Assembly (NCBI GenBank): GCA_019429405.1
Contig: JAHYIZ010000003.1
Span: forward strand, 1-64,000
Direction: 5' to 3'
From: Paracoccaceae bacterium
GTDB lineage: Bacteria; Pseudomonadota; Alphaproteobacteria; Rhodobacterales; Rhodobacteraceae
DNA: 64,000 nt
How positions within the stretch are numbered: the stretch's first letter is position 1; each line of letters opens with the position of its first letter. Position numbers and translations under genes: made by a program. Positions 1 to 64,000 of this stretch are shown here, piece by piece. The notes under the pieces are model-generated. The model had not been told where the DNA came from. It searched no databases and worked only from the letters and a program-made list of their open reading frames with translations.

Positions 1-1220
1 GTTCTGCTGGCCAGCGAAATGGGCGCCGGGCGCGGCCATGTCACCCCGCTTGCCGCCACCGCGCGGGTGCTCGGGCCGGGGTTGCCGGTGGCCGCCGCGC
101 TGCCAAGCCTGCGCTTCGCGGCGATCCTCGAAGGGCAGGGCGCGCATATTCTGCAGGCGCCCGCGCTGCGCTACACTGCCGCCGCCCGCGCCGACCCCGC
201 GCATGAAGGCAATGCAAGCTGGTCCGATTACCTCGCGGCGTGCGGGCTGGCGCGCGAAGACGCGGTGCGGCGTGGTCTGACGTTTTGGCGCCGGATGATC
301 GTCGATGGCGATATCTCGCTGCTGGTGGCCGATTATGCGCCGCTGGCGCTGTGGGCTGCGCGCGGGTTGCAGGCCGAGGGCTGGGAAATCGTCACCGTGG
401 CAACCGGCACCGGCTATGGCTTGCCTCCCGCCGGCCTTGCCCGGTTGCCGCAGCTCTTGCCCGATTTTGGCCGTGTCGTGCACCCCGAAGCGTCGGTTCT
501 GGCCCTGCTCAACCGGGTTGGCGCCGAGGCGGGGCTTGACCCGCTGCCCTCTGTCGCCGCGTTGCACGGCGCCGACCATGTGGTGCCGCGCAGTTTCGCG
601 CTGTTTGACCCCTACGCGGCGCAGCGCCCGGCGGGCAGCGCACTTGCGCCCGAAACCGGGGGCAGGGTGGGTGCGGCGGCGGCGGGGGGCGATGCCGTGT
701 TTCTGTATTTCTCGACGCAGGAACTGGCCGACCCCGAGGTGGTGGCAGCGCTTGCAGCACTGCCATTGCCGCGCTTTGGCTATCTGCCGGGCGCCGCGCC
801 CGAGGTGCTGGCGCGGCTTGCGAGAGCGGGGGTCGAGCTGTCGCCAGTGCCGCTGGCGCCCACCGAAATCGGGCGCCGCGCGCGGTTGGTGCTTTGCGCG
901 GGCCAGCACGGCACGTTGTCGATGGCGGCGCTGGCGGGCATGCCGCAGGTTGCGCTGCCGCAGCAGCTTGAGCAGCTTTTCAACGCCCGTCGTGCCGAGG
1001 CCGCCGGCATTGCGCGCGTGCTCTGGCGGGCAGAGCGCGCGGCGGGCGCGATCATCGAACTGGTCATGGCGGCGTGGTCCGATAGCGCCATGGCCATGGC
1101 CGCCGCGACCTTGGCGCCACCCTGCGCGTTGAGGTTGGCCCAGACCCCGAGGCGGCGCTTGCCGCGCGCCTTGCCCCCGCCGTGCAGGCGGCGCGGGAAA
1201 TTGCTGCGCGTGCCGGGTGA
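1..1220 (+). CDS. Glycosyltransferase (UGT/MurG-like), 5' end outside window, frameshifted near 3' end
   Basis: The reading frame is already open at base 1 (VLLASEMGAGRGHVTP), so the true start lies upstream. The N-terminal glycine-rich acceptor-side loop (GAGRGHVTPL) and the late donor-side stretch GQHGTLSMAALAGMPQVALP resemble nucleotide-sugar glycosyltransferases of the UGT/MurG fold. Sugar and acceptor cannot be told. Around 1090-1105 the frame appears to lose one base: continuing in the original frame gives an Arg/Pro-rich nonsense tail to 1299, whereas the -1 frame gives a natural end (HGRRDLGATLRVEVGPDPEA ... AARAG) stopping at 1218-1220. This is either a recent frameshift or a sequencing error at a short run of C. 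The family call is fairly secure, the function is not. Confidence 0.7.
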
Positions 1221-1334
1221 ACGCCCAAGGCGCGGGACCGCATGGGGCGGGCGGACGGGCCTTGGCCAACAGGCACTCAACCTCTTGACAATTCCTTAAC
1301 GTAAGAATGCAACCAATTGACAAATAAGGAAAGA

Positions 1335-1368
1335 GGCGCGCGTAACACAGTGCTACGCGCGCCGTTTT
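1335..1368. terminator. Bidirectional terminator hairpin between convergent genes
   Basis: A perfect 10-bp inverted repeat (GGCGCGCGTA / TACGCGCGCC) with a 9-nt loop is followed on the plus strand by GTTTT. On the minus strand it is followed by TCTTTCC. It sits between the glycosyltransferase gene and the convergent aminotransferase gene, so it can serve both. Confidence 0.7.
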
Positions 1369-1372
1369 CGCC

Positions 1373-2701
1373 TTAGTCCAGCGCTTCCAAGACCTCGCGC
1401 AGGGTTCCGATCAGCTGGTCGATCTGGCCCTTTTCAATGATCAGTGGCGGGCTCATCGCGATGATGTCTCCGGTGGTGCGGATCAGGATGCCCTTTTCAT
1501 AGGCCTTCAGGAACGCCGTGAAGGCGCGCTTGGTCGGCTCGCCCGCGATCGGCTCCAATTCGACCGCGCCGATCAGCCCCTCGTTGCGGATGTCGATCAC
1601 ATGCCGCGTGCCGCGCAGGCCGTGCAGCGCATCTTGCCAATAGGGCGCGAGGGCTGCGGCGCGATCAAAGAGGCCCTCTTCCTTGTACACCTCCAGCGTG
1701 GCGATGCCGGCGGCGCTGGCGATCGGGTTGCCCGAATAGGTGTAGCCGTGAAACAGCTCGATCATGTGCTCGGGGCCTTGCATGAAGGCGTCGTGCACCT
1801 CGGCCGTGGTCAGCACGGCGCCCATCGGAATGACGCCGTTGGTCAGCCCCTTGGCGGTGGTCATCATGTCGGGCAGCACATTGTAATGCTGCGCGGCAAA
1901 GGCGCTGCCAAGCCGCCCGAAGCCGGTAATGACCTCATCAAAGATCAGCAGGATGCCGTGCTTTTTGGTGATTGCCCGCAGTTTCTCAAGGTAGCCCTTG
2001 GGCGGCAGCAGCACCCCGGTCGACCCCGCCATCGGCTCGACAATCACCGCCGCGATGGTTTCGGCGCCGTGCAGCGCCACGATCCGCTCCAACTCGTCGG
2101 CAAGGTTGGCGCCATGTTCGGGCTGGCCCTTGGAAAAGGCGTTCTGCGCGGGCAGATGCGTGTGCGGCAGATGGTCGACCCCGCCCAGAAGTGTGCCGAA
2201 CACCTTGCGGTTGGTCACGATGCCGCCCACCGAGATGCCGCCGAAGTTGACGCCATGATAGCCCCGCTCACGCCCGATCAGCCGCGTGCGCGCGCCCTCG
2301 CCACGCGCGCGGTGGTAGGCGATGGCCAGCTTCAGCGCGGTTTCGACCGATTCCGAGCCCGAGTTGGTGAAGAACACATGTTCCATCCCCTGCGGGGCGA
2401 TCTCGATGATCCGGTTGGCAAGCTCGAACGCCGCCGGGTGGCCCATCTGGAAGGCGGGGGCGTAATCCATCTCGCCCGCCTGTTTCGCGATCGCCTCGGT
2501 GATTCTCGGGCGGCAATGGCCCGCGTTGCAGCACCACAGGCCCGCCGTGCCATCGAGCACCTGGCGCCCGTCCGAAGTTGTGTAATGCATGTCCTTGGCT
2601 GCCACGAACATGCGCGGCGCCTTCTTGAACTGTCGGTTCGCGGTGAACGGCATCCAGAAAGCGTTGAGGTCATTGGGGTTCGGTTTGCGGTCCAGCGCCA
2701 T
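1373..2701 (-). CDS. aptA: Beta-alanine (omega-amino acid):pyruvate aminotransferase
   Basis: Class III PLP-dependent aminotransferase, 442 aa, the usual length for omega-amino acid:pyruvate transaminases (EC 2.6.1.18). By counting, Asp255 (LLIFDEVITGFGR) would contact the PLP pyridine nitrogen and Lys284 (TTAKGLTNG) would form the Schiff base. The phosphate-cup signature TNSGSESVETALK lies near residue 112. The ATG at 2701 is preceded by AAGGGAGA, and longer upstream frames have no comparable ribosome site. The gene is divergent from a RutR-like regulator with a RutR box between them. That supports conversion of beta-alanine and 3-aminoisobutyrate, the end products of reductive pyrimidine breakdown, to the semialdehydes with pyruvate as amino acceptor. 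Acceptor choice is inferred from family resemblance. Confidence 0.88.
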   Translation of the reverse strand: MALDRKPNPNDLNAFWMPFTANRQFKKAPRMFVAAKDMHYTTSDGRQVLDGTAGLWCCNAGHCRPRITEAIAKQAGEMDYAPAFQMGHPAAFELANRIIEIAPQGMEHVFFTNSGSESVETALKLAIAYHRARGEGARTRLIGRERGYHGVNFGGISVGGIVTNRKVFGTLLGGVDHLPHTHLPAQNAFSKGQPEHGANLADELERIVALHGAETIAAVIVEPMAGSTGVLLPPKGYLEKLRAITKKHGILLIFDEVITGFGRLGSAFAAQHYNVLPDMMTTAKGLTNGVIPMGAVLTTAEVHDAFMQGPEHMIELFHGYTYSGNPIASAAGIATLEVYKEEGLFDRAAALAPYWQDALHGLRGTRHVIDIRNEGLIGAVELEPIAGEPTKRAFTAFLKAYEKGILIRTTGDIIAMSPPLIIEKGQIDQLIGTLREVLEALD

Positions 2702-2775
2702 GCGGTTCTCCCTTGGGATTCGCCTCGCGGCGTGCGCGCGGTGGCGGCGTCGGGGGCATAATTGTTTTTTGATGT

Positions 2776-2791
2776 TTGACCATCTGGTCAG
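2776..2791. promoter_or_regulatory. RutR operator between aptA and rutR
   Basis: TTGACCATCTGGTCAG is one mismatch (last base) from the E. coli RutR consensus palindrome TTGACCA-N2-TGGTCAA. It lies 75 bp upstream of the aptA start and 68 bp upstream of the rutR start, where bound regulator could control both genes. In E. coli, uracil or thymine releases RutR from such sites. Confidence 0.82.
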
Positions 2792-2858
2792 TTGCAGGCT
2801 AGCAGAGCGCATGGGCCAGTCAAGCCAACGTGCAAGGCCCGATGAAAGGAGACCCGAA

Positions 2859-3476
2859 GTGCCCGACACCAAATCGCGCACCCGCATCCAGCGCCAGAAC
2901 CGCGAAGCCATTCTCGAGGCGGCGCTTGAGGTCTTTTCGGCGCAGGGTTTTCGGGGTGCGACGCTTGACCAGATCGCCGCCGCCGCGGGCCTTTCCAAAC
3001 CCAACGTGCTTTATTACTTCGCCTCGAAAGAGGCGATTCACCATGCGCTGCTCAGCGGGCTTCTGGATAACTGGCTGGCACCGTTGCGCGCGCTGGACCC
3101 GGCGGGCGAGCCGCTGGCCGAAATTCTTGGCTACGTGCGCCGCAAGGTTGAAATCAGCCGCGATTTTCCGCGCGAAAGCCGCCTTTTTGCCAATGAGATC
3201 CTGCAGGGCGCACCGCGCATGATGGCGGCGATCGAAGGCGAGTTGAAGGCGCTGGTCGATGAAAAAGCGGCGGTAATCCGCAACTGGTCGGCCCAGGGGC
3301 GGATCGCGGCGGTGGACCCTTACCATCTGATCTTTTCGATCTGGGCGCTAACGCAGCACTACGCCGATTTTGACGTGCAGGTGCGCGCCGTGCTTGGCCC
3401 CGGCCACGACCCCTTTGCCGAGGCGGGCAGCTTTATCGAAACGCTGTTCACCAAACTGCTGGCGCCCGCCGCCTAG
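2859..3476 (+). CDS. rutR: RutR-like TetR-family pyrimidine-responsive repressor
   Basis: 205-aa TetR-family regulator. The N-terminal helix-turn-helix (AILEAALEVFSAQGFRGATL ... SKPNVLYYFASKEAIH, residues about 16-60) and the ligand domain (LFANEILQGAPRMM, HLIFSIWALTQHYADF) closely resemble E. coli RutR (NLLYYFPSKEAL, LIFMIWASTQHYADF). The GTG start at 2859 is chosen because AAAGGAGA lies 6-7 nt upstream; upstream ATG codons have no ribosome site. A RutR-type operator lies just upstream, implying autoregulation, and a second lies at 21323 before the pyrimidine operon. Expected ligands are uracil or thymine, known for the E. coli protein and inferred here. Confidence 0.87.
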   Translation: MPDTKSRTRIQRQNREAILEAALEVFSAQGFRGATLDQIAAAAGLSKPNVLYYFASKEAIHHALLSGLLDNWLAPLRALDPAGEPLAEILGYVRRKVEISRDFPRESRLFANEILQGAPRMMAAIEGELKALVDEKAAVIRNWSAQGRIAAVDPYHLIFSIWALTQHYADFDVQVRAVLGPGHDPFAEAGSFIETLFTKLLAPAA

Positions 3477-3498
3477 CCCGAGGGCCGGGCAAGGCAGC

Positions 3499-3951
3499 CT
3501 AGAGCGGGTCGATTTCGGCGGCGATCACCTCGGCGATTTTCGCCACCGGGTGATTGGTCAGGGTCTTGGCCACCTCGGCCACGACGGTGGCCCCTAGCTC
3601 GGCGCTCATCGCGGCGCGCAGCGCGCCCAGCACCTGCGGTGGGGCGGCCAGCACCAGCCGTGTGAAGCGCCCGGCTTTGGCGGCCTTGGCGAGCGATGCG
3701 ACCAATTCAACCGCGAACCGTTCGCCCGCGATGCGCGCATAATCGGGCTGTTCCAGCGCCGAAACGCGGATGCCGGGGCCGGATTCATAGACCCTGCCGG
3801 GCGGGTAGGTATCGGCGCCGGGAATTTCCAGATCGGCCTCATCACGCCGGATCAGCCGCAATTGCGGCGCCCTGAGATCGCCGATGTTTTCCAGAACAAG
3901 CGCCTTTTCGCCGTCAGCGACAACCACCCACGCACCTTTTGCAAGCAACAT
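3499..3951 (-). CDS. Host-attachment family protein (BaeRF-like)
   Basis: 150-aa protein whose start (MLLAKGAWVVVADGEKALVL) and body (ESGPGIRVSALEQPDY; FAVELVASLAKAAKAGRFTR; LVLAAPPQVLGALR) match the 'host attachment protein' family (Pfam Host_attach). That family is related to archaeal release factor-like folds. The name comes from a plant-associated protein and its biochemical role is unknown. The ATG at 3951 is preceded by AAGGAGGC. It is convergent with rutR (22 bp apart) and lies downstream of sodB, separated by a strong terminator, so it is probably monocistronic. Confidence 0.7.
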   Translation of the reverse strand: MLLAKGAWVVVADGEKALVLENIGDLRAPQLRLIRRDEADLEIPGADTYPPGRVYESGPGIRVSALEQPDYARIAGERFAVELVASLAKAAKAGRFTRLVLAAPPQVLGALRAAMSAELGATVVAEVAKTLTNHPVAKIAEVIAAEIDPL

Positions 3952-4018
3952 GACAGCCTCCTTGCTGGTTGTTCCGGGCTCTGCGCCCTGCACTTGATAT
4001 GGGGATCGCTGCGGCATG

Positions 4019-4051
4019 AAAAAACCCCGTCGGGCAAGCCCGGCGGGGTTT
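4019..4051 (-). terminator. Rho-independent terminator of sodB
   Basis: On the minus strand a 14-bp stem (AAACCCCGYCGGGC / GCCCGRCGGGGTTT, one G-T pair) with a 3-nt loop is followed by a run of six T. It begins about 20 bp after the sodB stop codon. This is the clearest intrinsic terminator in the window. Confidence 0.88.
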
Positions 4052-4070
4052 CGCGCAACGGCGAGGCGGA

Positions 4071-4673
4071 TCAGAGGCGCGCGGCGACCGCTTCCCAGTT
4101 CACCAGACGGTCGAGGAAGTTGGCGAGGTAGGCCGGGCGCTTGTTGCGGTAGTCGATGTAATAGCTGTGTTCCCAGACATCGCAGCCCAACAGCGCTTTT
4201 TGCCCGAAGCAGAGCGGGTTGACGCCGTTTTCGGTCTTGGTGACCTTGAGCGCGCCGTCCTTGTCACGCACGAGCCAGGCCCAGCCCGAGCCGAACTGGC
4301 CCGCGCCCGCAGCGGCAAAATCTTCCTTGAACTTGGCCACCGAGCCGAAGGCCTCGGTCAGCGCGCGTTCGAGCGCACCGGGCAGTTTCTTGTTTTCGCC
4401 CGGCCCCATCACCTCCCAGAAGAGAGCGTGGTTCCAGTGCTGGCTGGCATTGTTGAAAATGCCAGATTGCGCCACAGCACCCGCCGCATAGGTGCCGGCG
4501 ACGATGTCCTCAAGGCTCTTGCCCTCCCACGGCGTGCCCGCAATCAGCTTGTTGCCGTTGTCGACATAGGCCTTGTGGTGCAGGTCATGGTGGTATTCGA
4601 GCGTCTCACGGCTCATCCCGAGCGGGGCGAGGGCATCGTGGGCGTAAGGCAGGTCGGGCAGGGTGAAGGCCAT
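4071..4673 (-). CDS. sodB: Superoxide dismutase, Fe type
   Basis: 200-aa Fe/Mn superoxide dismutase that disproportionates superoxide in the cytoplasm. Metal ligands are visible in order: His in LEYHHDLHHKAY (about residue 27), His in NNASQHWNHALFW, and the Asp and His of GCDVWEHSYYIDY. The Gln in NNASQHWNH is the residue that marks Fe-type enzymes (Mn types have Gly there). The later position that is Gln in Mn types is Gly (TENGVNPL), so Fe is favoured. The ATG at 4673 is preceded by AAAGGATG. A strong terminator follows the gene and an intergenic repeat lies upstream, so it is probably a single-gene unit. Confidence 0.92.
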   Translation of the reverse strand: MAFTLPDLPYAHDALAPLGMSRETLEYHHDLHHKAYVDNGNKLIAGTPWEGKSLEDIVAGTYAAGAVAQSGIFNNASQHWNHALFWEVMGPGENKKLPGALERALTEAFGSVAKFKEDFAAAGAGQFGSGWAWLVRDKDGALKVTKTENGVNPLCFGQKALLGCDVWEHSYYIDYRNKRPAYLANFLDRLVNWEAVAARL

Positions 4674-4756
4674 AGGGGTCATCCTTTCATGGGAATGCTT
4701 GCTGCCCATAGAAGGGGGTGCGGGGGGCAAAGGTCAAGCCTTGTGGCGCGGCAAGG

Positions 4757-4807
4757 CGGGGGGTTTTCCACCCCCCGCACCCCCCGGAGGATATTTGGCC
4801 AAGGCAA
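4757..4807. repeat. Dispersed intergenic repeat, copy 1
   Basis: A run of C and G blocks (CCCCCCGCACCCCCCGGAGG) is followed by ATATTTGGCCAAGGCAAG. Related copies lie at about 9465, 13812, 26212 and 58397, always at gene ends. It sits between soxG and sodB and may also contribute to transcript ends. Confidence 0.6.
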
Positions 4808-4809
4808 GA

Positions 4810-5370
4810 TCAGGCGGGGGCAAGCTCGCTGCCGGGTCGGGCAGAGGTTGCGAGCAGGTCGAACATGTAGCGGGCGACCGAGCGAAAGCAGATCAGGCTG
4901 ATTTCATCGGGGGCCGAGCGCCAGAGCGCGGCGGCAACCTGCGCGGCGCGGGTGCGGCGGATCTCGGCTGCGGGCAGCGCGGCGAAATCGACCGGGCAGA
5001 GCTTGGCCAGCACCTGATCGGCCTTGGCGCCGGTGATGCGGAAAAGCGCGCGCGCATCCGAGACATTGGCGACGAGCGCGTGTTCGCCTGCGAGCGCGGT
5101 CTCCAGTTTGGCGCAGATGGCAGCGGCCTCGGGGTAGGGGAGGAGGAGTAAAAGCTCATCAGGCGCCATCCAGGCCGCAAGGTTGGCGCCATGCGCGCTG
5201 ATCGCGCGCTGGCCGGGCAGGGCGCAGCCGGTGGCGGCCTTGAGCGCGCGGGCCATTGCGGGCGCGGCCAGATCGCCGCGCAGGGTGATCATGCCGTGCA
5301 GGCCCGCCTCGGTGACGCGGGCGAAACCTTCGGCGCTGCTGCCGCCAAGGGCGCTGGTCGGTTCAGACAT
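4810..5370 (-). CDS. soxG: Sarcosine oxidase gamma subunit
   Basis: 186-aa SoxG, the small subunit of heterotetrameric sarcosine oxidase, with a folate-binding GcvT-like fold (GHALVANVSDARALFRITGAK compressed form; PVDFAALPAAEIRRTRAAQV; RSAPDEISLICFRSVARYMF). The gene order soxD-soxA-soxG is standard. The ATG at 5370 lies within the last codons of soxA, an 8-bp overlap, indicating translational coupling. The subunit helps channel formaldehyde from sarcosine to tetrahydrofolate. It is the last gene of the run and a repeat lies just past its stop. Confidence 0.9.
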   Translation of the reverse strand: MSEPTSALGGSSAEGFARVTEAGLHGMITLRGDLAAPAMARALKAATGCALPGQRAISAHGANLAAWMAPDELLLLLPYPEAAAICAKLETALAGEHALVANVSDARALFRITGAKADQVLAKLCPVDFAALPAAEIRRTRAAQVAAALWRSAPDEISLICFRSVARYMFDLLATSARPGSELAPA

Positions 5371-8341
5371 TCTGCTTTTCCCCGTCCTTGTCGTAAAACA
5401 CCTGATCGCGGATGCGCGCGCGGATGGTCTTGTCCCCCGCCACGAAGTCGATCTCTTCGCCCATGCGTTCCGGGCCGCGCGCAACGAGGCCCATGGCGAT
5501 GCCGCGCCCGAGCGTGGGCGAGAAGTAGGTCGAGGTGACGCGGCCTTGGGTCAGGCGCTGACCGTTTGCGTTGACCCCCGGCGCCGGCGCCAGCACGCCA
5601 TCGGGCAGCACCGAGCCGTCAAGCGTTTCAAGGCCCACAAGTTTCCAGCGGTCGGGGTTGGTCATGTGGGCGCGCTCTTGCGCGCGTTTGCCAAGGTAAT
5701 CGGGCTTTTTCTTCGAGATCGCCCAGCCAAGGCCGAGGTCTTGCGGAATCACCGTGCCGTCGGTTTCATCGCCGATCATGATGAAGCCCTTTTCGGCGCG
5801 CAGCACATGCAGCGCTTCGGTGCCGTAGGGCATGGCGCCGAGATCGGCCCCCGCTGCAAGGCAGGCATTCCAGAAGGCGAGGCCGTGGCTCGCGGGCACC
5901 GCCACCTCGTAGCTGAGCTCGCCCGAGAACGAGATGCGGAAGACGCGGGCGGGGATGCCCGCCAGCGTGCCCTCGGCGAAGGCCATGAAGGGCAGCGCCT
6001 CGCGCGAGACATCCAAGCCGCCAAGCCGTTGCAGCAGTTCGCGCGCGTTGGGGCCGACAATCGCGATTTGCGCGAATTGTTCGGTCAGGTTGGCGGTGTA
6101 GACCTGCCAATCCCACCATTCGCATTGCAGCCAGTCTTCCATATGGGCGTGGATGCGGTCGGCGCCGCCGGTGGTGGTGTGGCAAAGCCAGGTGTCGTCG
6201 GCCAGCCGCACCACAACGCCGTCATCCATCAGAAAGCCGTTTTCAGAGCACATCAGCCCATAGCGGCATTTGCCGACGGGCAGCGTGGACATGACCCCGG
6301 TATAGAGCATGTCAAGAAAACGCCCGGCATCGGGGCCTTTGACCACGATCTTGCCCAAAGTCGAGGCATCGAGCAGGCCGAGGTGCTGGCGGGTGTTGGT
6401 GACCTCGCGCATGACCGCCTGCGTTTGGGTTTCGCCCGCGCGCGGGTAGCAATAGGGGCGCCGCCAGAGGCCCACGGGTTCCCAATGCGCGCCGTTGGCC
6501 TCGTGCCAGCCGTGCATCGGGGTGCGGCGCAGGGGCTGGAAGATCTCGCCGCGCGCCTCGCCCGCAATGGCGCCAAAGCTGATCGGCGCGTAGGGCGGGC
6601 GGAAGGTGGTGGTGCCGGTGGCCGGGATCGGCTGGCCAAGCGCGTCGGAAAGGATCGCGAGGCCGTTGATATTGCTCATCTTGCCCTGGTCCGAGGCCAT
6701 GCCGAGCGTGGTGTAGCGTTTGGTGTGCTCGACCGAGACATAGCCCTCGCGCGCGGCCAGCTGCACGTCGGAAACCTTCACGTCGTTCTGAAAGTCGAGC
6801 CACATCTTGGCGCGCAGCGCAGGCGGCGCGCCTTGCGGCATCATCCAGACCGGCTGCATCGGCGCCTCGGGCGGCGCGCTGGCCTGCGGCGCGGGGCCGG
6901 TGCCGCCGCCTGCGGCATGGGCACCTTCAAGGCAGTCGTGTGCCTGCAAGGCGCCCGAGGCAGCACCTGCGCAAGCCACAAAGGGCTGGCCGTCAGCCCC
7001 GGTGGGGGCGCGGGCGGGGTCGGGGGTGAACATGCCATTTGCCGCATCCCACGCAAGTTTGCCGCCGGGTTGCGAGAAAAGGTGCACCACGGGTGAAAAG
7101 CCGCCCGACATTGCCACGCAATCACAGGCGATGGTTTCGAGCTCCGCACCCTCGCCTGCCTGCGCGCAGACCTGCACCGCGCGCACCCGCTTGCCGCCCT
7201 TGACCTTGGCGATACCGCGCCCTTCGAGCACGCGAATGCCACGGGCGCGGGCCATGTTCGGCAATTCGCCCGAGGCGGTGGCGCGCGCATCAAGGATGGC
7301 GGGCACCACAAGCCCCGCATCAAGCAGCGCCAGCGCGGTGCGGTAGGCGTCATCGTTGTTGGTCACGATCACCGTGCGGTCGCCGGGGCTGACCGCGAAG
7401 TTCACCACATAGTCGCGCGCGGCGCTGGCGAGCATGACGCCGGGAATGTCGTTGCCGGCAAAGGCCAGCGGGCGCTCGATGGCGCCGGTGGCGGCGATGA
7501 TGCGCCGCGCGCGGATGCGCCAGAGTCTGTGGCGCGGCAGATCGGCGCCGGGCAGATGGTCGGCTACCGATTCCTGCGCGATCACGAACCCGTGGTCGTA
7601 AACGCCCGCCACCATGGTGCGGCGGCGTAACGTAACGTTGGGCATGGCGCGGAGCGTCGCGAGGGCTTCGGCGACCCAGGCATCGGCAGGCTTGCCGTCA
7701 ATCGCAACTCCATCGACCGGGGCGCGCCCCCCCCAATGCGCGGTTTGTTCGAGCACCAGCACCCGCTGCCCGCCCTGCGCTGCAGCAAGCGCTGCCGTCA
7801 GCCCCGCAATACCGCCCCCGGCGATGAGAACATCGGTGAAATCATAGGCTTGCTCATAGCGGTCGGCATCGGGTTCGGCCGGGGCCTTGCCGATGCCAGC
7901 CGACAGGCGCACGACCGGTTCATAGAGGTGTTTCCACGCGAAACGCGGGAACATGAAGGTCTTGTAGTAAAAGCCAGCGGGCAGGAAACGCGCGAAAAGG
8001 GTGTTGAGCGCGCCGACATCGAGGGTGAGGCTTGGCCATGCGTTCTGGCTGACCATGGCGGCATCGGCGAAAAGCTCGGTCGTGGTGGCGCGCTGATCAG
8101 GCTCGTGGCGGGGGCCTTGCCCGAGGCCCACCAGCGCGTTCGGCTCTTCAACCCCGGCGGCAAGGATGCCGCGCGGGCGGTGGTATTTGAAGCTGCGGGC
8201 GATCATCATCTGGTCATTGGCGAGCAGGGCGGCGGCGAGCGTATCGCCCGCGTAGCCGCGCAGGGCGCGACCGTCGAAGGTGAAGCCGAGGGGTTTGGTG
8301 CGGTCGATCAGGCGGCCGCCGGTGGCGAGACGGGTGCTCAT
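5363..8341 (-). CDS. soxA: Sarcosine oxidase alpha subunit
   Basis: 992-aa SoxA, the usual full length. The N-terminus carries the ferredoxin-like region (FDGRALRGYAGDTLAAALLA), then an NAD/FAD-binding module starting near residue 170 (LIAGGGIAGLTAALAAAQGG). The C-terminal third is a GcvT-like tetrahydrofolate-binding domain (LGLLDASTLGKIVVKGPDAG; MPYGTEALHVLRAEKGFIMI). The heterotetramer oxidises sarcosine to glycine, with peroxide and 5,10-methylene-THF as co-products. The gene abuts soxD directly (8341/8342) and overlaps soxG. The operon links glycine-betaine and creatine breakdown with one-carbon metabolism. Confidence 0.94.
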   Translation of the reverse strand: MSTRLATGGRLIDRTKPLGFTFDGRALRGYAGDTLAAALLANDQMMIARSFKYHRPRGILAAGVEEPNALVGLGQGPRHEPDQRATTTELFADAAMVSQNAWPSLTLDVGALNTLFARFLPAGFYYKTFMFPRFAWKHLYEPVVRLSAGIGKAPAEPDADRYEQAYDFTDVLIAGGGIAGLTAALAAAQGGQRVLVLEQTAHWGGRAPVDGVAIDGKPADAWVAEALATLRAMPNVTLRRRTMVAGVYDHGFVIAQESVADHLPGADLPRHRLWRIRARRIIAATGAIERPLAFAGNDIPGVMLASAARDYVVNFAVSPGDRTVIVTNNDDAYRTALALLDAGLVVPAILDARATASGELPNMARARGIRVLEGRGIAKVKGGKRVRAVQVCAQAGEGAELETIACDCVAMSGGFSPVVHLFSQPGGKLAWDAANGMFTPDPARAPTGADGQPFVACAGAASGALQAHDCLEGAHAAGGGTGPAPQASAPPEAPMQPVWMMPQGAPPALRAKMWLDFQNDVKVSDVQLAAREGYVSVEHTKRYTTLGMASDQGKMSNINGLAILSDALGQPIPATGTTTFRPPYAPISFGAIAGEARGEIFQPLRRTPMHGWHEANGAHWEPVGLWRRPYCYPRAGETQTQAVMREVTNTRQHLGLLDASTLGKIVVKGPDAGRFLDMLYTGVMSTLPVGKCRYGLMCSENGFLMDDGVVVRLADDTWLCHTTTGGADRIHAHMEDWLQCEWWDWQVYTANLTEQFAQIAIVGPNARELLQRLGGLDVSREALPFMAFAEGTLAGIPARVFRISFSGELSYEVAVPASHGLAFWNACLAAGADLGAMPYGTEALHVLRAEKGFIMIGDETDGTVIPQDLGLGWAISKKKPDYLGKRAQERAHMTNPDRWKLVGLETLDGSVLPDGVLAPAPGVNANGQRLTQGRVTSTYFSPTLGRGIAMGLVARGPERMGEEIDFVAGDKTIRARIRDQVFYDKDGEKQNV

Positions 8342-8662
8342 CTAGAAACCCTTCCAGTCGGGGCGTTTTGCCTTGATGGCGGCGATGATCTCGGGCGGCG
8401 GTTCGGTGACCTGGGCGGGGTAGGTGCCGAAGACCTCAAGCGTAGCGGTGCAGCGCGCGGCGAGGAACCACTTGCCGCAGCCATAGGCGTGGCGCCAGCG
8501 TTCGAAATGCACGCCTTTGGGGTTCTTGCGGGCGAAGAGGTAGCCCTCGAATTCATCGTCAGACGAGCCGGGGCCGAAGCGCTTGAGGTGCGCCTGCCCG
8601 CCGGGGGCAAGCTCGGTTTCGTCGGCGGCGATGCCGCAATAGGGGCAGGTGAGGGTCAGCAT
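8342..8662 (-). CDS. soxD: Sarcosine oxidase delta subunit
   Basis: 106-aa SoxD, the zinc-binding small subunit. The N-terminal CPYCG (residues 6-10) gives two cysteine ligands, and the body shows the family pattern RKNPKGVHFERWRHAYGCG followed by WFLAARCT. The start at 8662 (MLTLTCPYCG) agrees with the family length. It is normally directly downstream of soxB, but here about 865 bp of other sequence separates the two. Confidence 0.92.
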   Translation of the reverse strand: MLTLTCPYCGIAADETELAPGGQAHLKRFGPGSSDDEFEGYLFARKNPKGVHFERWRHAYGCGKWFLAARCTATLEVFGTYPAQVTEPPPEIIAAIKAKRPDWKGF

Positions 8663-8757
8663 GAGGGGGCTCCTGTCGTAGTGACGACGAGGCAGGCACG
8701 GGTAGCGCCCGGCCCGAAGGGGTGTGTGCATTTGAGTGTGCGCCGCGCCGCGCGACG

Positions 8758-8785
8758 TTCATCCACGAAGGAGAAAGTGGATGAA
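8758..8785 (+). promoter_or_regulatory. Hairpin that encloses ribosome site and start codon of a small gene
   Basis: A perfect 9-bp inverted repeat, TTCATCCAC / GTGGATGAA, flanks a 10-nt loop GAAGGAGAAA. The loop carries the Shine-Dalgarno sequence and the 3' arm contains the ATG at 8781. In mRNA the start codon would be base-paired and the ribosome site presented in the loop. This could give translational control, but chance cannot be excluded. Confidence 0.55.
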
Positions 8786-8948
8786 TCAGACGAAACTCGA
8801 ACAGGAAGAACAGATGGCCCGCGCTCGCAATTGGGTTGCGAAAGACCGATGCGACCTGCACCGGCAATATTGCTTGGATGCGGCGCTTGATCTGGGCACC
8901 CAAGACGCGTGGGAGAAATTGGAGATGGAAATGCATCGCAATCCGTAA
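8781..8948 (+). CDS. Small charged protein of unknown function
   Basis: 55-aa product beginning MNQTKLEQEEQMARARNW, rich in Glu, Lys and Arg and predicted mostly helical, with two cysteines (DRCDLHRQYC). There is no signal peptide or membrane segment. A strong AAGGAGA lies 6 nt before the ATG. I do not recognise the family. It lies on the opposite strand inside the soxB-soxD gap, with a start-codon hairpin upstream and a cluster of GC-rich hairpins downstream. The good ribosome site and codon pattern argue for a real gene, and its size keeps confidence moderate. Confidence 0.55.
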   Translation: MNQTKLEQEEQMARARNWVAKDRCDLHRQYCLDAALDLGTQDAWEKLEMEMHRNP

Positions 8949-8984
8949 TCCGCCTCACCACACCTTGGCGGACTCGCCTTACCC

Positions 8985-9083
8985 GCCCGTGCTTCAGCAC
9001 GGGCAGCGCCCGACCCGCCCCCCCACGGGGCGGGCGCTTCTCGCCCACCCCGCGCGGGCCGGGCGCCGCCCTTGCGGCGAGGA
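8985..9083. repeat. Cluster of GC-rich hairpins
   Basis: Three successive inverted repeats are visible: GCCCGTGC-TTCA-GCACGGGC (8985-9004), then CGCCCC ... GGGGCG with outer GCGCCCG / GGGCGC arms, then CGCCG-CCCTT-GCGGCG. They fill the space between the small gene and the soxB tail copy. The first has a stable UUCA-type tetraloop. They may end transcription of the small gene. Confidence 0.5.
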
Positions 9084-9104
9084 GTGGGCTTGGCACTCGG
9101 CCTA

Positions 9105-9182
9105 TCACTGCGCCACCCCCGAAAGGCTCTCACCACCAAACCGCCCCTCGCGAAAGCGGTTCAACCCATCCTCGGCGGACAT
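9105..9182 (-). pseudogene. Duplicated C-terminal tail of soxB
   Basis: A 25-codon frame ends GLNRFREGRFGGESLSGVAQ. The authentic soxB end is GLNRFREGRFIDESVAAGVAH. The copies share the codons around GLNRFREGRF almost base for base, then diverge. The fragment lies 345 bp downstream of the true soxB stop with no upstream coding part, so it is a duplication remnant. The start ATG of this frame has no convincing ribosome site. Confidence 0.7.
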
Positions 9183-9188
9183 GGCAAG

Positions 9189-9212
9189 GCCGGGGGCGTT
9201 TAGGCCCCCGGC
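9189..9212 (-). terminator. GC-rich hairpin after the small membrane protein gene
   Basis: GCCGGGGGC / GCCCCCGGC form a perfect 9-bp stem with a 6-nt loop, about 30 bp downstream of the small gene at 9241-9399. There is no clear T run, so it is a weak intrinsic terminator or an mRNA end-stabilising structure. Confidence 0.45.
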
Positions 9213-9240
9213 TATCGGGATCGATCGGGGTAGCGCGACT

Positions 9241-9399
9241 TTATTTGAGGACGTCGGGCACCTGAATGGTGATGGTTGCCTCGTTGCGGCCAAACATGTT
9301 GCCGTCGGTGACGAGATACCAGACCACGCCGACCAGAACCACGACCACGGCGCCAAGGATGAAGCCGGTCGCCGTCTTGTTGGAAGTGTCGATTGCCAT
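9241..9399 (-). CDS. Small single-pass membrane protein
   Basis: 52-aa product (MAIDTSNKTATGFILGAVVV at the start) with one hydrophobic helix at residues about 12-30 (FILGAVVVVLVGVVWYLV). A short polar tail ending TITIQVPDVLK is probably periplasmic. GGAG lies about 9 nt before the ATG at 9399. It follows soxB on the same strand. I do not recognise a named family. Such small membrane proteins are common in Rhodobacteraceae, and a link to sarcosine metabolism rests only on position. Confidence 0.6.
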   Translation of the reverse strand: MAIDTSNKTATGFILGAVVVVLVGVVWYLVTDGNMFGRNEATITIQVPDVLK

Positions 9400-9464
9400 G
9401 ATGCGCGCTCCGCTGCTGTTACGTCTGAAAGCAGAACACGCAAGGGGTGCGAAAGGTTCCAGCA

Positions 9465-9507
9465 AGGCCGGGGGCGCTGCCCCTGAACCCCCGGAGTATT
9501 TGCGCAA
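9465..9507. repeat. Dispersed intergenic repeat, copy 2
   Basis: GGCCGGGGGCGCTGCCCCTG followed by AACCCCCGGAGTATTTGCGC matches the CCCCCGGAG-TATTT core of the other copies. It lies just after the soxB stop codon. Confidence 0.55.
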
Positions 9508-9526
9508 TGAAGAAGCGGAAAACCCA

Positions 9527-10774
9527 TCAGTGCGCCACCCCCGCTGCCACGCTTTCATCAATGAACCGCCCCTCGCGGAAGCGGTTCAACCCAAACTCGG
9601 CGGCCAGGGGGCCGGGGGCGCCGTTGGCCACCAGTTCGGCCATTGCCCAGCCCGAACCGGGGATAGACTTGAAACCGCCGGTGCCCCAGCCGCAGTTCAC
9701 AAAGCAGTTGCCGAGTGGCGTCGTTGAAAGAATGGGCGAGCGGTCGCCGGTCATGTCAACCACGCCGCCCCATTGCCGCATCATCTTCAGCCGCGACAGG
9801 ATCGGAAAGGTCTCGACCAGCGCGCGGATGGTTTCCTCGATATGGTGCCAGCTGCCGCGCTGGGTGTAGTTGTTGAACCCGTCGGTGCCGCCGCCGATCA
9901 CGAGGTCGCCCTTGTCGGACTGGCTGATGTAGCCATGCACGGTGTTGGCCATCACCACCACGTCGATCACCGGCTTGATCGGTTCGGAGACAAGCGCCTG
10001 CAGCGCGAGGCTTTCGATCGGCAGCCTGAAGCCCGCCATTTCGGCCAGCACCGAGGCGTTGCCCGCCACCACCATGGCGAGCTTGTCGCAGTTGATCGGC
10101 CCGCGCGAGGTATCGACCCCCACCACCTTGCCGCCCGCCGCGCGCACCCCGGTAACTTCGCAATTCTGGATGATGTCCATGCCCATGTCGGAACAGGCGC
10201 GCGCATAGCCCCAGGCCACCGCATCATGGCGCGCGGTGCCGCCGCGCGCCTGATAGAGCGCGCCAAGCACCGGGTAGCGCGGCCCGGCGAGGTTGATGAT
10301 CGGCACCAGTTGCTTCACCCGCGCCGCGTCGATCCATTCGGTTTGCACGCCCTGCAAGGCGTTGGCGTGCACGGTGCGCTTGTAGCCGCGCGCCTCATGC
10401 TCGGTCTGCGCCAGCATCAACAGGCCACGGGGGCTGAACATGACGTTCATGTTCAGATCCTGGCTGAGCGTTTCGTAAAGCGCGCGGGCCTTTTCATAGA
10501 TCGCGGCCGAGGGGTCTTGCAGGTAGTTTGAGCGGATGATGGTGGTGTTGCGCCCGGTATTGCCGCCGCCTAGCCAGCCCTTTTCAAGAATCGCCACGTT
10601 GCGGATGCCGAAGTTGCGCCCGAGGTAATAGGCGGTGGCAAGGCCGTGGCCGCCCGCCCCCACTACGATCACGTCATATTTCCGTTTTGGTTCGGGTGCT
10701 GCCCAGGCGCGGCCCCAACCTTCGTGGTGGCGCAGCGCCTCGCGGGCGACGGCGAATGCCGAATAGCGTCTCAT
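9527..10774 (-). CDS. soxB: Sarcosine oxidase beta subunit
   Basis: 415-aa SoxB, the flavin-binding catalytic subunit. The ADP-binding motif VVGAGGHGLATAYYLG lies near residue 38. The segment GGTARHDAVAWGYARA contains the His that carries covalent FMN in characterised heterotetrameric enzymes. It oxidises sarcosine at FAD and passes electrons to FMN. The ATG at 10774 is preceded by GGGAGA. The subunit is intact, but the normal junction with soxD is broken by an 865-bp insertion of small genes and a copy of its own last 24 codons. Confidence 0.94.
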   Translation of the reverse strand: MRRYSAFAVAREALRHHEGWGRAWAAPEPKRKYDVIVVGAGGHGLATAYYLGRNFGIRNVAILEKGWLGGGNTGRNTTIIRSNYLQDPSAAIYEKARALYETLSQDLNMNVMFSPRGLLMLAQTEHEARGYKRTVHANALQGVQTEWIDAARVKQLVPIINLAGPRYPVLGALYQARGGTARHDAVAWGYARACSDMGMDIIQNCEVTGVRAAGGKVVGVDTSRGPINCDKLAMVVAGNASVLAEMAGFRLPIESLALQALVSEPIKPVIDVVVMANTVHGYISQSDKGDLVIGGGTDGFNNYTQRGSWHHIEETIRALVETFPILSRLKMMRQWGGVVDMTGDRSPILSTTPLGNCFVNCGWGTGGFKSIPGSGWAMAELVANGAPGPLAAEFGLNRFREGRFIDESVAAGVAH

Positions 10775-10986
10775 GCCGCGATCTCCCGTATCTTGGGCAA
10801 GCGATTCCCGCCCGCGCCCTGATGCCTGCAAGCCTGATGGACCCATCGCGCCGCCGCAAGCCGCGCGCTAGCGGCACAATGGGGAAAAATGCGACATCGG
10901 GCCTGCGGCATGATGTGCCAGCGCGGCTTGGGGGTTTTGCTTGCCGCGTTCACGCCCTAAATGGGGGGCAACCAAAGGGAGTTCCC

Positions 10987-12507
10987 ATGCTGTTCTGGAT
11001 TCTTGCCGCCGCGCTTGCCGCCGCCATTGCGGTGCTCATGATATTGGCTCTCTGGCGCGGCGATGACGGCGCGAACGTGCCGGGCAACACGCAAGACCTT
11101 GGCGTCTACCGCGACCAGCTGAAAGGCGTTGAGGCTGATCTTGCGCGCGGCGTGATCGCGCCCGACGAGGCCGAGCGGCTGCGGTTGGAAATCTCGCGCC
11201 GGGTGCTGGAGGCTGACCGGGTCGCGCGGGGCAGTGACGTGGCGGGCCGCGCGCCAAGGTCGGCAAGCGTGACGGCGGCGGTGGCGCTGATGGCGCTGCT
11301 GGCGGCGGCATTCGGGCTTTACGCCCGGATCGGCGCCCCCGGCTACCCCGACGTGCCGTTGCAGGGGCGCCTTGCCGATGCCGAGGCGGCCTATGACGCG
11401 CGCCCCTCGCAGGCCGAAGCCGAGGCGCAGGCCGCAGCGCGGCGCGGCACGCCGCCCGCGCCCGATGCGCAGGTCGTGGCGCTGATGGAGCGGCTGCGCG
11501 CTGCCGTGGCCGAACGGCCCGACGATCCGCTCGGGCATGAGCTGCTGGCACGCAACGAGGCAATTCTTGGCGATTACCACGCGGCATGGACGACGCAGGA
11601 AAAGTTGATCGCGCTCAAGGGTGACGCGGCGACGGTGGCCGACCATGTGATGCTGGCCGAATGGATGATCGGCGCGACGGGCGGCATCATCACCCCCGAG
11701 ATCGAGTCGCTGCTGGGCGATATCGTGGCAAATGACCCCGGCAACGGCACCGCGCTGTTTTACCTTGGCATGATGATGGCGCAGCTTGACCGGCCCGACC
11801 GGACCTTTGCAATCTGGTCGTCGCTGCTGGCCAGAGGGCCGGAATCGGCACCGTGGATTGCGCCGATCCGCCGCTCGATCAACGATCTCGCATGGCTTGC
11901 AGGGGCGGGCAATTATGTCGCCCCTGCGCCCGTGCTGCCTGGCCCATCCGAGGCGGACATCGCCGCCGCCGCAGCGCTGGCGCCTCAGGCGCGCGAGGCG
12001 GCGCTGCGTGCGCCTGTCGAGGCGTTGATGGCGCAGATGGCAGAGCTGGGCGGTACTGCCGATGAATGGGGGCGGCTGATCTCGGCGCTGGCGGTGCTGG
12101 ACGAGACCGAGCGCGCCGCTGCGATCTGGGCCGAGGCGCAGCGGGTCTTTGCCGATCTGCCTGACGAGTTGGCGCGGGTTTCTGATGCTGCGGCGCGCGC
12201 CGGCCTGCCCGGTGGCGTTGCCGCCCCGCGCGGACCGACGGCAGGCGACATTGCCAATGCGGCGGCGCTTTCCGCCGACGAACAGGCCGCTTTCATCGAG
12301 GGCATGGTGGCACGTCTTGGGGATCGTCTGGCGGCCGAAGGCGGCAGCGCCGCCGAATGGGCGCAGCTGCTCCGCGCGCTTGGCACTCTTGGCCGCACCG
12401 ACGAGGCGCGCGCGCGCTGGGCCGAGGCGCAGGCTGCCTTTGCGGGCAGGCCCGACGATCTGGCCACGATTCGCGCGGCGGCGGCAACTGCCGGGGTTGC
12501 CGAATGA
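10987..12507 (+). CDS. ccmI: Cytochrome c biogenesis protein CcmI
   Basis: 506-aa CcmI (CycH). Two N-terminal transmembrane helices ([20 protein letters not shown] at residues 3-22, and [19 protein letters not shown]) flank a cytoplasmic loop ([18 protein letters not shown]). They are followed by a long periplasmic TPR-like domain ([40 protein letters not shown]). CcmI presents apocytochrome c to the heme-ligation complex. The C-terminus holds Ala/Glu-rich repeats ([40 protein letters not shown]). The window's tetraheme cytochrome would need this machinery. The TGA overlaps the ruvX start. Confidence 0.9.
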
Positions 12508-12980
12508 TCTGCGAAACCCTGCCAGAGCTTGCCGCGGCGCTGCCCCGCATGGGCGCGCTTGCAGGGCTCGACCTTGGCACCAAGACGATCGGTTTCGCGG
12601 TCTCGGACGGGATGCGGCAGGTGGCCTCGCCGATCACCACGATCCGGCGCGAAAAGTTCACGCTTGATGCGGCGGCGCTGCTGCGGCTGGTGGCCGAACG
12701 CGACCTGAGGGGCATCATTCTTGGCCTGCCGTTCAACATGGATGGCAGCGAAGGCCCGCGCTGCCAGTCAACCCGCGCCTTTGCGCGCAACCTTTCGCGG
12801 CTGACCGATCTGCCGATCGGCTACTGGGACGAGCGGCTTTCGACCGTTGCCGCCGAGCGCGCGCTTCTGGAGGCAGACACTTCGCGCAAACGCCGCGCCG
12901 AAGTCATCGACCATGTTGCGGCGGCCTATATTCTGCAAGGCGCGCTGGACCGGCTGCGCAACATCGCGGTGGCGCCATGA
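12504..12980 (+). CDS. ruvX: Holliday junction resolvase-like RuvX (YqgF)
   Basis: 158-aa RuvX/YqgF-family RNase H-fold nuclease, implicated in pre-16S rRNA 5' maturation and Holliday junction resolution. Visible motifs are [15 protein letters not shown] (catalytic Asp, residues about 20-34), [15 protein letters not shown], the Glu in [13 protein letters not shown], and the last acidic motif [12 protein letters not shown]. The ATG overlaps the ccmI stop and the gene's own stop overlaps the next start (ATGA), forming a three-gene coupled run. Length and motifs are standard. Confidence 0.92.
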
Positions 12981-13210
12981 GCGACGAGATCTGGGCGCGC
13001 GACGAGCCCGCCAGCCCTTGCGTAAAGATCTGCCTGATGCACCCGGCCGAGGGCCTGTGCCTGGGCTGCATGCGCACTCTGGACGAGATCGCCACATGGC
13101 GGCAGATGTCGCCCGAAGCGCGCCGCGCGGTGCTGGAAGATCTGCCGGCCCGCGCCCCACGCCTGCGCCCGCGCCGGGGCGGGCGCGCCGCGCGCATCGC
13201 CAAGGGCTGA
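12977..13210 (+). CDS. DUF1289 family cysteine-rich protein
   Basis: 77-aa protein of the DUF1289 family. [19 protein letters not shown] holds four cysteines (C-x3-C ... C-x2-C) that probably bind a metal or Fe-S cluster, followed by [22 protein letters not shown], which is the family signature. The C-terminus is Arg-rich. The function is unknown. It overlaps ruvX by 4 bp and is translationally coupled to it. Confidence 0.85.
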
Positions 13211-13237
13211 CCCGCCGCCTTTTTCGCGCGCCGCGTG

Positions 13238-13266
13238 TTGCAGGCCACAGGCGATGTCGATATAGC
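13238..13266 (+). promoter_or_regulatory. Sigma-70 promoter of tRNA-Arg
   Basis: TTGCAG (13238-13243), a 17-bp spacer and TATAGC (13261-13266) lie immediately upstream of the tRNA, placing transcription start close to its 5' end. Confidence 0.6.
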
Positions 13267-13275
13267 GGGCGTCAG

Positions 13276-13352
<77 letters not shown>

Positions 13353-13441
13353 GAACCCCTGGCGTGCACCGCGATCATTCGCGGCCGCGCGCCCTGCTCC
13401 AACCTTTTGATTTCGCGTGCCCAAGACGCCAGCACCGGTTC

Positions 13442-13795
13442 CTACTTTCGCAAACCGCCCTGGTCACCCGGCGCGCAGAGCGTCGAGCGTGTGAGGAAGC
13501 GGCGCTCGCGACCATTGTCGAGGCTGAACATCCCGCCGCGCCCTGGCACCACATCGATCACGAGGTCGGTGTGCTTCCAGACTTCGTGCTGGCGACCCGA
13601 GATGTAAAAGGGCATGCCGCCGATATCGCCCAGCCGCACGTCATGCTCGCCCAGCCGGAATTCGCCTTGCGGGTAACACATCGGCGACGACCCGTCGCAG
13701 CAGCCGCCCGACTGGTGAAACAGCACCGGCCCGTGCTCGCCGACAATCTCGGCCAAGAGCGTAAGCGCCGCCTGCGTGGCAGATACGGTCGCCAT
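13442..13795 (-). CDS. DUF779 family protein
   Basis: 117-aa DUF779 protein. The cysteine/glycine cluster HQSGGCCDGSSPMCYPQGEF and the C-terminal GRGGMFSLDNGRERRFLTRS are the family hallmarks. Genes of this family are regularly found beside NAD-dependent acetaldehyde/aldehyde dehydrogenases of the AldB/ExaC type, as here 65 bp downstream of one. The vicinal cysteines suggest metal or redox chemistry, but the function has not been settled. It is probably cotranscribed with the dehydrogenase, though a repeat sits in the gap. Confidence 0.85.
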   Translation of the reverse strand: MATVSATQAALTLLAEIVGEHGPVLFHQSGGCCDGSSPMCYPQGEFRLGEHDVRLGDIGGMPFYISGRQHEVWKHTDLVIDVVPGRGGMFSLDNGRERRFLTRSTLCAPGDQGGLRK

Positions 13796-13811
13796 TGCTT
13801 CCCCTCTCCTT

Positions 13812-13859
13812 TGTCAAATACCCTCGGGGGGTCGGGGGGGCCGAGGCCCCCCCGCCGGC
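13812..13859. repeat. Dispersed intergenic repeat, copy 3
   Basis: TCAAATACCCTCGGGGGGTC followed by a G run and CCCCCCCGCC is the repeat core (CCC-GAGG-GTATTTG) in the opposite orientation. It lies between the aldehyde dehydrogenase stop and the DUF779 start. Confidence 0.55.
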
Positions 13860-13860
13860 G

Positions 13861-15378
13861 TCAGAAGAAGCCGAGCTTCTTGGGCGAATAGCTGACCAGC
13901 ATGTTCTTGGCCTGCTGGTAGTGATCGAGCATCATCAGGTGCGTTTCGCGGCCGATCCCCGACAGCTTGTAGCCACCAAAGGCGGCGTGGGCCGCGTAAT
14001 CGTGGTAGCAGTTGGTCCAGACCCGGCCCGCCTGGATCGCGCGACCGAACCGGTAGCAGGTGTTCACGTCGCGCGACCAGACCCCGGCGCCGAGGCCGTA
14101 GAGCGTGTCGTTGGCGATCGCCAAGGCTTCGTCATTGTCCTTGAAGGTGGTCACGGCGACCACCGGGCCAAAGATCTCTTCCTGAAAGACGCGCATCTTG
14201 TTGTGGCCCTTGAGCACGGTGGGCTGCACATAGAACCCCTCGGAAAGCCCGCCGCCAAGACGCGCACGGGCGCCGCCGATCAGGACTTCAGCACCCTCGG
14301 CGCGGCCGATATCGAGATAGGAGAGGATCTTCTCCATCTGCTCGCTCGAGGCCTGCGCGCCGATCATCGTGGCCGGGTCGAGCGGATCGCCCTGCACGAT
14401 CGCCGCCACCCGTTTCAGCGCGCGTTCCATGAAACGCTCGTAGATGTCTTCATGGATCAGCGCGCGCGAGGGGCAGGTGCAAACCTCGCCCTGGTTCAGC
14501 GCGAACATCACGAAGCCCTCGATCGCCTTGTCGAAGAAATCGTCGTCGGCGTCGCAGACATCCTTGAAGAAGATGTTCGGGCTCTTGCCGCCAAGCTCCA
14601 GCGTCACCGGAATCAGGTTCTCGCTGGCATATTGCATGATCAGTCGCCCGGTCGTGGTTTCGCCGGTGAAGGCGATCTTGGCGATGCGGTTCGACGAGGC
14701 CAGCGGCTTGCCCGCCTCCAGCCCGAAACCGTTGACGATGTTGAGCACGCCCGCCGGCAACAGGTCGCCAATCAGTTCCGCCAGCAGCATGATCGAGGCC
14801 GGGGTTTGCTCGGCAGGCTTGATCACCACGCAGTTGCCAGCGGCCAGCGCCGGGGCCAGCTTCCACACCGCCATCAGGATCGGGAAGTTCCAGGGAATGA
14901 TCTGGCCGACCACGCCCAGCGGTTCATGGAAATGGTAGGCGACGGTGTTGTCGTCGATCTGCGACAGGCTGCCTTCCTGGGCGCGGATGGCACCGGCAAA
15001 ATAGCGAAAATGGTCGATCGCCAGCGGCATGTCGGCGGCCATCGTTTCGCGGATCGGCTTGCCGTTGTCCCAGGTTTCGGCGGTCGCCAGCAGGCTGAGG
15101 TTGTCCTGCATCCGGTCGGCGATGCGGTTCAGGATCAGGGCGCGTTCGGCCGGACTGGTGCGGCCCCAGGCGTCTTTCGCGGCATGCGCGGCGTCGAGCG
15201 CAAGCTCGATGTCGGCGGCACCCGAGCGGGCCACCTCGCACAGCACCTGGCCGGTGATCGGCGAGGTGTTCTTGAAATAGCGCCCTTCGACCGGCGGCGT
15301 GGCCTTGCCGCCGATGTAATTGTCGTAGCGCGTCTTGAACGGCGATTGCGCGGTGCGGAAATGTTCAGGTTTGTTCAT
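13861..15378 (-). CDS. NAD-dependent aldehyde dehydrogenase (AldB/ExaC type)
   Basis: 505-aa aldehyde dehydrogenase that oxidises aldehydes, probably acetaldehyde or longer, to acids. It shows the family signatures [20 protein letters not shown], the catalytic Glu in [12 protein letters not shown] and the nucleophilic Cys in [14 protein letters not shown]. The extra cysteines and the [20 protein letters not shown] start are typical of the AldB/ExaC acetaldehyde dehydrogenase subgroup. The ATG at 15378 is preceded by GGAGG. A regulator of the AcoR type lies upstream on the same strand and a perfect palindrome lies between them, with DUF779 downstream. This is the standard partner set for alcohol/acetaldehyde oxidation. 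Confidence 0.9.
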
Positions 15379-15485
15379 GGTGGTTCCTCCCATCAGGTTG
15401 CGCGCCACCTCCTCGCGGCGCGTCCCCGGCATCTGGCCACAGTCGCAAACCCCTGTCAGCGGGGGGTGGCGCCGTGGCGCGGCGC

Positions 15486-15509
15486 ATCTGTCGCAGTTCT
15501 GCGACAGAT
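15486..15509. promoter_or_regulatory. Perfect palindrome upstream of the aldehyde dehydrogenase gene
   Basis: ATCTGTCGCA-GTTC-TGCGACAGAT has 10-bp arms and a 4-nt spacer, about 110 bp upstream of the aldehyde dehydrogenase start. This is a typical upstream activator position. A related half-site (TTGCGACA) occurs near 16509 in the promoter of the regulator. The binding protein is probably the adjacent Fis-domain regulator, by inference. Confidence 0.6.
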
Positions 15510-15533
15510 CGGGCGGCAAAGGTGCGAGAGGGT

Positions 15534-16490
15534 CTAGTGCGGCGCGCTGATGCGCATCCGCACCAGTTTGCGGTGCAGTGTGGCGCGCGAAATGCCGAGC
15601 GCGCGGGCGGCGGCGCTGACATTGCCGCCGGCGCGGGCGAGCGCGCGCAGCAGCGCCGCCTGTTCGGCGCCGTCGAGCGATTCGGCGCCGCCCAGCCCCA
15701 GCAGATCGGCCGCCGGGCGGGGGGCTGCGGCGATATCCCCCGACAACCCCAGCACCCGGCGCGCGCCGCGCGTGGCGCCGATCACCAGATCATGCACATC
15801 GACCGCCAGCAGCGCGCCGGCGCTGCGCTCGACGCCGGGCACCATGACGATGCGCGCCGAGGGAAACGCCAGACGGAAATTCTCGGCCTCGATGCGCCGC
15901 GCCGTCTGCGCCACGGTCTGGGTGATCAGATCGGTAAACGCCTCGGTCAGGTCGGCGCGCGCCGATGACACGTCGAGCACCGCCGCCAGTTCGCCGTCGG
16001 CGCCGTGGATCGGCGCGCTCATGCAGCTCATCGAGGTGTTGCGCGCCAGAAAATGCTGATCGCGGTGCACCTTGGTCGGGCGGCCCTCGGTCAGGCAGGT
16101 GCCGATGGCGTTGGTGCCCATGACCTTTTCGCACCATCGCGTGCCGGTCCAGAGCCCCCATTCGGCGAAGGCCGCATCGTCGGCGCTGCGGCCGCGCCGC
16201 TCGACCGGAACGCCGTTGCGATCGGCCAGAAGCACGCAGCAGCCAACCCCGCCGACCGCTGCAAAAAGATCGTCGAGGCTGGCGGCGGCGGCGTGCAAGA
16301 GCGGCGCCATGCGCGCCTGCGCGGCGCGAAACTCGGCCGGGTCGAGCCGTTCGGGCGCCGGTGCCCGCGTCACATCGAGCTTGAAAAGCTGCGCCGAGCG
16401 GCTCCACGAAGCGACAATTGCCGAATGCGCCGCGTCGCCCGAGGCGATCGCCGCCCAGACCCGATCCGCGTGCGGATGTGCTCCTCCCAT
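15534..16490 (-). CDS. AcoR-like GAF/Fis regulator without AAA+ domain
   Basis: 318-aa regulator. An N-terminal sensory region ([20 protein letters not shown]) is followed by a GAF domain ([60 protein letters not shown]) and a C-terminal Fis helix-turn-helix ([20 protein letters not shown]). This matches acetoin-type activators AcoR at both ends, but the sigma-54-contacting AAA+ domain between them is missing. It therefore cannot act as a classical sigma-54 activator. The start at 16490 ([11 protein letters not shown]) has GGGAGGG upstream. It is upstream of the aldehyde dehydrogenase and divergent from the oxidoreductase operon, and may control either or both. Confidence 0.82.
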
Positions 16491-16510
16491 GCGGCCCTCC
16501 CTGCCACCTT

Positions 16511-16530
16511 GCGACATGGTGGCGCGTCGC
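16511..16530. promoter_or_regulatory. Candidate regulator half-sites in the divergent promoter
   Basis: GCGAC (16511-16515) and GTCGC (16526-16530) form an inverted pair 10 nt apart, and the first is embedded in TTGCGACA, the same core as the palindrome at 15486. It lies between the regulator start and the 2-oxoacid oxidoreductase operon. Confidence 0.35.
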
Positions 16531-16701
16531 GGGCGCATTTTCAACCGGTTTCCGCCTGACCGGCAGGCATCCGCTTCACTGTCCTGTGACGCGGCGGCAG
16601 CCGAATTCTCGGCAAATGATCCATGTCAAGGTGCCGCACGCCATCCTGCGCAATCTCTCATGGGCGCGCTGACGGGCGCTAACATCGGTGGAGTTGGTTG
16701 C

Positions 16702-17277
16702 ATGCTTCAGATTCGCATTCATGGCCGAGGCGGGCAGGGGGTGGTGACAGCCGCCGAAATGCTTTCGATCGCGGCGTTCAGTCAGGGTAGCCACGCGCAG
16801 GCATTTCCCTCGTTCGGGTCCGAGCGTACGGGCGCCCCGGTGGTCGCCTTCTGCCGCATCGACGACAAGCCCATCCGTCTGCGTGAGCCGATTCTGGCGC
16901 CCGATGTGCTGATCGTGCAAGATGCGCATCTGCTGCAGCAGATCGACGTGTTTCAGGGCTTGGTGCCGCGCGGCTATGTGCTGATCAACAGCCGCAAGAG
17001 CGCGGACGAGATGGGCCTTGGCGAAATGGTCGATAGGCTTCCGGCGGGCCATCTGGTCACGCTGCCTGCCACCGAAATAGCCATGAAGCACCTGCGCCGG
17101 CCGCTGCCAAACGCGGTGTTGCTGGGCGGTTTTGCCGCAATGACCGGGATGATCTCGCTGGAAGCGGTCGTTCACGCCATTGGCCACAAGTTCAAGGGCG
17201 AGGTTGCCGCGCGCAACATCGCCGCTGCCACCGAGGCGCATGCGCTGCTGGCGGCCCCCGAGGAGGCGCAAGGATGA
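16702..17277 (+). CDS. 2-oxoacid:acceptor oxidoreductase gamma subunit
   Basis: 191-aa gamma-domain protein of the pyruvate/2-oxoacid:ferredoxin oxidoreductase family. The opening IRIHGRGGQGVVTAAEML and the following AFPSFGSERTGAPVVAFCRI are the signature of PorG-type subunits. The ATG at 16702 follows GGTGGAG, and earlier starts in frame lack the family N-terminus. First gene of a four-gene coupled operon (gamma, alpha, beta, NAD(P)H/ferredoxin module), overlapping the next by 4 bp. The substrate cannot be assigned from sequence; pyruvate or an aromatic 2-oxoacid are the usual possibilities. Confidence 0.88.
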   Translation: MLQIRIHGRGGQGVVTAAEMLSIAAFSQGSHAQAFPSFGSERTGAPVVAFCRIDDKPIRLREPILAPDVLIVQDAHLLQQIDVFQGLVPRGYVLINSRKSADEMGLGEMVDRLPAGHLVTLPATEIAMKHLRRPLPNAVLLGGFAAMTGMISLEAVVHAIGHKFKGEVAARNIAAATEAHALLAAPEEAQG

Positions 17278-18536
17278 TCAAGCAAACCGAAGGTTCGCAA
17301 GCCGTGGCCGAGGCGGTGGCGCTCTGCCGCCCCGAGGTGATCTGCGCCTACCCGATCTCGCCGCAGACCCATATCGTCGAGGGCTTGGGCGCGCTGGTGA
17401 AGGGTGGCGAACTGGCGCCGTGCGAGTTTCTGAACGTCGAGTCCGAATTTGCCGCGATGAGCGTGGCAATCGGGTCTTCGGCCACCGGGGCGCGCACCTA
17501 TACCGCCACCGCCAGCCAGGGCCTGCTGTTCATGGTCGAGGCGGTTTACAACGCTTCGGGGCTTGGCCTGCCGATTGTGATGACCGTGGCCAATCGCGCC
17601 ATCGGCGCCCCGATCAACATCTGGAACGACCATTCCGACAGCATGAGCCAGCGCGATTGCGGCTGGATTCAGCTCTTTGCCGAAAGCAACCAGGAGGCGC
17701 TCGATCTGCATATTCAGGCCTTCAAGCTGGCCGAAGAAATGTCGATGCCGGTGATGGTGTGTATGGATGGCTTCATCCTGACGCATGCCTATGAACAGGT
17801 CGATATGCCCGATCAGGCGCAGGTCGATGCCTTTCTGCCGCCCTATGAGCCGCGCCAGGTGCTTGACCCCGCCGAGCCGGTTTCGATTGGCGCGATGGTC
17901 GGCCCCGAGGCCTTCATGGAGGTGCGCTACCTCGCACATGCCAAGCAGACAATGGCGCTGGACCGCATCCCCGAAATCGCCGCCGAGTTCCACGAGGTGT
18001 TCGGGCGCGACGCGGGTGGGTTGGTGCGTGGCTACCGCATCGAAGACGCTGAAACCATCGTGGTGGCGCTGGGGTCGGTGGTCGGTACGCTGGAAGAGAC
18101 CATTGATACCATGCGCGCCGAGGGGGTGAAGATCGGGGTGCTGTCGATCCGCTGTTTCCGCCCCTTCCCGATGGCGGCGGTGCGCGCGGCGTTAGCGCGC
18201 TGCGCGCGCGTGGTGGTGCTCGAAAAAAGCTTTGCCGTGGGCCTTGGCGGCATCGTTTCCACCGATGTGCGGCTGGCAATGGTGCGGATCCATGTGCGCG
18301 GCTACACGGTGGTGGCAGGGCTGGGCGGGCGCCCGATCACGCAAGACTCGCTGTTGCGGGTGCTGCGGCTGGCGGTGGCGGATGAGTTGAAGAACCTCAC
18401 CTTCCTCGATCTCGATTGGGATATCGTCAACAATCACCTTGCGCGCGAGGCGGCCAGCCGGCGCACCGGCCCGATTGCCGAAAACCTGCTGCGCGACATC
18501 GGCGCCAGCGCACCCACCAGAAAGGCCCGGCCATGA
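17274..18536 (+). CDS. 2-oxoacid:acceptor oxidoreductase alpha subunit
   Basis: 420-aa PorA-like subunit. The pyrimidine-binding domain (EVICAYPISPQTHIVEGLGA; FLNVESEFAAMSVAIGSSAT; TATASQGLLFMVEAVYNASG) carries the conserved Glu and the YPITP-like motif of thiamin-diphosphate oxidoreductases. A transketolase C-terminal-like domain follows (TIVVALGSVVGTLEETIDTM; VVLEKSFAVGLGGIVSTDVR). It forms the catalytic centre with the beta subunit. The start overlaps the gamma stop (ATGA) and its stop overlaps the beta start. There is no fused domain and the length is standard for four-subunit enzymes. Confidence 0.9.
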   Translation: MIKQTEGSQAVAEAVALCRPEVICAYPISPQTHIVEGLGALVKGGELAPCEFLNVESEFAAMSVAIGSSATGARTYTATASQGLLFMVEAVYNASGLGLPIVMTVANRAIGAPINIWNDHSDSMSQRDCGWIQLFAESNQEALDLHIQAFKLAEEMSMPVMVCMDGFILTHAYEQVDMPDQAQVDAFLPPYEPRQVLDPAEPVSIGAMVGPEAFMEVRYLAHAKQTMALDRIPEIAAEFHEVFGRDAGGLVRGYRIEDAETIVVALGSVVGTLEETIDTMRAEGVKIGVLSIRCFRPFPMAAVRAALARCARVVVLEKSFAVGLGGIVSTDVRLAMVRIHVRGYTVVAGLGGRPITQDSLLRVLRLAVADELKNLTFLDLDWDIVNNHLAREAASRRTGPIAENLLRDIGASAPTRKARP

Positions 18537-19552
18537 CGCAACCGATCAAGTTTTACCAGACCGGCACTTTCACCGTGGGCAACCGGCTGCTGCCCGAAGA
18601 CCTGCGCACCGTGCAAAGCTCCGAGGCGCGCGACAACTCGCTCAATTCGGGGCACCGTGCCTGTCAGGGCTGCGGCGAGGCGTTGGGCGCGCGCTATGTG
18701 GTCGATGCCGCGATGCGCGCGACCGGCGGGCAGCTGATCGCCGCCAACGCCACCGGCTGCCTTGAAGTGTTTTCAACGCCTTACCCCGAAACCTCGTGGC
18801 AACTGCCGTGGCTGCATTCGCTCTTTGGCAATGCGGCGGCGGTGGGTTCGGGCATCGCGGCGGCGCTGAAGGTCAAGGCGCAAAAGGCGGGGCAGGCGCA
18901 AAGCACCATCCGCGTCATCGCGCAGGGCGGCGATGGCGGCACCACCGACATCGGCTTTGGCTGCCTGAGCGGCATGTTCGAGCGTAACGATGATGTGCTT
19001 TACATCTGTTACGACAATGAGGGCTACATGAACACCGGGGTGCAGCGGTCCTCGGCCACGCCGCCCGCCGCGCGCACCGCCACCACGCAGCCTCTTGGCC
19101 CTGAACCGGGGGCCGAGTTCGGCAAAGGCAAGAACGTGCCGCTGATCGCCGTGGCGCATGAAATCCCTTATGTCGCCACCGCAACCGTGGCCGATCTGCA
19201 TGACCTTGAGGCCAAGGTTGAAAAGGCCATGTCGATGCATGGCGCGCGCTATTTGCAGGTGTTTGTGCCCTGCCCCTTGGGCTGGGGTGCTGCAAGCTGC
19301 GACACGATCCGCCTCGCGCGGCTGGCGCGTGAAACCGGGCTCTTTCCAGTGTTCGAGGCGGAAAACGGCGAAATCACCGCAGTCACCAAGATCCGCCGCC
19401 CGGTGCCGGTTGACGATTACCTGCGCCTGCAAAAGCGCTTTGCGCACCTGTTCGGCCCCAAAGGCCACCCCGAAACCATCGCCCGCATTCAGGCAATGGC
19501 CGACAAGAACATCAAGCGGTTCGGTCTTATGGCCGAGGAGGGCGCGGCATGA
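18533..19552 (+). CDS. 2-oxoacid:acceptor oxidoreductase beta subunit
   Basis: 339-aa PorB-like subunit that binds thiamin diphosphate and a proximal [4Fe-4S] cluster. [19 protein letters not shown] supplies the first cysteines and [15 protein letters not shown] follows. The TPP-Mg motif is [20 protein letters not shown] with the Asn after the aspartates ([11 protein letters not shown]), and a late cysteine lies in [11 protein letters not shown]. The [17 protein letters not shown] stretch is typical of pyruvate-type beta subunits but not decisive. It overlaps both neighbouring genes by 4 bp. Confidence 0.9.
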
Positions 19553-21183
19553 CCATGAAAAAACCCTTCGCGATCACGCTCGACCCCGGCTCATCCTTGG
19601 CCAACAAGACCGGCGCGTGGCGCACCGAACGCCCGGTCTATGTTGACCGGCTGCCGCCCTGCAACGCCGAATGCCCGGCGGGCGAGGATATTCAGGGCTG
19701 GCTATACCACGCCGAGGGTGGCGATTATCAGGCCGCGTGGCACCACCTTGTGCGCGAAAACCCGTTTCCCGCGATCATGGGGCGGGTGTGCTACCATACC
19801 TGCGAGGGTGCCTGTAACCGGGGCCAGCTTGACGCCGCCGTGGGCATCAACTCGGTGGAGCGGTTTCTGGGTGACGAAGCGTTGAAGCAGGGCTGGCAGT
19901 TTGACGCGCCCGAGCTGGAAACCGGCAAGCATGTGCTGGTGGTCGGCGCCGGGCCTTCGGGGCTGTCGGCGGCCTACCATCTGCGCCGCATCGGGCACCG
20001 CGTCACGGTGATCGAGGCGGGCGAGGCGCCCGGCGGCATGATGCGCTTTGGCATTCCGAAATACCGCCTGCCGCGCGATGTGCTCGATGCCGAGGTGGCG
20101 CGCATCGCGGCGCTGGGCGTGACCTTTAGCTACGGCGAAAAGGTGGCCGACATTCGGGCCAGCATGGCCGAAGTGGGGGCCGATGCCGCCTATCTGGCCA
20201 TTGGTGCCCATATCGCCAAGCGCGCCTTCATTCCGGCCAAGGACAGTGCGCATATTCTCGATGCCGTCGCGGTGCTGCGCTCGATGGAGGGCGAGGCGCC
20301 GCCGATGCTGGGCCGCCGCGTGGTGGTTTACGGCGGCGGCAACACCGCGATTGACGTGGCCCGCACCGCGCGGCGCCTTGGCGCCACCGAGGCGATCATC
20401 GTTTACCGGCGCACCCGTGAACGCATGCCCGCGCATGATTTCGAGCTGGAAGAGGCGCTGGAGGAAGGCGTCAAGGTGAAGTGGCTTTCGACCATCACCG
20501 GGGCTGAGGGCGGCACGCTGACAATCGAGAAAATGGTGCTTGATGGCGAAGGCAGGCCGCAGCCCACGGGCGAGTTTGAAACGCTCGATACCGACAGCCT
20601 TGTGCTGGCGCTGGGGCAAGATGTCGACATGTCGCTGCTGTCAGGCGTGCCGGGGCTGGTGGCCGAAGACGGCGTGGTTCAGGTGGACGCGGCCACGCAG
20701 ATGACCGGCTACCCCGGCCTCTTTGCCGGAGGCGACATGGCGCCGGGCACGCGCAATGTGACCGTGGCCATCGGCCACGGCAAGCGCGCCGCGCGCAACA
20801 TTGATGCGTGGTTGCGCGGCGAGGTGCTGGCACCGAAAGTGCCAAAACCCGTGGCTGCGTTCGACGCGCTGAACCCGTGGTATTATTCCGACGCGCCCAA
20901 AACGCTGCGCCCGCAGCTTGATATCGCGCGGCGCACCAGCAGTTTTGACGAGGTGCAGGGCGGGCTGACCGAGGCGACCGCGCTCTTTGAGGCGCGCCGC
21001 TGCCTGAGCTGCGGCAACTGCTTTGAATGCGACAACTGCTATGGCGTCTGCCCTGACAACGCGGTGATCAAGCTGGGGCCGGGGCTGCGGTTCGAGATCA
21101 ACCTCGACTACTGCAAGGGCTGTGGCATCTGCGCCTCCGAATGCCCCTGCGGCGCAATCGAGATGGTGCTGGAAGAAGGCTAG
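19549..21183 (+). CDS. NAD(P)H/FAD-binding GltD-like subunit fused to 2[4Fe-4S] ferredoxin
   Basis: 544-aa fusion. The N-terminal Fe-S helical domain ([38 protein letters not shown], residues about 30-100) and two nucleotide-binding folds ([20 protein letters not shown] near 130; [20 protein letters not shown] near 260) match the small subunit of glutamate synthase and PreT. The last 80 residues add two four-cysteine clusters, [18 protein letters not shown] and [18 protein letters not shown]. The protein would pass electrons from the oxidoreductase's clusters to NAD(P)+, as PadH does in phenylglyoxylate:NAD oxidoreductase of Azoarcus. Here the PadH-like and ferredoxin parts appear joined in one chain. 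It is the last gene of the operon. Confidence 0.87.
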
Positions 21184-21220
21184 CGCCGAGGCTTTACCAG
21201 ACTGCCTGCAAAAGTGCCAA

Positions 21221-21232
21221 TTGGCGCGCCAA
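21221..21232. promoter_or_regulatory. Palindrome TTGGCGCGCCAA after the oxidoreductase operon
   Basis: A perfect 12-bp palindrome inside a longer imperfect one (CCAATTGGCGCGCCAACTGG). It lies 38 bp after the stop codon and 91 bp before the RutR box. It could be an operator or part of a transcript end; nothing more can be said. Confidence 0.3.
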
Positions 21233-21322
21233 CTGGCGCGGCGAGGTGCGCTGCCAAAAACCTGTCGCGGTGGAAGGCCAGAAATCCGTTGACCGACCTC
21301 GCGGCTTGTGATGCTCTTGGTC

Positions 21323-21338
21323 TTGACCAGACGGTCAG
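21323..21338. promoter_or_regulatory. RutR operator of the pyrimidine catabolic operon
   Basis: TTGACCAGACGGTCAG matches the RutR consensus TTGACCA-N2-TGGTCAA at 12 of 14 defined bases and has the same left arm as the box at 2776. It lies 60 bp upstream of the first gene of the operon at 21398, a good position for repression. Confidence 0.78.
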
Positions 21339-21397
21339 AAAAAAGAGTCGTCGCCAGCGCGCCTGCGCCAACGATCGACCGCAGGGAGGAGATTGAA

Positions 21398-22264
21398 GTG
21401 AGCAAGCTGCGCGGTGGCCTGATTCAGATGGGCCTGAAAGGAAGTACGTCGGAATCACCATCGGCGATCCGTGACAAGATGATCGCGGCGCATTTGCCGT
21501 TGATTGACGAGGCCGGCAAGCAGGGTGTGCAAGTGCTCTGCATGCAAGAGGTCTTTACCCAGCCCTATTTCTGCCCGAGCCAGGACAAGAAGTGGTACGC
21601 CGCCGCCGAGGCGATCCCGGATGGCCCGACCACGAAACTGATGCAGGAATACGCAAAAAAGTATTCGATGGTCATCGTGGTGCCGATCTATGAAGAGGCG
21701 ATGCCCGGTGTCTACTACAACACCGCCGCGGTGATTGACGCCGATGGCAGCTACCTTGGCAAATACCGCAAGACGCATATCCCGCATGTTGCTGGGTTTT
21801 GGGAAAAATTCTTTTTCAAGCCCGGCGCTTCGGTCTGGCCGGTTTTTCAAACCGCCTATTGCAAACTTGGCGTCTACATCTGTTACGACCGACATTTCCC
21901 CGAAGGCTGGCGGGCGCTGGCACTGAATGGGGCGGAATACATCGTCAACCCCTCGGCCACGGTTGCGGGGCTTTCGGAATACCTCTGGAAGCTCGAACAG
22001 CCGGCTTCGGCGGCGGCCAACGGAGTTTATATCGGCGCCATCAACCGGGTCGGCACCGAAGGCCCGTGGAATATCGGCGAGTTCTACGGCCAGAGCTACT
22101 TCGTCAACCCGCGCGGCCAGATCGAAAAGCAGGCCAGCCGCGATAAAGACGAGCTGATCGTGCATGACATGGACATGGACATGATCCGTGAGGTGCGCGA
22201 CACATGGCAGTTCTTCCGTGACCGGCGGCCCGAAACCTATGGTCGGTTGACCGATCTGAACTGA
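21398..22264 (+). CDS. Nitrilase-superfamily beta-ureidopropionase
   Basis: 288-aa carbon-nitrogen hydrolase. The catalytic triad is visible in family context: Glu in VLCMQEVFTQPYF, Lys in LGKYRKTHIPH and Cys in LGVYICYDRHFPEG. It resembles beta-ureidopropionase and N-carbamoylputrescine amidase, which release CO2 and ammonia from N-carbamoyl amines. The GTG start at 21398 (VSKLRGGLIQMG) is preceded by GGGAGGAGA 6 nt away. First gene after the RutR box, followed by a second, unrelated carbamoylase and dihydropyrimidinase. The context supports N-carbamoyl-beta-alanine as substrate. Confidence 0.86.
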   Translation: MSKLRGGLIQMGLKGSTSESPSAIRDKMIAAHLPLIDEAGKQGVQVLCMQEVFTQPYFCPSQDKKWYAAAEAIPDGPTTKLMQEYAKKYSMVIVVPIYEEAMPGVYYNTAAVIDADGSYLGKYRKTHIPHVAGFWEKFFFKPGASVWPVFQTAYCKLGVYICYDRHFPEGWRALALNGAEYIVNPSATVAGLSEYLWKLEQPASAAANGVYIGAINRVGTEGPWNIGEFYGQSYFVNPRGQIEKQASRDKDELIVHDMDMDMIREVRDTWQFFRDRRPETYGRLTDLN

Positions 22265-22346
22265 TTGCGCCGCATGGCGCGCAGGCGCGGTGCAGCAACC
22301 TGCGGCACCGCGCGGGCGGGAATACGGGACATGGAGTAGCGGCATC

Positions 22347-23597
22347 GTGACAGCACCGGCAGCAAACCTGCGCATCAACAGCACGCGTCTTTGGGACAGC
22401 CTGATGGAGATGGCGAAGATCGGCCCCGGCGTGGCGGGTGGCAACAACCGCCAGACCCTGACCGATGCCGATGCCGAGGGCCGCGCGCTCTTTGCCCGCT
22501 GGTGCGAGGCGGCGGGCCTGAGCATGGGCGTCGATGAAATGGGCACCATGTTTGCCCGGCGCGAAGGCACCGACCCTGATGCCCTGCCGGTCTATATCGG
22601 CAGCCACCTCGACACCCAGCCTACGGGCGGCAAATACGATGGCGTTTTGGGCGTGCTGGGCGGGCTTGAGGTGATCCGCACCTTGAATGACATGGGCATC
22701 AAGACGCGCCACCCGATCGTCGTGACGAACTGGACCAACGAGGAAGGCACGCGCTTTGCCCCCGCGATGCTCGCCAGCGGCGTCTTTGCCGGGGTGATTG
22801 ATCAGGATTTTGCCTATAGCCGCAAGGATGCCAAGGGCTTGCGCTTTGGTGATGAGCTGAAGCGGATCGGCTGGGTAGGCCCGGAAAAGGTCGGCGCGCG
22901 CAAGATGCACGCGATGTTCGAGTTGCACATCGAGCAGGGGCCGATTTTGGAGGCCGAGGGCAAGGATGTCGGCGTCGTCACCCACGGGCAAGGGCTGCGC
23001 TGGGTCGAATGCACGGTGGTGGGCAAAGGCAGCCACACCGGCAGCACGCCAATGCGGATGCGCCGCAACGCCGGGCGCGGGTTGGCGCAGATCACCGAGC
23101 TGGTGCACGAGATCGCCATGCAGCACCAGCCGAACGCGGTCGGCGCCATCGGCCATATCGACGTTTACCCCAACAGCCGCAACATCATCGCCGAAAAGGT
23201 GGTGTTCACCATCGACTTCCGCAGCCATGTGCTGGAAACGCTCGACGGCATGGTTGCCGAGCTGAACGCCCGCGCGCCGGGCATTTGCGAAGCCTTGGGG
23301 TGCAGTTTCTCAAGCGAGCTTTCGGGCTTTTTCGACCCGCCGGCGTTTGACCCGGTGCTGGTGGGCCGCGTGCGCGCCGCCGCCGAGCGGCTTGGCTACA
23401 GCCACATGGACATCATTTCAGGCGCCGGGCACGACGCCTGCTGGATCAACCGCGTCTACCCGACCACGATGATCATGTGCCCCTGCGTCGATGGGCTTTC
23501 GCATAACGAGGCCGAAGAGATTTCGCCGGAATGGGCGTCGAAAAGCGTCGATGTGCTCTTGCACGCGGTCTTGGAGACGGCGGAGGTTGTGGGGTGA
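22347..23597 (+). CDS. Zinc-dependent N-carbamoyl amino acid hydrolase (M20 family)
   Basis: 416-aa member of the M20/AmaB-HyuC amidases. Metal ligands appear in family order: His/Asp in YIGSHLDTQPTGGKYDG, Glu-Glu in TNWTNEEGTRFAPAML, His in FELHIEQGPILE, and the last His in ISGAGHDACWIN. Members cleave N-carbamoyl-L-amino acids, N-carbamoyl-beta-alanine or allantoate. The GTG start at 22347 has GGAG upstream and gives the standard family N-terminus (NLRINSTRLWDSLMEMAKIG). Its stop overlaps the GTG of the next small gene. It is the second carbamoylase in the operon; the pair may divide beta-alanine and alpha-amino acid substrates. Confidence 0.88.
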   Translation: MTAPAANLRINSTRLWDSLMEMAKIGPGVAGGNNRQTLTDADAEGRALFARWCEAAGLSMGVDEMGTMFARREGTDPDALPVYIGSHLDTQPTGGKYDGVLGVLGGLEVIRTLNDMGIKTRHPIVVTNWTNEEGTRFAPAMLASGVFAGVIDQDFAYSRKDAKGLRFGDELKRIGWVGPEKVGARKMHAMFELHIEQGPILEAEGKDVGVVTHGQGLRWVECTVVGKGSHTGSTPMRMRRNAGRGLAQITELVHEIAMQHQPNAVGAIGHIDVYPNSRNIIAEKVVFTIDFRSHVLETLDGMVAELNARAPGICEALGCSFSSELSGFFDPPAFDPVLVGRVRAAAERLGYSHMDIISGAGHDACWINRVYPTTMIMCPCVDGLSHNEAEEISPEWASKSVDVLLHAVLETAEVVG

Positions 23598-23929
23598 ATT
23601 TGCCTTCTAAGAATACTTCTGCCGAATATGGCAAGATCATAACTTTCTACGTGATCAGCCGAACTGACCACGAAATGGGACCGTCGTTTCATTTTAGAAC
23701 CATTAGGCGACAGTTGCTCTCTACGCATACGGGAAACAGCGTAAGATACTCAAACTACTATTGGCCATTGCGGTCGGCAGCCGAGTTTGGGGATCTGCTG
23801 GCGGAGTTGGAAAATCAGTCAAAGCCGGGGCCGGTTTATGCCAGCGGCATTGATTTGATTAGCGCTGAGGCGCGTCCATACATTTTGCTCTATCAGCCCG
23901 AGCTTTCGCGACCGGCTCCAATGAACTGA
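23594..23929 (+). CDS. Hypothetical protein, low GC, inserted in the pyrimidine operon
   Basis: 111-aa product from a GTG at 23594 that overlaps the preceding stop (GTGA). I do not recognise it. It starts VNLPSKNTSAEYGKIITFYV and contains HFRTIRRQLLSTHTGNSVRY and LISAEARPYILLYQPELSRP. There is no signal peptide, membrane helix or metal motif. Base composition is clearly lower in GC and codon use is unlike the neighbours, with AAT, ACT, TTA and ATA codons, which suggests recent acquisition. It is in-frame and coupled to the operon, with dihydropyrimidinase starting 13 bp after. Confidence 0.62.
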   Translation: MNLPSKNTSAEYGKIITFYVISRTDHEMGPSFHFRTIRRQLLSTHTGNSVRYSNYYWPLRSAAEFGDLLAELENQSKPGPVYASGIDLISAEARPYILLYQPELSRPAPMN

Positions 23930-23942
23930 GAAGGTTAAAAAA

Positions 23943-25394
23943 ATGATCACCATCATCAAGAACGGAACCATCGTCACCGCCGACCTCACCTACAAGGCCG
24001 ATGTGCTGATCGAGGGCGGCAAGATTGCCGCGATCGGGCAGGGGCTGGTGGGCGACACGGTGCTCGACGCCACTGGCTGCTATGTGATGCCGGGCGGGAT
24101 TGACCCGCACACGCACCTCGAAATGCCGTTCATGGGCACCTATTCGAGCGACGATTTCGAAAGCGGCACCCGCGCGGCCTTGGCGGGCGGCACCACGATG
24201 GTGGTCGATTTTGCGCTGCCAAGCCCCGGTCAGGGGCTGATGGACGCGTTGAAGATGTGGGACAACAAGTCCACGCGGGCAAACTGCGACTACAGCTTTC
24301 ACATGGCGATCACATGGTGGGGCGAAAAGGTGTTTGACGAGATGGCCGAGGTGGTGGACCGCGGCATCACCACCTTCAAGCATTTCCTCGCCTACAAGGG
24401 CGCGCTGATGGTGAACGACGACGAGCTTTATGCGAGCTTCCGCCGCTGCGCCGCCTTGGGCGCGCTGCCACTGGTGCATGCCGAAAATGGCGATGTGGTG
24501 GCGGAATTGTCGGCGCAACTGCTGGCCGCTGGCAACACCGGCCCCGAGGCGCATGCCTACAGCCGCCCGCCGCAGGTGGAAGGCGAGGCCACCAACCGCG
24601 CCATCATGATTGCCGACATGGCCGGGGTGCCGCTTTATGTAGTGCATACCAGTTGCGAGGACAGCCACGAGGCCATTCGTCGCGCCCGCCAGCAGGGCAA
24701 ACGGGTCTGGGGTGAGCCTCTGATTCAGCACCTGACGCTCGACGAGTCCGAGTATTTCAGCGCCGACTGGGACCATGCCGCGCGCCGCGTGATGTCACCC
24801 CCGTTCCGGTCGAAACACCATCAGGACAGCCTCTGGGCGGGGCTGCAATCGGGGTCTTTGAGCGTGGTGGCCACCGACCATTGCGCCTTTACCACCGAGC
24901 AAAAGCGCTTTGGGGTGGGCGATTTCACCAAGATCCCGAATGGCACGGGGGGCCTGGAGGACCGCATGCCGATGCTCTGGACGCACGGCGTACGGACCGG
25001 GCGCATCACCATGAACGAATTTGTCGCGGTGACTTCGAGCAACATCGCCAAGATCTTGAACTGCTACCCGCAGAAGGGGGCGATTCTGGTGGGGTCGGAT
25101 GCCGATATCGTCGTCTGGGACCCTGAAGCGAGCAAGACGATCAGCGCCAAGACGCAGCAATCTGCCATCGATTACAACGTGTTCGAAGGCAAGGAGGTAA
25201 CGGGCCTGCCGCGCTACACGCTGACGCGGGGCAAGGTGGCGGTGAGCGAAGGAACAGTGCAGACCGAATCGGGGCACGGGGCATTTGTGCCGCGCGCGCC
25301 GGGGCAGGCGGTGAACCGCGCGCTAAGCCAGTGGAAAGACCTGACCGCGCCGCGCCCCGTGCAGCGCACGGGCATTCCGGCGAGCGGGGTGTGA
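23943..25394 (+). CDS. hydA: Dihydropyrimidinase / D-hydantoinase
   Basis: 483-aa cyclic amidohydrolase that opens dihydrouracil, dihydrothymine or hydantoin rings. Metal-site features are in order: HTH in GGIDPHTHLEMPFMGTYSSD, the carbamylated Lys in FKHFLAYKGALMVND, His in LPLVHAENGDVV, His in YVVHTSCEDSHEA, and the Asp in VVATDHCAFTTEQK. The length and the C-terminal beta-sandwich (LTRGKVAVSEGTVQ) are standard. It lies between two carbamoylase genes and the ABC importer under RutR-box control. This places it as the second step of reductive pyrimidine breakdown; hydantoin use is also possible. Confidence 0.93.
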   Translation: MITIIKNGTIVTADLTYKADVLIEGGKIAAIGQGLVGDTVLDATGCYVMPGGIDPHTHLEMPFMGTYSSDDFESGTRAALAGGTTMVVDFALPSPGQGLMDALKMWDNKSTRANCDYSFHMAITWWGEKVFDEMAEVVDRGITTFKHFLAYKGALMVNDDELYASFRRCAALGALPLVHAENGDVVAELSAQLLAAGNTGPEAHAYSRPPQVEGEATNRAIMIADMAGVPLYVVHTSCEDSHEAIRRARQQGKRVWGEPLIQHLTLDESEYFSADWDHAARRVMSPPFRSKHHQDSLWAGLQSGSLSVVATDHCAFTTEQKRFGVGDFTKIPNGTGGLEDRMPMLWTHGVRTGRITMNEFVAVTSSNIAKILNCYPQKGAILVGSDADIVVWDPEASKTISAKTQQSAIDYNVFEGKEVTGLPRYTLTRGKVAVSEGTVQTESGHGAFVPRAPGQAVNRALSQWKDLTAPRPVQRTGIPASGV

Positions 25395-25395
25395 C

Positions 25396-26190
25396 GTGAA
25401 AGACCTTTCAGGCGCGCAGACGGTGATCGAGGCCAAGGGTGTCGGGCTGGTGTTCGAGACTGGCGACGGGCCGTTGCAGGCGCTGAAAGACATCAGCCTG
25501 ACCATCGAGCGGGGCGAGTTCGTCAGCTTCATCGGGCCGTCGGGTTGCGGCAAGACCACGTTGCTGCGCGCCATCGCGGCGCTGGAATACCCGAACGAAG
25601 GCACGCTGACGGTCAACGGCATGCCCCCTGACAAGGCGCGCCAGAGCCGCGCTTATGGCTATGTGTTTCAGGCGGCGGGGCTTTACCCGTGGCGCACGAT
25701 TGCGGGAAACGTGCAACTGCCGCTGGAGATCATGGGGTTTTCGCGCGCCGAGCGGGCCGAAAGGGTGGCGCGGGTGCTGAAGCTGGTCGATCTTGACGGG
25801 TTCGGCAAGAAATTCCCCTGGCAGCTTTCGGGCGGCATGCAGCAGCGCGCCTCCATTGCCCGCGCGCTGGCGTTTGATGCCGATATCCTGTTGATGGACG
25901 AACCCTTTGGCGCGCTTGATGAAATCGTGCGCGACCGGCTGAACGAGGAATTGCTGAAGCTCTGGGCGGCGACCTCGAAAACCATCGGCTTTGTCACCCA
26001 TTCGATCCCCGAGGCGGTGTATCTGAGCACCAAGATCGTGGTGATGAGCCCGCGACCGGGGCGCATTACCGATGTGATCGAAAGCACCTTGCCGCGTGAG
26101 CGGCCGCTCGACATTCGCGACAGTGCCGAGTTTCTGGAAATCGCGCACCGGGTGCGCGAAGGCCTGCGTGCGGGGCACGCCTATGACTGA
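25396..26190 (+). CDS. ABC transporter ATPase (NitT/TauT type)
   Basis: 264-aa ATPase for the importer encoded by the next three genes. Walker A GPSGCGKTTLLRAIAAL (residues about 46-62), Q-loop VFQAAGLYPWRTIAGNV, signature LSGGMQQRASIARAL and Walker B ILLMDEPFGALDE are all intact, with the switch His in GFVTHSIPEAVYLS. The C-terminal MSPRPGRITDVIESTLPRER is typical of the nitrate/taurine/pyrimidine subfamily. The GTG at 25396 follows the hydA stop by 1 bp. Confidence 0.9.
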   Translation: MKDLSGAQTVIEAKGVGLVFETGDGPLQALKDISLTIERGEFVSFIGPSGCGKTTLLRAIAALEYPNEGTLTVNGMPPDKARQSRAYGYVFQAAGLYPWRTIAGNVQLPLEIMGFSRAERAERVARVLKLVDLDGFGKKFPWQLSGGMQQRASIARALAFDADILLMDEPFGALDEIVRDRLNEELLKLWAATSKTIGFVTHSIPEAVYLSTKIVVMSPRPGRITDVIESTLPRERPLDIRDSAEFLEIAHRVREGLRAGHAYD

Positions 26191-26211
26191 GCGCCGCGCC
26201 CTGACCAAAGC

Positions 26212-26262
26212 AGCGGGGGGCCGTCTGCCCCCCGCACCCCCCGAGGGTATTTGTGCGAAGAA
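26212..26262. repeat. Dispersed intergenic repeat, copy 4
   Basis: GGGGGGCCGTCTGCCCCCCG then CACCCCCCGAGGGTATTTGTGC repeats the C-block plus GTATTTG core. It is unusual in lying inside an operon, between the ATPase and the first permease, where it may form a stem-loop (GGGGGGC / GCCCCCC). Confidence 0.6.
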
Positions 26263-26277
26263 GACGGGGGGTGCGCG

Positions 26278-27174
26278 ATGAGGTCGGTGCTGCCCATTCT
26301 GACAGTGGTGCTGGCGATCATCGTGCTGTGGTATGGCGCGACGGTGGCGCTCAATGCGCAATGGACGCGCGATCAGGCGGCACGGGCGGGGGTCGAGGTC
26401 GGGTTCAGCGAGATCGTGCGCGATACGCTGGCGCAGACGCGGCCCAAGCTGCCGGCGCCGCATCAGGTGGCGGCCGAGCTTTACCAGAGCACCTGGGTCG
26501 AAGAGGTGTTCGGGCGGCGCGGCATCGTGGCCACCGGGACGCTGTCGAACCGCAGCCTGATCTATCACGGCTGGGTGACGCTGAGCGCCACCATGCTGGG
26601 CTTTGCCTTTGGCACCGGGCTTGGCATTCTGCTCGCCATCGGCATCGTGCATAGCCGCGCGATGGACATGAGCTTTATGCCATGGGCGATTGCGAGCCAG
26701 ACCGTGCCAATTTTGGCGATTGCGCCGATGGTCATTGTGGTGCTGGCGTCTATTGGCATCAAGGGGTTGATACCAAAGGCGATTATCGCAGCATACCTGA
26801 GTTTCTTTCCGGTGTTGGTGGGCATGGTCAAGGGCTTTCGCGCGCCCGATGCGATGCAGTTGGACCTGCTGCGGACCTATAGCGCCAGTCGCGCGCGCAC
26901 CTTCTGGCAGCTTCGTCTGCCCTCGTCGGTGCCCTATCTGTTTGCCTCGCTGAAGGTCGGCATTGCGGCGGCGCTGGTGGGCACGATCGTGGGCGAACTG
27001 CCGGCCGGGGCTTCGGCCGGGCTCGGGGCGCGGTTGCTTTCAGGCAGCTATTACGGGCAAACGATCCAGATCTGGGCGGCTTTGCTGGCGGCCGCGACGC
27101 TGGCGGCGGGGCTGGTGGTGATCGTCGGCGCGATCGAGCGGGTGGTGCTGGGGCGGATGGGGATGCGGTCATGA
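26278..27174 (+). CDS. ABC transporter permease
   Basis: 298-aa inner-membrane permease of the NitT/TauT group. The N-terminal helix VLPILTVVLAIIVLWYGATV (residues about 4-23) is followed by a periplasmic stretch and a block of about five helices. The EAA-type loop that contacts the ATPase is LLRTYSASRARTFWQLRLPS. The ATG at 26278 is chosen because an upstream in-frame ATG would sit within the repeat. The stop overlaps the next permease (ATGA). Confidence 0.86.
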   Translation: MRSVLPILTVVLAIIVLWYGATVALNAQWTRDQAARAGVEVGFSEIVRDTLAQTRPKLPAPHQVAAELYQSTWVEEVFGRRGIVATGTLSNRSLIYHGWVTLSATMLGFAFGTGLGILLAIGIVHSRAMDMSFMPWAIASQTVPILAIAPMVIVVLASIGIKGLIPKAIIAAYLSFFPVLVGMVKGFRAPDAMQLDLLRTYSASRARTFWQLRLPSSVPYLFASLKVGIAAALVGTIVGELPAGASAGLGARLLSGSYYGQTIQIWAALLAAATLAAGLVVIVGAIERVVLGRMGMRS

Positions 27175-28019
27175 TCTGGGCCTGGGGATCGCTGGCATTC
27201 TGGGCGCTGGCCACCGCGCTCAATGTCTGGCTGGCGCGGGCGCATAGCCGCAACCGCGCCGTGAGGCTGTTCATTCCGGCGCTGTTCGGCGCCACGCTGC
27301 TGCTGGTCTGGGAAGGGCTGGTCCGGTCGCTGGGGGTGAGCCCGGTGATCTTGCCGCCGCCCTCGATGATCGGCGTGCGCATTGCCGAAAGCCTGCCGAT
27401 CCTCTGGGCCGATTTCAGCCAGACGATCCTGAAAGGGGCGCTCTCGGGCTACCTGATCGGCTGCGGCGTAGCGGTGGCGGTGGCGGTTCTGATTGACCGC
27501 AGCCCGTTCTTGCAGCGCGGCTTGCTGCCGGTGGGCAATTTCGTCGCGGCCTTGCCGATTGTCGGCATTGCGCCGATTCTGGTGATGTGGTTCGGCTTTG
27601 ACTGGCAGTCGAAAGCCGCTGTGGTGGTGGTGATGGTGTTCTTTCCGGTGCTGGTGAACATGGTCGCGGGCCTCAAGGCAACCGACGCCTTGCAGCGCGA
27701 CCAGATGGCGACATGGTCGGCCAGCTACTGGCAGGGGCTTTTCAAGCTGCGGATGCCCGCGGCGATGCCGTTTCTTTTCAACGGGCTGAAAATAGCGACC
27801 ACGCTGGCGCTGATCGGGGCTATCGTTGCCGAGTTTTTCGGCAGCCCGACGCGCGGTATGGGGTTTCGCATCTCAACCGCTGTGGGGCAGCTTGATTTGC
27901 CGCTGGTCTGGGCCGAGATTGCGGTGGCGGCATTTGCCGGGTCGGCCTTTTACGGGCTGGTCGCGGTGATCGAGAAGGGGGTCACCTTCTGGCATCCCTC
28001 GCAGCGGGGGCGTGCGTGA
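27171..28019 (+). CDS. ABC transporter permease
   Basis: 282-aa second permease of the same importer. Helices are visible at the N-terminus (WAWGSLAFWALATALNVWLA), at LFIPALFGATLLLVWEGLV and in the core (LSGYLIGCGVAVAVAVLI; FVAALPIVGIAPILVMWFGF). The ATPase-contact loop is QMATWSASYWQGLFKLRMPA. Two different permeases imply a heterodimeric channel. It overlaps the previous gene by 4 bp and is separated from the binding-protein gene by a 50-bp gap containing a hairpin. Confidence 0.87.
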   Translation: MIWAWGSLAFWALATALNVWLARAHSRNRAVRLFIPALFGATLLLVWEGLVRSLGVSPVILPPPSMIGVRIAESLPILWADFSQTILKGALSGYLIGCGVAVAVAVLIDRSPFLQRGLLPVGNFVAALPIVGIAPILVMWFGFDWQSKAAVVVVMVFFPVLVNMVAGLKATDALQRDQMATWSASYWQGLFKLRMPAAMPFLFNGLKIATTLALIGAIVAEFFGSPTRGMGFRISTAVGQLDLPLVWAEIAVAAFAGSAFYGLVAVIEKGVTFWHPSQRGRA

Positions 28020-28030
28020 GAATAACCAAG

Positions 28031-28048
28031 GCCGGGGCAAACCCCGGC
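28031..28048 (+). promoter_or_regulatory. Intercistronic hairpin before the binding-protein gene
   Basis: GCCGGGG-CAAA-CCCCGGC gives a perfect 7-bp stem with a 4-nt loop between the permease stop and the binding-protein ribosome site (AGGGAGA). Stem-loops at this position often raise the level of binding-protein mRNA by blocking exonucleases. That role is inferred. Confidence 0.5.
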
Positions 28049-28069
28049 ACTTCAACCAGGGAGACTGCA

Positions 28070-29053
28070 ATGAAAAGACTGATGACAAGCGTGTTCGCGC
28101 TGACCGCAATGGCCGGGTCAGCCTATGCGGCCGACAGCGTGACGCTGCAATTGAAATGGGTCACGCAGGCCCAGTTTGCGGGCTATTATGTGGCGCTGGA
28201 AAAGGGCTTTTACGACGAGGAAAACCTTGACGTCACGATCCTTGCGGGCGGCCCCGATATTGCCCCGACGCAGGTGATCGCAGGGGGCGGCGCCGATGTG
28301 GTGATCGACTGGATGCCGCCGGCGCTGGCGGCGCGCGAAAAGGGCCTGCCGCTGGTGAACATCGCGCAGCCCTTCAAATCGTCGGGCATGATGCTGACCT
28401 GCCTTGCCGAAACCGGCATCAAGACCCCCGCCGATTTCAAGGGGCACACGCTGGGCGTGTGGTTCTTTGGCAACGAGTTCCCGTTCCTCAGCTGGATGAG
28501 TACGCTGGGCCTTTCGACCGCAGGCGGGGCTGACGGGGTGACGGTGCTCAAGCAGGGGTTCAACGTTGACCCGTTGCTGCAAAAGCAGGCCGACTGCATT
28601 TCGACCATGACCTATAACGAATACTGGCAGGTGATCGACGCGGGCATTGCGCCCGACCAGCTCGTGACCTTCAAGTATGAGGACCAGGGCGTGGCGACGC
28701 TGGAAGACGGGCTTTATGTCCTTGAGGCGAACCTTGCCGATCCGGCTTTTGTTGACCGCATGGTGCGCTTCGTGCGCGCCAGCATGAAGGGCTGGAAATA
28801 CGCCGAGGCCAACCCCGACGAAGCCGCGATGATCGTGCTCGACAATGACGAGACCGGGGCGCAGACCGAAGGCCACCAGAAACGCATGATGGCCGAGGTG
28901 GCACGGCTGACCGCGGGGTCAAACGGCGCGCTGGACGAGGCCGATTTCAACCGCACCGTGGCCACGCTGATGGCTGGCGGGTCTGACCCGGTCATCACCG
29001 CGCTGCCGGTCGGCGCCTGGACACACGCGATTACCGATCTGGCGCTGAACTAA
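28070..29053 (+). CDS. Periplasmic substrate-binding protein, NMT1/ThiY-like
   Basis: 327-aa binding protein with a 20-residue signal peptide (MKRLMTSVFALTAMAGSAYA, cut before ADSV). The start of the mature protein (LQLKWVTQAQFAGYYVALEK; GFYDEENLDVTILAGG) matches the NMT1/THI5-like family. Those proteins bind pyrimidine compounds such as hydroxymethylpyrimidine, formylaminopyrimidine and other small heterocycles. Being last in the dihydropyrimidinase operon makes a pyrimidine or hydantoin ligand likely. The ATG at 28070 follows AGGGAGA. Confidence 0.87.
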   Translation: MKRLMTSVFALTAMAGSAYAADSVTLQLKWVTQAQFAGYYVALEKGFYDEENLDVTILAGGPDIAPTQVIAGGGADVVIDWMPPALAAREKGLPLVNIAQPFKSSGMMLTCLAETGIKTPADFKGHTLGVWFFGNEFPFLSWMSTLGLSTAGGADGVTVLKQGFNVDPLLQKQADCISTMTYNEYWQVIDAGIAPDQLVTFKYEDQGVATLEDGLYVLEANLADPAFVDRMVRFVRASMKGWKYAEANPDEAAMIVLDNDETGAQTEGHQKRMMAEVARLTAGSNGALDEADFNRTVATLMAGGSDPVITALPVGAWTHAITDLALN

Positions 29054-29074
29054 GCCGGAATCGGGCGAAAATGG

Positions 29075-29103
29075 GGGGCGCGGGCAGCAGCTTGCGCCCC
29101 TTT
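29075..29103 (+). terminator. Terminator of the pyrimidine operon
   Basis: GGGGCGC / GCGCCCC stem with a 12-nt loop followed by TTTC, 22 bp after the binding-protein stop. Confidence 0.6.
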
Positions 29104-29197
29104 CGCTTGGCAATGACCCAGATCAGTGCGCCATGCGGCAAGCTGTGGTAAGCTGATCCTGTCCCGAAGTGGCGGGACCGTAGCAAAGGGGAAGGTC

Positions 29198-29293
29198 GTG
29201 ACGAAACTCATTGGTTCCCGCAAGATCGGGCGCGCGCTTGGCATCGCGGCGGCGGTTGTGCTGGCCGTCACTGTCTCGGGTTGCGCGATCTGA
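29198..29293 (+). CDS. Micro-lipoprotein precursor (31 aa)
   Basis: GTG start preceded by AGGGGAAG, encoding VTKLIGSRKIGRALGIAAAV then VLAVTVSGCAI and stop. The sequence is a classic lipoprotein signal peptide: basic n-region, hydrophobic core and lipobox VSGC. The Cys is third from the end, so the processed product would be a lipid-anchored tripeptide, Cys-Ala-Ile. Entericidin-like and other tiny lipoproteins are known, but a mature part this short is odd. It could also be a released signal fragment with its own role. It stands alone between two transcription units. Confidence 0.55.
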   Translation: MTKLIGSRKIGRALGIAAAVVLAVTVSGCAI

Positions 29294-29303
29294 GGCGGGG
29301 TTG

Positions 29304-29343
29304 CCGGGGGCCTGCGCATCGGCGCGCACCCCCGGTGGCTTTA
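29304..29343 (+). terminator. Hairpin after the micro-lipoprotein gene
   Basis: CCGGGGG (29304-29310) pairs with CCCCCGG (29329-29335), followed by TGGCTTTA. The loop is long (18 nt) and the T tract weak. Confidence 0.42.
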
Positions 29344-29440
29344 GGTAAAACTGTTTGACCCGGCGATGCGGGGCAGATGTAAACGATCTTCCGAAGCCGT
29401 TTGATTTTGCCGGTTAATCCTGTAAAATTGCGGGCGGAGG

Positions 29441-30751
29441 ATGGTACATTTGGCCCGCACACCCCTGACCGGCACCCGCATTCGCGAACGGCGCACCGCG
29501 CAGGGGCTGCGGCAGGCCGATCTGGCGCGCGCGTCGGGGGTATCGCCCGCCTATCTCAATCTGATCGAGCACAACCGTCGCCGGGTCAGCGAGGCGCTGC
29601 TGGAGCGTATCGCGGGGGCGCTGGGGCTGAATATCGAGGCGCTGTCGGAGGGCGCCGAGGGGGCGCTCTTTGATGGTCTGCGCGAAGCGGCCAGCGCCCA
29701 GGGCGGCGCTGCGGCCGCCGCCGAAACTGATCGGATTGAAGAATTTGTCGGCCGCTTTCCGGGTTGGGCCGCGCTTTTGGCCGATCGGCAGGCGCGGGTG
29801 GCGGCGCTGGAACGCACGGTCGAGGGGTTTTCCGAGCGCATGGCGCAAGACCCGTTTCTGGCCACCACCTTGCACGAGGTGCTTTCGGCGATAACCTCGC
29901 TGCGCTCGACCGCCGCGATCCTGGTCGAAAACGACGCCATCGACCCGGTGTGGCGCACGCGTTTTCATCGCACCATTCATGAAGAAAGTCTGCGCCTGTC
30001 TGACACTGCCGAGGCGCTGGTGGGGTATCTCGACACGCTCGACGAGGCCGAGTCCGGCCTCTCCTCGCCGCAGGAGGAAGTTGAGGCATGGCTGACACGC
30101 CACGGCTTTCATCTGGCGGCACTTGAAGCTGCGCGGTTGCCTGCGGCCGAGGCGATGATCGCCGGCGTGCCCGAGCTTGCGAGTTCTGCTGCACGCACAC
30201 TGGCAACCGCGCATATCGCGCACGCCCATGCCGATGCGCAGGCGCTCCCGCTCGGCCCGTTCCTGCATGCGCTGGCCGAAGATGGGCCCGACCCGGCACG
30301 GCTGGCCGCGCGCTTTGGCGCGCCAATGCCGCGGGTGTTTCGCAGGCTGGCGTGCCTGCCTGCCTCTGCCGGGCAGCCGCCGATGGGGCTGGTGGTTTGC
30401 GATGGGTCGGGCAGTTTCACCTTTCGCCGCCCGATGCCGGGGTTTTCGGTGCCGCGTTTTGGGGCCGGCTGCCCGCTCTGGCCGCTTTATGAGGCGCTGA
30501 GCCGCCCGATGCAGCCCATTCGCGCGGTGATCGAGGTGGCCGGGCGGGTGCCGCAGCGATTTCTGAGTTACGCCGTGTGTCAGCCGGTCCTGCCCGGCGG
30601 CTTTGACGGGCCGCAGGTGCTGGAAGCCATGATGCTGATAGTGCCCGCGCCGCCCGAACGCAGCTTGCCAGACCGCGCGGTCGGGGTTTCATGCCGGATC
30701 TGCCCGCGCATTGCCTGCCCGGCGCGGCGCGAGCCGTCGATCGTGGCCTGA
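29441..30751 (+). CDS. ScfR-type XRE regulator (short-chain acyl-CoA responsive family)
   Basis: 436-aa regulator. The N-terminal XRE helix-turn-helix (GTRIRERRTAQGLRQADLAR; VSPAYLNLIEHNRRRVSEAL, residues about 10-60) is followed by a long ligand domain. The C-terminus ends in the cysteine motif GVSCRICPRIACPARREPS that marks the ScfR/PrpR (DUF2083) family. Family members control acetate, propionate or glyoxylate-pathway genes and sense acyl-CoA. The neighbouring symporter-kinase also belongs to the acetate/short-chain-acid sensing group, which fits. The start at 29441 gives the normal N-terminus, but its ribosome site is modest. Confidence 0.83.
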   Translation: MVHLARTPLTGTRIRERRTAQGLRQADLARASGVSPAYLNLIEHNRRRVSEALLERIAGALGLNIEALSEGAEGALFDGLREAASAQGGAAAAAETDRIEEFVGRFPGWAALLADRQARVAALERTVEGFSERMAQDPFLATTLHEVLSAITSLRSTAAILVENDAIDPVWRTRFHRTIHEESLRLSDTAEALVGYLDTLDEAESGLSSPQEEVEAWLTRHGFHLAALEAARLPAAEAMIAGVPELASSAARTLATAHIAHAHADAQALPLGPFLHALAEDGPDPARLAARFGAPMPRVFRRLACLPASAGQPPMGLVVCDGSGSFTFRRPMPGFSVPRFGAGCPLWPLYEALSRPMQPIRAVIEVAGRVPQRFLSYAVCQPVLPGGFDGPQVLEAMMLIVPAPPERSLPDRAVGVSCRICPRIACPARREPSIVA

Positions 30752-30835
30752 TCGGCACGTGCAACGGGTTTTGACTTTCTTGCACGGTGCCGCGATAGTC
30801 AGCCCACACGGTCGGGCGGGGAGGCACGATCCGGG

Positions 30836-31213
30836 ATGCGCGACAAACATATTGTTCTGATCGAGGACGAACCCAACATCGCCGAGGCGATCAGGTTCAT
30901 CCTGTCGCGCGAGGGGGTGCGGGTGACGCACCATGCCAGCGGGGCAGGGGCGCTGGCAATGTTGCAGGCGGAACGGCCCGATGTGCTGGTGCTTGATCTG
31001 ATGCTGCCAGATCGCTCGGGGCTGGAGATTCTGGCCGAGCTGCGCGCCGCACCCGCGTTTGCGGCGCTGCCGGTGCTGATGTTGACAGCGCGCGGCCAGA
31101 ACCGCGACCGCGAGGCCGCCGAACGCGCCGGGGCGAGTGCCTTTCTGGCCAAGCCTTTTGCCAATGCCGATCTGCTGGCGGTGGTGCGCGAGCTTGCCAG
31201 AGGGGGGGCCTGA
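30836..31213 (+). CDS. Single-domain response regulator
   Basis: 125-aa receiver domain with no output domain. The acidic pocket is IEDEPN (residues 9-14), the phospho-acceptor Asp54 lies in LVLDLMLPDRSG, Thr in MLTARG and Lys in FLAKPF. It lies upstream of a symporter-histidine kinase and overlaps the next gene, so it is the likely partner of that kinase. It would act by protein-protein contact or as a phosphate sink, since it cannot bind DNA. Confidence 0.9.
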   Translation: MRDKHIVLIEDEPNIAEAIRFILSREGVRVTHHASGAGALAMLQAERPDVLVLDLMLPDRSGLEILAELRAAPAFAALPVLMLTARGQNRDREAAERAGASAFLAKPFANADLLAVVRELARGGA

Positions 31214-31518
31214 TGCCGCACAACCAACCGCTGTTTCTGGCGCGGCGTTCCTATCGGCGGCGGCGCATGATGGATGCGGTGCGGCTTTTGCCGGCGTTCG
31301 GCGCGGTGCTGCTGATGCTCCCGCTGCTCTGGCAGCCAGCCGACACGCCCGAGCCGGATACGGCGCACGGGCTTGTCTATCTTTTCGCGGTCTGGTTGGT
31401 ACTGATCGTTGCCGCGCTGTCGCTTTCGCGCGGGCTGGCACCCGCCCTGTTGGCACCCGAAGAGCCGGTTAGCCCCGGCACCGAAGCGGATGCAGGCGGC
31501 GAAGGCGGGGCGGGCTGA
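31213..31518 (+). CDS. Two-helix membrane protein upstream of the symporter-kinase
   Basis: 101-aa protein. A basic N-terminus (RRSYRRRRMMDAVR) is followed by helix 1 (LLPAFGAVLLMLPLLW), a short loop, helix 2 (GLVYLFAVWLVLIVAALSLS) and an acidic Gly-rich tail. Its position directly before a solute:sodium symporter domain, and its topology, recall the small DUF485/DUF4212 partners of ActP-type transporters, although I see no clear sequence match. It overlaps the receiver gene by 1 bp and lies 3 bp before the kinase gene. Confidence 0.72.
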   Translation: MPHNQPLFLARRSYRRRRMMDAVRLLPAFGAVLLMLPLLWQPADTPEPDTAHGLVYLFAVWLVLIVAALSLSRGLAPALLAPEEPVSPGTEADAGGEGGAG

Positions 31519-31521
31519 GCA

Positions 31522-34200
31522 ATGCCATTCAACATCCTTGTTGCGGTTTCGTTGCTCTATGTCGTGGTTCTGTTCGGCGTGGCCTTTGTGGCCGAGCGGC
31601 GGGCGCGCGGCGGTCTGGCCGGCTGGCTGCGCTCGCCGCTGGTCTATACGCTGTCGCTTTCGATCTACTGCACCGCGTGGACGTTTTACGGCGCCGTTGG
31701 CTATGCGGCGCGGTCGGGGCTTGAGTTTCTGACCATCTACCTTGGCCCGACGCTGGTCTTTGTCGGCTGGTGGTGGGTGCTGCGTAAGCTGGTGCGGATC
31801 GGGAGGGCGCAGCGCGTGACCTCTATTGCGGACCTGATTTCAAGCCGCTACGGCAAGTCGAACTTTCTCGGTGTGCTGGTCACGCTGATGGCGGTGCTGG
31901 CCTCGACCCCGTACATCGCGCTGCAATTGCAGTCGGTCACGCTGTCGTTCGGGGTCTTTGCCTCGGATACGCCCGAAGGCTGGGCGCTGCCCGATCAGGG
32001 TGCCACGGCGCTCTGGCTGGCGGCGGGGCTGACGCTGTTCACCATCCTCTTTGGCACCCGCAACCTTGATGCGAACGAGCGCCACCATGGCATCGTGATG
32101 GCCATCGCGGTTGAAGCGGTGGTCAAGCTGGTGGCGCTGCTGGCGGTAGGCATCTTTGTGGTCTGGGGCGTGGCGGGCGGCGTAGCTGACGTTCTGGCCC
32201 GCATCGACGCCTCGGCGATTTCCGACTGGAACCTGAAGCCGGGGCGATGGGCGGGGCTGACCTTCGTTTCGGCCGCGGCAATCCTGACGTTGCCACGGAT
32301 GTTTCAGGTGATGGTGGTGGAAAACGCCGATGAACGGCACGTTGCGACCGCCAGCTGGGCGTTTCCGCTTTACCTCATGCTGATGAGCCTCTTCGTGGTG
32401 CCGATTGCCGTGGTCGGGCTAGAGATCATGCCCGCGGGGTCGAACCCTGACCTTTTCGTGCTGACCATTCCGTTGTCGGCCGGGGCGGGCAAGCTGGCGT
32501 TGCTCGCTTTTCTGGGCGGGTTTTCGTCGGCGACCTCGATGGTGATTGTCGCGGCAATCGCGCTTGCGACGATGGTTTCGAACCACATCGTCACGCCGCT
32601 CTGGCTGGCGCTGCGGGTCGGCAGCGCGCGCGCGCCGGGCGATGTGCGTGGCATCGTGCTGATGTCACGGCGTCTTTCCATCGGCGCGGTGCTGGCGCTG
32701 GGCTATACCTACTACCACCTGTCGGGCGGTTCGGCGGCGCTGGCAGCGATCGGTTTGATTTCCTTTGTCGGCGCGGCGCAGGTGCTGCCTGCGATGATCG
32801 GCGGCATCTACTGGCGCGGCGCCACCCATGTCGGTGCGGCGATGGGGCTGATCACCGGTTTTGGGATATGGCTTTACTGCCTGTTTCTGCCCTCGTTTGG
32901 CGCCGACGGGCTGATTTCGACGCAGGTCATGGCCGAGGGGCCGTTTGGCATCGGCTGGCTGCGCCCACAGGCGCTGTTCGGCATCGTCGGGCTTGATCCG
33001 CTGTTGCATGCGCTCTTCTGGTCGATTCTGCTGAACACCGCGACCTTTTTGATCGGGTCGCTGGCCAGTTTTCCGGGCCCGATGGAACGGCTGCAAGGGG
33101 TTGCGTTCGTTAACATTTTTGACCAGTCGAGCGGCCCCGGAGGTTGGGTGAAATCGGCCGCCGAGGCGGAAGATCTGCTGTCGATGTCGCAGCGCATCCT
33201 TGGCCCGGAAGAGGCGCAGCGGTTTTTTCAGGCGCAGGCGGCGGCGCAGGGCAAGCTGGGGTTTCTGCCCGACCCGACGCCCGATTTCATCGCGCGGCTG
33301 GAACGCCAGTTGGCGGGGTCGGTGGGGGCTGCCACGTCACATGCGATGATCGCGCAGCTTTCGGGCGGCGCCACGGTCTCGGTGCAGGATCTGATTGCGG
33401 TGGCGGGCGAGGCGCAGCAGATCAAGGAATACTCGGCCCAGCTTGAGGCGAAATCCGACGAACTGGCGCGCACCGCGCGCGCCCTGCGCGAGGCCAACGA
33501 CAAGTTGACCGATCTGAGCGTGCAGAAAGACGCCTTCCTGAGCCAGATCAGCCACGAATTGCGCACGCCGATGACCTCGATCCGGGCGTTTTCCGAGATC
33601 TTGATGGAGGTGGATCTGCCCGACGAGATGCGCACGAAATACGCGGGCATCATCCACGACGAGACCCGGCGCCTGACCCGGCTTCTGGATGATCTGCTTG
33701 ACCTCAGCGTGCTCGAAAACCGCAGGGTGCAGTCGAATATCGGTGTGGCGAACCTGCATGACCTGCTTTCAAAGGCGGTTACATCGGCGTCGAACACGCG
33801 GCCGGATCGGGCCTTTGTGGTGCAGCGTGATGCCGCAAGCGAGCACATGCCGGTGTTTACCGATACCGACCGCCTGCTGCAGGTGTTCATCAACATCGTC
33901 TCGAATGCGCGCAAATATTGCGACGCCGAGCGCGCGGTGCTGCGCATCGAGGTCAAAAAGCGTGGCCGCATTGTGGAGATTGATTTTATCGACAACGGCT
34001 CGGGGATACCGAAGAAATCGCAAGCCCTGATCTTCGAGAAATTCGCGCGGCTGACCGATACCAGCCACGCCGGGGGTGCGGGGCTTGGGCTGGCGATCTG
34101 CCGCGAGATCATGGCGAACCTTGGTGGCAGCATCGACTACCTGCCGGGGCAGGGCGGGGCGGCCTTCCGGGTAAGGCTGCCGCTTAAGCGCGCTAGCTAA
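31522..34200 (+). CDS. Sodium/solute symporter-histidine kinase fusion (CrbS/CbrA-like)
   Basis: 892-aa hybrid. Residues about 1-530 form a 12-13 helix SLC5/SSS transporter domain (SPLVYTLSLSIYCTAWTFYG at the start; SAGAGKLALLAFLGGFSSATS; YYHLSGGSAALAAIGLISFV). A linker and coiled-coil (YSAQLEAKSDELARTARALR) lead to the kinase: phospho-acceptor His678 in SQISHELRTPMTSIRAFSEI, N-box INIVSNARKYC and G-boxes DNGSGIPKKS and GGAGLGLAICREIM. CrbS and CbrA use this layout to sense acetate or amino acids. It is co-encoded with a lone receiver and an ScfR regulator. No HTH response regulator is nearby. Confidence 0.9.
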   Translation: MPFNILVAVSLLYVVVLFGVAFVAERRARGGLAGWLRSPLVYTLSLSIYCTAWTFYGAVGYAARSGLEFLTIYLGPTLVFVGWWWVLRKLVRIGRAQRVTSIADLISSRYGKSNFLGVLVTLMAVLASTPYIALQLQSVTLSFGVFASDTPEGWALPDQGATALWLAAGLTLFTILFGTRNLDANERHHGIVMAIAVEAVVKLVALLAVGIFVVWGVAGGVADVLARIDASAISDWNLKPGRWAGLTFVSAAAILTLPRMFQVMVVENADERHVATASWAFPLYLMLMSLFVVPIAVVGLEIMPAGSNPDLFVLTIPLSAGAGKLALLAFLGGFSSATSMVIVAAIALATMVSNHIVTPLWLALRVGSARAPGDVRGIVLMSRRLSIGAVLALGYTYYHLSGGSAALAAIGLISFVGAAQVLPAMIGGIYWRGATHVGAAMGLITGFGIWLYCLFLPSFGADGLISTQVMAEGPFGIGWLRPQALFGIVGLDPLLHALFWSILLNTATFLIGSLASFPGPMERLQGVAFVNIFDQSSGPGGWVKSAAEAEDLLSMSQRILGPEEAQRFFQAQAAAQGKLGFLPDPTPDFIARLERQLAGSVGAATSHAMIAQLSGGATVSVQDLIAVAGEAQQIKEYSAQLEAKSDELARTARALREANDKLTDLSVQKDAFLSQISHELRTPMTSIRAFSEILMEVDLPDEMRTKYAGIIHDETRRLTRLLDDLLDLSVLENRRVQSNIGVANLHDLLSKAVTSASNTRPDRAFVVQRDAASEHMPVFTDTDRLLQVFINIVSNARKYCDAERAVLRIEVKKRGRIVEIDFIDNGSGIPKKSQALIFEKFARLTDTSHAGGAGLGLAICREIMANLGGSIDYLPGQGGAAFRVRLPLKRAS

Positions 34201-34206
34201 GCGGTT

Positions 34207-34228
34207 GCGCCCCGATCAGGCGGGGCGC
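34207..34228. terminator. Hairpin between convergent genes
   Basis: GCGCCCCG-ATCAGG-CGGGGCGC, an 8-bp stem with a 6-nt loop, overlaps the dipeptidase stop codon and begins 7 bp after the kinase stop. There is no T tract; it could serve both strands. Confidence 0.45.
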
Positions 34229-35286
34229 GCGATCAGGCTGCGGTCAAGTGCGGCCAGCCAGTTTTCATGGGTCAGCTTGCGCATCAGTTGGGCATTGAAC
34301 CCGTGCGCCTCAAGTGCTGCCTGCAACGGCAACAGGCCCAAGACATTGCCGATATCCTTGGGTGTGGTGGCGCCGTCGAAATCGGAGCCGAGGCCCACGC
34401 GGTCTTCACCCAGCCGCGAAATCAGGTGGTCAAGGTGGCGCAACACCGGCTCAAGCGTCATCTCGGGCGATTTGCGCCCGTCGGGGCGCAGGAACACGGT
34501 GGCAAAGTTCAGCCCCACGATGCCGTTGCTTTCAGCGATCATCGCCAGTTGGCGGTCGGTCAGGTTGCGGGCGCCGGGGGTGATGGCATGGGCGTTGGAA
34601 TGGGTTGCGACCAAAGGCGCCGAACTGATGGCCGCAACATCGTTGAAGCCCGCCTCGTTCAGGTGCGACAGATCGAGCATGATGCCAAGCGCGTTGCAGG
34701 CGCGCACAAGGGCCTTGCCCGCATCGGTTAGACCGGGGCCGGTATCGGGGCTGCCCGGAAAGCGGAACGGCACCCCATGGCCGAACGCCGTGGGCCGTGA
34801 CCAGACCGGGCCAAGGCTGCGCAACCCCATGGCATAAAAGGCATAAAGCGCGCTGAGATCGGGGTCGATGGCCTCTGCGCCCTCCATGTGCATGATCGCG
34901 GCAATGGTGCCCGATGCCATGCAGGCGCGCACTTCGCCCGCCGTGCGGCAGACCTTGAAGGCGCCCTTTGCGGCGCGTTCCATCCACAACAGGTGCCCGG
35001 CCATCGCCAGTGCCACCGGCTGCGCCGCCTCGTGCCCGATCAGGTCTGGCAGCGGCAGATCGTAGGGCGGCGCATCCATCATCGCCTCGAAGTCAGGCGA
35101 ATCGTGGGCCTCGGGCGAGGGGATGTAGATCGCGAAAAAGCCGCCGGCAAAGCCCGCGCGCTGCATGCGCGGCAGGTCGAGGTGGCCTTGGCCGTCGCCC
35201 TTCAGCCAGATTTGCTCGCGCCGTTCGGGCGCGCGCAACAGGCGCAGCAGAAAATCGTTGTGGCCATCAAAAACCGGGTTTGCCAT
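34216..35286 (-). CDS. M19 membrane dipeptidase family (renal dipeptidase-like)
   Basis: 356-aa zinc dipeptidase. Visible are the first metal motif FDGHNDFLLRLL (His-x-Asp near residue 9), Glu in AIMHMEGAEAIDPD, His in LDLSHLNEAGF and THSNAHAI, and the last Asp in RVGLGSDFDGATTPKDIG. These enzymes cleave dipeptides, sometimes with D-amino acids. It is the last gene of the run with a complete dipeptide ABC importer 8 bp upstream, so imported dipeptides are the probable substrates. There is no signal peptide, so it is probably cytoplasmic. Confidence 0.9.
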   Translation of the reverse strand: MANPVFDGHNDFLLRLLRAPERREQIWLKGDGQGHLDLPRMQRAGFAGGFFAIYIPSPEAHDSPDFEAMMDAPPYDLPLPDLIGHEAAQPVALAMAGHLLWMERAAKGAFKVCRTAGEVRACMASGTIAAIMHMEGAEAIDPDLSALYAFYAMGLRSLGPVWSRPTAFGHGVPFRFPGSPDTGPGLTDAGKALVRACNALGIMLDLSHLNEAGFNDVAAISSAPLVATHSNAHAITPGARNLTDRQLAMIAESNGIVGLNFATVFLRPDGRKSPEMTLEPVLRHLDHLISRLGEDRVGLGSDFDGATTPKDIGNVLGLLPLQAALEAHGFNAQLMRKLTHENWLAALDRSLIARPA

Positions 35287-35293
35287 GGGGTCC

Positions 35294-36043
35294 TCAGGGG
35301 GCGGCGCGGGTGAAGCCTTCGGAGGCCGCCAGCAGGTTACGGGTATAGTCTTGCGCGGCGTGGTGCGCCTGCAATTCGGCGCGGGTCAGCTCTTCCACGG
35401 TCTGGCCGTGCTGCATGACGATCAGCCGCTCGCACATATGTGCCACCACCGCAAGGTCGTGGCTGACAAGCACATAGGTCAGGCCGCGCTCGCTGCGAAG
35501 CCGGTCGAGCAGGTTCAGCACTTCGGCCTGAATCGAGGCATCAAGCGCCGAGGTCGGTTCATCGAGCAGCAGAATCTTCGGCTCCAGGATCAGCGCGCGG
35601 GCCACCGCCACACGCTGGCGCTGGCCGCCCGAAAGCTGGTGCGGAAAGCGAAAGCGAAAGCCTTGCCCAAGCCCGACATCGTTCAGCGCGCGTTCCACCC
35701 GCGCCTCGCGGTCGGTAAAGCCGTGAATCGCCAGCGGTTCTGACAACACCTTGTCAACCGTGTGGCGCGGATGCAGCGAGGCATAGGGGTCTTGAAACAC
35801 CATCTGCGCGCGGCGGTAAAAGGCCGGCGGGCGCGGCGCCGTGAGGGTCTGGCCATCAATGCGGATCGACCCGGCAGAGGTTGGCGCCAGCCCGCAGATC
35901 GCGCGCAGCACGGTCGATTTGCCCGAGCCGCTTTCGCCGACGATGCCGAAGGCCTCGCCCTCGTCCACCGCAAGCGAGACCCCGCGCACCGCGTGAACCG
36001 GGCCAAAGCGCACATGCAGGTCAGATATGTCGATCAGTGGCAT
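35294..36043 (-). CDS. Dipeptide/oligopeptide ABC transporter ATPase (DppF-like)
   Basis: 249-aa ATPase. Walker A GESGSGKSTVLRAICGL, Q-loop MVFQDPYASLHPRHTVDKVL (DppF signature), LSGGQRQRVAVARALI and Walker B ILLLDEPTSALDASIQ are intact. The switch His is in VLVSHDLAVVAHMC. The start MPLIDISDLHV at 36043 shares bases with the stop of the DppD-like gene. The C-terminal Fe-S cysteines found in some DppF proteins are absent. Confidence 0.9.
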   Translation of the reverse strand: MPLIDISDLHVRFGPVHAVRGVSLAVDEGEAFGIVGESGSGKSTVLRAICGLAPTSAGSIRIDGQTLTAPRPPAFYRRAQMVFQDPYASLHPRHTVDKVLSEPLAIHGFTDREARVERALNDVGLGQGFRFRFPHQLSGGQRQRVAVARALILEPKILLLDEPTSALDASIQAEVLNLLDRLRSERGLTYVLVSHDLAVVAHMCERLIVMQHGQTVEELTRAELQAHHAAQDYTRNLLAASEGFTRAAP

Positions 36044-36870
36044 CAGCGCGCCCAAGCCTCGTCTCGTTGCAATGTGGGCAGCGGGCGCTGGTCTGCGTCA
36101 ATGCGCGGCAGGCAGCCCATCAGCCCGCGCGTGTAGGGGTGCTGCGCCTGTGCAAGGTCGGCGGCGCGCAACTCTTCAACCACGCGGCCCGCATACATCA
36201 CCAGCACCCGGTCGCAAAAGCTCGAAACCAGCCGCAGATCGTGGCTGATGAAGATCAGCCCCATGCCGCGTTGGGTGACCAGATCATCGAGAATGCGCAA
36301 GACCTCGATCTGCACCGTCACATCGAGCGCCGAGGTCGGTTCATCGGCGATCAAGAGGTCAGGCTCGGTGATCAGCATCATGGCGATCATCGCGCGCTGG
36401 CCCATGCCGCCCGAAAGCTCATGCGGGTAGGCGGCCATGACGCGCGCCGGGTCGCGGATCTGCACCGCCTCCAGCATCGCCACGGCGCGGTCGCGCGCAT
36501 CGGCGCGGCCCGAGGCCACGCGCCGCGCGGCTTCGGCCAGTTGCCGCCCGATCGTCATCACCGGGTTGAGGCTGAACTTGGGGTCTTGCATGACCATGCT
36601 CATGCGCGCGCCGCGCAAGGCGCGCCAGTCGCGCGGGCTGGCGGCGCGCAGATCAATGCCGTCAAATTCCAGCCGGTCGGCGGTGGCGCGGCCGGGCAGG
36701 GGCGTCAGGCCCAGAATCGCGCGCCCGGTCTGGCTTTTGCCCGATCCGCTTTCGCCCACGATGCCCAGCCGCTCGCGCCCCAGCGTGAAGCTGACATTGC
36801 GCACCACGCTTTGCGGGCCTTGCCGCGAGGGGTAGGTGACGGTGAGGTTGTCAACGGCCAGCAGGGTCAT
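36043..36870 (-). CDS. Dipeptide/oligopeptide ABC transporter ATPase (DppD-like)
   Basis: 275-aa ATPase paired with the DppF-like one. Walker A GESGSGKSQTGRAILGLTPL, MVMQDPKFSLNPVMTIGRQL, signature LSGGMGQRAMIAMMLI and Walker B LLIADEPTSALDVTVQ are intact. The C-terminal extension (HPYTRGLMGCLPRIDADQRP) is the peptide-transporter oligomerisation tail. It overlaps the permease gene and its partner ATPase. Confidence 0.9.
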   Translation of the reverse strand: MTLLAVDNLTVTYPSRQGPQSVVRNVSFTLGRERLGIVGESGSGKSQTGRAILGLTPLPGRATADRLEFDGIDLRAASPRDWRALRGARMSMVMQDPKFSLNPVMTIGRQLAEAARRVASGRADARDRAVAMLEAVQIRDPARVMAAYPHELSGGMGQRAMIAMMLITEPDLLIADEPTSALDVTVQIEVLRILDDLVTQRGMGLIFISHDLRLVSSFCDRVLVMYAGRVVEELRAADLAQAQHPYTRGLMGCLPRIDADQRPLPTLQRDEAWAR

Positions 36871-37769
36871 TTGTGCGCCTTCGGGTCAAGCACATCGCGC
36901 AACCCATCACCCAGAAAGTTGAAACCGAGCGAGACCACAAAAATGGCAAGCCCCGGCATGGTCGCGACCCACCAGTGGTCAAGAATGAAGCGCCGCCCTC
37001 CAGCGATCATCGCGCCCCATTCGGGCTGCGGCGGCTGCGCGCCAAGGCCAAGAAAGCCAAGGCCCGCGGCGGTCAATATGATGCCCGCCATGTCAAGTGT
37101 GACGCGCACGATCACCGACGAAAGGCACAACGGCACCACATGCCCCCAGATGATGCGCGCCGAGTGCGCGCCTTGCAGGCGGATTGCATCAATATGGTCG
37201 GCGGTGCGGATGGTCAGCGTTTCGGCCCGCGCGAGGCGCGCATAGGGCGGCCATGAGGTGATGGCGATGGCGATGATCGCGTTTTCGATGCCGGGGCCAA
37301 GGGCTGCGACAAAGGCCAGCGCAAGGATCAGGCGCGGAAAGGCCAGAAAGATGTCGGTGATGCGCATCAGCACGGTATCGACCCAGCCGCCGTAATAGCC
37401 CGCCGTGGTGCCGACCAGCAGGCCGATCGGCGTGGCAATGACCGCCACCAGCGCCACCACCAGAAGCGTGATGCGCGAGCCATGGATGATGCGGCTGAGA
37501 ATGTCGCGGGCCTGATCGTCGGTGCCCATCGGGTGCTGCCACGACGGCGCCAGCAAGCGCTCGGTGCGCAGGCTGCCGCCCACGATCGGGTCTTGCGGGG
37601 CAAGCCACGGCGCCAGCAGCGCCACCAGCACCAGCGCCAGCACGATGCCAAGCCCCACCATCGCCAGCCGGTTGCGCCTGAACGCGAGCCACGTGCGGTA
37701 GGTCTGCCCCATCCGCGCCTGACGGCGCGAGCCGGGTTGCTCGGTCAAAAGCCATTCGCGCGTGCTCAT
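36867..37769 (-). CDS. Dipeptide ABC transporter permease (DppC-like)
   Basis: 300-aa permease. The N-terminal cytoplasmic stretch (TWLAFRRNRLAMVGLGIVLA), first helix and periplasmic loop (WQHPMGTDDQARDILSRIIH) are diagnostic for DppC/OppC. The ATPase-contact loop is AIRLQGAHSARIIWGHVVPL. The start MSTREWLLTEQPG at 37769 overlaps the DppB-like stop by 4 bp. An upstream in-frame stretch encodes the shadow of the previous gene and is excluded. Confidence 0.9.
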   Translation of the reverse strand: MSTREWLLTEQPGSRRQARMGQTYRTWLAFRRNRLAMVGLGIVLALVLVALLAPWLAPQDPIVGGSLRTERLLAPSWQHPMGTDDQARDILSRIIHGSRITLLVVALVAVIATPIGLLVGTTAGYYGGWVDTVLMRITDIFLAFPRLILALAFVAALGPGIENAIIAIAITSWPPYARLARAETLTIRTADHIDAIRLQGAHSARIIWGHVVPLCLSSVIVRVTLDMAGIILTAAGLGFLGLGAQPPQPEWGAMIAGGRRFILDHWWVATMPGLAIFVVSLGFNFLGDGLRDVLDPKAHK

Positions 37770-38824
37770 CTGCGGCGCACCCTCGGGTCTAGCAACGTGT
37801 AAAGCAGGTCGGAAAGCAGGTTCAGCCCCACGAAGATGGCGCCGATCACCAGCGTGCCGCCCAGCACCGCGTTCATGTCTGCATTTTGCAGGCTGTTGGT
37901 CAGGTATTGGCCAAGGCCGGGCCATGCGAACACGGTTTCGGTCAGAACCGAGCCTTCGAGCAGCCCGGCGTAGGAAAGTGCGATCACCGTCACCAGCGGC
38001 ACCGCCGCATTGCGCAGCGCATGCACCCAGATGATGCGCCACTCGGCCACGCCCTTGACGCGGGCGGTGATGATGTATTCCTGCGCCAGTTCTGCCAACA
38101 TAAAGCTGCGCGTCATGCGGCTGATGTAGGCGAGCGAATAGTAGCCCAAGAGCGCGGCGGGCAGGATGATGTGCGACAGCGCATTGCGGAACGCATCCCA
38201 TTGGCCCTGCATCGCGCTATCCCACAGCATCAGCCCGGTGCGCGGGGTGATCGCGTATTCATAGCTGATATCAATCCGCCCCGGCCCGGCAACCCAGTGC
38301 AGGCGGGCATAAAAGATCAGCAGCCCCAAGAGGCCCAGCCAGAAGATCGGGGCGGAATAGCCGATCAGCCCTACCACCCGCACGATCTGGTCGCTCAGCT
38401 TGCCTTGCCGCACGGCGGCCAGAACACCCAACGGTATTCCGAATGCGGTGCCGATGATGATGGCGACCGTGGCCAGTTCCAGCGTTGCCGGAAACACCCG
38501 CGCGATATCTTCCACGATCGGCTTTTTCGTCAGGAAACTGGTGCCCAGATCGCCCGACAGGATCTTCTGCAGATAGATCCAGAATTGTTCGTATAGCGGT
38601 TTGTCGAGCCCCAGCTCGATGAACACGCGGTCATAGACCGATTGCGAGGCGCGGTCGCCCACCACCGCCAGCACCGGATCGACCGGCACCACGCGGCCGA
38701 TCAGAAAGGTCACAAGCAGCAGCCCCAAAAAGGTCAGCGCCACGCTGGCGAAGATCTTGATGATCTTCCAGAGCAAGGCGGGAAGGGCGCCGTGGCGCCC
38801 CTCCCCTGATGCGGTATCAGTCAT
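37766..38824 (-). CDS. Dipeptide ABC transporter permease (DppB-like)
   Basis: 352-aa permease with the DppB/OppB features: first helix FASVALTFLGLLLVTFLIGR, LGLDKPLYEQFWIYLQKIL, and the coupling loop ITARVKGVAEWRIIWVHALR. The C-terminus VGLNLLSDLLYTLLDPRVRR is the family end. The start ATG abuts the binding-protein stop at 38824. Forms a heterodimer with the DppC-like protein. Confidence 0.91.
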   Translation of the reverse strand: MTDTASGEGRHGALPALLWKIIKIFASVALTFLGLLLVTFLIGRVVPVDPVLAVVGDRASQSVYDRVFIELGLDKPLYEQFWIYLQKILSGDLGTSFLTKKPIVEDIARVFPATLELATVAIIIGTAFGIPLGVLAAVRQGKLSDQIVRVVGLIGYSAPIFWLGLLGLLIFYARLHWVAGPGRIDISYEYAITPRTGLMLWDSAMQGQWDAFRNALSHIILPAALLGYYSLAYISRMTRSFMLAELAQEYIITARVKGVAEWRIIWVHALRNAAVPLVTVIALSYAGLLEGSVLTETVFAWPGLGQYLTNSLQNADMNAVLGGTLVIGAIFVGLNLLSDLLYTLLDPRVRRR

Positions 38825-40416
38825 TATTTGGTCACGGCCTTGAACGAGTTGTCGTTGAACGACGGCCCGACCACAAAGCCTTGCACGTCGGCGCGGCGCG
38901 CCATGACCTCGATTTCCTGGAACATGATCACGAAGGGCGAGTTCGCCTGATGTTCGGCTTGCAGGTCCAGATACATCTGGGCGCGCTTGTCGGCATCGGC
39001 TTCAAGCACCGCCGCGTCGGTCTTGGCGGTCATTTCGGGAATGTCCCAGGCATTGCGCCAGGCGAGCGGCTTTGAGGTCGCGTCGTCGGCGTTGTCGGGG
39101 TTGCGCGCGAAGGTGTCGGCGTTGGTGTGCGGGTCCTGATAGTCGGGCCCCCAGCGGCCGATGTAGATGTCGTGGTTGCGCGCGCGGTATTTGGTCAGCG
39201 TCTGCTGGCCATCGCCGGGGATCAGCTCAAGCTTGATGCCCGCAAGCGCCATGGTCTGCTGAATCGCGGTGCCGATGGCGGTAATCTCATCGGTGTTGCG
39301 GGTATCCATCGTCACCGTGAAACCGTCGGGGTAGCCCGCCGCCGCCAACAGATCCTTGGCCTTTGCCACGTTCAGCTCAAACGGCGTATCTTCCAGCGCG
39401 CCCAGAAAGCCGCGCGGCAAGAACGCCTGATGCACGGTGACGCGACCCTTCATGATGGTGTCGGCGATGGTCGCGTAATCGACCAGATACTTCATCGCCT
39501 GCCGCACTTCGGGAATCGCGAGGATCGGGTTTTTCTGGTTCAGCCCGAGATAGTAGATTGAACCTTTCACGCCAGAATCAACCGCGAGGTCGGGGTTTGC
39601 GGCCAGCACGTCGATGCTGTCGGCCGAAACGTTGCGGGCAATGTCGATATCGCCCTGTTCCAGCAGCAGCCGCTGTGTCGCCGGCTCAGGGATGTGGCGG
39701 TAGATCGAGCGCGCCATGGCAGGTGCGGCGCCCGAATAGTTGTCGTTACGCTCGAGCACGACAACCTCGTTGGCGCGCCATTCGCGAATCGTGAAGGCGC
39801 CCGAACCGGCATAGGCGGTCTTGAGCCAGTTGTAGCCAAAATCGCCATCGACGGCGTGTTCGGTCACCAGTTTTTCGTCGACAATGAAGCCAACGGTGGC
39901 GGTCAGGCAGTAGAGCACCAGCGTCGGCGCATAGGCCTTGTCGATTTCGTATTCAAAGGTCATCGGCCCGGTCTGGCGGATCATCGCATCGACGTTGTCG
40001 GCGGTGAACCCGAACTGGGTAAGGATGAAGGCGGGCGATTTGTCGAGCTTCACCGCGCGCTTCAGTGAAAACACCGCATCAGAGGCGGTGATCGGGTTGC
40101 CCGATGCAAATTTCATGCCGTCGCGGATGGTGAATGTGTAGGTCTTGCCGTCGGGCGAGATGTCCCATTTTTCGGCGACCACCCCGAAGATGTTCGACAC
40201 GTCTTTTACGTCGTAGCCGATCAACCCCTGATAGGAGTTGCCGAGCAGCTCGGAGGCGGTGAACTCAAACACTTCGGCAGGATCGAGGCTGATGATGTCA
40301 TCAATAGCCCAGGCCTGAATGAGCGTGTCGGGCGGCGTCGCGGCGCGTGCCACGGGCGCCAGCAGCGCGAGTGACGCGACCAGCGCGGCCCCGACCAGTT
40401 TTGGCAGATGTTTCAT
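38824..40416 (-). CDS. Periplasmic dipeptide/oligopeptide-binding protein
   Basis: 530-aa family 5 extracellular solute-binding protein with a clear signal peptide (MKHLPKLVGAALVASLALLA ... PVARA, cut before ATPPD). It shows the typical DVSNIFGVVAEKWDISPDGK and YTFTIRDGMKFASGNPIT motifs. The ligand class (peptides, glutathione, opines) cannot be fixed by sequence alone, but the downstream dipeptidase favours dipeptides. The start MKHLPK at 40416 has GGGAGC upstream. The promoter should lie in the 257 bp up to tRNA-Gly. Confidence 0.9.
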   Translation of the reverse strand: MKHLPKLVGAALVASLALLAPVARAATPPDTLIQAWAIDDIISLDPAEVFEFTASELLGNSYQGLIGYDVKDVSNIFGVVAEKWDISPDGKTYTFTIRDGMKFASGNPITASDAVFSLKRAVKLDKSPAFILTQFGFTADNVDAMIRQTGPMTFEYEIDKAYAPTLVLYCLTATVGFIVDEKLVTEHAVDGDFGYNWLKTAYAGSGAFTIREWRANEVVVLERNDNYSGAAPAMARSIYRHIPEPATQRLLLEQGDIDIARNVSADSIDVLAANPDLAVDSGVKGSIYYLGLNQKNPILAIPEVRQAMKYLVDYATIADTIMKGRVTVHQAFLPRGFLGALEDTPFELNVAKAKDLLAAAGYPDGFTVTMDTRNTDEITAIGTAIQQTMALAGIKLELIPGDGQQTLTKYRARNHDIYIGRWGPDYQDPHTNADTFARNPDNADDATSKPLAWRNAWDIPEMTAKTDAAVLEADADKRAQMYLDLQAEHQANSPFVIMFQEIEVMARRADVQGFVVGPSFNDNSFKAVTK

Positions 40417-40604
40417 GAATAGCTCCCAGCTTTGTTGGACGTTCATTCTATTTTCCGGCCGCGCGGAACGCGGTCGGCGCTGTCCATCCCGCAGGTTAGC
40501 GCTGCCAATCACGCGATTGTCAAGCCGCCAGCGCAACTTCGCGCCCGCTTTGGGCCGGGCACGGGCGTGCCGCCCTGCGGGTGCTGGCCACGCATCACCG
40601 CCAT

Positions 40605-40634
40605 GCCCGCCTGCGTGCAGGCGCGCAGGCGGGC
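40605..40634 (-). terminator. Hairpin downstream of tRNA-Gly
   Basis: GCCCGCCTGCG / CGCAGGCGGGC form a perfect 11-bp stem with an 8-nt loop, extendable through GCCAT / ATGGC. It lies 40 bp beyond the 3' end of the tRNA. No T tract is present, so it may mark the transcript end or a processing structure. The rest of 40417-40673 shows nothing clear. Confidence 0.5.
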
Positions 40635-40673
40635 AATGGCTTGATAGAACGCGATGAATTGCCGGATGAGTGC

Positions 40674-40747
40674 TGGAGCGGGCGGCGGGAATCGAACCCG
40701 CGTCTCTAGCTTGGAAGGCTAGGGTCTTACCATTACACAACGCCCGC
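40674..40747 (-). tRNA. tRNA-Gly (TCC)
   Basis: 74-nt tRNA. Acceptor GCGGGCG / CGCCCGC, D-arm TGTAATGGTAAGA, anticodon stem-loop CTAGCCTTCCAAGCTAG (anticodon TCC, reading GGA/GGG), T-loop GTTCGATTC, discriminator T and encoded CCA. Confidence 0.97.
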
Positions 40748-40758
40748 GTCCTAGCCGA

Positions 40759-40787
40759 TAGCTAGTCCACGTCCGCCATCGCGTCAA
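40759..40787 (-). promoter_or_regulatory. Sigma-70 promoter of tRNA-Gly
   Basis: On the minus strand TTGACG, a 17-bp spacer and TAGCTA end 11 bp before the tRNA 5' end. Confidence 0.6.
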
Positions 40788-40815
40788 GGCGATGCGCGCG
40801 CGGGCCGCACGCGCC

Positions 40816-41235
40816 TCAGCGCCAGTTTTCAACCAAGGCGCGCAGCAGATCGGCGCGGCTGATCTGCCCGACAAGCTGGCCTTCGTGCAGCACTGGAAAG
40901 CGGCGGTAGGGGCTGGCCAGAAACCGTTCGACCGCCGTGACCAGGTCGAGATCGACATCCAGCGTATCAACCGGCGTTGACATGTGGCGCGCCACCGGGC
41001 TGCCCCATTCCTGATGATAGGCGGCATGCAGGGCCGCGCGCAGACAGTCTTTCTTTGAAAGCACCCCGACCAGTGTGCCTTCGGCATCGACCACCGGCGC
41101 ACCCGAGATCCGCTTTTCCAGCAGCACGGTCATGGCGTGCAGAATTTCCATTTCGGGGCGCAGCACGATCAGCTCGGTGGCCATGTAGTCACCCACCCTT
41201 GGCCGCGCGCTGCCGGGTGTGGTTGGCGCGGTCAT
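40816..41235 (-). CDS. Tandem CBS-domain protein in the nqr operon
   Basis: 139-aa protein made of two CBS motifs: VGDYMATELIVLRPEMEILH with RISGAPVVDAEGTLVGVLSK, and VARHMSTPVDTLDVDLDLVT with RRFPVLHEGQLVGQISRADL. CBS pairs bind adenine nucleotides and often tune enzymes or transporters. It overlaps the nqrM stop (ATGA) and is the last gene of the nqr run, so it may sense adenylate or NAD state for the sodium pump. That link is by position only. Confidence 0.85.
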   Translation of the reverse strand: MTAPTTPGSARPRVGDYMATELIVLRPEMEILHAMTVLLEKRISGAPVVDAEGTLVGVLSKKDCLRAALHAAYHQEWGSPVARHMSTPVDTLDVDLDLVTAVERFLASPYRRFPVLHEGQLVGQISRADLLRALVENWR

Positions 41236-41405
41236 GGCGCGGCCTCGCCATCATGGCGGCGCGGGCACGCCGCGCAGGCGCCGCCCGCGTGGCACGAAAG
41301 CCCGCCGCAAGACCCCTTGATCGGCGGGCGCCCCGCAAGCACCCCGATAGACAGGCCCGCAATGGCCAGCACGAAAATGGCAAGGGTCAGCAGAAAGGCC
41401 AGCAT
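41232..41405 (-). CDS. nqrM: NqrM, Na+-NQR maturation factor
   Basis: 57-aa protein: one transmembrane helix (MLAFLLTLAIFVLAIAGLSI) followed by GSCGGLSCHAGGACAACPRR. The CGGL motif and the following cysteines are the signature of NqrM (DUF539), which is needed to install the intramembrane iron centre between NqrD and NqrE. It lies directly after apbE, 9 bp apart, and overlaps the CBS gene by 4 bp. Easily missed because of its size. Confidence 0.88.
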   Translation of the reverse strand: MLAFLLTLAIFVLAIAGLSIGVLAGRPPIKGSCGGLSCHAGGACAACPRRHDGEAAP

Positions 41406-41414
41406 GATCCGATC

Positions 41415-42383
41415 CTACCCGATGATGCGCGCCGAAAACCCGGCGGTGGTGATTTCACGAAACGCCGCGCCGTTGCGCAGCACGAACAGCGCGGCAATGT
41501 TGGCCGCGCCGGCAAAGGCCGCGCCGCGTTCCGGCCCCATCGCGAAGAGGGCCGTTGCCATGGCGTCGGCCATGGTGGCACTAGCGCTAAAGACCGAGAC
41601 CGAGGCTAGCGCGCTTTGCGCCGGCGCGCGCGTGGCGGGGTCGATGATATGGCCATAGCGGCGCCCGCCGTGGCTGTACCCGTTGACCCGGTCGCCCGAG
41701 GTTGCCAGCGCCTCGCCCGCAAGCTCTACCACGCGCAGCACCGCGCTGCCTGTCGCATCGGGGCGTTCAACGCCTGCCCGCCAGCGCCGCCCGCCGGGGT
41801 GCAGGCCGCGCGCCTGCACCTCGCCGCCCAGTTCCACAAAGAAATCGGTCAGGCCAAGCGCCTCCAGCGCCGCGACGATCCGGCCAAGGGCATGCCCCTT
41901 GGCAATGCCGCACAGATCAAGCGTGAGGTCGGGGCGCATTTTGCGCAGTGCGCCCTCATGCAGGGCGATGTCGGCATGGCTGCCGCCGCTGAGCCGCGTT
42001 ATCGGCCCAAAACCGTAGCGCCCCACCAGCCCGCCCACGGTCGGGTCGAAGGCGCCGCCGCTTTGCTGCGCCACCGCCAGCGCCACTTGCACCGTCGCCA
42101 GCGTCTCGGGCGATAGTGCTTGCCAGTCGGTGCTGTCAGAGCGGTTGAACCGCGCCACCTCCGACGCCGGGTTGAAGGGCGACATCGCCGCATCAACCGA
42201 GGCCACGATGGCGGTGACCGATGCGGCGATGGCGCCGGTGTCTGCCCCGGCGGGCACCGTGATCTGCCAGCCCGCGCCAAAGGCCGGGCCTTGCAGCACC
42301 AGAAGGTCGGGCGCGGCATGAAGCGGCCCGGCCAGCAGCGCCGCCCCGGTTCCGGCCAGAAATCCTCGCCGCGTGCACCCCAT
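41415..42383 (-). CDS. apbE: FAD:protein FMN transferase
   Basis: 322-aa ApbE that attaches FMN by a phosphoester to Thr/Ser of flavinylated proteins such as NqrC and NqrB. A Tat-like or Sec signal (TRRGFLAGTGAALLAGPLHA) directs it to the periplasm. Family motifs include ASVDAAMSPFNPASEVARFN, FDPTVGGLVGRYGFGP, LDLCGIAKGHALGRIVAALE, ELGGEVQARGLHPGGRRWRAG (split here) and GHIIDPATRAPAQSALAS. It sits between nqrF and nqrM, the expected place. Confidence 0.92.
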   Translation of the reverse strand: MGCTRRGFLAGTGAALLAGPLHAAPDLLVLQGPAFGAGWQITVPAGADTGAIAASVTAIVASVDAAMSPFNPASEVARFNRSDSTDWQALSPETLATVQVALAVAQQSGGAFDPTVGGLVGRYGFGPITRLSGGSHADIALHEGALRKMRPDLTLDLCGIAKGHALGRIVAALEALGLTDFFVELGGEVQARGLHPGGRRWRAGVERPDATGSAVLRVVELAGEALATSGDRVNGYSHGGRRYGHIIDPATRAPAQSALASVSVFSASATMADAMATALFAMGPERGAAFAGAANIAALFVLRNGAAFREITTAGFSARIIG

Positions 42384-42386
42384 TGC

Positions 42387-43610
42387 CTAGCCTCCGAAAT
42401 CGTCGTTGAAAATGTGGTCGGCATCGACCCCCAGATCATCCAGCATCGCCAGCACCGCCCGGATCATCATTGGCGGGCCGCAAAGATAATAGTCGCAGGC
42501 CTCGGGCGCGGGATGGTCGGCCAGATAGCGGCGCGCCACGACCTCATGCACAAAGCCGGTTTCGCCATGCCAGTCGTCGCCGGCGGCGGGGTCGGAAAGG
42601 GCCACGGTCCAGCTGAAATTGGGGTGATCGGCCTCAAGCCGGTCGAATTCGTCCTTGTAGAACAGATCGACCTTGCTGCGCGCGCCATACCAGAAACTGA
42701 TCTTGCGCGGGGTGCGCTTGACCAGCAGTTGATCGGAAATGATCGCCCGCAGCGGCGCCATGCCGACACCGCCGCCGATGAACAGCATCTCGCGGTCGCT
42801 CTCATGCGCGGCAAAACTGCCGAACGGCCCGGCCAGCCGCACCCTGTCGCCCGCCTTGACCCCGAACAGCCACGATGACACCACCCCCGGCGGCGCGCCC
42901 GGCCTGTCGGGGGGCGGCAGCGCCAGACGGACCAGCAGCACGATGCAGCCGTCGCCGCTTTCTGGCGTGTTGGCAATCGAATAGGCGCGCGCGGTGGCGG
43001 TGTTGCTGACCGAGGCAAGCGCGCGCAGCCCCATCGCCTCCCACGCTGCAAGATGTTCGGGCGCAATGTCATAATCGGCATAGCGCAGCGCATAGGCCGG
43101 CGCGGTGATCTGCACGAAGGCGCCGGGGGTAAAGCTGAAATCGGCGTCGTCGGGCAGCGCCAGCACGATCTCGCGGATCAGCGGCGCCACGGTGCGGCTG
43201 CTGACCACCGTGCAGGCCCATTCCTGCGCCGAAAGCAGGCTTTCGGGCAGCGTTAGCGCCATGTCGCCACGCAGGCTGACCTGACAGGCAAGGCGCACCC
43301 CGTCACGGATATCGGCGCGGCTAAGCAGCGCCGCCTCGGTGGCAAGTGCGCCGCCGCCGCCCTCGGTCACCGTCACCCGGCACTGGCCGCAACTGCCCGC
43401 GCCGCCGCAGGCAGAAGGGATTGTCACCCCCGCCTCGGACAGCGCCCCCAGCAGCTTGCCGCCGAGCGGCGCCTCAATGTCGTGCCGACCGTTGACCCGG
43501 ATCGACACCTGCCCCGTAGGCAGCAGCACCGCGCGCGCGCTTAGCACCAGCACCACCAGCACCAGCACGATGGCAACAAAGACCAGACTGCCCAGCCAGA
43601 TTTCGGTCAT
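42387..43610 (-). CDS. nqrF: Na+-NQR subunit F (NADH dehydrogenase)
   Basis: 407-aa NADH-oxidising subunit. An N-terminal helix ([20 protein letters not shown]) is followed by a [2Fe-2S] domain with Cys68, 74, 77 and 109 ([16 protein letters not shown]). The FAD domain ([20 protein letters not shown]) and NADH domain ([40 protein letters not shown]) follow, ending in NDDFGG as in Vibrio. NADH electrons enter the sodium pump here. It overlaps nqrE by 4 bp. Confidence 0.95.
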
Positions 43611-44209
43611 GGCGACGGCACCCCCACAAAGGCCGAAAACCCCATCGACATCAGCCCGGTGACCACGAAGGCCAGCCCCAGGCCCCGCAATCCCTGCGGC
43701 GCGTCGGCATAACGCAGCCGTTCGCGGATGGCGGCGAAGGTGACGATCGCCAGCGCCCAGCCAATGCCGCTGCCCGCCCCGTAGACCATGCTTTCGGGCA
43801 GGCTCAAGCGGCGTTCCACCATGAACAGGCTGCCGCCCAGAATGGCGCAATTGACGGTGATCAGCGGCAGAAAGATGCCGAGCGCGCGATGCAGCGCGGG
43901 GGCATAGCGGTCAAGCGTCATTTCAAGGATTTGCACGATGGCGGCGATGACACCGATGAAGGATATCAGCTTCAGAAAGCTCAGGTCCACTTCGGGCAGG
44001 CCCAGCCAGCCCCAAGCGCCCTCAATCAGAAATCCCTGAAAGATCATGTGGTTGATCGGCACCGTGATGGCCTGCACCACGATCATCGCAAGCCCCAGCC
44101 CCAGTGCCGTTTCAACCCGTTTTGACACCGCCAGAAAGGTGCAGATGCCCAGAAAGAATGACAGCGCCAGATTTTCGGCGAAGATGGTGCGCAAGAACAG
44201 CTCGGTCAT
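43607..44209 (-). CDS. nqrE: Na+-NQR subunit E
   Basis: 200-aa membrane subunit with six helices. It begins [20 protein letters not shown] and contains [16 protein letters not shown] with the cysteine region (ICTFLAVS) that with NqrD holds the intramembrane iron centre. The second cysteine is in [20 protein letters not shown]. Length and motifs match NqrE. It overlaps nqrD and nqrF by 4 bp each. Confidence 0.94.
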
Positions 44210-44859
44210 CGCGCCACCTCCTGCCTGCCGGTGCGCAGCACAAACTCGTCAGGTTCGGCCTGACCGGGGCGCAGGCTGCGGATCGCCCAGACCATGCCGC
44301 CGATGATGAAAAAGGCCGATGGCGCCAGCAGCATGAACCCCAGCGGCTGAAACCACCCCCCCGCCGCGACGGTCGGCAGAACCTGCACCCCAAAGAGCGC
44401 GCCGGTGCCAAGCAATTCGCGCAAGAACGCGACGATCAGCAGCACCAGCGCATAGCCCAGCCCGTTGCCCAGCCCGTCAAGCAGGCTTGGCCAGACCGGG
44501 TTGCGCATGGCGTAGGATTCTGCCCGCCCCAGCACCAGACAGTTGGTCACGATCAGGCCAACGAAAATCGACAGCCGCTGGCTCATCTCATAGGCGAAGG
44601 CGCGCAAGACCTGATCGGCCACGATCACCAGCGAGGCGATGATGGTGATCTGCACCACCAGCCGGATTGATGCCGGAATATGGCGGCGGATCAGGCTGAT
44701 CACCACGCTGGAGGCAACCAGAACCGCGATCAACGCAAGGCTCATGGTCAGCGCGGTGGCCATGGCGGTGGTCACGGCCAGCGCCGAACAGATGCCCAAT
44801 ATCTGCACGGTAATCGGGTTCTGGTCGATCAGCGGGGCGGTTAGCGGGGTTTTGCGCAT
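44206..44859 (-). CDS. nqrD: Na+-NQR subunit D
   Basis: 217-aa membrane subunit with about six helices. It shows [20 protein letters not shown] (first cysteine) and [20 protein letters not shown] (second cysteine), the inverted-topology partner of NqrE. The tail (EEFVLR-like [15 protein letters not shown]) extends beyond Vibrio NqrD by a few residues. Overlaps nqrE, and 1 bp separates it from nqrC. Confidence 0.94.
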
Positions 44860-44860
44860 G

Positions 44861-45658
44861 TCACTCTTCCCCTGCTTTCAGGCGCGCCAGAAACGGGCCA
44901 AAGCCCTCGGCCCCGAGCCAGAACCCGACCAGATTGCTGACCCCGGTGCTGGAGCGGGTGGCGCCTGTGATGCCGTCCACCTCGAACGCGCTGGTGGCGG
45001 TGCCGCGCACCACGCGGATCACCACGTCGCCTGCCGCATTGGCAACCTGCCGCCCAGCCCAAAGGCCGGTCCATTCGGGGTTGGTGATGCGGGTGCCGAT
45101 GCCGGGGGTTTCGCCCTGTTCATGTATCGTCAGCGCGGCGATGGTGTTCAGATCGCCTTCGAGCGCAAGAAACGCGCGGATCGTCGATTGATAGCCGGTG
45201 CCATAGACCGGCAGCACCACCAGCGCCAATCCTTCGGGGCCGCGCAGCAGGTAGACCGGGGCGCGGTTGGGCCGTCGCCCGATGCCGGCGGTGTCGGCCT
45301 CGGGCGGCAGGGCGGTGCTTTGCGCGGGGTCGGTTTGCGCCGCGACATAGTCGAACGCGGCGGCATCGGCGCCGCGCTCGATCATGCCCGTGCGCAGATC
45401 GACAAGCACGGTTTGCAGCGACTGGGCGCCGCTGGCGCGCAAGATCTCGTCAAGCCCCGGCAGCGCCGCGACCATCGCCGCCAGATTGGCCGCGCGCGCC
45501 GCCACCAGATGCGCTTGCTGGCGCGGCTTGAGCAAAACCGACGTGACCGAAACCGAAGCGGCGCAGACCAGCGCCACCAGAAAGGCAACGCCCAGCGTCT
45601 TGATGCGGCTTTCGTTCGGCAGGCCGAGGAAACGGCGCCAGAGCGTGCCTTCAGCCAC
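44861..45658 (-). CDS. nqrC: Na+-NQR subunit C (flavinylated)
   Basis: 265-aa periplasmic FMN-carrying subunit anchored by an N-terminal helix ([20 protein letters not shown]). The flavinylation motif is intact: [20 protein letters not shown], with Thr234 the predicted FMN-phosphate acceptor (S/T-G-A-T rule). The FMN_bind body includes [20 protein letters not shown] and [18 protein letters not shown]. It is the target of the ApbE encoded in the same operon. Confidence 0.94.
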
Positions 45659-46478
45659 GGCGCCCCCTCCTTTGCCGAACGTTGACCCAGACCACGCCCT
45701 GATCGATCAGCGGCGCGAAGATGCCCGCCAGCAGTGCCGCGAAAACCAGCGCATGCAGCGCCCCGGCGCCCGATGTGCCCAAGCCCACCACCAGCCCCCC
45801 AGCCAGCATGCCGTAAAGCCAGCGCCCCGGATTGGTCGATGCGCTGGCAACCGGGTCGCCGATTGCAAATACCAGCGCCAGCACGAGGCCCGCGCCGATC
45901 AGCGCCGCAAAGCCGAAGGGCGGCGCCAGCAGCAGCACCATTGCCAGCACGCCAAACCCGAAGCCGACGACGATGCGCCATGAAAGCACACCCACCACCA
46001 GCAACAAAAGCCCGCCCGCAGCCGCCGCCGTGGTCAGCACCGGTATCGGCGCCGCTGCGGGCGGGGCGGGAAAGGAAAACAGCAGGAAGGCCAGCGCAAC
46101 CACGGCGGGGCTGAGAAAGTTGCGCCCGCGCCCGCCAAACACCTGCTCGCCCAAGACCACCCCGAACGACAGCGCGACCGCCTGCTGCCAGAGCGGCACT
46201 GCCTCGGGCACAAGCAGCACGAACAGCACCGCACCCGGCACCCCGTCCCAGCCAAAGCCCCGGCGGCGCAGCAGGGCAAATATGGCCGGCCAGCCAAGGG
46301 CGATCAGCAGCGCCAGCGCCAGCGGTGCCAGCATCAGTGTGCCGCGCGCCTGCAATGCTGCCGCCAGCGGCAGCGCAAGCGCCAGCGCCGTCAGCGCGGT
46401 GATGCGGTTCGCATCCCACAGGCCCGCGATCTGCACCGCGTTGTCGCCGCTGGGCGGGGCAGGTCTGTGCGCGCTCAT
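45651..46478 (-). CDS. nqrB: Na+-NQR subunit B, shortened
   Basis: 275-aa membrane subunit, much shorter than the roughly 415 aa of Vibrio NqrB. Core motifs are recognisable: SFGVVLGEQVFGGRGRNFLS, PAVVALAFLLFSFPA, GVLSWRIVVGFGFGVLAMVL and AIGDPVASASTNPGRWLYGM. The first 100 or so residues of the long form are missing. The DGxSGAT flavinylation motif that should follow FFAYPA is replaced by PPAAAPIPVLTTAAAAGG. This subunit is therefore unlikely to carry covalent FMN, though it may still bind riboflavin and quinone. Overlaps nqrA by 4 bp and nqrC by 8 bp. Confidence 0.88.
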   Translation of the reverse strand: MSAHRPAPPSGDNAVQIAGLWDANRITALTALALALPLAAALQARGTLMLAPLALALLIALGWPAIFALLRRRGFGWDGVPGAVLFVLLVPEAVPLWQQAVALSFGVVLGEQVFGGRGRNFLSPAVVALAFLLFSFPAPPAAAPIPVLTTAAAAGGLLLLVVGVLSWRIVVGFGFGVLAMVLLLAPPFGFAALIGAGLVLALVFAIGDPVASASTNPGRWLYGMLAGGLVVGLGTSGAGALHALVFAALLAGIFAPLIDQGVVWVNVRQRRGRRG

Positions 46479-47734
46479 CGCGTGCCCTCCTCGTCCAGTT
46501 CGGTCAGCACCCCGCGCAGCAGCGCGCCGTAATCGGCGCGACCGGGGCAGAGCCATGTAAGCAGCGCAAGGTCTTCCTCAAGCAGCTCAAGGCAGCCCAG
46601 CCGCGCGGCGGTTTCGACATCGCCCACGGCCAGTGCCCGCATCAGCGGCGCCGGCAGGATCGCCAGCGGCATCGCCCTGTCAAACGCCTCAAGCGGCAGC
46701 GTTGCGCCGGCGGGCGCGGCCGGCAACCAGTCGAGCCAACGGTGCCAGAAGGGGCGCGCTGCAATCTTGTCGCCGTGCAGGACGGTCACTTGCGTGTCGC
46801 GCCGCCCGAGGTAGGCCGCCTCGCGCCCCGACAGCACCGAGCCTGAAATCAGCCGCACACTGTCGCCGCGCGTCTGCCCGACCAGATCAGCCAGATGCGC
46901 GCCGAGCGGTGCTGCCACCAGCGCAGGCGCCTCCATGCCCGGACCGGCAAGCGAAACCACTCTGGTTGCCAGCACCTGCCCGGTGGCCAGCAGGTGGCCG
47001 ATCGCGGCGACCTCCTGATAGCCGACCTGCCAGACCTGCGCGCCCGCCCCGACCGGCATCAGATGGTGGATATGGGTGCCCGCCAGCCCCGCCGGGTGCG
47101 GGCCTTCGAAGGTCGCAAGGCGGATGCGCCCGGACTGCGGCACTAGCGCCGCACCGGGCGCCTGGCAAACGAACACCGGCCCGTCCGTCAGCCGGGCCAG
47201 CGCATCGAGGCCGCGCGCGAAGGCATCGCCCTGCGGCGCCAGCACCGCGCGCGCGTCGGCGGCCAGCGGGTTGGTGTCCATTGCCGTCACGAAAATCGCG
47301 TCAGGGCTGGCCGCCGGGTCAGGAATATGGCCGAAGGGACGGGTCAGAAACGCGGTCCAGGCGCCGCTTTGCAGCAGCAGGGCGCGCAGCGCCGCCGCAT
47401 CGGCCAGCGCAGGGCGCGGATCAAACGCCATTGGTTCGGCGGCCCCGGCATCGACCGCGATGATCAGCGCATCAATGCTGCGGCGCGGGCCGCGCGTGAT
47501 GCCGGTGATGCGCCCTGCGGCGGGCGATACCACAGCAATCTCGGGGCGGCGGCGATCAACAAAGACGGTCTGACCGGGTTGCACCGCATCGCCAATTGCG
47601 ACCCTCAAATCGGCCTGCACAGCCGGATAATCGCGCCCCAGCACCGCAACCGAAGCGACGTCACGCGGCGCGGGCTCGCCCCGCGGGGCCGCGCCCATGT
47701 CGATGTCGATACCCTTGCGCAACCGGAAATGCAC
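46475..47734 (-). CDS. nqrA: Na+-NQR subunit A
   Basis: 419-aa soluble subunit, first gene of the operon. It begins at a GTG (VHFRLRKGIDIDMGAAPRGE), which fits the NqrA start MIKIKKGLDLP; the next ATG is 12 codons inside that motif. It contains VAVLGRDYPAVQADLRVAIG, SPAAGRITGITRGPRRSIDA and the family end CLELLEEDLALLTWLCPGRA ... YGALLRGVLTELDEEG. The promoter should lie in the 196-bp divergent region shared with the cytochrome gene. Confidence 0.92.
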   Translation of the reverse strand: MHFRLRKGIDIDMGAAPRGEPAPRDVASVAVLGRDYPAVQADLRVAIGDAVQPGQTVFVDRRRPEIAVVSPAAGRITGITRGPRRSIDALIIAVDAGAAEPMAFDPRPALADAAALRALLLQSGAWTAFLTRPFGHIPDPAASPDAIFVTAMDTNPLAADARAVLAPQGDAFARGLDALARLTDGPVFVCQAPGAALVPQSGRIRLATFEGPHPAGLAGTHIHHLMPVGAGAQVWQVGYQEVAAIGHLLATGQVLATRVVSLAGPGMEAPALVAAPLGAHLADLVGQTRGDSVRLISGSVLSGREAAYLGRRDTQVTVLHGDKIAARPFWHRWLDWLPAAPAGATLPLEAFDRAMPLAILPAPLMRALAVGDVETAARLGCLELLEEDLALLTWLCPGRADYGALLRGVLTELDEEGTR

Positions 47735-47930
47735 GCCACAGGCCCCCGAATGACCGCGCCCCGCACCACGCCGAATGCCAGACCAAACCCGGCAGGGAAT
47801 CGCCGCTTCGGCGCGCGGGGCCTTTGCGGCATGGTCGCATGGGTTTGCGACCCGGCCTATGACCTCGATCAAGGCGTGGAACGGTGCTGGCTGCTATGGT
47901 TGCAAAGTCGCGTTACTGAGGGTGAGCAAA

Positions 47931-48290
47931 ATGAAAGCGCACACAGTTTTTGCGGCGGCGTTTGCGGCGTTTGTGGTGTTCGCCGCGTCAGGCGCCGGGG
48001 TTTCAGCGCAGGTCGCGCTGGATATTCACAGCGCGTTGGGTGTGGACTGCACCGATTGCCATGCCGAAGACCCGCCGCTGCTGGCCCCGCCAGACGCGGT
48101 TTGCATCGCCTGCCACGGCACCATGATTGATGCCCCGCCACCGGTCGCATTGCCCGGCCCCGACCCGCACCGCTCGCCGCATCTTGGCCCGCGCGAAGTG
48201 CCGGTTTGTGCCGAATGCCACCGCATCCATCGCCCCTCGGAAGTCAGTTGCGCTATCTGCCACCAGGGGTTCGAGTTCAACTTCAAGTGA
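47931..48290 (+). CDS. Periplasmic tetraheme cytochrome c
   Basis: 119-aa secreted cytochrome with a signal peptide (residues 1-26, ending GAGVSAQ). It has four CXXCH heme sites: C40-C43-H44 (CTDCH), C58-C61-H62 (CIACH), C93-C96-H97 (CAECH) and C107-C110-H111 (CAICH). Spacing and size resemble the N-terminal heme domain of Shewanella flavocytochrome FccA, here encoded separately from the flavoprotein that follows 47 bp later. It is divergent from nqrA. It probably carries electrons to the flavoprotein in the periplasm; the membrane donor is not in the window. Confidence 0.9.
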   Translation: MKAHTVFAAAFAAFVVFAASGAGVSAQVALDIHSALGVDCTDCHAEDPPLLAPPDAVCIACHGTMIDAPPPVALPGPDPHRSPHLGPREVPVCAECHRIHRPSEVSCAICHQGFEFNFK

Positions 48291-48337
48291 CCTTTCGGCC
48301 TTGCTGGCCGGAATGGGCCATACCCAAGGAGGATGTC

Positions 48338-49810
48338 ATGTCAAAAACGTATCATGTGAACGTCAGCCGCAGGGCCGTGCTCGCAGGGGCCGGCGCCGGC
48401 GCGGGCCTGATGGGAATGTCAGGGGCGACACTTGCCAGTGTCAGCCTGCTGCCCGCGCCCGACACATCTGAAACCTACGACGTGGTGGTGATCGGGTCGG
48501 GCATCGCGGGTTGCGCCGCCGCCTTGCAGGCCGCCGAAGCGGGCGCCAAGGTGGTGCTGCTCGAAAAGATGCAGAGCCTCTGGATGGGCGGCAACTCGCT
48601 GCTGGCGGGGGGCGGCTTTGCAATGCCGCTTGAAGCCACCGAGGCCAGCCGCCGCGTTTTCGTCGAGGAATACGAGGCCTATTGCCTCGGGCGCGGCAAC
48701 AGCATGATCTTCAAGCTGATGGCCGAAAACATTGACGATGACCTGGCGTGGTTGCAGGCGAACGGCGTCGCCTTCGAGGCGCCGACCCCTTGGCCGCCGA
48801 ACCAGATCCGCATGGCGATTGCGTCGCCGGGGTTCTTTTCCGGGATGCCGCATGTGTTTCGCCGCATGCGCACCCGGTTGCCAGAGCTTGGCGTGGAGCT
48901 ACGGTTTGAAACCAAGGCGCAGCAACTTGTCATGAACGACGCCGGCGCGGTTGCCGGTGTGCGCGCGGTCGGGCGCGCAGGTGTGGTTGACTACCTCGGC
49001 AAATCGGTGGTGATCGCCACCGGTGGCTATGCGGGCAACACCGCCCTGCTTGAGGCCTATTCCGACCCCAACGCCGGGGCGATGATGGTGCGCGGCATCA
49101 AGCACGCCACCGGCGACGGGCTGTTGATGGCGCAGCAGGCGGGCGCCGGGCTGAAAGGCATGGGCGGGCTGATGGCGCTGCACATCGCTGCCGTCGACGG
49201 CGTAGAAACCGCCGCCGGGCAGCCCGCGAGCGTCGTGCCCCATGCGATCAGCATCAACCGCGAGGGCAAGCGCTTTGTCGATGAATCAAAAGGTTATGTG
49301 AACCACGGCAAGGCCGTGCTGAACCAGCCCGGTCAATCGACATCGCTGGTATTCGACCAGACTCTGCGCGACAGCGTGGCCGAGGGGGTGATGACGACCT
49401 TCGCCCGGCTGGGTCTGACCGTGCATCAGGCGGAAACGCTGGAAGGCCTTGCCGCGCTGATCGGGGTGCCCGAAGCGCAGTTCGTGCAAACAGTGGCCGA
49501 ATTCAACGCTGCTGTGGTCGGTAACGCGGCACCGGGGGCGACGCCGCCCAAGGAAATGCTGGCCAATCGGATCGAAACCCCGCCGTTCTATGCCTTCAGC
49601 CCGCTGGTGCCGGGGATCACCCTGACCTTCGGCGGCATCATGATCAACGACCGGGCGCAGGCGCTGGAAGCCGACGGCAGGGTCATTCCCGGCCTTTTTG
49701 CGGCGGGCGAAGGTGCGGGGGCTGCGTTCTTCCATGACTACATCGGCGGTGGCTCGCTGACGAATTGCCTGGTCATGGGGCGGATCGCCGGGCGGCAAGC
49801 CGCCGCTTAG
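48338..49810 (+). CDS. Tat-exported FAD-dependent oxidoreductase (flavocytochrome catalytic subunit)
   Basis: 490-aa flavoprotein of the fumarate reductase/succinate dehydrogenase flavoprotein superfamily. A Tat signal (SRRAVLAGAGAGAG, residues 10-23) precedes the FAD fold (DVVVIGSGIAGCAAALQAAE near 48; LLEKMQSLWMGGNSLLAGGG). The C-terminal GGIMINDRAQALEADGRVIP leads to HDYIGGGSLTNCLVMGRIAG. By eye alignment with Shewanella FccA, the proton-donor Arg402 becomes Tyr (DESKGYVNHGK), His504 becomes Thr and Arg544 becomes Tyr. It should therefore not reduce fumarate. The HDYIGGG end is closer to TcuA-like dehydrogenases. AAGGAGG precedes the ATG. Confidence 0.86.
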   Translation: MSKTYHVNVSRRAVLAGAGAGAGLMGMSGATLASVSLLPAPDTSETYDVVVIGSGIAGCAAALQAAEAGAKVVLLEKMQSLWMGGNSLLAGGGFAMPLEATEASRRVFVEEYEAYCLGRGNSMIFKLMAENIDDDLAWLQANGVAFEAPTPWPPNQIRMAIASPGFFSGMPHVFRRMRTRLPELGVELRFETKAQQLVMNDAGAVAGVRAVGRAGVVDYLGKSVVIATGGYAGNTALLEAYSDPNAGAMMVRGIKHATGDGLLMAQQAGAGLKGMGGLMALHIAAVDGVETAAGQPASVVPHAISINREGKRFVDESKGYVNHGKAVLNQPGQSTSLVFDQTLRDSVAEGVMTTFARLGLTVHQAETLEGLAALIGVPEAQFVQTVAEFNAAVVGNAAPGATPPKEMLANRIETPPFYAFSPLVPGITLTFGGIMINDRAQALEADGRVIPGLFAAGEGAGAAFFHDYIGGGSLTNCLVMGRIAGRQAAA

Positions 49811-49974
49811 CGGATGCCGGCTCTGCTGCACAAGTCGGGTGATGGCTCGCTGGCCCCCTGCGCGATGGCGTGGGGGGCCACACGCAAGAAGGCCTTGGCC
49901 CGTAAATCGCAACTGGACCTGTCGCGGTTTTGTGCCGGTCTTTTGAGAGCATGATGTGCAGCAATGGCGACGCT

Positions 49975-50076
49975 ATGGGCCGAGGAAGAACGGATGAGTT
50001 CAGCACGGATGCGGTGCGGACCGCGCTGGCCTGCGGCCTTTTGCGGCGTCAGGGTGGCGTTGTTGCAGAATTCTGA
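49975..50076 (+). pseudogene. IS3-family orfA N-terminal remnant
   Basis: A 33-codon frame, MGRGRTDEFSTDAVRTALAC then GLLRRQ, resembles the start of IS3-type OrfA proteins (RRxHTDEFRRDAVRIALTSGLTRKQ). It is cut at about 50050 where sequence resembling an IS5-type end (GGTGGCGTTGTTGC) begins. Together with the 165 bp after the flavoprotein stop (no gene seen), it starts the mobile-element debris. Confidence 0.5.
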
Positions 50077-50121
50077 ATGTCGAGGATTCACATCGCGAAT
50101 CCATGCGGTTCGATCGGAGGC

Positions 50122-50283
50122 ATGAGCAAGCCATCTCCCGCCCGCTACCGCACCACGAACTGGTCCAGTTACGCCGCTTCGCTGCGCAAGCGCGGGTCAC
50201 TGCTGATCTGGCCGGACACAAGGAGATGACCTGACTCGCGCCGCATGACGGCAGCCCCGGTCGGCCTGCGGTGTTGTCCGAAT
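50122..50283 (+). pseudogene. IS5-family transposase N-terminal remnant
   Basis: MSKPSPARYRTTNWSSYAAS then LRKRGSLLIW matches the conserved start of IS5-type transposases (ARYRTTNWxxYNxALxxRGSLxIW). A 2-base insertion breaks the frame at about 50220 and an in-frame TGA follows in the next frame (DKEMT-stop-LAPHDGSP). Similarity ends near GRPAVLSE at 50283. Only about 15-20% of the gene remains. Confidence 0.72.
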
Positions 50284-50295
50284 GAGGAGGATAAG

Positions 50296-50318
50296 AAAAC
50301 GGTCCGGGGGACCGTTTT
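50296..50318. terminator. Perfect hairpin in mobile-element debris
   Basis: AAAACGGTCC-GGG-GGACCGTTTT, a 10-bp stem with a 3-nt loop and A/T-rich outer base pairs, has the form of a bidirectional intrinsic terminator. It lies between the IS5 remnant and the IS66 end. Confidence 0.55.
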
Positions 50319-50372
50319 CCCGACGAATACGATCCAGGACTCCCTGACCATCAAGGGTGAAGGGCGTCCCGG

Positions 50373-50393
50373 AAACATGCAAGTGGCATGTTT
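50373..50393. repeat. Second hairpin in mobile-element debris
   Basis: AAACATGC-AAGTG-GCATGTTT, an 8-bp stem followed by T. It is nested within GGGCG (50361-50365) and CGCCC (50395-50399), giving an extended structure. Confidence 0.5.
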
Positions 50394-50429
50394 TCGCCCT
50401 GAATGGGCGGAGCCCCCGGACGGTTCAAG

Positions 50430-50452
50430 GTAAGCGCGACGCCGACCACCTC
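50430..50452. repeat. Left end of IS66-family element
   Basis: GTAAGCGCGACGCCGACCAC begins with GTAAGCG, the usual first bases of IS66 terminal inverted repeats, and lies 60 bp upstream of tnpA. No matching right end is present. Confidence 0.55.
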
Positions 50453-50490
50453 CTGCCATTCTTGACCTGATCCGGCCATTTTGCGCGCAG

Positions 50491-50913
50491 GTGTTTCGCG
50501 GAGGTATTGGATTTGGCGAGAGGCGGCAAAATAGGCGTCCATTTGGACGGCTCGATGGGCCAAGCGGCCGGCGTCGGCGCACGAAGGCCGATCAGGCGCG
50601 GATTGCGGCGGAAAGCATGATGCCGGGGGTGACGGTGGCTGATGTTGCGCACAAGCATGGCACGACGCGCTGGCAGATTTATGATTGGCGCAAGCAGATA
50701 CGCAAAGGGAACCTGGTGGTGCCCGAGAGCGTGGCGGCCTTGCCGATGTCTGCTGAACTGGTCGCCGAGGCTTCCGCGACCGAAGCATCGCCTCCGGTTG
50801 GCCGGTCCGACCTCGAGATCATCGTGGGCGATGTCGTGATCCGCGCGGGTGCCGACGCCGATGAAGGCCAGTTGACGCGGGCGATCCGCGCGGCACGGGC
50901 TGCATCGCAGTGA
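50491..50913 (+). CDS. tnpA: IS66-family accessory protein TnpA
   Basis: 140 aa as read from the first in-frame ATG. The true start may be 30-40 codons further in, before RRRRTKADQARIAAESMMPG. The helix-turn-helix VTVADVAHKHGTTRWQIYDWRK and the C-terminal EIIVGDVVIRAGADADEGQL are typical of IS66 OrfA. This is the only gene of the element that looks intact. Its stop overlaps the tnpB start (TGATG). Confidence 0.72.
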   Translation: MFRGGIGFGERRQNRRPFGRLDGPSGRRRRTKADQARIAAESMMPGVTVADVAHKHGTTRWQIYDWRKQIRKGNLVVPESVAALPMSAELVAEASATEASPPVGRSDLEIIVGDVVIRAGADADEGQLTRAIRAARAASQ

Positions 50914-51059
50914 TGTTCGGGCAAGGCGGGCCGGTGAAGGTCTACGCGGCGACGCGCCCCGTTGATTTTTGCAAGGGCATCGATGGCCTGGCGCTTGCGG
51001 TGCAGGAGATGTTCGGGCTGGGCCCGTTCTGCGGGGCGGTCCCTCGCCATGGGGCTTGA
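50913..51059 (+). pseudogene. tnpB: IS66 tnpB, frameshifted
   Basis: 48 codons begin MFGQGGPVKVYAATRPVDFC then KGIDGLALAVQEMFGLGPFC, the TnpB signature, and stop early. The remainder (RADRIKLLVWDQTGMVLVHK, 51093-51155) continues in another frame and FVWPQVQGGVM in a third. At least two indels have broken the gene. Intact TnpB is about 115 aa. Confidence 0.78.
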
Positions 51060-51177
51060 ACCAGTGGCGCACCATGGCTCGATATTCCGCCCAAAACGGG
51101 CCGACCGGATCAAGCTGCTGGTCTGGGACCAGACGGGCATGGTTCTGGTTCACAAGCGGCTGGAGGGGGGCCAGGTT

Positions 51178-52315
51178 CGTCTGGCCGCAGGTGCAGGGCG
51201 GGGTGATGCGGGTGCAGGCGCATGCCCCCGAGCATGTCGTGCCCGGCGGTCTGCCCACGGAGCTGTTCATCGCCTGGATCATCGTTGCGAAATTCGGCGA
51301 CCATCTGCCGTTCTATCGGCAAGCCGAAATCTTCAAGCGGCAGGGGATCGATCTCGACCGCGGCACGCTCGGCAACTGGGTCGGCCGCGCCTGTTTCCAC
51401 CTGATGCCGATCATCCATCACATGAAGGCTCATTTGCGCGGTGCAGACCGCATCTTCGTGGATGAGACCCGCGCGCCAGTGCTGGAACCGGGTCTGAAAC
51501 GCACCAAGAGCGGCTACTTCTGGGCCGTCGTGTCCGACGATCGCGGCCATGGCGGCGCCGGCCCACCCATCGTGCTGTTCCACTACGCCCCCGGCCGGGG
51601 CAAGGAGCATCCGCTGAAGTTCCTCGCCGGGTATCAGGGCCGCTTCCTGCAATGCGATGCCTATCAGTCCTACAACGCGATGACCGAGATCGCGCGCGAC
51701 AACGGGCCGTGGCAGCTGGTCTATTGCTGGACGCATGTGCGCCGCCGCTTCGTGAAGCGCTTCGAGAGTGACGCCTCCCCCATCGCCGAAGAGATGCTGC
51801 GTCAGATCGCGCTGCTCTACCAGATCGAGAAGACCGTGCGCGGCACGGATGCGAACGTGCGCCTTGCCGCCCGGCGTGAGCATTCCGCCCCGATCATCGC
51901 GGCGCTGAAACCCTGGCTGGAAGCCCAGCTCTCGCGCATCCCGCAGAAATCTCAGCTGGCCGAGGACATCCGCTACACCCTCGCGCACTGGTCCGGCCTG
52001 ATCCGTTTCCTTGAGGATGGCACCATCGAGTTGGACACCAACCCGGTTGAAAACCAGATCCGCCCGATAGCCCTCACAAGAAAAAATGCGCTCTTCGCGG
52101 GCAACGAGATCGGCGCCGAGAACTGGGCCATGCTCGCCTCGCTGGTCATTCGTCGGAACAACAGCGCCCCACGCTGTCGTTTTTTCCGCCTCATCCTGCA
52201 AGATGGCAGACGTGAGCCGGGTCAACTACATCGCAGCCACGCTGCGTGCCATCCTCGACGGCCATCCCAAAAGCCGCATCGACGAACTGATGCCGTGGCA
52301 CTTCGATCAGCCGGT
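51178..52315 (+). pseudogene. tnpC: IS66 transposase tnpC, N-terminally deleted and frameshifted
   Basis: The transposase core reads in one frame from VQAHAPEHVVPGGLPTELFI through FVDETRAPVLEPG, CWTHVRRRFVKRFE and TNPVENQIRPIALTRKNALF. About the first third of TnpC (leucine zipper and zinc finger) is missing. At about 52150 the frame leaves the family sequence; the expected continuation (CKMADVSRVNYIAATLRAIL, DGHPKSRIDELMPWHF) is found in another frame after about 50 bp. DDE residues may persist, but the protein cannot be full length. Confidence 0.8.
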
Positions 52316-52316
52316 A

Positions 52317-52626
52317 GGCACGAGTTCGACCTGCTCTGCGCCGACCTTGGCATCGAACACCGCCTCGCCCCGCCTGCGCACCCGCAGACCAACGGCATGG
52401 TCGAGCGCTTCAACGGCCGTATCGAGGAGGTGCTTCAATCGCACCACTTCCGCTCGGGCGAAGAATTGCAAACCACGCTGCACCGCTATGTGGCTCTCTA
52501 CAATCAGCAGCTGCCCCAGTCTGCCTTGGGCGGCAAAGCGCTCTTGCAGGCGATGAAGACCGGCACAAACTGAAGCCGGAGCTGTTCAGAAAACAGCCTT
52601 ACTACCTTCCGGGATGTGACAACTAG
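52317..52626 (+). pseudogene. IS481-family transposase C-terminal remnant
   Basis: HEFDLLCADLGIEHRLAPPA, HPQTNGMVERFNGRIEEVLQ and LYNQQLPQSALGGKALLQAM belong to the integrase core of IS481-type transposases. The normal end HKLKPELFRKQPYYLPGCDN is found in a different frame after a one-base loss near 52557 and stops at 52624-52626. By chance the fragment reads on in the IS66 tnpC frame. Confidence 0.75.
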
Positions 52627-52679
52627 ATCGGCAATAGAATCCCCTGATCTGAAAATTGTTCAATGATTGCAAGGGTATA

Positions 52680-52769
52680 TGGCGGAGAGACAGGGATTCG
52701 AACCCTGGGTGGGCTCTCACCCACAACGGTTTTCGAGACCGCCGCATTCGACCACTCTGCCACCTCTCC
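52680..52769 (-). tRNA. tRNA-Ser (CGA)
   Basis: 90-nt class II tRNA. Acceptor GGAGAGG / TCTCTCC, D-arm TGGCAGAGTGGTCGAATGC, anticodon stem-loop GCGGTCTCGAAAACCGT (anticodon CGA, reading TCG), a long variable arm (GTGGGTGAGAGCCCACC), T-loop GTTCGAATC, discriminator G and encoded CCA. Its 3' side faces the IS remnants, 54 bp away. Confidence 0.97.
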
Positions 52770-52793
52770 GCGGTAGGGCCGTCATGAGGGCGG

Positions 52794-52822
52794 GATTTAT
52801 CGCGCCTCGTGGGGGCTTGCAA
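52794..52822 (-). promoter_or_regulatory. Sigma-70 promoter of tRNA-Ser
   Basis: On the minus strand TTGCAA, a 17-bp spacer and TAAATC lie 24 bp before the tRNA 5' end. Confidence 0.55.
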
Positions 52823-52851
52823 CCGCTATTTGCGACCTTGCGTTTCGGGCC

Positions 52852-53598
52852 TCAGCGCATCCGCAGGGCGCCGTCGAGGCGGATCACCTCGCCGTTCAGG
52901 TAGCCACATTCGATAATGAAGGCGGCAAGGGCGGCGTATTCGGCAGGCTCGCCCAGGCGACGTGGAAAGGTGACCTCGGCGGCGAGGCTTTGCTGCACTT
53001 CGTCGGGCAGGCCGGCCATCATCGGGGTGGCGAAAATGCCCGGAGCAATGGCGCAAACCCGCAGGCCCTGGCTGGCCAGATCGCGCGCCAAAGGCAGCGT
53101 CATGCCCGCGATGCCCGCCTTCGAGGCGGCATAGGCGGCTTGGCCCTTTTGCCCGTCAAAGGCGGCAATCGAGGCGGTGTTGATGACCACACCGCGCTCG
53201 GGGCCGTCATTGCCGGCCATTTCGGCGGCGGCGAGGCGGATCATGTTGAAACTGCCAATCAGGTTGATCTCGATGGTGCGCGCGAAGCTTTGCAGGCCAT
53301 GCGGCCCGGTGCGGCCCAGCACGCGCTCGCCTGTCGCGATGCCGGCGCAGTTGACCAGCACGTTGAGGCCGCCCATCGCGGCCTTGGCGGCGCCAATTGC
53401 GGCGGCGGCGCTGGCCTCGCTGGTAACGTCGACCTCGGCGAAACCTGCGCCGATTTCGGCGGCAAGCGCGGTGCCACGCGCCACATCACGGTCGACGATC
53501 GTCACCCGCGCCCCCGCGCCGCGCAGGTGCCGCGCGGTCGCGGCACCAAGCCCCGAGGCGCCGCCGGTCACTATCGCCTTCACATCACCAAGCCGCAT
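52852..53598 (-). CDS. Short-chain dehydrogenase/reductase (3-hydroxyacyl-CoA dehydrogenase type 2-like)
   Basis: 248-aa SDR. The cofactor motif [20 protein letters not shown] (residues about 10-29) and the acidic residue after beta-2 (VDRD) favour NAD(H). NAG is replaced by NCAG ([10 protein letters not shown]), Ser lies in [13 protein letters not shown] and the active-site YxxxK in [12 protein letters not shown]. The sequence resembles type 2 3-hydroxyacyl-CoA/17-beta-hydroxysteroid dehydrogenases. A TetR-like operator lies just upstream. It probably acts in branched or short-chain acyl-CoA oxidation. Confidence 0.85.
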
Positions 53599-53615
53599 CG
53601 CATCCTCCGGTTAAC

Positions 53616-53629
53616 TGAACGGTTGTTCA
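53616..53629. promoter_or_regulatory. Candidate TetR-type operator upstream of the SDR gene
   Basis: TGAAC-GGTT-GTTCA, a perfect 5-bp inverted repeat 18 bp before the SDR start, is of the type bound by fatty-acid-linked TetR regulators. No cognate regulator is adjacent; the nearest TetR gene is at 58489. Confidence 0.4.
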
Positions 53630-53664
53630 TAAACTAGCGCGACGCGCCGCCGGGTGCAAGCAGG

Positions 53665-54540
53665 CTACCAGCGCCCCGAAGCACCGCCGCCAGACGACGA
53701 ACCGCCGCCAAAACTGCCGCCCGACGACGAGGACGACCGAGAAGTATCGGGAATCGTGTAACTCTTGGTTCGGCTCCAGCTGCAATGGGTGCAATGGGTG
53801 ATGGTCTCGCCCTGGCCGCGGGTGCTGTCGGTCGGCTGCACCAGCACATGCCGTTCGCTCGTCAGCCCGCGCTGGCCGCATTCGGGGCAGGTGCGCACCC
53901 GGTTGACAATCTGCCCGATGCGGCGGCGAAAAATCAGGGCCACAATGCCGAGTCCGAACAGGATTTCAGAAACCACCACGCCAATCGCCAGCCCGGCACC
54001 ACCGCTGTTAGGCGCGCCGATCGGCACCGCGCCTTCGCGCAGCGGCAGCCCGGCCCAGCGCCGCGCGAGATGGTCGGCGGCCGCGCGGGTGCCCGCAAGG
54101 ATGCCAAGGTCATAGCGGTCAGCGCGAAATTCGGGCAGCATGACGTTGTTGATGATGTCCTGCGCGGTCAGGTCGTATTCGGGGTTGTAGCCCGACCCAA
54201 GCTCGATCCGCATTTCGCGGTCGTCACGCACGACCAGGATCAGGATACCGTCATTGCGCGCCGCGTCGCCGATGCCCCAGGCGTTGAAGAGGCCGGTGGC
54301 GAAGGCCTCGATCGAGGGCGAAGGGTCGTAGGCCCAGCGGGTCTCGATTGTCAGCACGGTCAGCTCGACCCCGGTCTCGGCGCGCAGCGCCTCAATCTCG
54401 GCGATGACCTTCGCCGCAGTGTCGGCTTCCAGCAGATTGGCGTAATCGTTCAGCGTATTGGTGACATGCGCCGGGTAGGGCTCGGCCGCGGCGGCCAAGG
54501 GCGCAAGCGCCAGCGCGAGGGCAAGCAAAAGGCGTTTCAT
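53665..54540 (-). CDS. TPM-domain membrane protein
   Basis: 291-aa protein. A signal peptide (MKRLLLALALALAPLAAAAE) is followed by a TPM domain (VTNTLNDYANLLEADTAAKV; GVELTVLTIETRW; GILILVVRDDREMRIELGSG; IINNVMLPEFRADRYDLGIL), then a transmembrane helix (VVVSEILFGLGIVALIF). A cytoplasmic zinc ribbon has CPECG and CTHCSW, and the end is Ser/Gly-rich (SSSSGGSFGGGSSSGGGASG). TPM proteins are found in photosystem II repair and in bacterial envelope stress, with weak phosphatase activity reported. It overlaps the decarboxylase gene by 4 bp. Confidence 0.85.
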   Translation of the reverse strand: MKRLLLALALALAPLAAAAEPYPAHVTNTLNDYANLLEADTAAKVIAEIEALRAETGVELTVLTIETRWAYDPSPSIEAFATGLFNAWGIGDAARNDGILILVVRDDREMRIELGSGYNPEYDLTAQDIINNVMLPEFRADRYDLGILAGTRAAADHLARRWAGLPLREGAVPIGAPNSGGAGLAIGVVVSEILFGLGIVALIFRRRIGQIVNRVRTCPECGQRGLTSERHVLVQPTDSTRGQGETITHCTHCSWSRTKSYTIPDTSRSSSSSGGSFGGGSSSGGGASGRW

Positions 54541-55919
54541 GGCAAAAACTCCGATACAACCTCGGCGATCATCCTAACATCTTCCGCCGTGCAATCAAAC
54601 TGCCCCACCTGCACCCGGATCACATAGCGCCCGGCGTGGCGGGTCTGCGTCAGGTAGATGCGGCCATCGGCGTTGATCTGCGCCAGCAAGGCCTCGGTGG
54701 CGCTATCGCCCGCAGTCAGCGCAAAGCTGAACAGCGAGAGCGAAGGGGGGGTGACGATCTCGACCCCTGGCAGTGCCGCCAGCGTCGCCGCCGCTTCATT
54801 CGCCCATTCCACATGGTTGCGAATCCGCGTCCGCAGCCCTTCGAGACCATAGGCGCGCATCAGGAACCACAGCTTCAGCGCCCGGAAACGGCGCCCCAAA
54901 GGCACGGTCCATTCGTTGAAATTGGTGATCTCTTCCTGCCCCGGCGTTTCCAGATACGCGGGCCGCAGCCCCAGCGTGCGGATTTGCGGGCCGGGATCGG
55001 CCAGAAATTGCACCGCGCAATCGAACTGCGCGCCAAGCCATTTGTGCGGGTTCATCACCACCGAATCCGCCGCCTCGGCCCCCGCCCACAGGGGGCGAAA
55101 CTCGGGGCAGATCATCGCAGACCCCGCCCAGGCGGCATCGACATGGCTCATCAGCCCCTCGGCGCGCGCCAGTGCCACCACCTCGCCCACCCGGTCGAAA
55201 GCGCCCACCGAGGTGCCCCCGGCGCAGGCCACTACGCCGATCGGCAAGTAGCCTGCGGCACGGTCGGCGGCGATTGCCGTGGCAAGTGCCCCCACCCCCA
55301 TCGCGCCGCCTGCGTCGGTGGCCACCTTCACCAGGTTATCTTGCCCGATCCCGGCCAGCCGCACCGCCTTGTCAACCGAGGAATGCACCTGATCGCTGGC
55401 ATAAAGCCGCATCCGTGGCGCGCCTGACAGCCCCTTGGTCAGCCCCTCCCAGCCCAAGGCTCGCTCGCGCATCGTCAGCACGGCGGAAAGCGTCGCGGTG
55501 GTGGCGCTGTCATGGATCACGCCGCGCGTAAAGGGCAGCCCCAGCGCCCCCGCGAGCCAGCGCACCATCACCGCCTCCATTTCGGTTGCCGCGGGCGAGG
55601 TTTGCCACAGCATCGCCTGCGCCGCGATGGCGTTGGCCAGTTGCTCGGCCAGCATCGAGGCGGGGGCGGCGTTGGCCGGGAAATAGGCGAAAAAGCGCGG
55701 GTGCTGCCAATGTGTCATGGCGCCGGGCACAAGGCGCTCAAAATCGTCCCAGATCGCCTGCATCGGCTCGGCGGCCTCGGGGGCTGCCTGCGGCAGCATG
55801 TCGGCGATGCTGCCGGGAGCGATGTCGGGCCGCACCGGGCGGTCGCGCAGGCTCGCGTGATAATCGGCGGCCCAGTCGGCGGCACGTTTCGACCAGATGC
55901 GCAGGTCTTCATGGTTCAT
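54537..55919 (-). CDS. PLP-dependent group II decarboxylase (aromatic-L-amino-acid decarboxylase family)
   Basis: 460-aa class II PLP decarboxylase. It shows HWQHPRFFAYFPANAAPASM, the cofactor-stacking region LYASDQVHSSVDKAVRLAGI, the Asp in SHVDAAWAGSAMICPEFRPL, and the Schiff-base Lys in VVMNPHKWLGAQFDCAVQF. The family includes tryptophan, DOPA, tyrosine and phenylalanine decarboxylases. Substrate is not fixed by sequence. It is divergent from an Lrp-type regulator followed by a LysE-type exporter, suggesting amine or amino acid release. The start at 55919 agrees with the family N-terminus. Confidence 0.86.
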   Translation of the reverse strand: MNHEDLRIWSKRAADWAADYHASLRDRPVRPDIAPGSIADMLPQAAPEAAEPMQAIWDDFERLVPGAMTHWQHPRFFAYFPANAAPASMLAEQLANAIAAQAMLWQTSPAATEMEAVMVRWLAGALGLPFTRGVIHDSATTATLSAVLTMRERALGWEGLTKGLSGAPRMRLYASDQVHSSVDKAVRLAGIGQDNLVKVATDAGGAMGVGALATAIAADRAAGYLPIGVVACAGGTSVGAFDRVGEVVALARAEGLMSHVDAAWAGSAMICPEFRPLWAGAEAADSVVMNPHKWLGAQFDCAVQFLADPGPQIRTLGLRPAYLETPGQEEITNFNEWTVPLGRRFRALKLWFLMRAYGLEGLRTRIRNHVEWANEAAATLAALPGVEIVTPPSLSLFSFALTAGDSATEALLAQINADGRIYLTQTRHAGRYVIRVQVGQFDCTAEDVRMIAEVVSEFLP

Positions 55920-56040
55920 GGCACGTCTCCTTTGCCCGATCTGTGCACGCCGGCGGCGCGAGTGCAAGGGGTCGGCGGGCCTTGCATTCATCCTGCAAAC
56001 TACACATCATGCGGAAAAGTGGCAAAGAACAGGATATGGG

Positions 56041-56496
56041 ATGGCAATAGATGATATAGACCGCAAAATACTCGGTTTACTGGCCGAGGATGCCCGCCAG
56101 CCCCTTGCCGCAGTTGGTGCTGCGGTCGGGCTTTCGCCCTCGGCGGTGAACGAACGCCAGCGCCGGCTGAGCGGGTCAGGTGCGCTGCGCGCCATCCGCG
56201 CCGATGCCGACCCGGCAGCGCTCGGCCTGCCGGTGCGCGCCTTCGTTTGGCTGGCCCTTGCGCCCTTGGCCGATGAAGGCGCATTCCGCGCTGCCATCCC
56301 GGCCCACTCAGAGGTGACCGCCTGCCACCATGTCACCGGCCCATGGTCCTACCTGCTGCAAATTCAGGTGGCCGATCTCGCTTCGGTCGAGGCATTCCTT
56401 GCCCGGCTCAAGGCCGAAGGCTGGCTGGCTCGGTCCGAGACCATACTGGCGCTTTCCGAGGTGGTGGCACCGCCCTTCCGCTTTCGGGGGGCGTGA
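56041..56496 (+). CDS. Lrp/AsnC-family regulator
   Basis: 151-aa regulator. The N-terminal winged helix (DDIDRKILGLLAEDARQPLA; AAVGLSPSAVNERQRRLSGS) is followed by the RAM ligand domain (VTACHHVTGPWSYLLQIQVA; VEAFLARLKAEGWLARSETI). It is divergent from the decarboxylase and overlaps the exporter gene (TGATG). That is the usual arrangement for amino-acid-responsive control of an exporter, as with LysG- or Lrp-linked LysE proteins. Confidence 0.88.
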   Translation: MAIDDIDRKILGLLAEDARQPLAAVGAAVGLSPSAVNERQRRLSGSGALRAIRADADPAALGLPVRAFVWLALAPLADEGAFRAAIPAHSEVTACHHVTGPWSYLLQIQVADLASVEAFLARLKAEGWLARSETILALSEVVAPPFRFRGA

Positions 56497-57107
56497 TGCT
56501 CTTTCTCAAGGCCATGGTGATGGGGCTTGCCATTGCCGCCCCGCTTGGGCCGATCGGCGCGCTTTGCATCCAGCGCACGCTGGCGCGCGGGGTCTGGGCG
56601 GGGCTGGCCGGGGGGCTTGGCACCGCGCTGGCCGATGCGCTTTATGCAAGCCTTGCGGCGGCGGGCTTTGCCAGCTTCGCCGCGACACTTTCCCGCGTTT
56701 CAGCGCCGCTTGCGCTGATCGGGGGCGCGTTCCTGCTTTGGCTCGCGTGGAAGGGTTGGCCGCGCGGAACTGCCGCAGCGCGCGCCGCCGCCGCCCCTCC
56801 TGCCCGCGGCCTTGCCGCCACCACCGCCATCACCTTTGCCCTGACCATGGCCAACCCCGCGACCATCCTTTCCTTTGCCGCCATTTTTGCCGGACTCGGG
56901 CTAGCCGAAACCGCCAGCACCGCCAGCGCGGTGCAAGTTGTGGCGGGGGTCTTTGCAGGCTCAATGCTCTGGTGGCTGGTCCTCGCGGGCACGGTGGCGG
57001 CACTCCACCACCGTCTGCCATCCGCCTTCGCACACTGCGTCGCGCGCGGCTCCAGCCTGATCATGGCGGCGTTCGGCCTTTGGGCGCTAGCGCTCGCCTT
57101 TGCCTGA
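56496..57107 (+). CDS. LysE-family amino acid exporter
   Basis: 203-aa membrane protein with about six helices. The start LKAMVMGLAIAAPLGPIGAL contains the conserved PxGP motif of the LysE/RhtB superfamily. Further motifs are QRTLARGVWAGLAGGLGTAL, the central basic region, and ALTMANPATILSFAAIFAGL. It probably exports an amino acid or a related amine under control of the Lrp gene that it overlaps. Confidence 0.87.
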   Translation: MLFLKAMVMGLAIAAPLGPIGALCIQRTLARGVWAGLAGGLGTALADALYASLAAAGFASFAATLSRVSAPLALIGGAFLLWLAWKGWPRGTAAARAAAAPPARGLAATTAITFALTMANPATILSFAAIFAGLGLAETASTASAVQVVAGVFAGSMLWWLVLAGTVAALHHRLPSAFAHCVARGSSLIMAAFGLWALALAFA

Positions 57108-57137
57108 GGTTGCGACAAGCCTCCGCCCCGGCATGGT

Positions 57138-58316
57138 TCAGGGCAGCAAGCCCTCGGCAAAGGCGCGCAACCGCCCCAGCGCCGCCTCAAGCAGCCCGTC
57201 CTCTTGCGTCAGCGCGATGCGCAGATGCCCCGCCGCTGCCGCGCCGAAGCTTTCGCCCGGCATCACCCCGATCCGCTCCTCGGCCAGAAGCCGATGCGCG
57301 AAGGCGTCGCCCGAAAGGCCGGTGGCGCGGATGTCGGCCATCACATACATCGCCCCCGCCGGGTGGATCAGCCGCACCGCCTGGCTGCCACCCAGCACGC
57401 GCGCCGCAATATCGCGCCGGCGCCGATAGGGGGCCGCGTTGCGCGCCTCGACCGCCGCACCTTGACGCAGCGCGAAAAGCGCCGCGTCCTGCACGAAGCC
57501 CGGCACGCCGTAGGTGGTGTTGATCGCCAACTGGTGCAGCGCCTCGACCACATCTTCGGGGCCGACGATCCAGCCGATCCGCGCCCCGGTCATGGCGTGG
57601 CTTTTGGACAGAGATCCGATCACCAGCGTGCGCGCGGCCATGCCCGGCAAGGCGCGCGGGCTGAGGTGTGTGCCCTCCCACACCTGCGTGTCGTAGACCT
57701 CATCGGAAATCAGCCACAGATCGCGGCGCTGGCAGACCTCGGCCACGCCTTCCAGCGTATCGCGCCCATAGATCACCCCGGTCGGGTTGTTGGGAGTGTT
57801 GATCAGCAGCGTTTTTGCCCCCGTCGCCCGTGCCGCGGCATCGAGTGCCGCCGCCTCTGGCTGAAACCCGCATTCGGGCCGTGTCGGCACCACCACGGCG
57901 CGCGCGCCGCCCGCGCGAATGGTGCCGGGGTAGGTGGGGTAGTAAGGCGCGACATAAAGCCCGGTGTCGCCGGCATCGAGCAGCGCCATATGCGCGGCAA
58001 AAAGAGCGGCTTGCCCGCCAGGGGTGACGATGACCTCTTCGGGCCGCGTCGTAACCCCGCTGCGCGCGGCCACCCGTGCCGCAATTTCGGCGCGCAAGGC
58101 CCGTTGCCCGGCGATGTCGGTGTAGCCGGTGTTGCCGCCCACGGCGCTTGCGTTCATCGCCGCCAGAATCGCCGGGTCAGTCTTTGCGTCCGGCTCGCCG
58201 ATCGTCAGCATCGTGACTGCTTCGCCAGCAGCGATCATTTCACGCGCCCGAAACAGGATCGCCCAGCCGTCGCCGCCTTCGCCCGCCATATGCGCGTTGC
58301 GCGCTGCCAGTTGCAT
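57138..58316 (-). CDS. Class I/II aminotransferase
   Basis: 392-aa PLP enzyme of fold type I. It shows MLTIGEPDAKTDPAILAAMN, the Asn/Pro motif INTPNNPTGVIYGRD, the Asp/Tyr in LISDEVYDTQVWEG, the Schiff-base Lys in GSLSKSHAMTGARIGWIVGP and the carboxylate-binding Arg in GHLRIALTQEDGLL. It resembles aspartate/arginine-pyruvate type aminotransferases. The exact substrate is open. It is convergent with the LysE exporter gene, 30 bp apart. Confidence 0.87.
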   Translation of the reverse strand: MQLAARNAHMAGEGGDGWAILFRAREMIAAGEAVTMLTIGEPDAKTDPAILAAMNASAVGGNTGYTDIAGQRALRAEIAARVAARSGVTTRPEEVIVTPGGQAALFAAHMALLDAGDTGLYVAPYYPTYPGTIRAGGARAVVVPTRPECGFQPEAAALDAAARATGAKTLLINTPNNPTGVIYGRDTLEGVAEVCQRRDLWLISDEVYDTQVWEGTHLSPRALPGMAARTLVIGSLSKSHAMTGARIGWIVGPEDVVEALHQLAINTTYGVPGFVQDAALFALRQGAAVEARNAAPYRRRRDIAARVLGGSQAVRLIHPAGAMYVMADIRATGLSGDAFAHRLLAEERIGVMPGESFGAAAAGHLRIALTQEDGLLEAALGRLRAFAEGLLP

Positions 58317-58396
58317 CTGTCATCCTCTCGAAATTTGGCGCCAAGCCATCATGAAACCCGCCCGCCCGCAAGGGGCAGCGGCGCTGGCCTCCGGCG

Positions 58397-58445
58397 GGGA
58401 TATTTTGACCAAGGCAAGCCACATTTGCCTTGGAGGAAATATCCC
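58397..58445. repeat. Dispersed intergenic repeat, inverted double copy (copy 5)
   Basis: GGGATATTT ... CCAAGGCAA is followed by TTGCCTTGG ... AAATATCCC, so two copies of the repeat's ATATTT-CCAAGGCAAG part face each other and form a long imperfect stem. The usual run of G and C follows (58446-58490). It lies between the aminotransferase start and the TetR stop. Confidence 0.65.
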
Positions 58446-58488
58446 GGGGGGTCGAGGGGGGCAGCGCCCCCCCGCCTGCGGTGGGGGT

Positions 58489-59106
58489 TCAGGCGTCGGG
58501 CGGCAGCAGGCCGAGACCGCGCAGGTAGATGCCGATGCCCGATTCCAGCAGGTCTTCGGCGGAATAGGGGCTGCGGGTGCCGGGGGCCGTGCGCGCGTAA
58601 AGTTCGACCACACCGTGGCTGAGCGCCCAGACATGCGCTGAAAACATCGCGGCCGGGGGGCGGCGCTGCGCAGGGATGTGTTGTGACAGCAGATCGGCGG
58701 CGCGTGTCAGCACCGTTTCGGCGCGCGTCGAGGCGGCGGCGAGTTCGGGTGTGCGGTTCGGCGAGATGCCGGATTCAAACATCGCCATGTAATGCCCCGG
58801 AAACTTGCGGGCAAAGGCAAGGTAGGCGCGCCCGGTGGCGCCGAAAGCCGCCAGTGCGGTGGGCGCGCCCCCCGCGAAGGCGTGCTCCAGCAGGTCTGCA
58901 AAGATCGCGTAGCCCTGCCGCGCGCATTCCGCGATCAGGTCTTCACGCCCCTCAAAATGCCGATAGACCGCTGCGGGTGTCACCCCGGCCTGCTTGGCCG
59001 CCTCGGACAGGGTAAACCCGGTCGGCCCGCGCTTTTCGATCAGGCCCAGCGCCGCCTCGACCAGAGCCTGGCGCAGGTTGCCGTGGTGATAGCCCTGCTT
59101 AGTCAT
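58489..59106 (-). CDS. TetR-family regulator (WHG-domain type)
   Basis: 205-aa regulator. The helix-turn-helix reads [20 protein letters not shown] with [20 protein letters not shown] and [10 protein letters not shown]. The ligand domain [20 protein letters not shown] with [13 protein letters not shown] is the TetR C-terminal 'WHG' type. The ATG at 59106 lies inside the end of the PPK2 gene (8-bp overlap), so the two are cotranscribed. The target is unknown; the GNLR start resembles regulators of acyl-CoA or stress genes. Confidence 0.85.
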
Positions 59107-59974
59107 GCCAAAGCCCGAGCCCCCCGGCGATGGCGCCATCGCGCGCGCCGATCGCGGCAAGGTCGCGCCCCTTGTAATCGACCGCGTGCAGCACGGTCTG
59201 AATCGCGGCAATGCGGGCGCGGGCCTTGTCATCCGACCGGATCACCGTCCAGGGTGCATGCGCGCTTTCGGTGCGGGTCAGGGTTTCGCCGATGGCGGCG
59301 GTATAATCGTCCCACTTCTTCAACCCTTCAACGTCGATCCAGCTAAGCTTCCATTGCTTCAGCGGGTCGCCCTCGCGGTCGAGAAAGCGGCGCAACTGTT
59401 CGGCGCGACCGACATTGAGCCAGAGTTTCACCAGCACGATGCCTTCGTCGATCAACATCTGCTCAAAGGCGGGTACCTGGCCGAAAAAGCGTTCGCGCTG
59501 CTCGGGCGTGCAAAAGCCGAACACCTGCTCGACCACGCCGCGATTGTACCAGCTGCGGTCGAACAGCGCGACTTCGCCTGCCGCCGGAAGCCAATCGACG
59601 TAACGCTGAAAATACCACTGGCTCGCCTCGCGCTCCGTCGGCTTGGAAAGTGCCACGATATAGGCCTGCCGGGGGTTGAGGTTTTCGCGCACCCGTTCAA
59701 TCGTGCCCCCCTTGCCCGCCGCATCGCGCCCCTCGAACACCACGGCAAGACGGCGCCCGGTGTTGCGCAAATCCCACGCCATCTTGACCAGCTCTACCTG
59801 CAGCGCGGCCATGACGGGTGCGTATTCAGAGGCCTTCATCTCACGCGGGTAAGGGTAGCCGGGATCGAGAATATCCTTGCGCCCGGCCTTGGCGATTGCC
59901 TCACGAAGGGGCTTGGGGGCGTCTTTGGCAAGAAAGCTGGTAATGTCGCCGACAAAGGGAATTTCGCTGGTCAT
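59099..59974 (-). CDS. ppk2: Polyphosphate kinase 2
   Basis: 291-aa PPK2 class I enzyme that moves phosphate between polyphosphate and nucleoside diphosphates. Walker A is [20 protein letters not shown] (residues about 79-98), the Asp/Arg lid motif is [19 protein letters not shown], and GFKQWKLS-type [20 protein letters not shown] follows. The N-terminal [20 protein letters not shown] is standard. A 40-bp gap separates it from the hydrolase gene upstream. Confidence 0.92.
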
Positions 59975-60013
59975 GCTCGCCTCGATACTGAAACCCTGGC
60001 CAGTATGGCGGCT

Positions 60014-61021
60014 TCATGCGGGCAAGGCCAGAGCAGCGCGCGTGACCGCGTCAACCATGGCTTTAGGGTCGGTGTGGTGGATCATGTGGCCGCGATCCAG
60101 CAGCAGTGTCAGGCGTGCGCCGGGGATGAGCCTTGCGGCCGCAACCGAGTGGCCTTCATGGGGCACCACGGCATCGGCGGTGCCGTGCAAAAGCTCAACC
60201 GGCAGCGCCAGATCTGGCAGCTCGGCGCCAAGCTGGCGCAGCGATGGGGCAAGGACCGACAACTGCTTGGCCACGGCGCGAAGGTTCGCGCGCCGCAGTG
60301 TCAGCCGCGCCGCGCTGTACTTGAGGTATCCACGCGGCATTTGCGCGGGCGCGAAGGCCCGGCCTGCGAAACGGCGCACCAGTGCAGAGGGGGTCCAGGA
60401 GGTGGCGAGCAGCGCGAAAAGGCGCCGGAGCGTGGGTGATTTTGCAAGCCCGCGCAGCCACGGCACCGCGAACGGTGCGGGCATCAGCGGCCCGGCGATC
60501 AGCACCAGTGCTGCGGGGCGCACCGGTAGTGCTGCGCCGCAAAGCGCCCAGGCGGTCGCCACGGTTGCCCCGTAACTGTGCCCGACCACGATGGGCGCGC
60601 GCAGGCCGAGCGCATCGGCCGCCTGTGAAAGCGCCACCGCCTGCGCCTTAGGCACGGCGATGCGCTTGAGCCGCGCGGTATGGCCGCATCCGGGCCGGTC
60701 CATCAGGGTTACCCGAAAGCTCTGCGCAAGCGCTGCGACCAGCGCCTCGGGAAAATCGCGCAGATTGGTGCCCGCGCCGTGCAGCAATACGATGTCAGGG
60801 CCGGCCCCCCGCTGCACCACATGCACGACGCCGCCTTGCACTGGCACCAGTTGCCCAAGCGGCGGGTAGAGGCGCGCGATGCGGGCCTCGATTTCCCGTG
60901 CCCGCACGCTGGTATATGCCCCGAAGGCCGCAAACGTTAACGCGATAAAGGCGATGCTATAGGCCAATGCGATCCAGATCGTAGGGGGTGGACTGATAAA
61001 TCTCGTTGATCCAGTTACCAT
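60014..61021 (-). CDS. Alpha/beta hydrolase with N-terminal membrane anchor
   Basis: About 335 aa from the ATG at 61021; an alternative TTG at 60967 would remove 18 residues and avoid most of the overlap with metA. A hydrophobic helix ([20 protein letters not shown]) anchors the protein. The fold shows the oxyanion motif [20 protein letters not shown], nucleophile elbow [14 protein letters not shown], acid region [15 protein letters not shown] and final His in [13 protein letters not shown]. The substrate is unknown; lipase, lactonase or esterase are possible. Confidence 0.82.
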
Positions 61022-61880
61022 AAAGCAGGTGCGCGTGGCTACGCCAGCGGTTTGACGGCGGCTGGCTGGGGTCATCGCCGGGGTAATAGTTCTGTGGCAC
61101 GTTGATCAGCCTGCCTGCCGCCACGTCGCGGTCGTATTCTTCTTTCAGGGTGCCGCTGTCATATTCGAAATGGTTGAAGATGTAGAGCGCGCGGTGGGCG
61201 GCATCTTCGAGCAGGCACGGCCCTGCCTCACCCGAAGCCAGCAGCGTGCGCAGGGCGGGCAGGGCATCAACCTCGGCCTGCCGCACTTCGGTCCAGCGGC
61301 TGACGGGGATCACGAATTCGTCCGAGAAACCGCGCAGATAAGGCGAGGCGGGGGCCAGACTGCGGTGGCGAAAGCAGCCGAAGGCCTTGGCGGGCAACAG
61401 GTGCTTTTTCAGCCCGTGAAAATGATAGGCCATCGCCATACCGCCCCAGCAGACGCCGAAGGTCGATTGCACATGGCTTTGGGTCCAGGCGAAGACCTCG
61501 GTCAACTCGCGCCAATAGGTGACGTCCTCAAAGGGCAAATGCTCAATCGGGGCGCCGGTAATGATCAGGCCATCGAACTTTTCGCCCGAGGCGGCGACCT
61601 CGGCGAAGGGGCGGTAGAAGGCCTCCATATGGTCTGCGGCGGTGTTGCGCGTCTCGTGGTCGGTCATGCGGATCAGCGACAGGTTGATTTGCAGCGGGGT
61701 GGCGCCGATCAGCCGGGCAAACTGGTTTTCGGTCTGAATCTTCTTGGGCATCAGGTTGAGAAGGCCGATCCGCAGCGGGCGAATGTCTTGTGTGGCCGCA
61801 CGCCCCGGCGACATCACCATGACACCCTCACGCGAGAGAATGTCAAAGGCGGGCAGGGTTTCGGGCAGGGTGATGGGCAT
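60957..61880 (-). CDS. metA: Homoserine O-acetyltransferase (MetA family)
   Basis: 307-aa MetA that activates homoserine for methionine synthesis. It shows [20 protein letters not shown], the nucleophile Cys in [20 protein letters not shown], catalytic Glu/His near [13 protein letters not shown], and the end [20 protein letters not shown]. The residue aligned to E. coli Gly111 is Glu113 ([13 protein letters not shown]). In characterised MetA proteins Glu at this position selects acetyl-CoA over succinyl-CoA. The gene follows the P-loop ATPase gene by 35 bp, which leaves no room for a SAM riboswitch. Confidence 0.92.
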
Positions 61881-61915
61881 TCGGACGGTCTCCTTTGGGC
61901 GCCGAGATAAGCGGG

Positions 61916-62779
61916 CTAGGCGTGCGCCTCAAGGGCGTGGGCAATCAGCTCTTCAAAAGCGTGGGGCGAGCGCAGGCGGGCCACTTCGGACGCGGCAACC
62001 TTGATGCCCCAGTTTCGCGCCATGGCACTATAGCGCGGTTGGCGGTGCGCCAGCGCGCGCCGGTAGGTCCAGCGCACGAAGGCGTCGGGGTCAACCCGGC
62101 CCGGCGGCTGGCCGGTTTCGGCGTGGTAATCGGCCCATGCCGCCTCAAGAAAAGCGGGCTGGTAATACATCGGCTTGGGGGCGCGGTCGAAGCGGCGGGC
62201 CAGCTCTTCGCTGTGCTCATCGCTGCCCTCGATCCAGACCATCAGCATATTGGCGGCAAGCGCGGTCAACACCGGGTCGGCGGGGTCATCGGGTTCGACC
62301 ACCTCGCAGATCGAGCCGCCGCTGTCGCAGACGAAATGTTCATAGCCGTAAAGATCATGCGCGCGGTCTATGAACGCGGGGGTGTCGAGCAGCGCCGCGA
62401 TTTCGGCCAGCCGGTGCTGGTCTTGCCGGTGCAGGTATTCCTCAAAGGGCAGGCCACCGCGTGCCGGATCGCCCGGCTTGCCAAGGTAGGTCGACAGCGG
62501 GGCGAGGTTGTCGAACGTGATGTTCGAGGCGATGTAGACGGAATCGGTCAGCAACAGCTCGCGCAGCAGCGGCACCTTCATCGCCTCGCGCTTGAAATTG
62601 TCGGCGATGTGTTCGCCCATGTAGCGGGTTCCGATGCGGTAATCGACCGAGTAGTGGAACCATTCGCCGGTGCCGCGCAACATGCTGGCGACATGGGTCT
62701 TGCCCAAGCCCGACATGCCGAACAACAGCACCTTCTTGCGCGGCGCGGCGCGCCATTCGGCGGCGGATTGATACATCAT
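61916..62779 (-). CDS. P-loop ATPase of unknown function
   Basis: 287-aa protein with Walker [21 protein letters not shown] (residues about 18-37). The acidic [20 protein letters not shown] is a likely Walker B region. The rest ([60 protein letters not shown]) looks like a conserved alphaproteobacterial family that I cannot name. There is no membrane helix. It is upstream of metA on the same strand and probably cotranscribed with it. Confidence 0.78.
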
Positions 62780-62806
62780 CGCAAGGCCCTTTCGCTTGCC
62801 GCCCGT

Positions 62807-63748
62807 TTAGCGTGGCAAAGCCTGCCCGTCACGCGGTTTTGCCGGTTGGGCGGGCTTTGCCGGGGCGCGGTTAAGCGCCATCAGCCCCACCGCCAGCATG
62901 CCAAAACCCGCAAGCGCGTTCCAGCCCAGCCGCTCGCCATAGACCCAGGCGCCCGCGAGGATCGCCACTGGCGGTATCAGCAGCGTGACCAGCGACAGAT
63001 TGCCCGCCCCCGCCAGCGCAAGAATGCGGTAGTAGATCAGATAGGCCAGCGCCGAACAGCCAAAGGCGAGCCACGCAATGCCCGCCCAGACCGAAGCCGC
63101 CCAGTCAAAGCTTGGCACGCCATCGATCAGCAGCATCGCGGGCAGCATCCAGACCGTGCCGCCGGTCAGCATCCCGGCTGCCGCCACCTCGGGGCTGAGG
63201 CCGCGGATCGCGCGGCGTGCATAGGCACCAGCAAAACCGTAGGAGATTGAGGCGCCCACCACCGCCAGTTGCCCCGCCGAGGTCAGCGTGAAGCCCATCA
63301 GCGCCGCGGGCCCGATTGCGATTACCACGCCCGCAAACCCGATTGCCACGCCCAAGGCCTTGTTCAGCGTCAGCCGCTCATCGGCAAAGACCGCCGCCGC
63401 GATCACCACCGCAAACACGGCGGTCGAGGCGTTCAGGATGGAGGCAAGGCCCGACTCGATGTGCTGTTGCCCCCAGACGATGAGCGAGAAGGGAATCGCG
63501 TTGTTCAGCGCGCCCATGATCAGAAAGCGCAGAACATAGCGCGGGTCGCGTGGCACCGGCAGGCGGCGCGCAAGCACCCAGAGCCAGAGCACCACCGCCC
63601 CGCCCACCACGCGCAGGCCAACCACGGTCAGCACGCCCGCGCCGCCAAGGGCGGCGCGGTTCGACAGAAACGAGGTGCCCCAGATCAGCGCCAGCGCGCC
63701 CAAAAGCAGCCATGCAAGCGGCGATATGCGGGTTTGTGTCATGCTCAT
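62807..63748 (-). CDS. DMT-superfamily (EamA) transporter
   Basis: 313-aa protein with ten predicted helices in two EamA repeats. The first begins AWLLLGALALIWGTSFLSNR. The second begins AVVGASISYGFAGAYARRAI and ends AGAWVYGERLGWNALAGFGM. Typical of drug/metabolite exporters (RhaT/YdcZ-like). The substrate is unknown. The start is ATG at 63748, or 63742 (MTQTRIS). Confidence 0.86.
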   Translation of the reverse strand: MSMTQTRISPLAWLLLGALALIWGTSFLSNRAALGGAGVLTVVGLRVVGGAVVLWLWVLARRLPVPRDPRYVLRFLIMGALNNAIPFSLIVWGQQHIESGLASILNASTAVFAVVIAAAVFADERLTLNKALGVAIGFAGVVIAIGPAALMGFTLTSAGQLAVVGASISYGFAGAYARRAIRGLSPEVAAAGMLTGGTVWMLPAMLLIDGVPSFDWAASVWAGIAWLAFGCSALAYLIYYRILALAGAGNLSLVTLLIPPVAILAGAWVYGERLGWNALAGFGMLAVGLMALNRAPAKPAQPAKPRDGQALPR

Positions 63749-63800
63749 GCGCCCTAGCTAGGGCCGCTCGCGCCGCCGCGCCACCCGGAACTTGTGCTGA

Positions 63801-64000
63801 TTACACTTTCGCGCTGCGTCCCCGGCTTTCGGCGCGGAGGTTCAGCCATGTCGCGGCAAAGATGATCGCGCCGCCCGCAAACACCGCAATTTGCAGCGGC
63901 TCGGCATAAAGCACCATGCCGACCACGCCGATGATCGGCAGGCGCAGAAAGTCGATCGGGACCACCACCGACGCTGGGGCAATGGAAAGCGCGCGCGTCA
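63801..64000 (-). CDS. DMT-superfamily (EamA) transporter, C-terminal part, cut by window end
   Basis: 66 codons are visible: TRALSIAPASVVVPIDFLRL, PIIGVVGMVLYAEPLQIAVF and AGGAIIFAATWLNLRAESRG, then the stop at 63801-63803. This is the last two helices of an EamA repeat; the PIDFLRLP motif is typical of the second repeat of RarD/YdcZ-like exporters. The start lies beyond 64000. It is a second DMT gene 52 bp upstream of the first, in the same orientation. Confidence 0.82.
   Translation of the reverse strand, partial: TRALSIAPASVVVPIDFLRLPIIGVVGMVLYAEPLQIAVFAGGAIIFAATWLNLRAESRGRSAKV

Follow-up and report, generated by a model that had tools for sequence, protein, structure and literature searches.

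A lineage of short NqrB without the covalent flavin site, linked to periplasmic heme proteins, and its possible role in an NADH-to-periplasm route

In V. cholerae, electrons pass through Na+-NQR from NADH via the FAD and 2Fe-2S cluster of NqrF, the 2Fe-2S cluster of NqrD/E, the FMN of NqrC and the FMN and riboflavin of NqrB to ubiquinone; both quinone and quinone-site inhibitors are bound by the N-terminal stretch of NqrB (PMC9325719, PMC12174285). An nqr operon in the window, which is the 64,000-nucleotide stretch of Paracoccaceae DNA analyzed here, raises the question of where electrons leave such a complex when NqrB has no site for its covalent FMN. The first-pass annotation of this operon described an NqrB of 275 aa without the DGxSGAT motif, together with an NqrC carrying ITGAT and an ApbE, and proposed that a working complex would be short of one covalent FMN or would reroute its electrons. 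These observations proved correct and the proposal gains support below; to these are added the loss of the quinone site and of the insertion between TM1 and TM2 in NqrB, a cytochrome partner, and the lack of a detectable NqrM.

The window operon and its short NqrB

The operon is on the minus strand at 42.4-47.7 kb of the window, in the order nqrA-B-C-D-E-F and then apbE, and the features of the locus are as follows.

41415..42383, minus strand: apbE, FMN transferase
42387..43610, minus strand: nqrF, with 2Fe-2S, FAD and NAD domains
43607..44209, minus strand: nqrE, in which both Cys that ligate the intramembrane 2Fe-2S cluster are present
44206..44859, minus strand: nqrD, in which both Cys that ligate the intramembrane 2Fe-2S cluster are present
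44861..45658, minus strand: nqrC, with the flavinylation motif ITGAT
45651..46478, minus strand: nqrB, short form, 275 aa, with the NqrB core fold but without the FMN loop, the N-terminal quinone stretch and the TM1-2 insertion
46035..46079, minus strand: FSFPAPPAAAPIPVL, codons at the junction where, in the alignment, long NqrB has ~44 aa more, DGxSGAT among them
46475..47734, minus strand: nqrA, 419 aa, C-terminal part divergent and shortened, with a probable GTG start by homology
47735..47930, no strand: intergenic region between the divergent nqrA and cytochrome genes
47931..48290, plus strand: periplasmic tetraheme cytochrome c, with four CxxCH, Cytochrom_c3_2 and a Sec-type signal by eye
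48338..49810, plus strand: flavoprotein, fumarate/urocanate-reductase- and TcuA-like, bearing by eye a twin-Arg signal and proposed as the tetraheme cytochrome's terminal partner

The divergent spacer at 47735..47930 yielded no sigma-70-like site. A CBS-domain protein is encoded directly after apbE (40816-41235, minus strand), and members of the same cluster occur near 10 further short-form operons and near a single long-form locus. A long transposase-like ORF, which by eye has the look of an IS66-type element, is located slightly over 1 kb past the flavoprotein gene (50969-52573, plus strand).

The short NqrB is a homologue of PF03116 (118 bits) and scores 131 bits against the NqrB model, the cut-off of which is 414. 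The start of its gene overlaps the nqrA stop as ATGA, so that no missing residues are encoded upstream, and this overlap, together with the same structure in its relatives, rules out a frameshift or a missing upstream piece. Assignment of the protein as RnfD was also considered and is ruled out by the presence of NqrF and NqrA and by NqrD/E/F, which pass the NQR cut-offs in profile searches; the iron-sulfur subunits RnfB and RnfC, a feature of Rnf, are absent from the window operon, which encodes NqrF and NqrA instead. A second NqrB/RnfD homologue, long form included, was not found in the 2.86-Mb genome to which the window belongs, where the short NqrB is the sole one.

Alignment with long NqrB reveals three gaps in the window protein: the N-terminal stretch is largely missing, the insertion of ~45 aa that long NqrB has between helices 1 and 2 is absent, and after FSFP the FMN loop, a segment of 44 aa with DGFSGAT, is gone. 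All 34 short NqrB that could be aligned show the same three gaps. T236 is missing in 34/34. It had been considered that the residues might be restored by a frameshift or replaced by an SGAT-like acceptor elsewhere, and neither was found in the window NqrB, in which [ST]GAT does not occur; the only alternative acceptor-like motif among the aligned short NqrB is a TGAT at residue 234 of a single homologue (L038). Mutation of Gly140/141 in NqrB abolishes the interaction with ubiquinone (PMC4014512). Gly140 is kept in 0/34 short NqrB, being replaced by A, V, I, S, L or T, and Gly141 is kept in 9/34. Judged from this alignment, short NqrB has neither the covalent flavin site nor the known quinone site. 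Conservation of the riboflavin ligands is partial (D346 in 32/34, T162 in 24/34, N200 in 21/34 and N203 in 17/34; in the window protein N200 and D346 are retained, T162 is replaced by G and N203 by S), and hence a flavin may still bind to NqrB.

The predicted structure of the short NqrB (pLDDT 88) superposes on NqrB 8a1x_B over 261 residues with an rmsd of 2.9 Å (Z 29.5) and on RnfD with a Z of about 27, and the DP/TNxGR core and GGxG are almost invariant among short NqrB. As modeled, the protein is an NqrB in which the core is retained and the loops are trimmed. Short-form operons also retain the flavinylation Thr of NqrC, the four Cys of NqrD/E and the FeS, FAD and NAD features of NqrF, and identity to the long forms is 0.53-0.58 for NqrD/E, the best conserved subunits, and 0.27 for NqrB. 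The statement in the first-pass annotation that all other nqr genes plus nqrM are intact holds for the rest of the operon, which is open and conserved, but not for nqrM: NqrM (Pfam PF04400) is matched neither in the window genome nor in the 32 short-only genomes examined, and a regular expression for NqrM-like Cys patterns matched only senseless frames. PF04400 is found in six of the seven genomes with a long NqrB.

Phylogeny, distribution and selection of the short form

The short form is present in 36/295 genomes of the same family, mostly one per genus, three of the 36 being cut by contig ends or decayed. Short and long NQR occur together in at least two genomes, G125 (L037 and L069) and G099 (L053), both of which have NqrM. 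Outside the family, no match of short-form strength (E < 1e-30) was seen in 398 genomes across the phylum, plasmids yielded no full-length short form, and 289 genomes of the class gave one short-form match in another family (G896, locus L124). This alphaproteobacterium has a short-form nqrBCDEF-apbE without nqrA (L124:8863-14373), and no NQRA_2nd match was found anywhere in its genome.

Whether the short form is a clade was answered in the same way by all four trees. Compared with 18 long-form operons from several families, the short-form operons form one clade in the trees of NqrC+D+E+F, NqrD+E, NqrF and NqrB, with FastTree local support of 0.988, 0.956, 0.91 and 0.625, respectively. In pairwise comparisons, nqrB has a dN/dS of 0.24-0.27 and the operon as a whole spans 0.07-0.48, values that indicate purifying selection on the short-form operon. 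Monophyly and purifying selection together argue that short nqrB is functional and old, and, on the sequences compared, the short NqrB is a lineage trait rather than a local deletion. A decaying or misassembled gene could be read from two loci, L035, with a broken operon, and L122, with stops, and in both of these the gene of the pentaheme cytochrome described below is also broken (stops or fragments), as if the two had been lost together. The intact operon of the window, in which the other redox ligands are kept, the clade-wide conservation and the dN/dS of nqrB speak against this; alignment, selection and trees refute decay, which deserves next to no credence, and the earlier impression of an operon that is not decayed was right.

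Heme proteins linked to the short-form operon

Neighbor clustering identified a secreted pentaheme cytochrome of ~390 aa, with five invariant CxxCH motifs and EF-hand-like loops, the gene of which is divergent from nqrA in 37 of the 43 intact short-form loci and in none of the 18 long-form loci. Across 196 genomes of the order, 24 contain both short NqrB and the pentaheme cytochrome, one (the window genome) only short NqrB, six only the pentaheme cytochrome and 165 neither (Fisher p = 4e-24, a value inflated by shared ancestry, which makes it overstate the independence of the genomes). In all six pentaheme-only genomes, the gene is divergently adjacent to one whose product joins a membrane domain of the Ferric_reduct family (PF01794) to FAD_binding_8 and NAD_binding_1 (pairs in L114-L119, e.g., L115:8574-10070, minus strand, and L115:10056-11270, plus strand). 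Such an NAD(P)H oxidoreductase, of the ferric-reductase type, is normally an outward reductase, and the pairing of one cytochrome with two unrelated transmembrane NAD(P)H electron movers is the strongest argument for the route proposed below. The predicted model of the pentaheme cytochrome is poor (pLDDT 70), and hence its weak fold matches to two reductases, OcwA (the best, E 0.005) and NrfA, are a lead only.

Six intact short-form loci have no adjoining pentaheme gene, namely the window, L033, L034, L036, L041 and L124. In the first three, a tetraheme cytochrome and a flavoprotein are encoded in the same divergent position, and because these loci fall inside the cytochrome-bearing part of the short-form clade in the tree, they have probably swapped one heme partner for another. 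In L036 an EB_dh-family heme protein adjoins the operon, and in L124 a tetraheme gene (6928-7524, minus strand) is located ~2 kb upstream of it. In L041, an intact locus, none of the neighbors of the operon is a heme protein, and the genome gave no pentaheme match. No close pentaheme homologue was found in the window genome; its contig C27 encodes a six-heme protein that is a distant pentaheme relative (L132:510-2006, minus strand, E 2e-11), which is also found in G012.

Among the 295 family genomes, the window flavoprotein was found only in its own genus. It matches UrdA and Fcc3 with E about 1e-49, its best NCBIfam match is TcuA, a dehydrogenase, and its flavo_cyto_c score of 240.8 is below the cut-off of 285.45. 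In L034, from the same genus, the flavoprotein gene lies at the end of a contig and appears split into three fragments (L034:143-1200), representing either a pseudogene or sequencing errors.

A proposed outward route and its alternatives

From the losses in NqrB and the linked heme proteins, short-form NQR is probably a transmembrane NADH:periplasmic-cytochrome oxidoreductase, an outward route in which electrons would exit at the FMN of NqrC and not at quinone. We infer that NADH would be oxidized by NqrF (FAD, 2Fe-2S), that the electron would cross the membrane at the 2Fe-2S cluster of NqrD/E and reach the FMN on the periplasmic NqrC, where it would be attached by the ApbE of the operon, and that NqrC would pass the electron to a dedicated periplasmic heme protein, which is the pentaheme cytochrome in most members. 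In the clade of the window the chain would run from NADH through NQR, the tetraheme cytochrome and the periplasmic flavoprotein of the fumarate/urocanate-reductase type to an organic acceptor. NqrB, with neither FMN site nor quinone site, would offer no return path to quinone but would persist in the membrane as a subunit; if Na+ or H+ is pumped at all, the ions would then have to pass through NqrD/E. Of the two outcomes originally foreseen for a working complex, rerouting is the better option because the quinone site has also been lost and the operon is linked to dedicated heme proteins of the periplasm. It is conceivable, if on balance slightly doubtful, that such complexes form a third class of Nqr/Rnf pump, quinone-independent, NADH-driven or reversible, with a half path from NqrF via NqrD/E to NqrC, exchangeable periplasmic heme acceptors and a non-redox NqrB.

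Electrons could also flow in reverse, with the periplasmic heme proteins as donors and NqrC to NqrF driving electrons uphill to NAD+ at the expense of the ion gradient, and Rnf does run both ways (PMC12174285). The pentaheme cytochrome could act as such a donor, and the best match of the window flavoprotein is, as noted, to a dehydrogenase. However, the other partner of the pentaheme cytochrome belongs to a type that normally works outward and the weak fold matches of the cytochrome are to reductases, which makes reverse flow unlikely. Alternatively, the complex might still be an NADH:quinone oxidoreductase if the FMN of NqrC entered the emptied FMN site of NqrB and electrons continued to riboflavin and quinone. 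Direct transfer of this kind has been proposed for two-gene Nqr/Rnf-like complexes, which also provide the precedent of NqrB/RnfD-like proteins without a flavinylation site (PMC10979944), and it would agree with the partial conservation of the riboflavin ligands. Nevertheless, none of the 34 aligned short NqrB retains the quinone-site stretch or Gly140, the linked cytochromes would be left unexplained, and complex I is present in 21/21 genomes tested, the window genome included, so that short-form NQR is not needed as a quinone-reducing NADH dehydrogenase; quinone reduction is thus distinctly improbable.

The near invariance of the DP/TNxGR core and GGxG could instead reflect a flavin that is bound to NqrB non-covalently or on another residue, in a complex with some other task, such as redox sensing or the maturation of another enzyme, as RSX does for SoxR, and the related RSX has a non-respiratory role (PMC12174285). 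Short-form operons are, however, linked to periplasmic heme proteins and not to regulators, and the chance of such a function seems very small.

The outward route to a periplasmic cytochrome, which remains the preferred reading, has partial parallels in known systems. With its six subunits in the same order, the redox ligands of NqrF/D/E/C, ApbE and the NqrB fold, the complex resembles Na+-NQR of the V. cholerae type (NqrABCDEF), from which it differs by the missing covalent FMN and quinone sites of NqrB, the undetected NqrM and the linked heme protein. It belongs to the Nqr/Rnf superfamily but, since two defining features of Na+-NQR are absent (FMN-NqrB and the quinone site), it is not filed as an NADH:quinone reductase. 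The two-gene Nqr/Rnf-like systems also have an NqrB/RnfD-like subunit without a flavinylation site and a proposed one-way export of electrons from NAD(P)H (Meheust 2021; Huang 2024; PMC8238504, PMC10979944), but in these NqrB is fused to an NAD domain and NqrD/E and a separate NqrF are lacking, whereas the window operon has six subunits, an NqrB that is only PF03116 and a separate NqrF. In the Rnf of M. acetivorans (MmcA) and Desulfovibrio, a multiheme cytochrome c is likewise encoded with the Nqr/Rnf core and electron exchange is proposed (PMC6703419, PMC4287179), although with RnfB/RnfC and ferredoxin in place of the NqrF and NADH of the window operon. The flavocytochrome c and urocanate and fumarate reductases of Shewanella are similar in that the flavoprotein of the window has UrdA and Fcc3 among its matches and a tetraheme cytochrome as its pair, and different in that the heme and flavin parts in the window are separate proteins and the score is below the flavo_cyto_c cut-off. 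The open-access papers searched contained no earlier account of an NQR without FMN-NqrB or of the cytochrome linkage. Automated annotation would probably label the short-form complex an ordinary NADH:quinone reductase; if the proposed route is true, many Rhodobacteraceae-type genomes would possess a direct respiratory route from NADH to the periplasm.

The passage of Na+ is disputed between NqrB/RnfD (Hau 2023, PMC10643135) and NqrD/E (Kumar 2025, PMC11889175), the latter study concluding that RnfD only transfers electrons. The residues of NqrB proposed to form the Na+ path by Hau 2023 are mostly lost from short NqrB (E157 kept in 0/34, E273 in 2/34, D52 in 9/34, F338 in 15/34 and F342 in 17/34). 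The short-form lineage separates the two models, in that these NqrB sites are lost yet NqrB is always kept, and NqrD/E are the most conserved; if the short form still pumps, the NqrD/E model would be strongly supported, and this natural variant could help to settle which subunit pumps. The window genome also has, besides nuoD, a second, distant Complex1_49kDa match (C61:62034-62492), possibly part of a hydrogenase-like or Mrp-linked complex, which is found in G012 as well.
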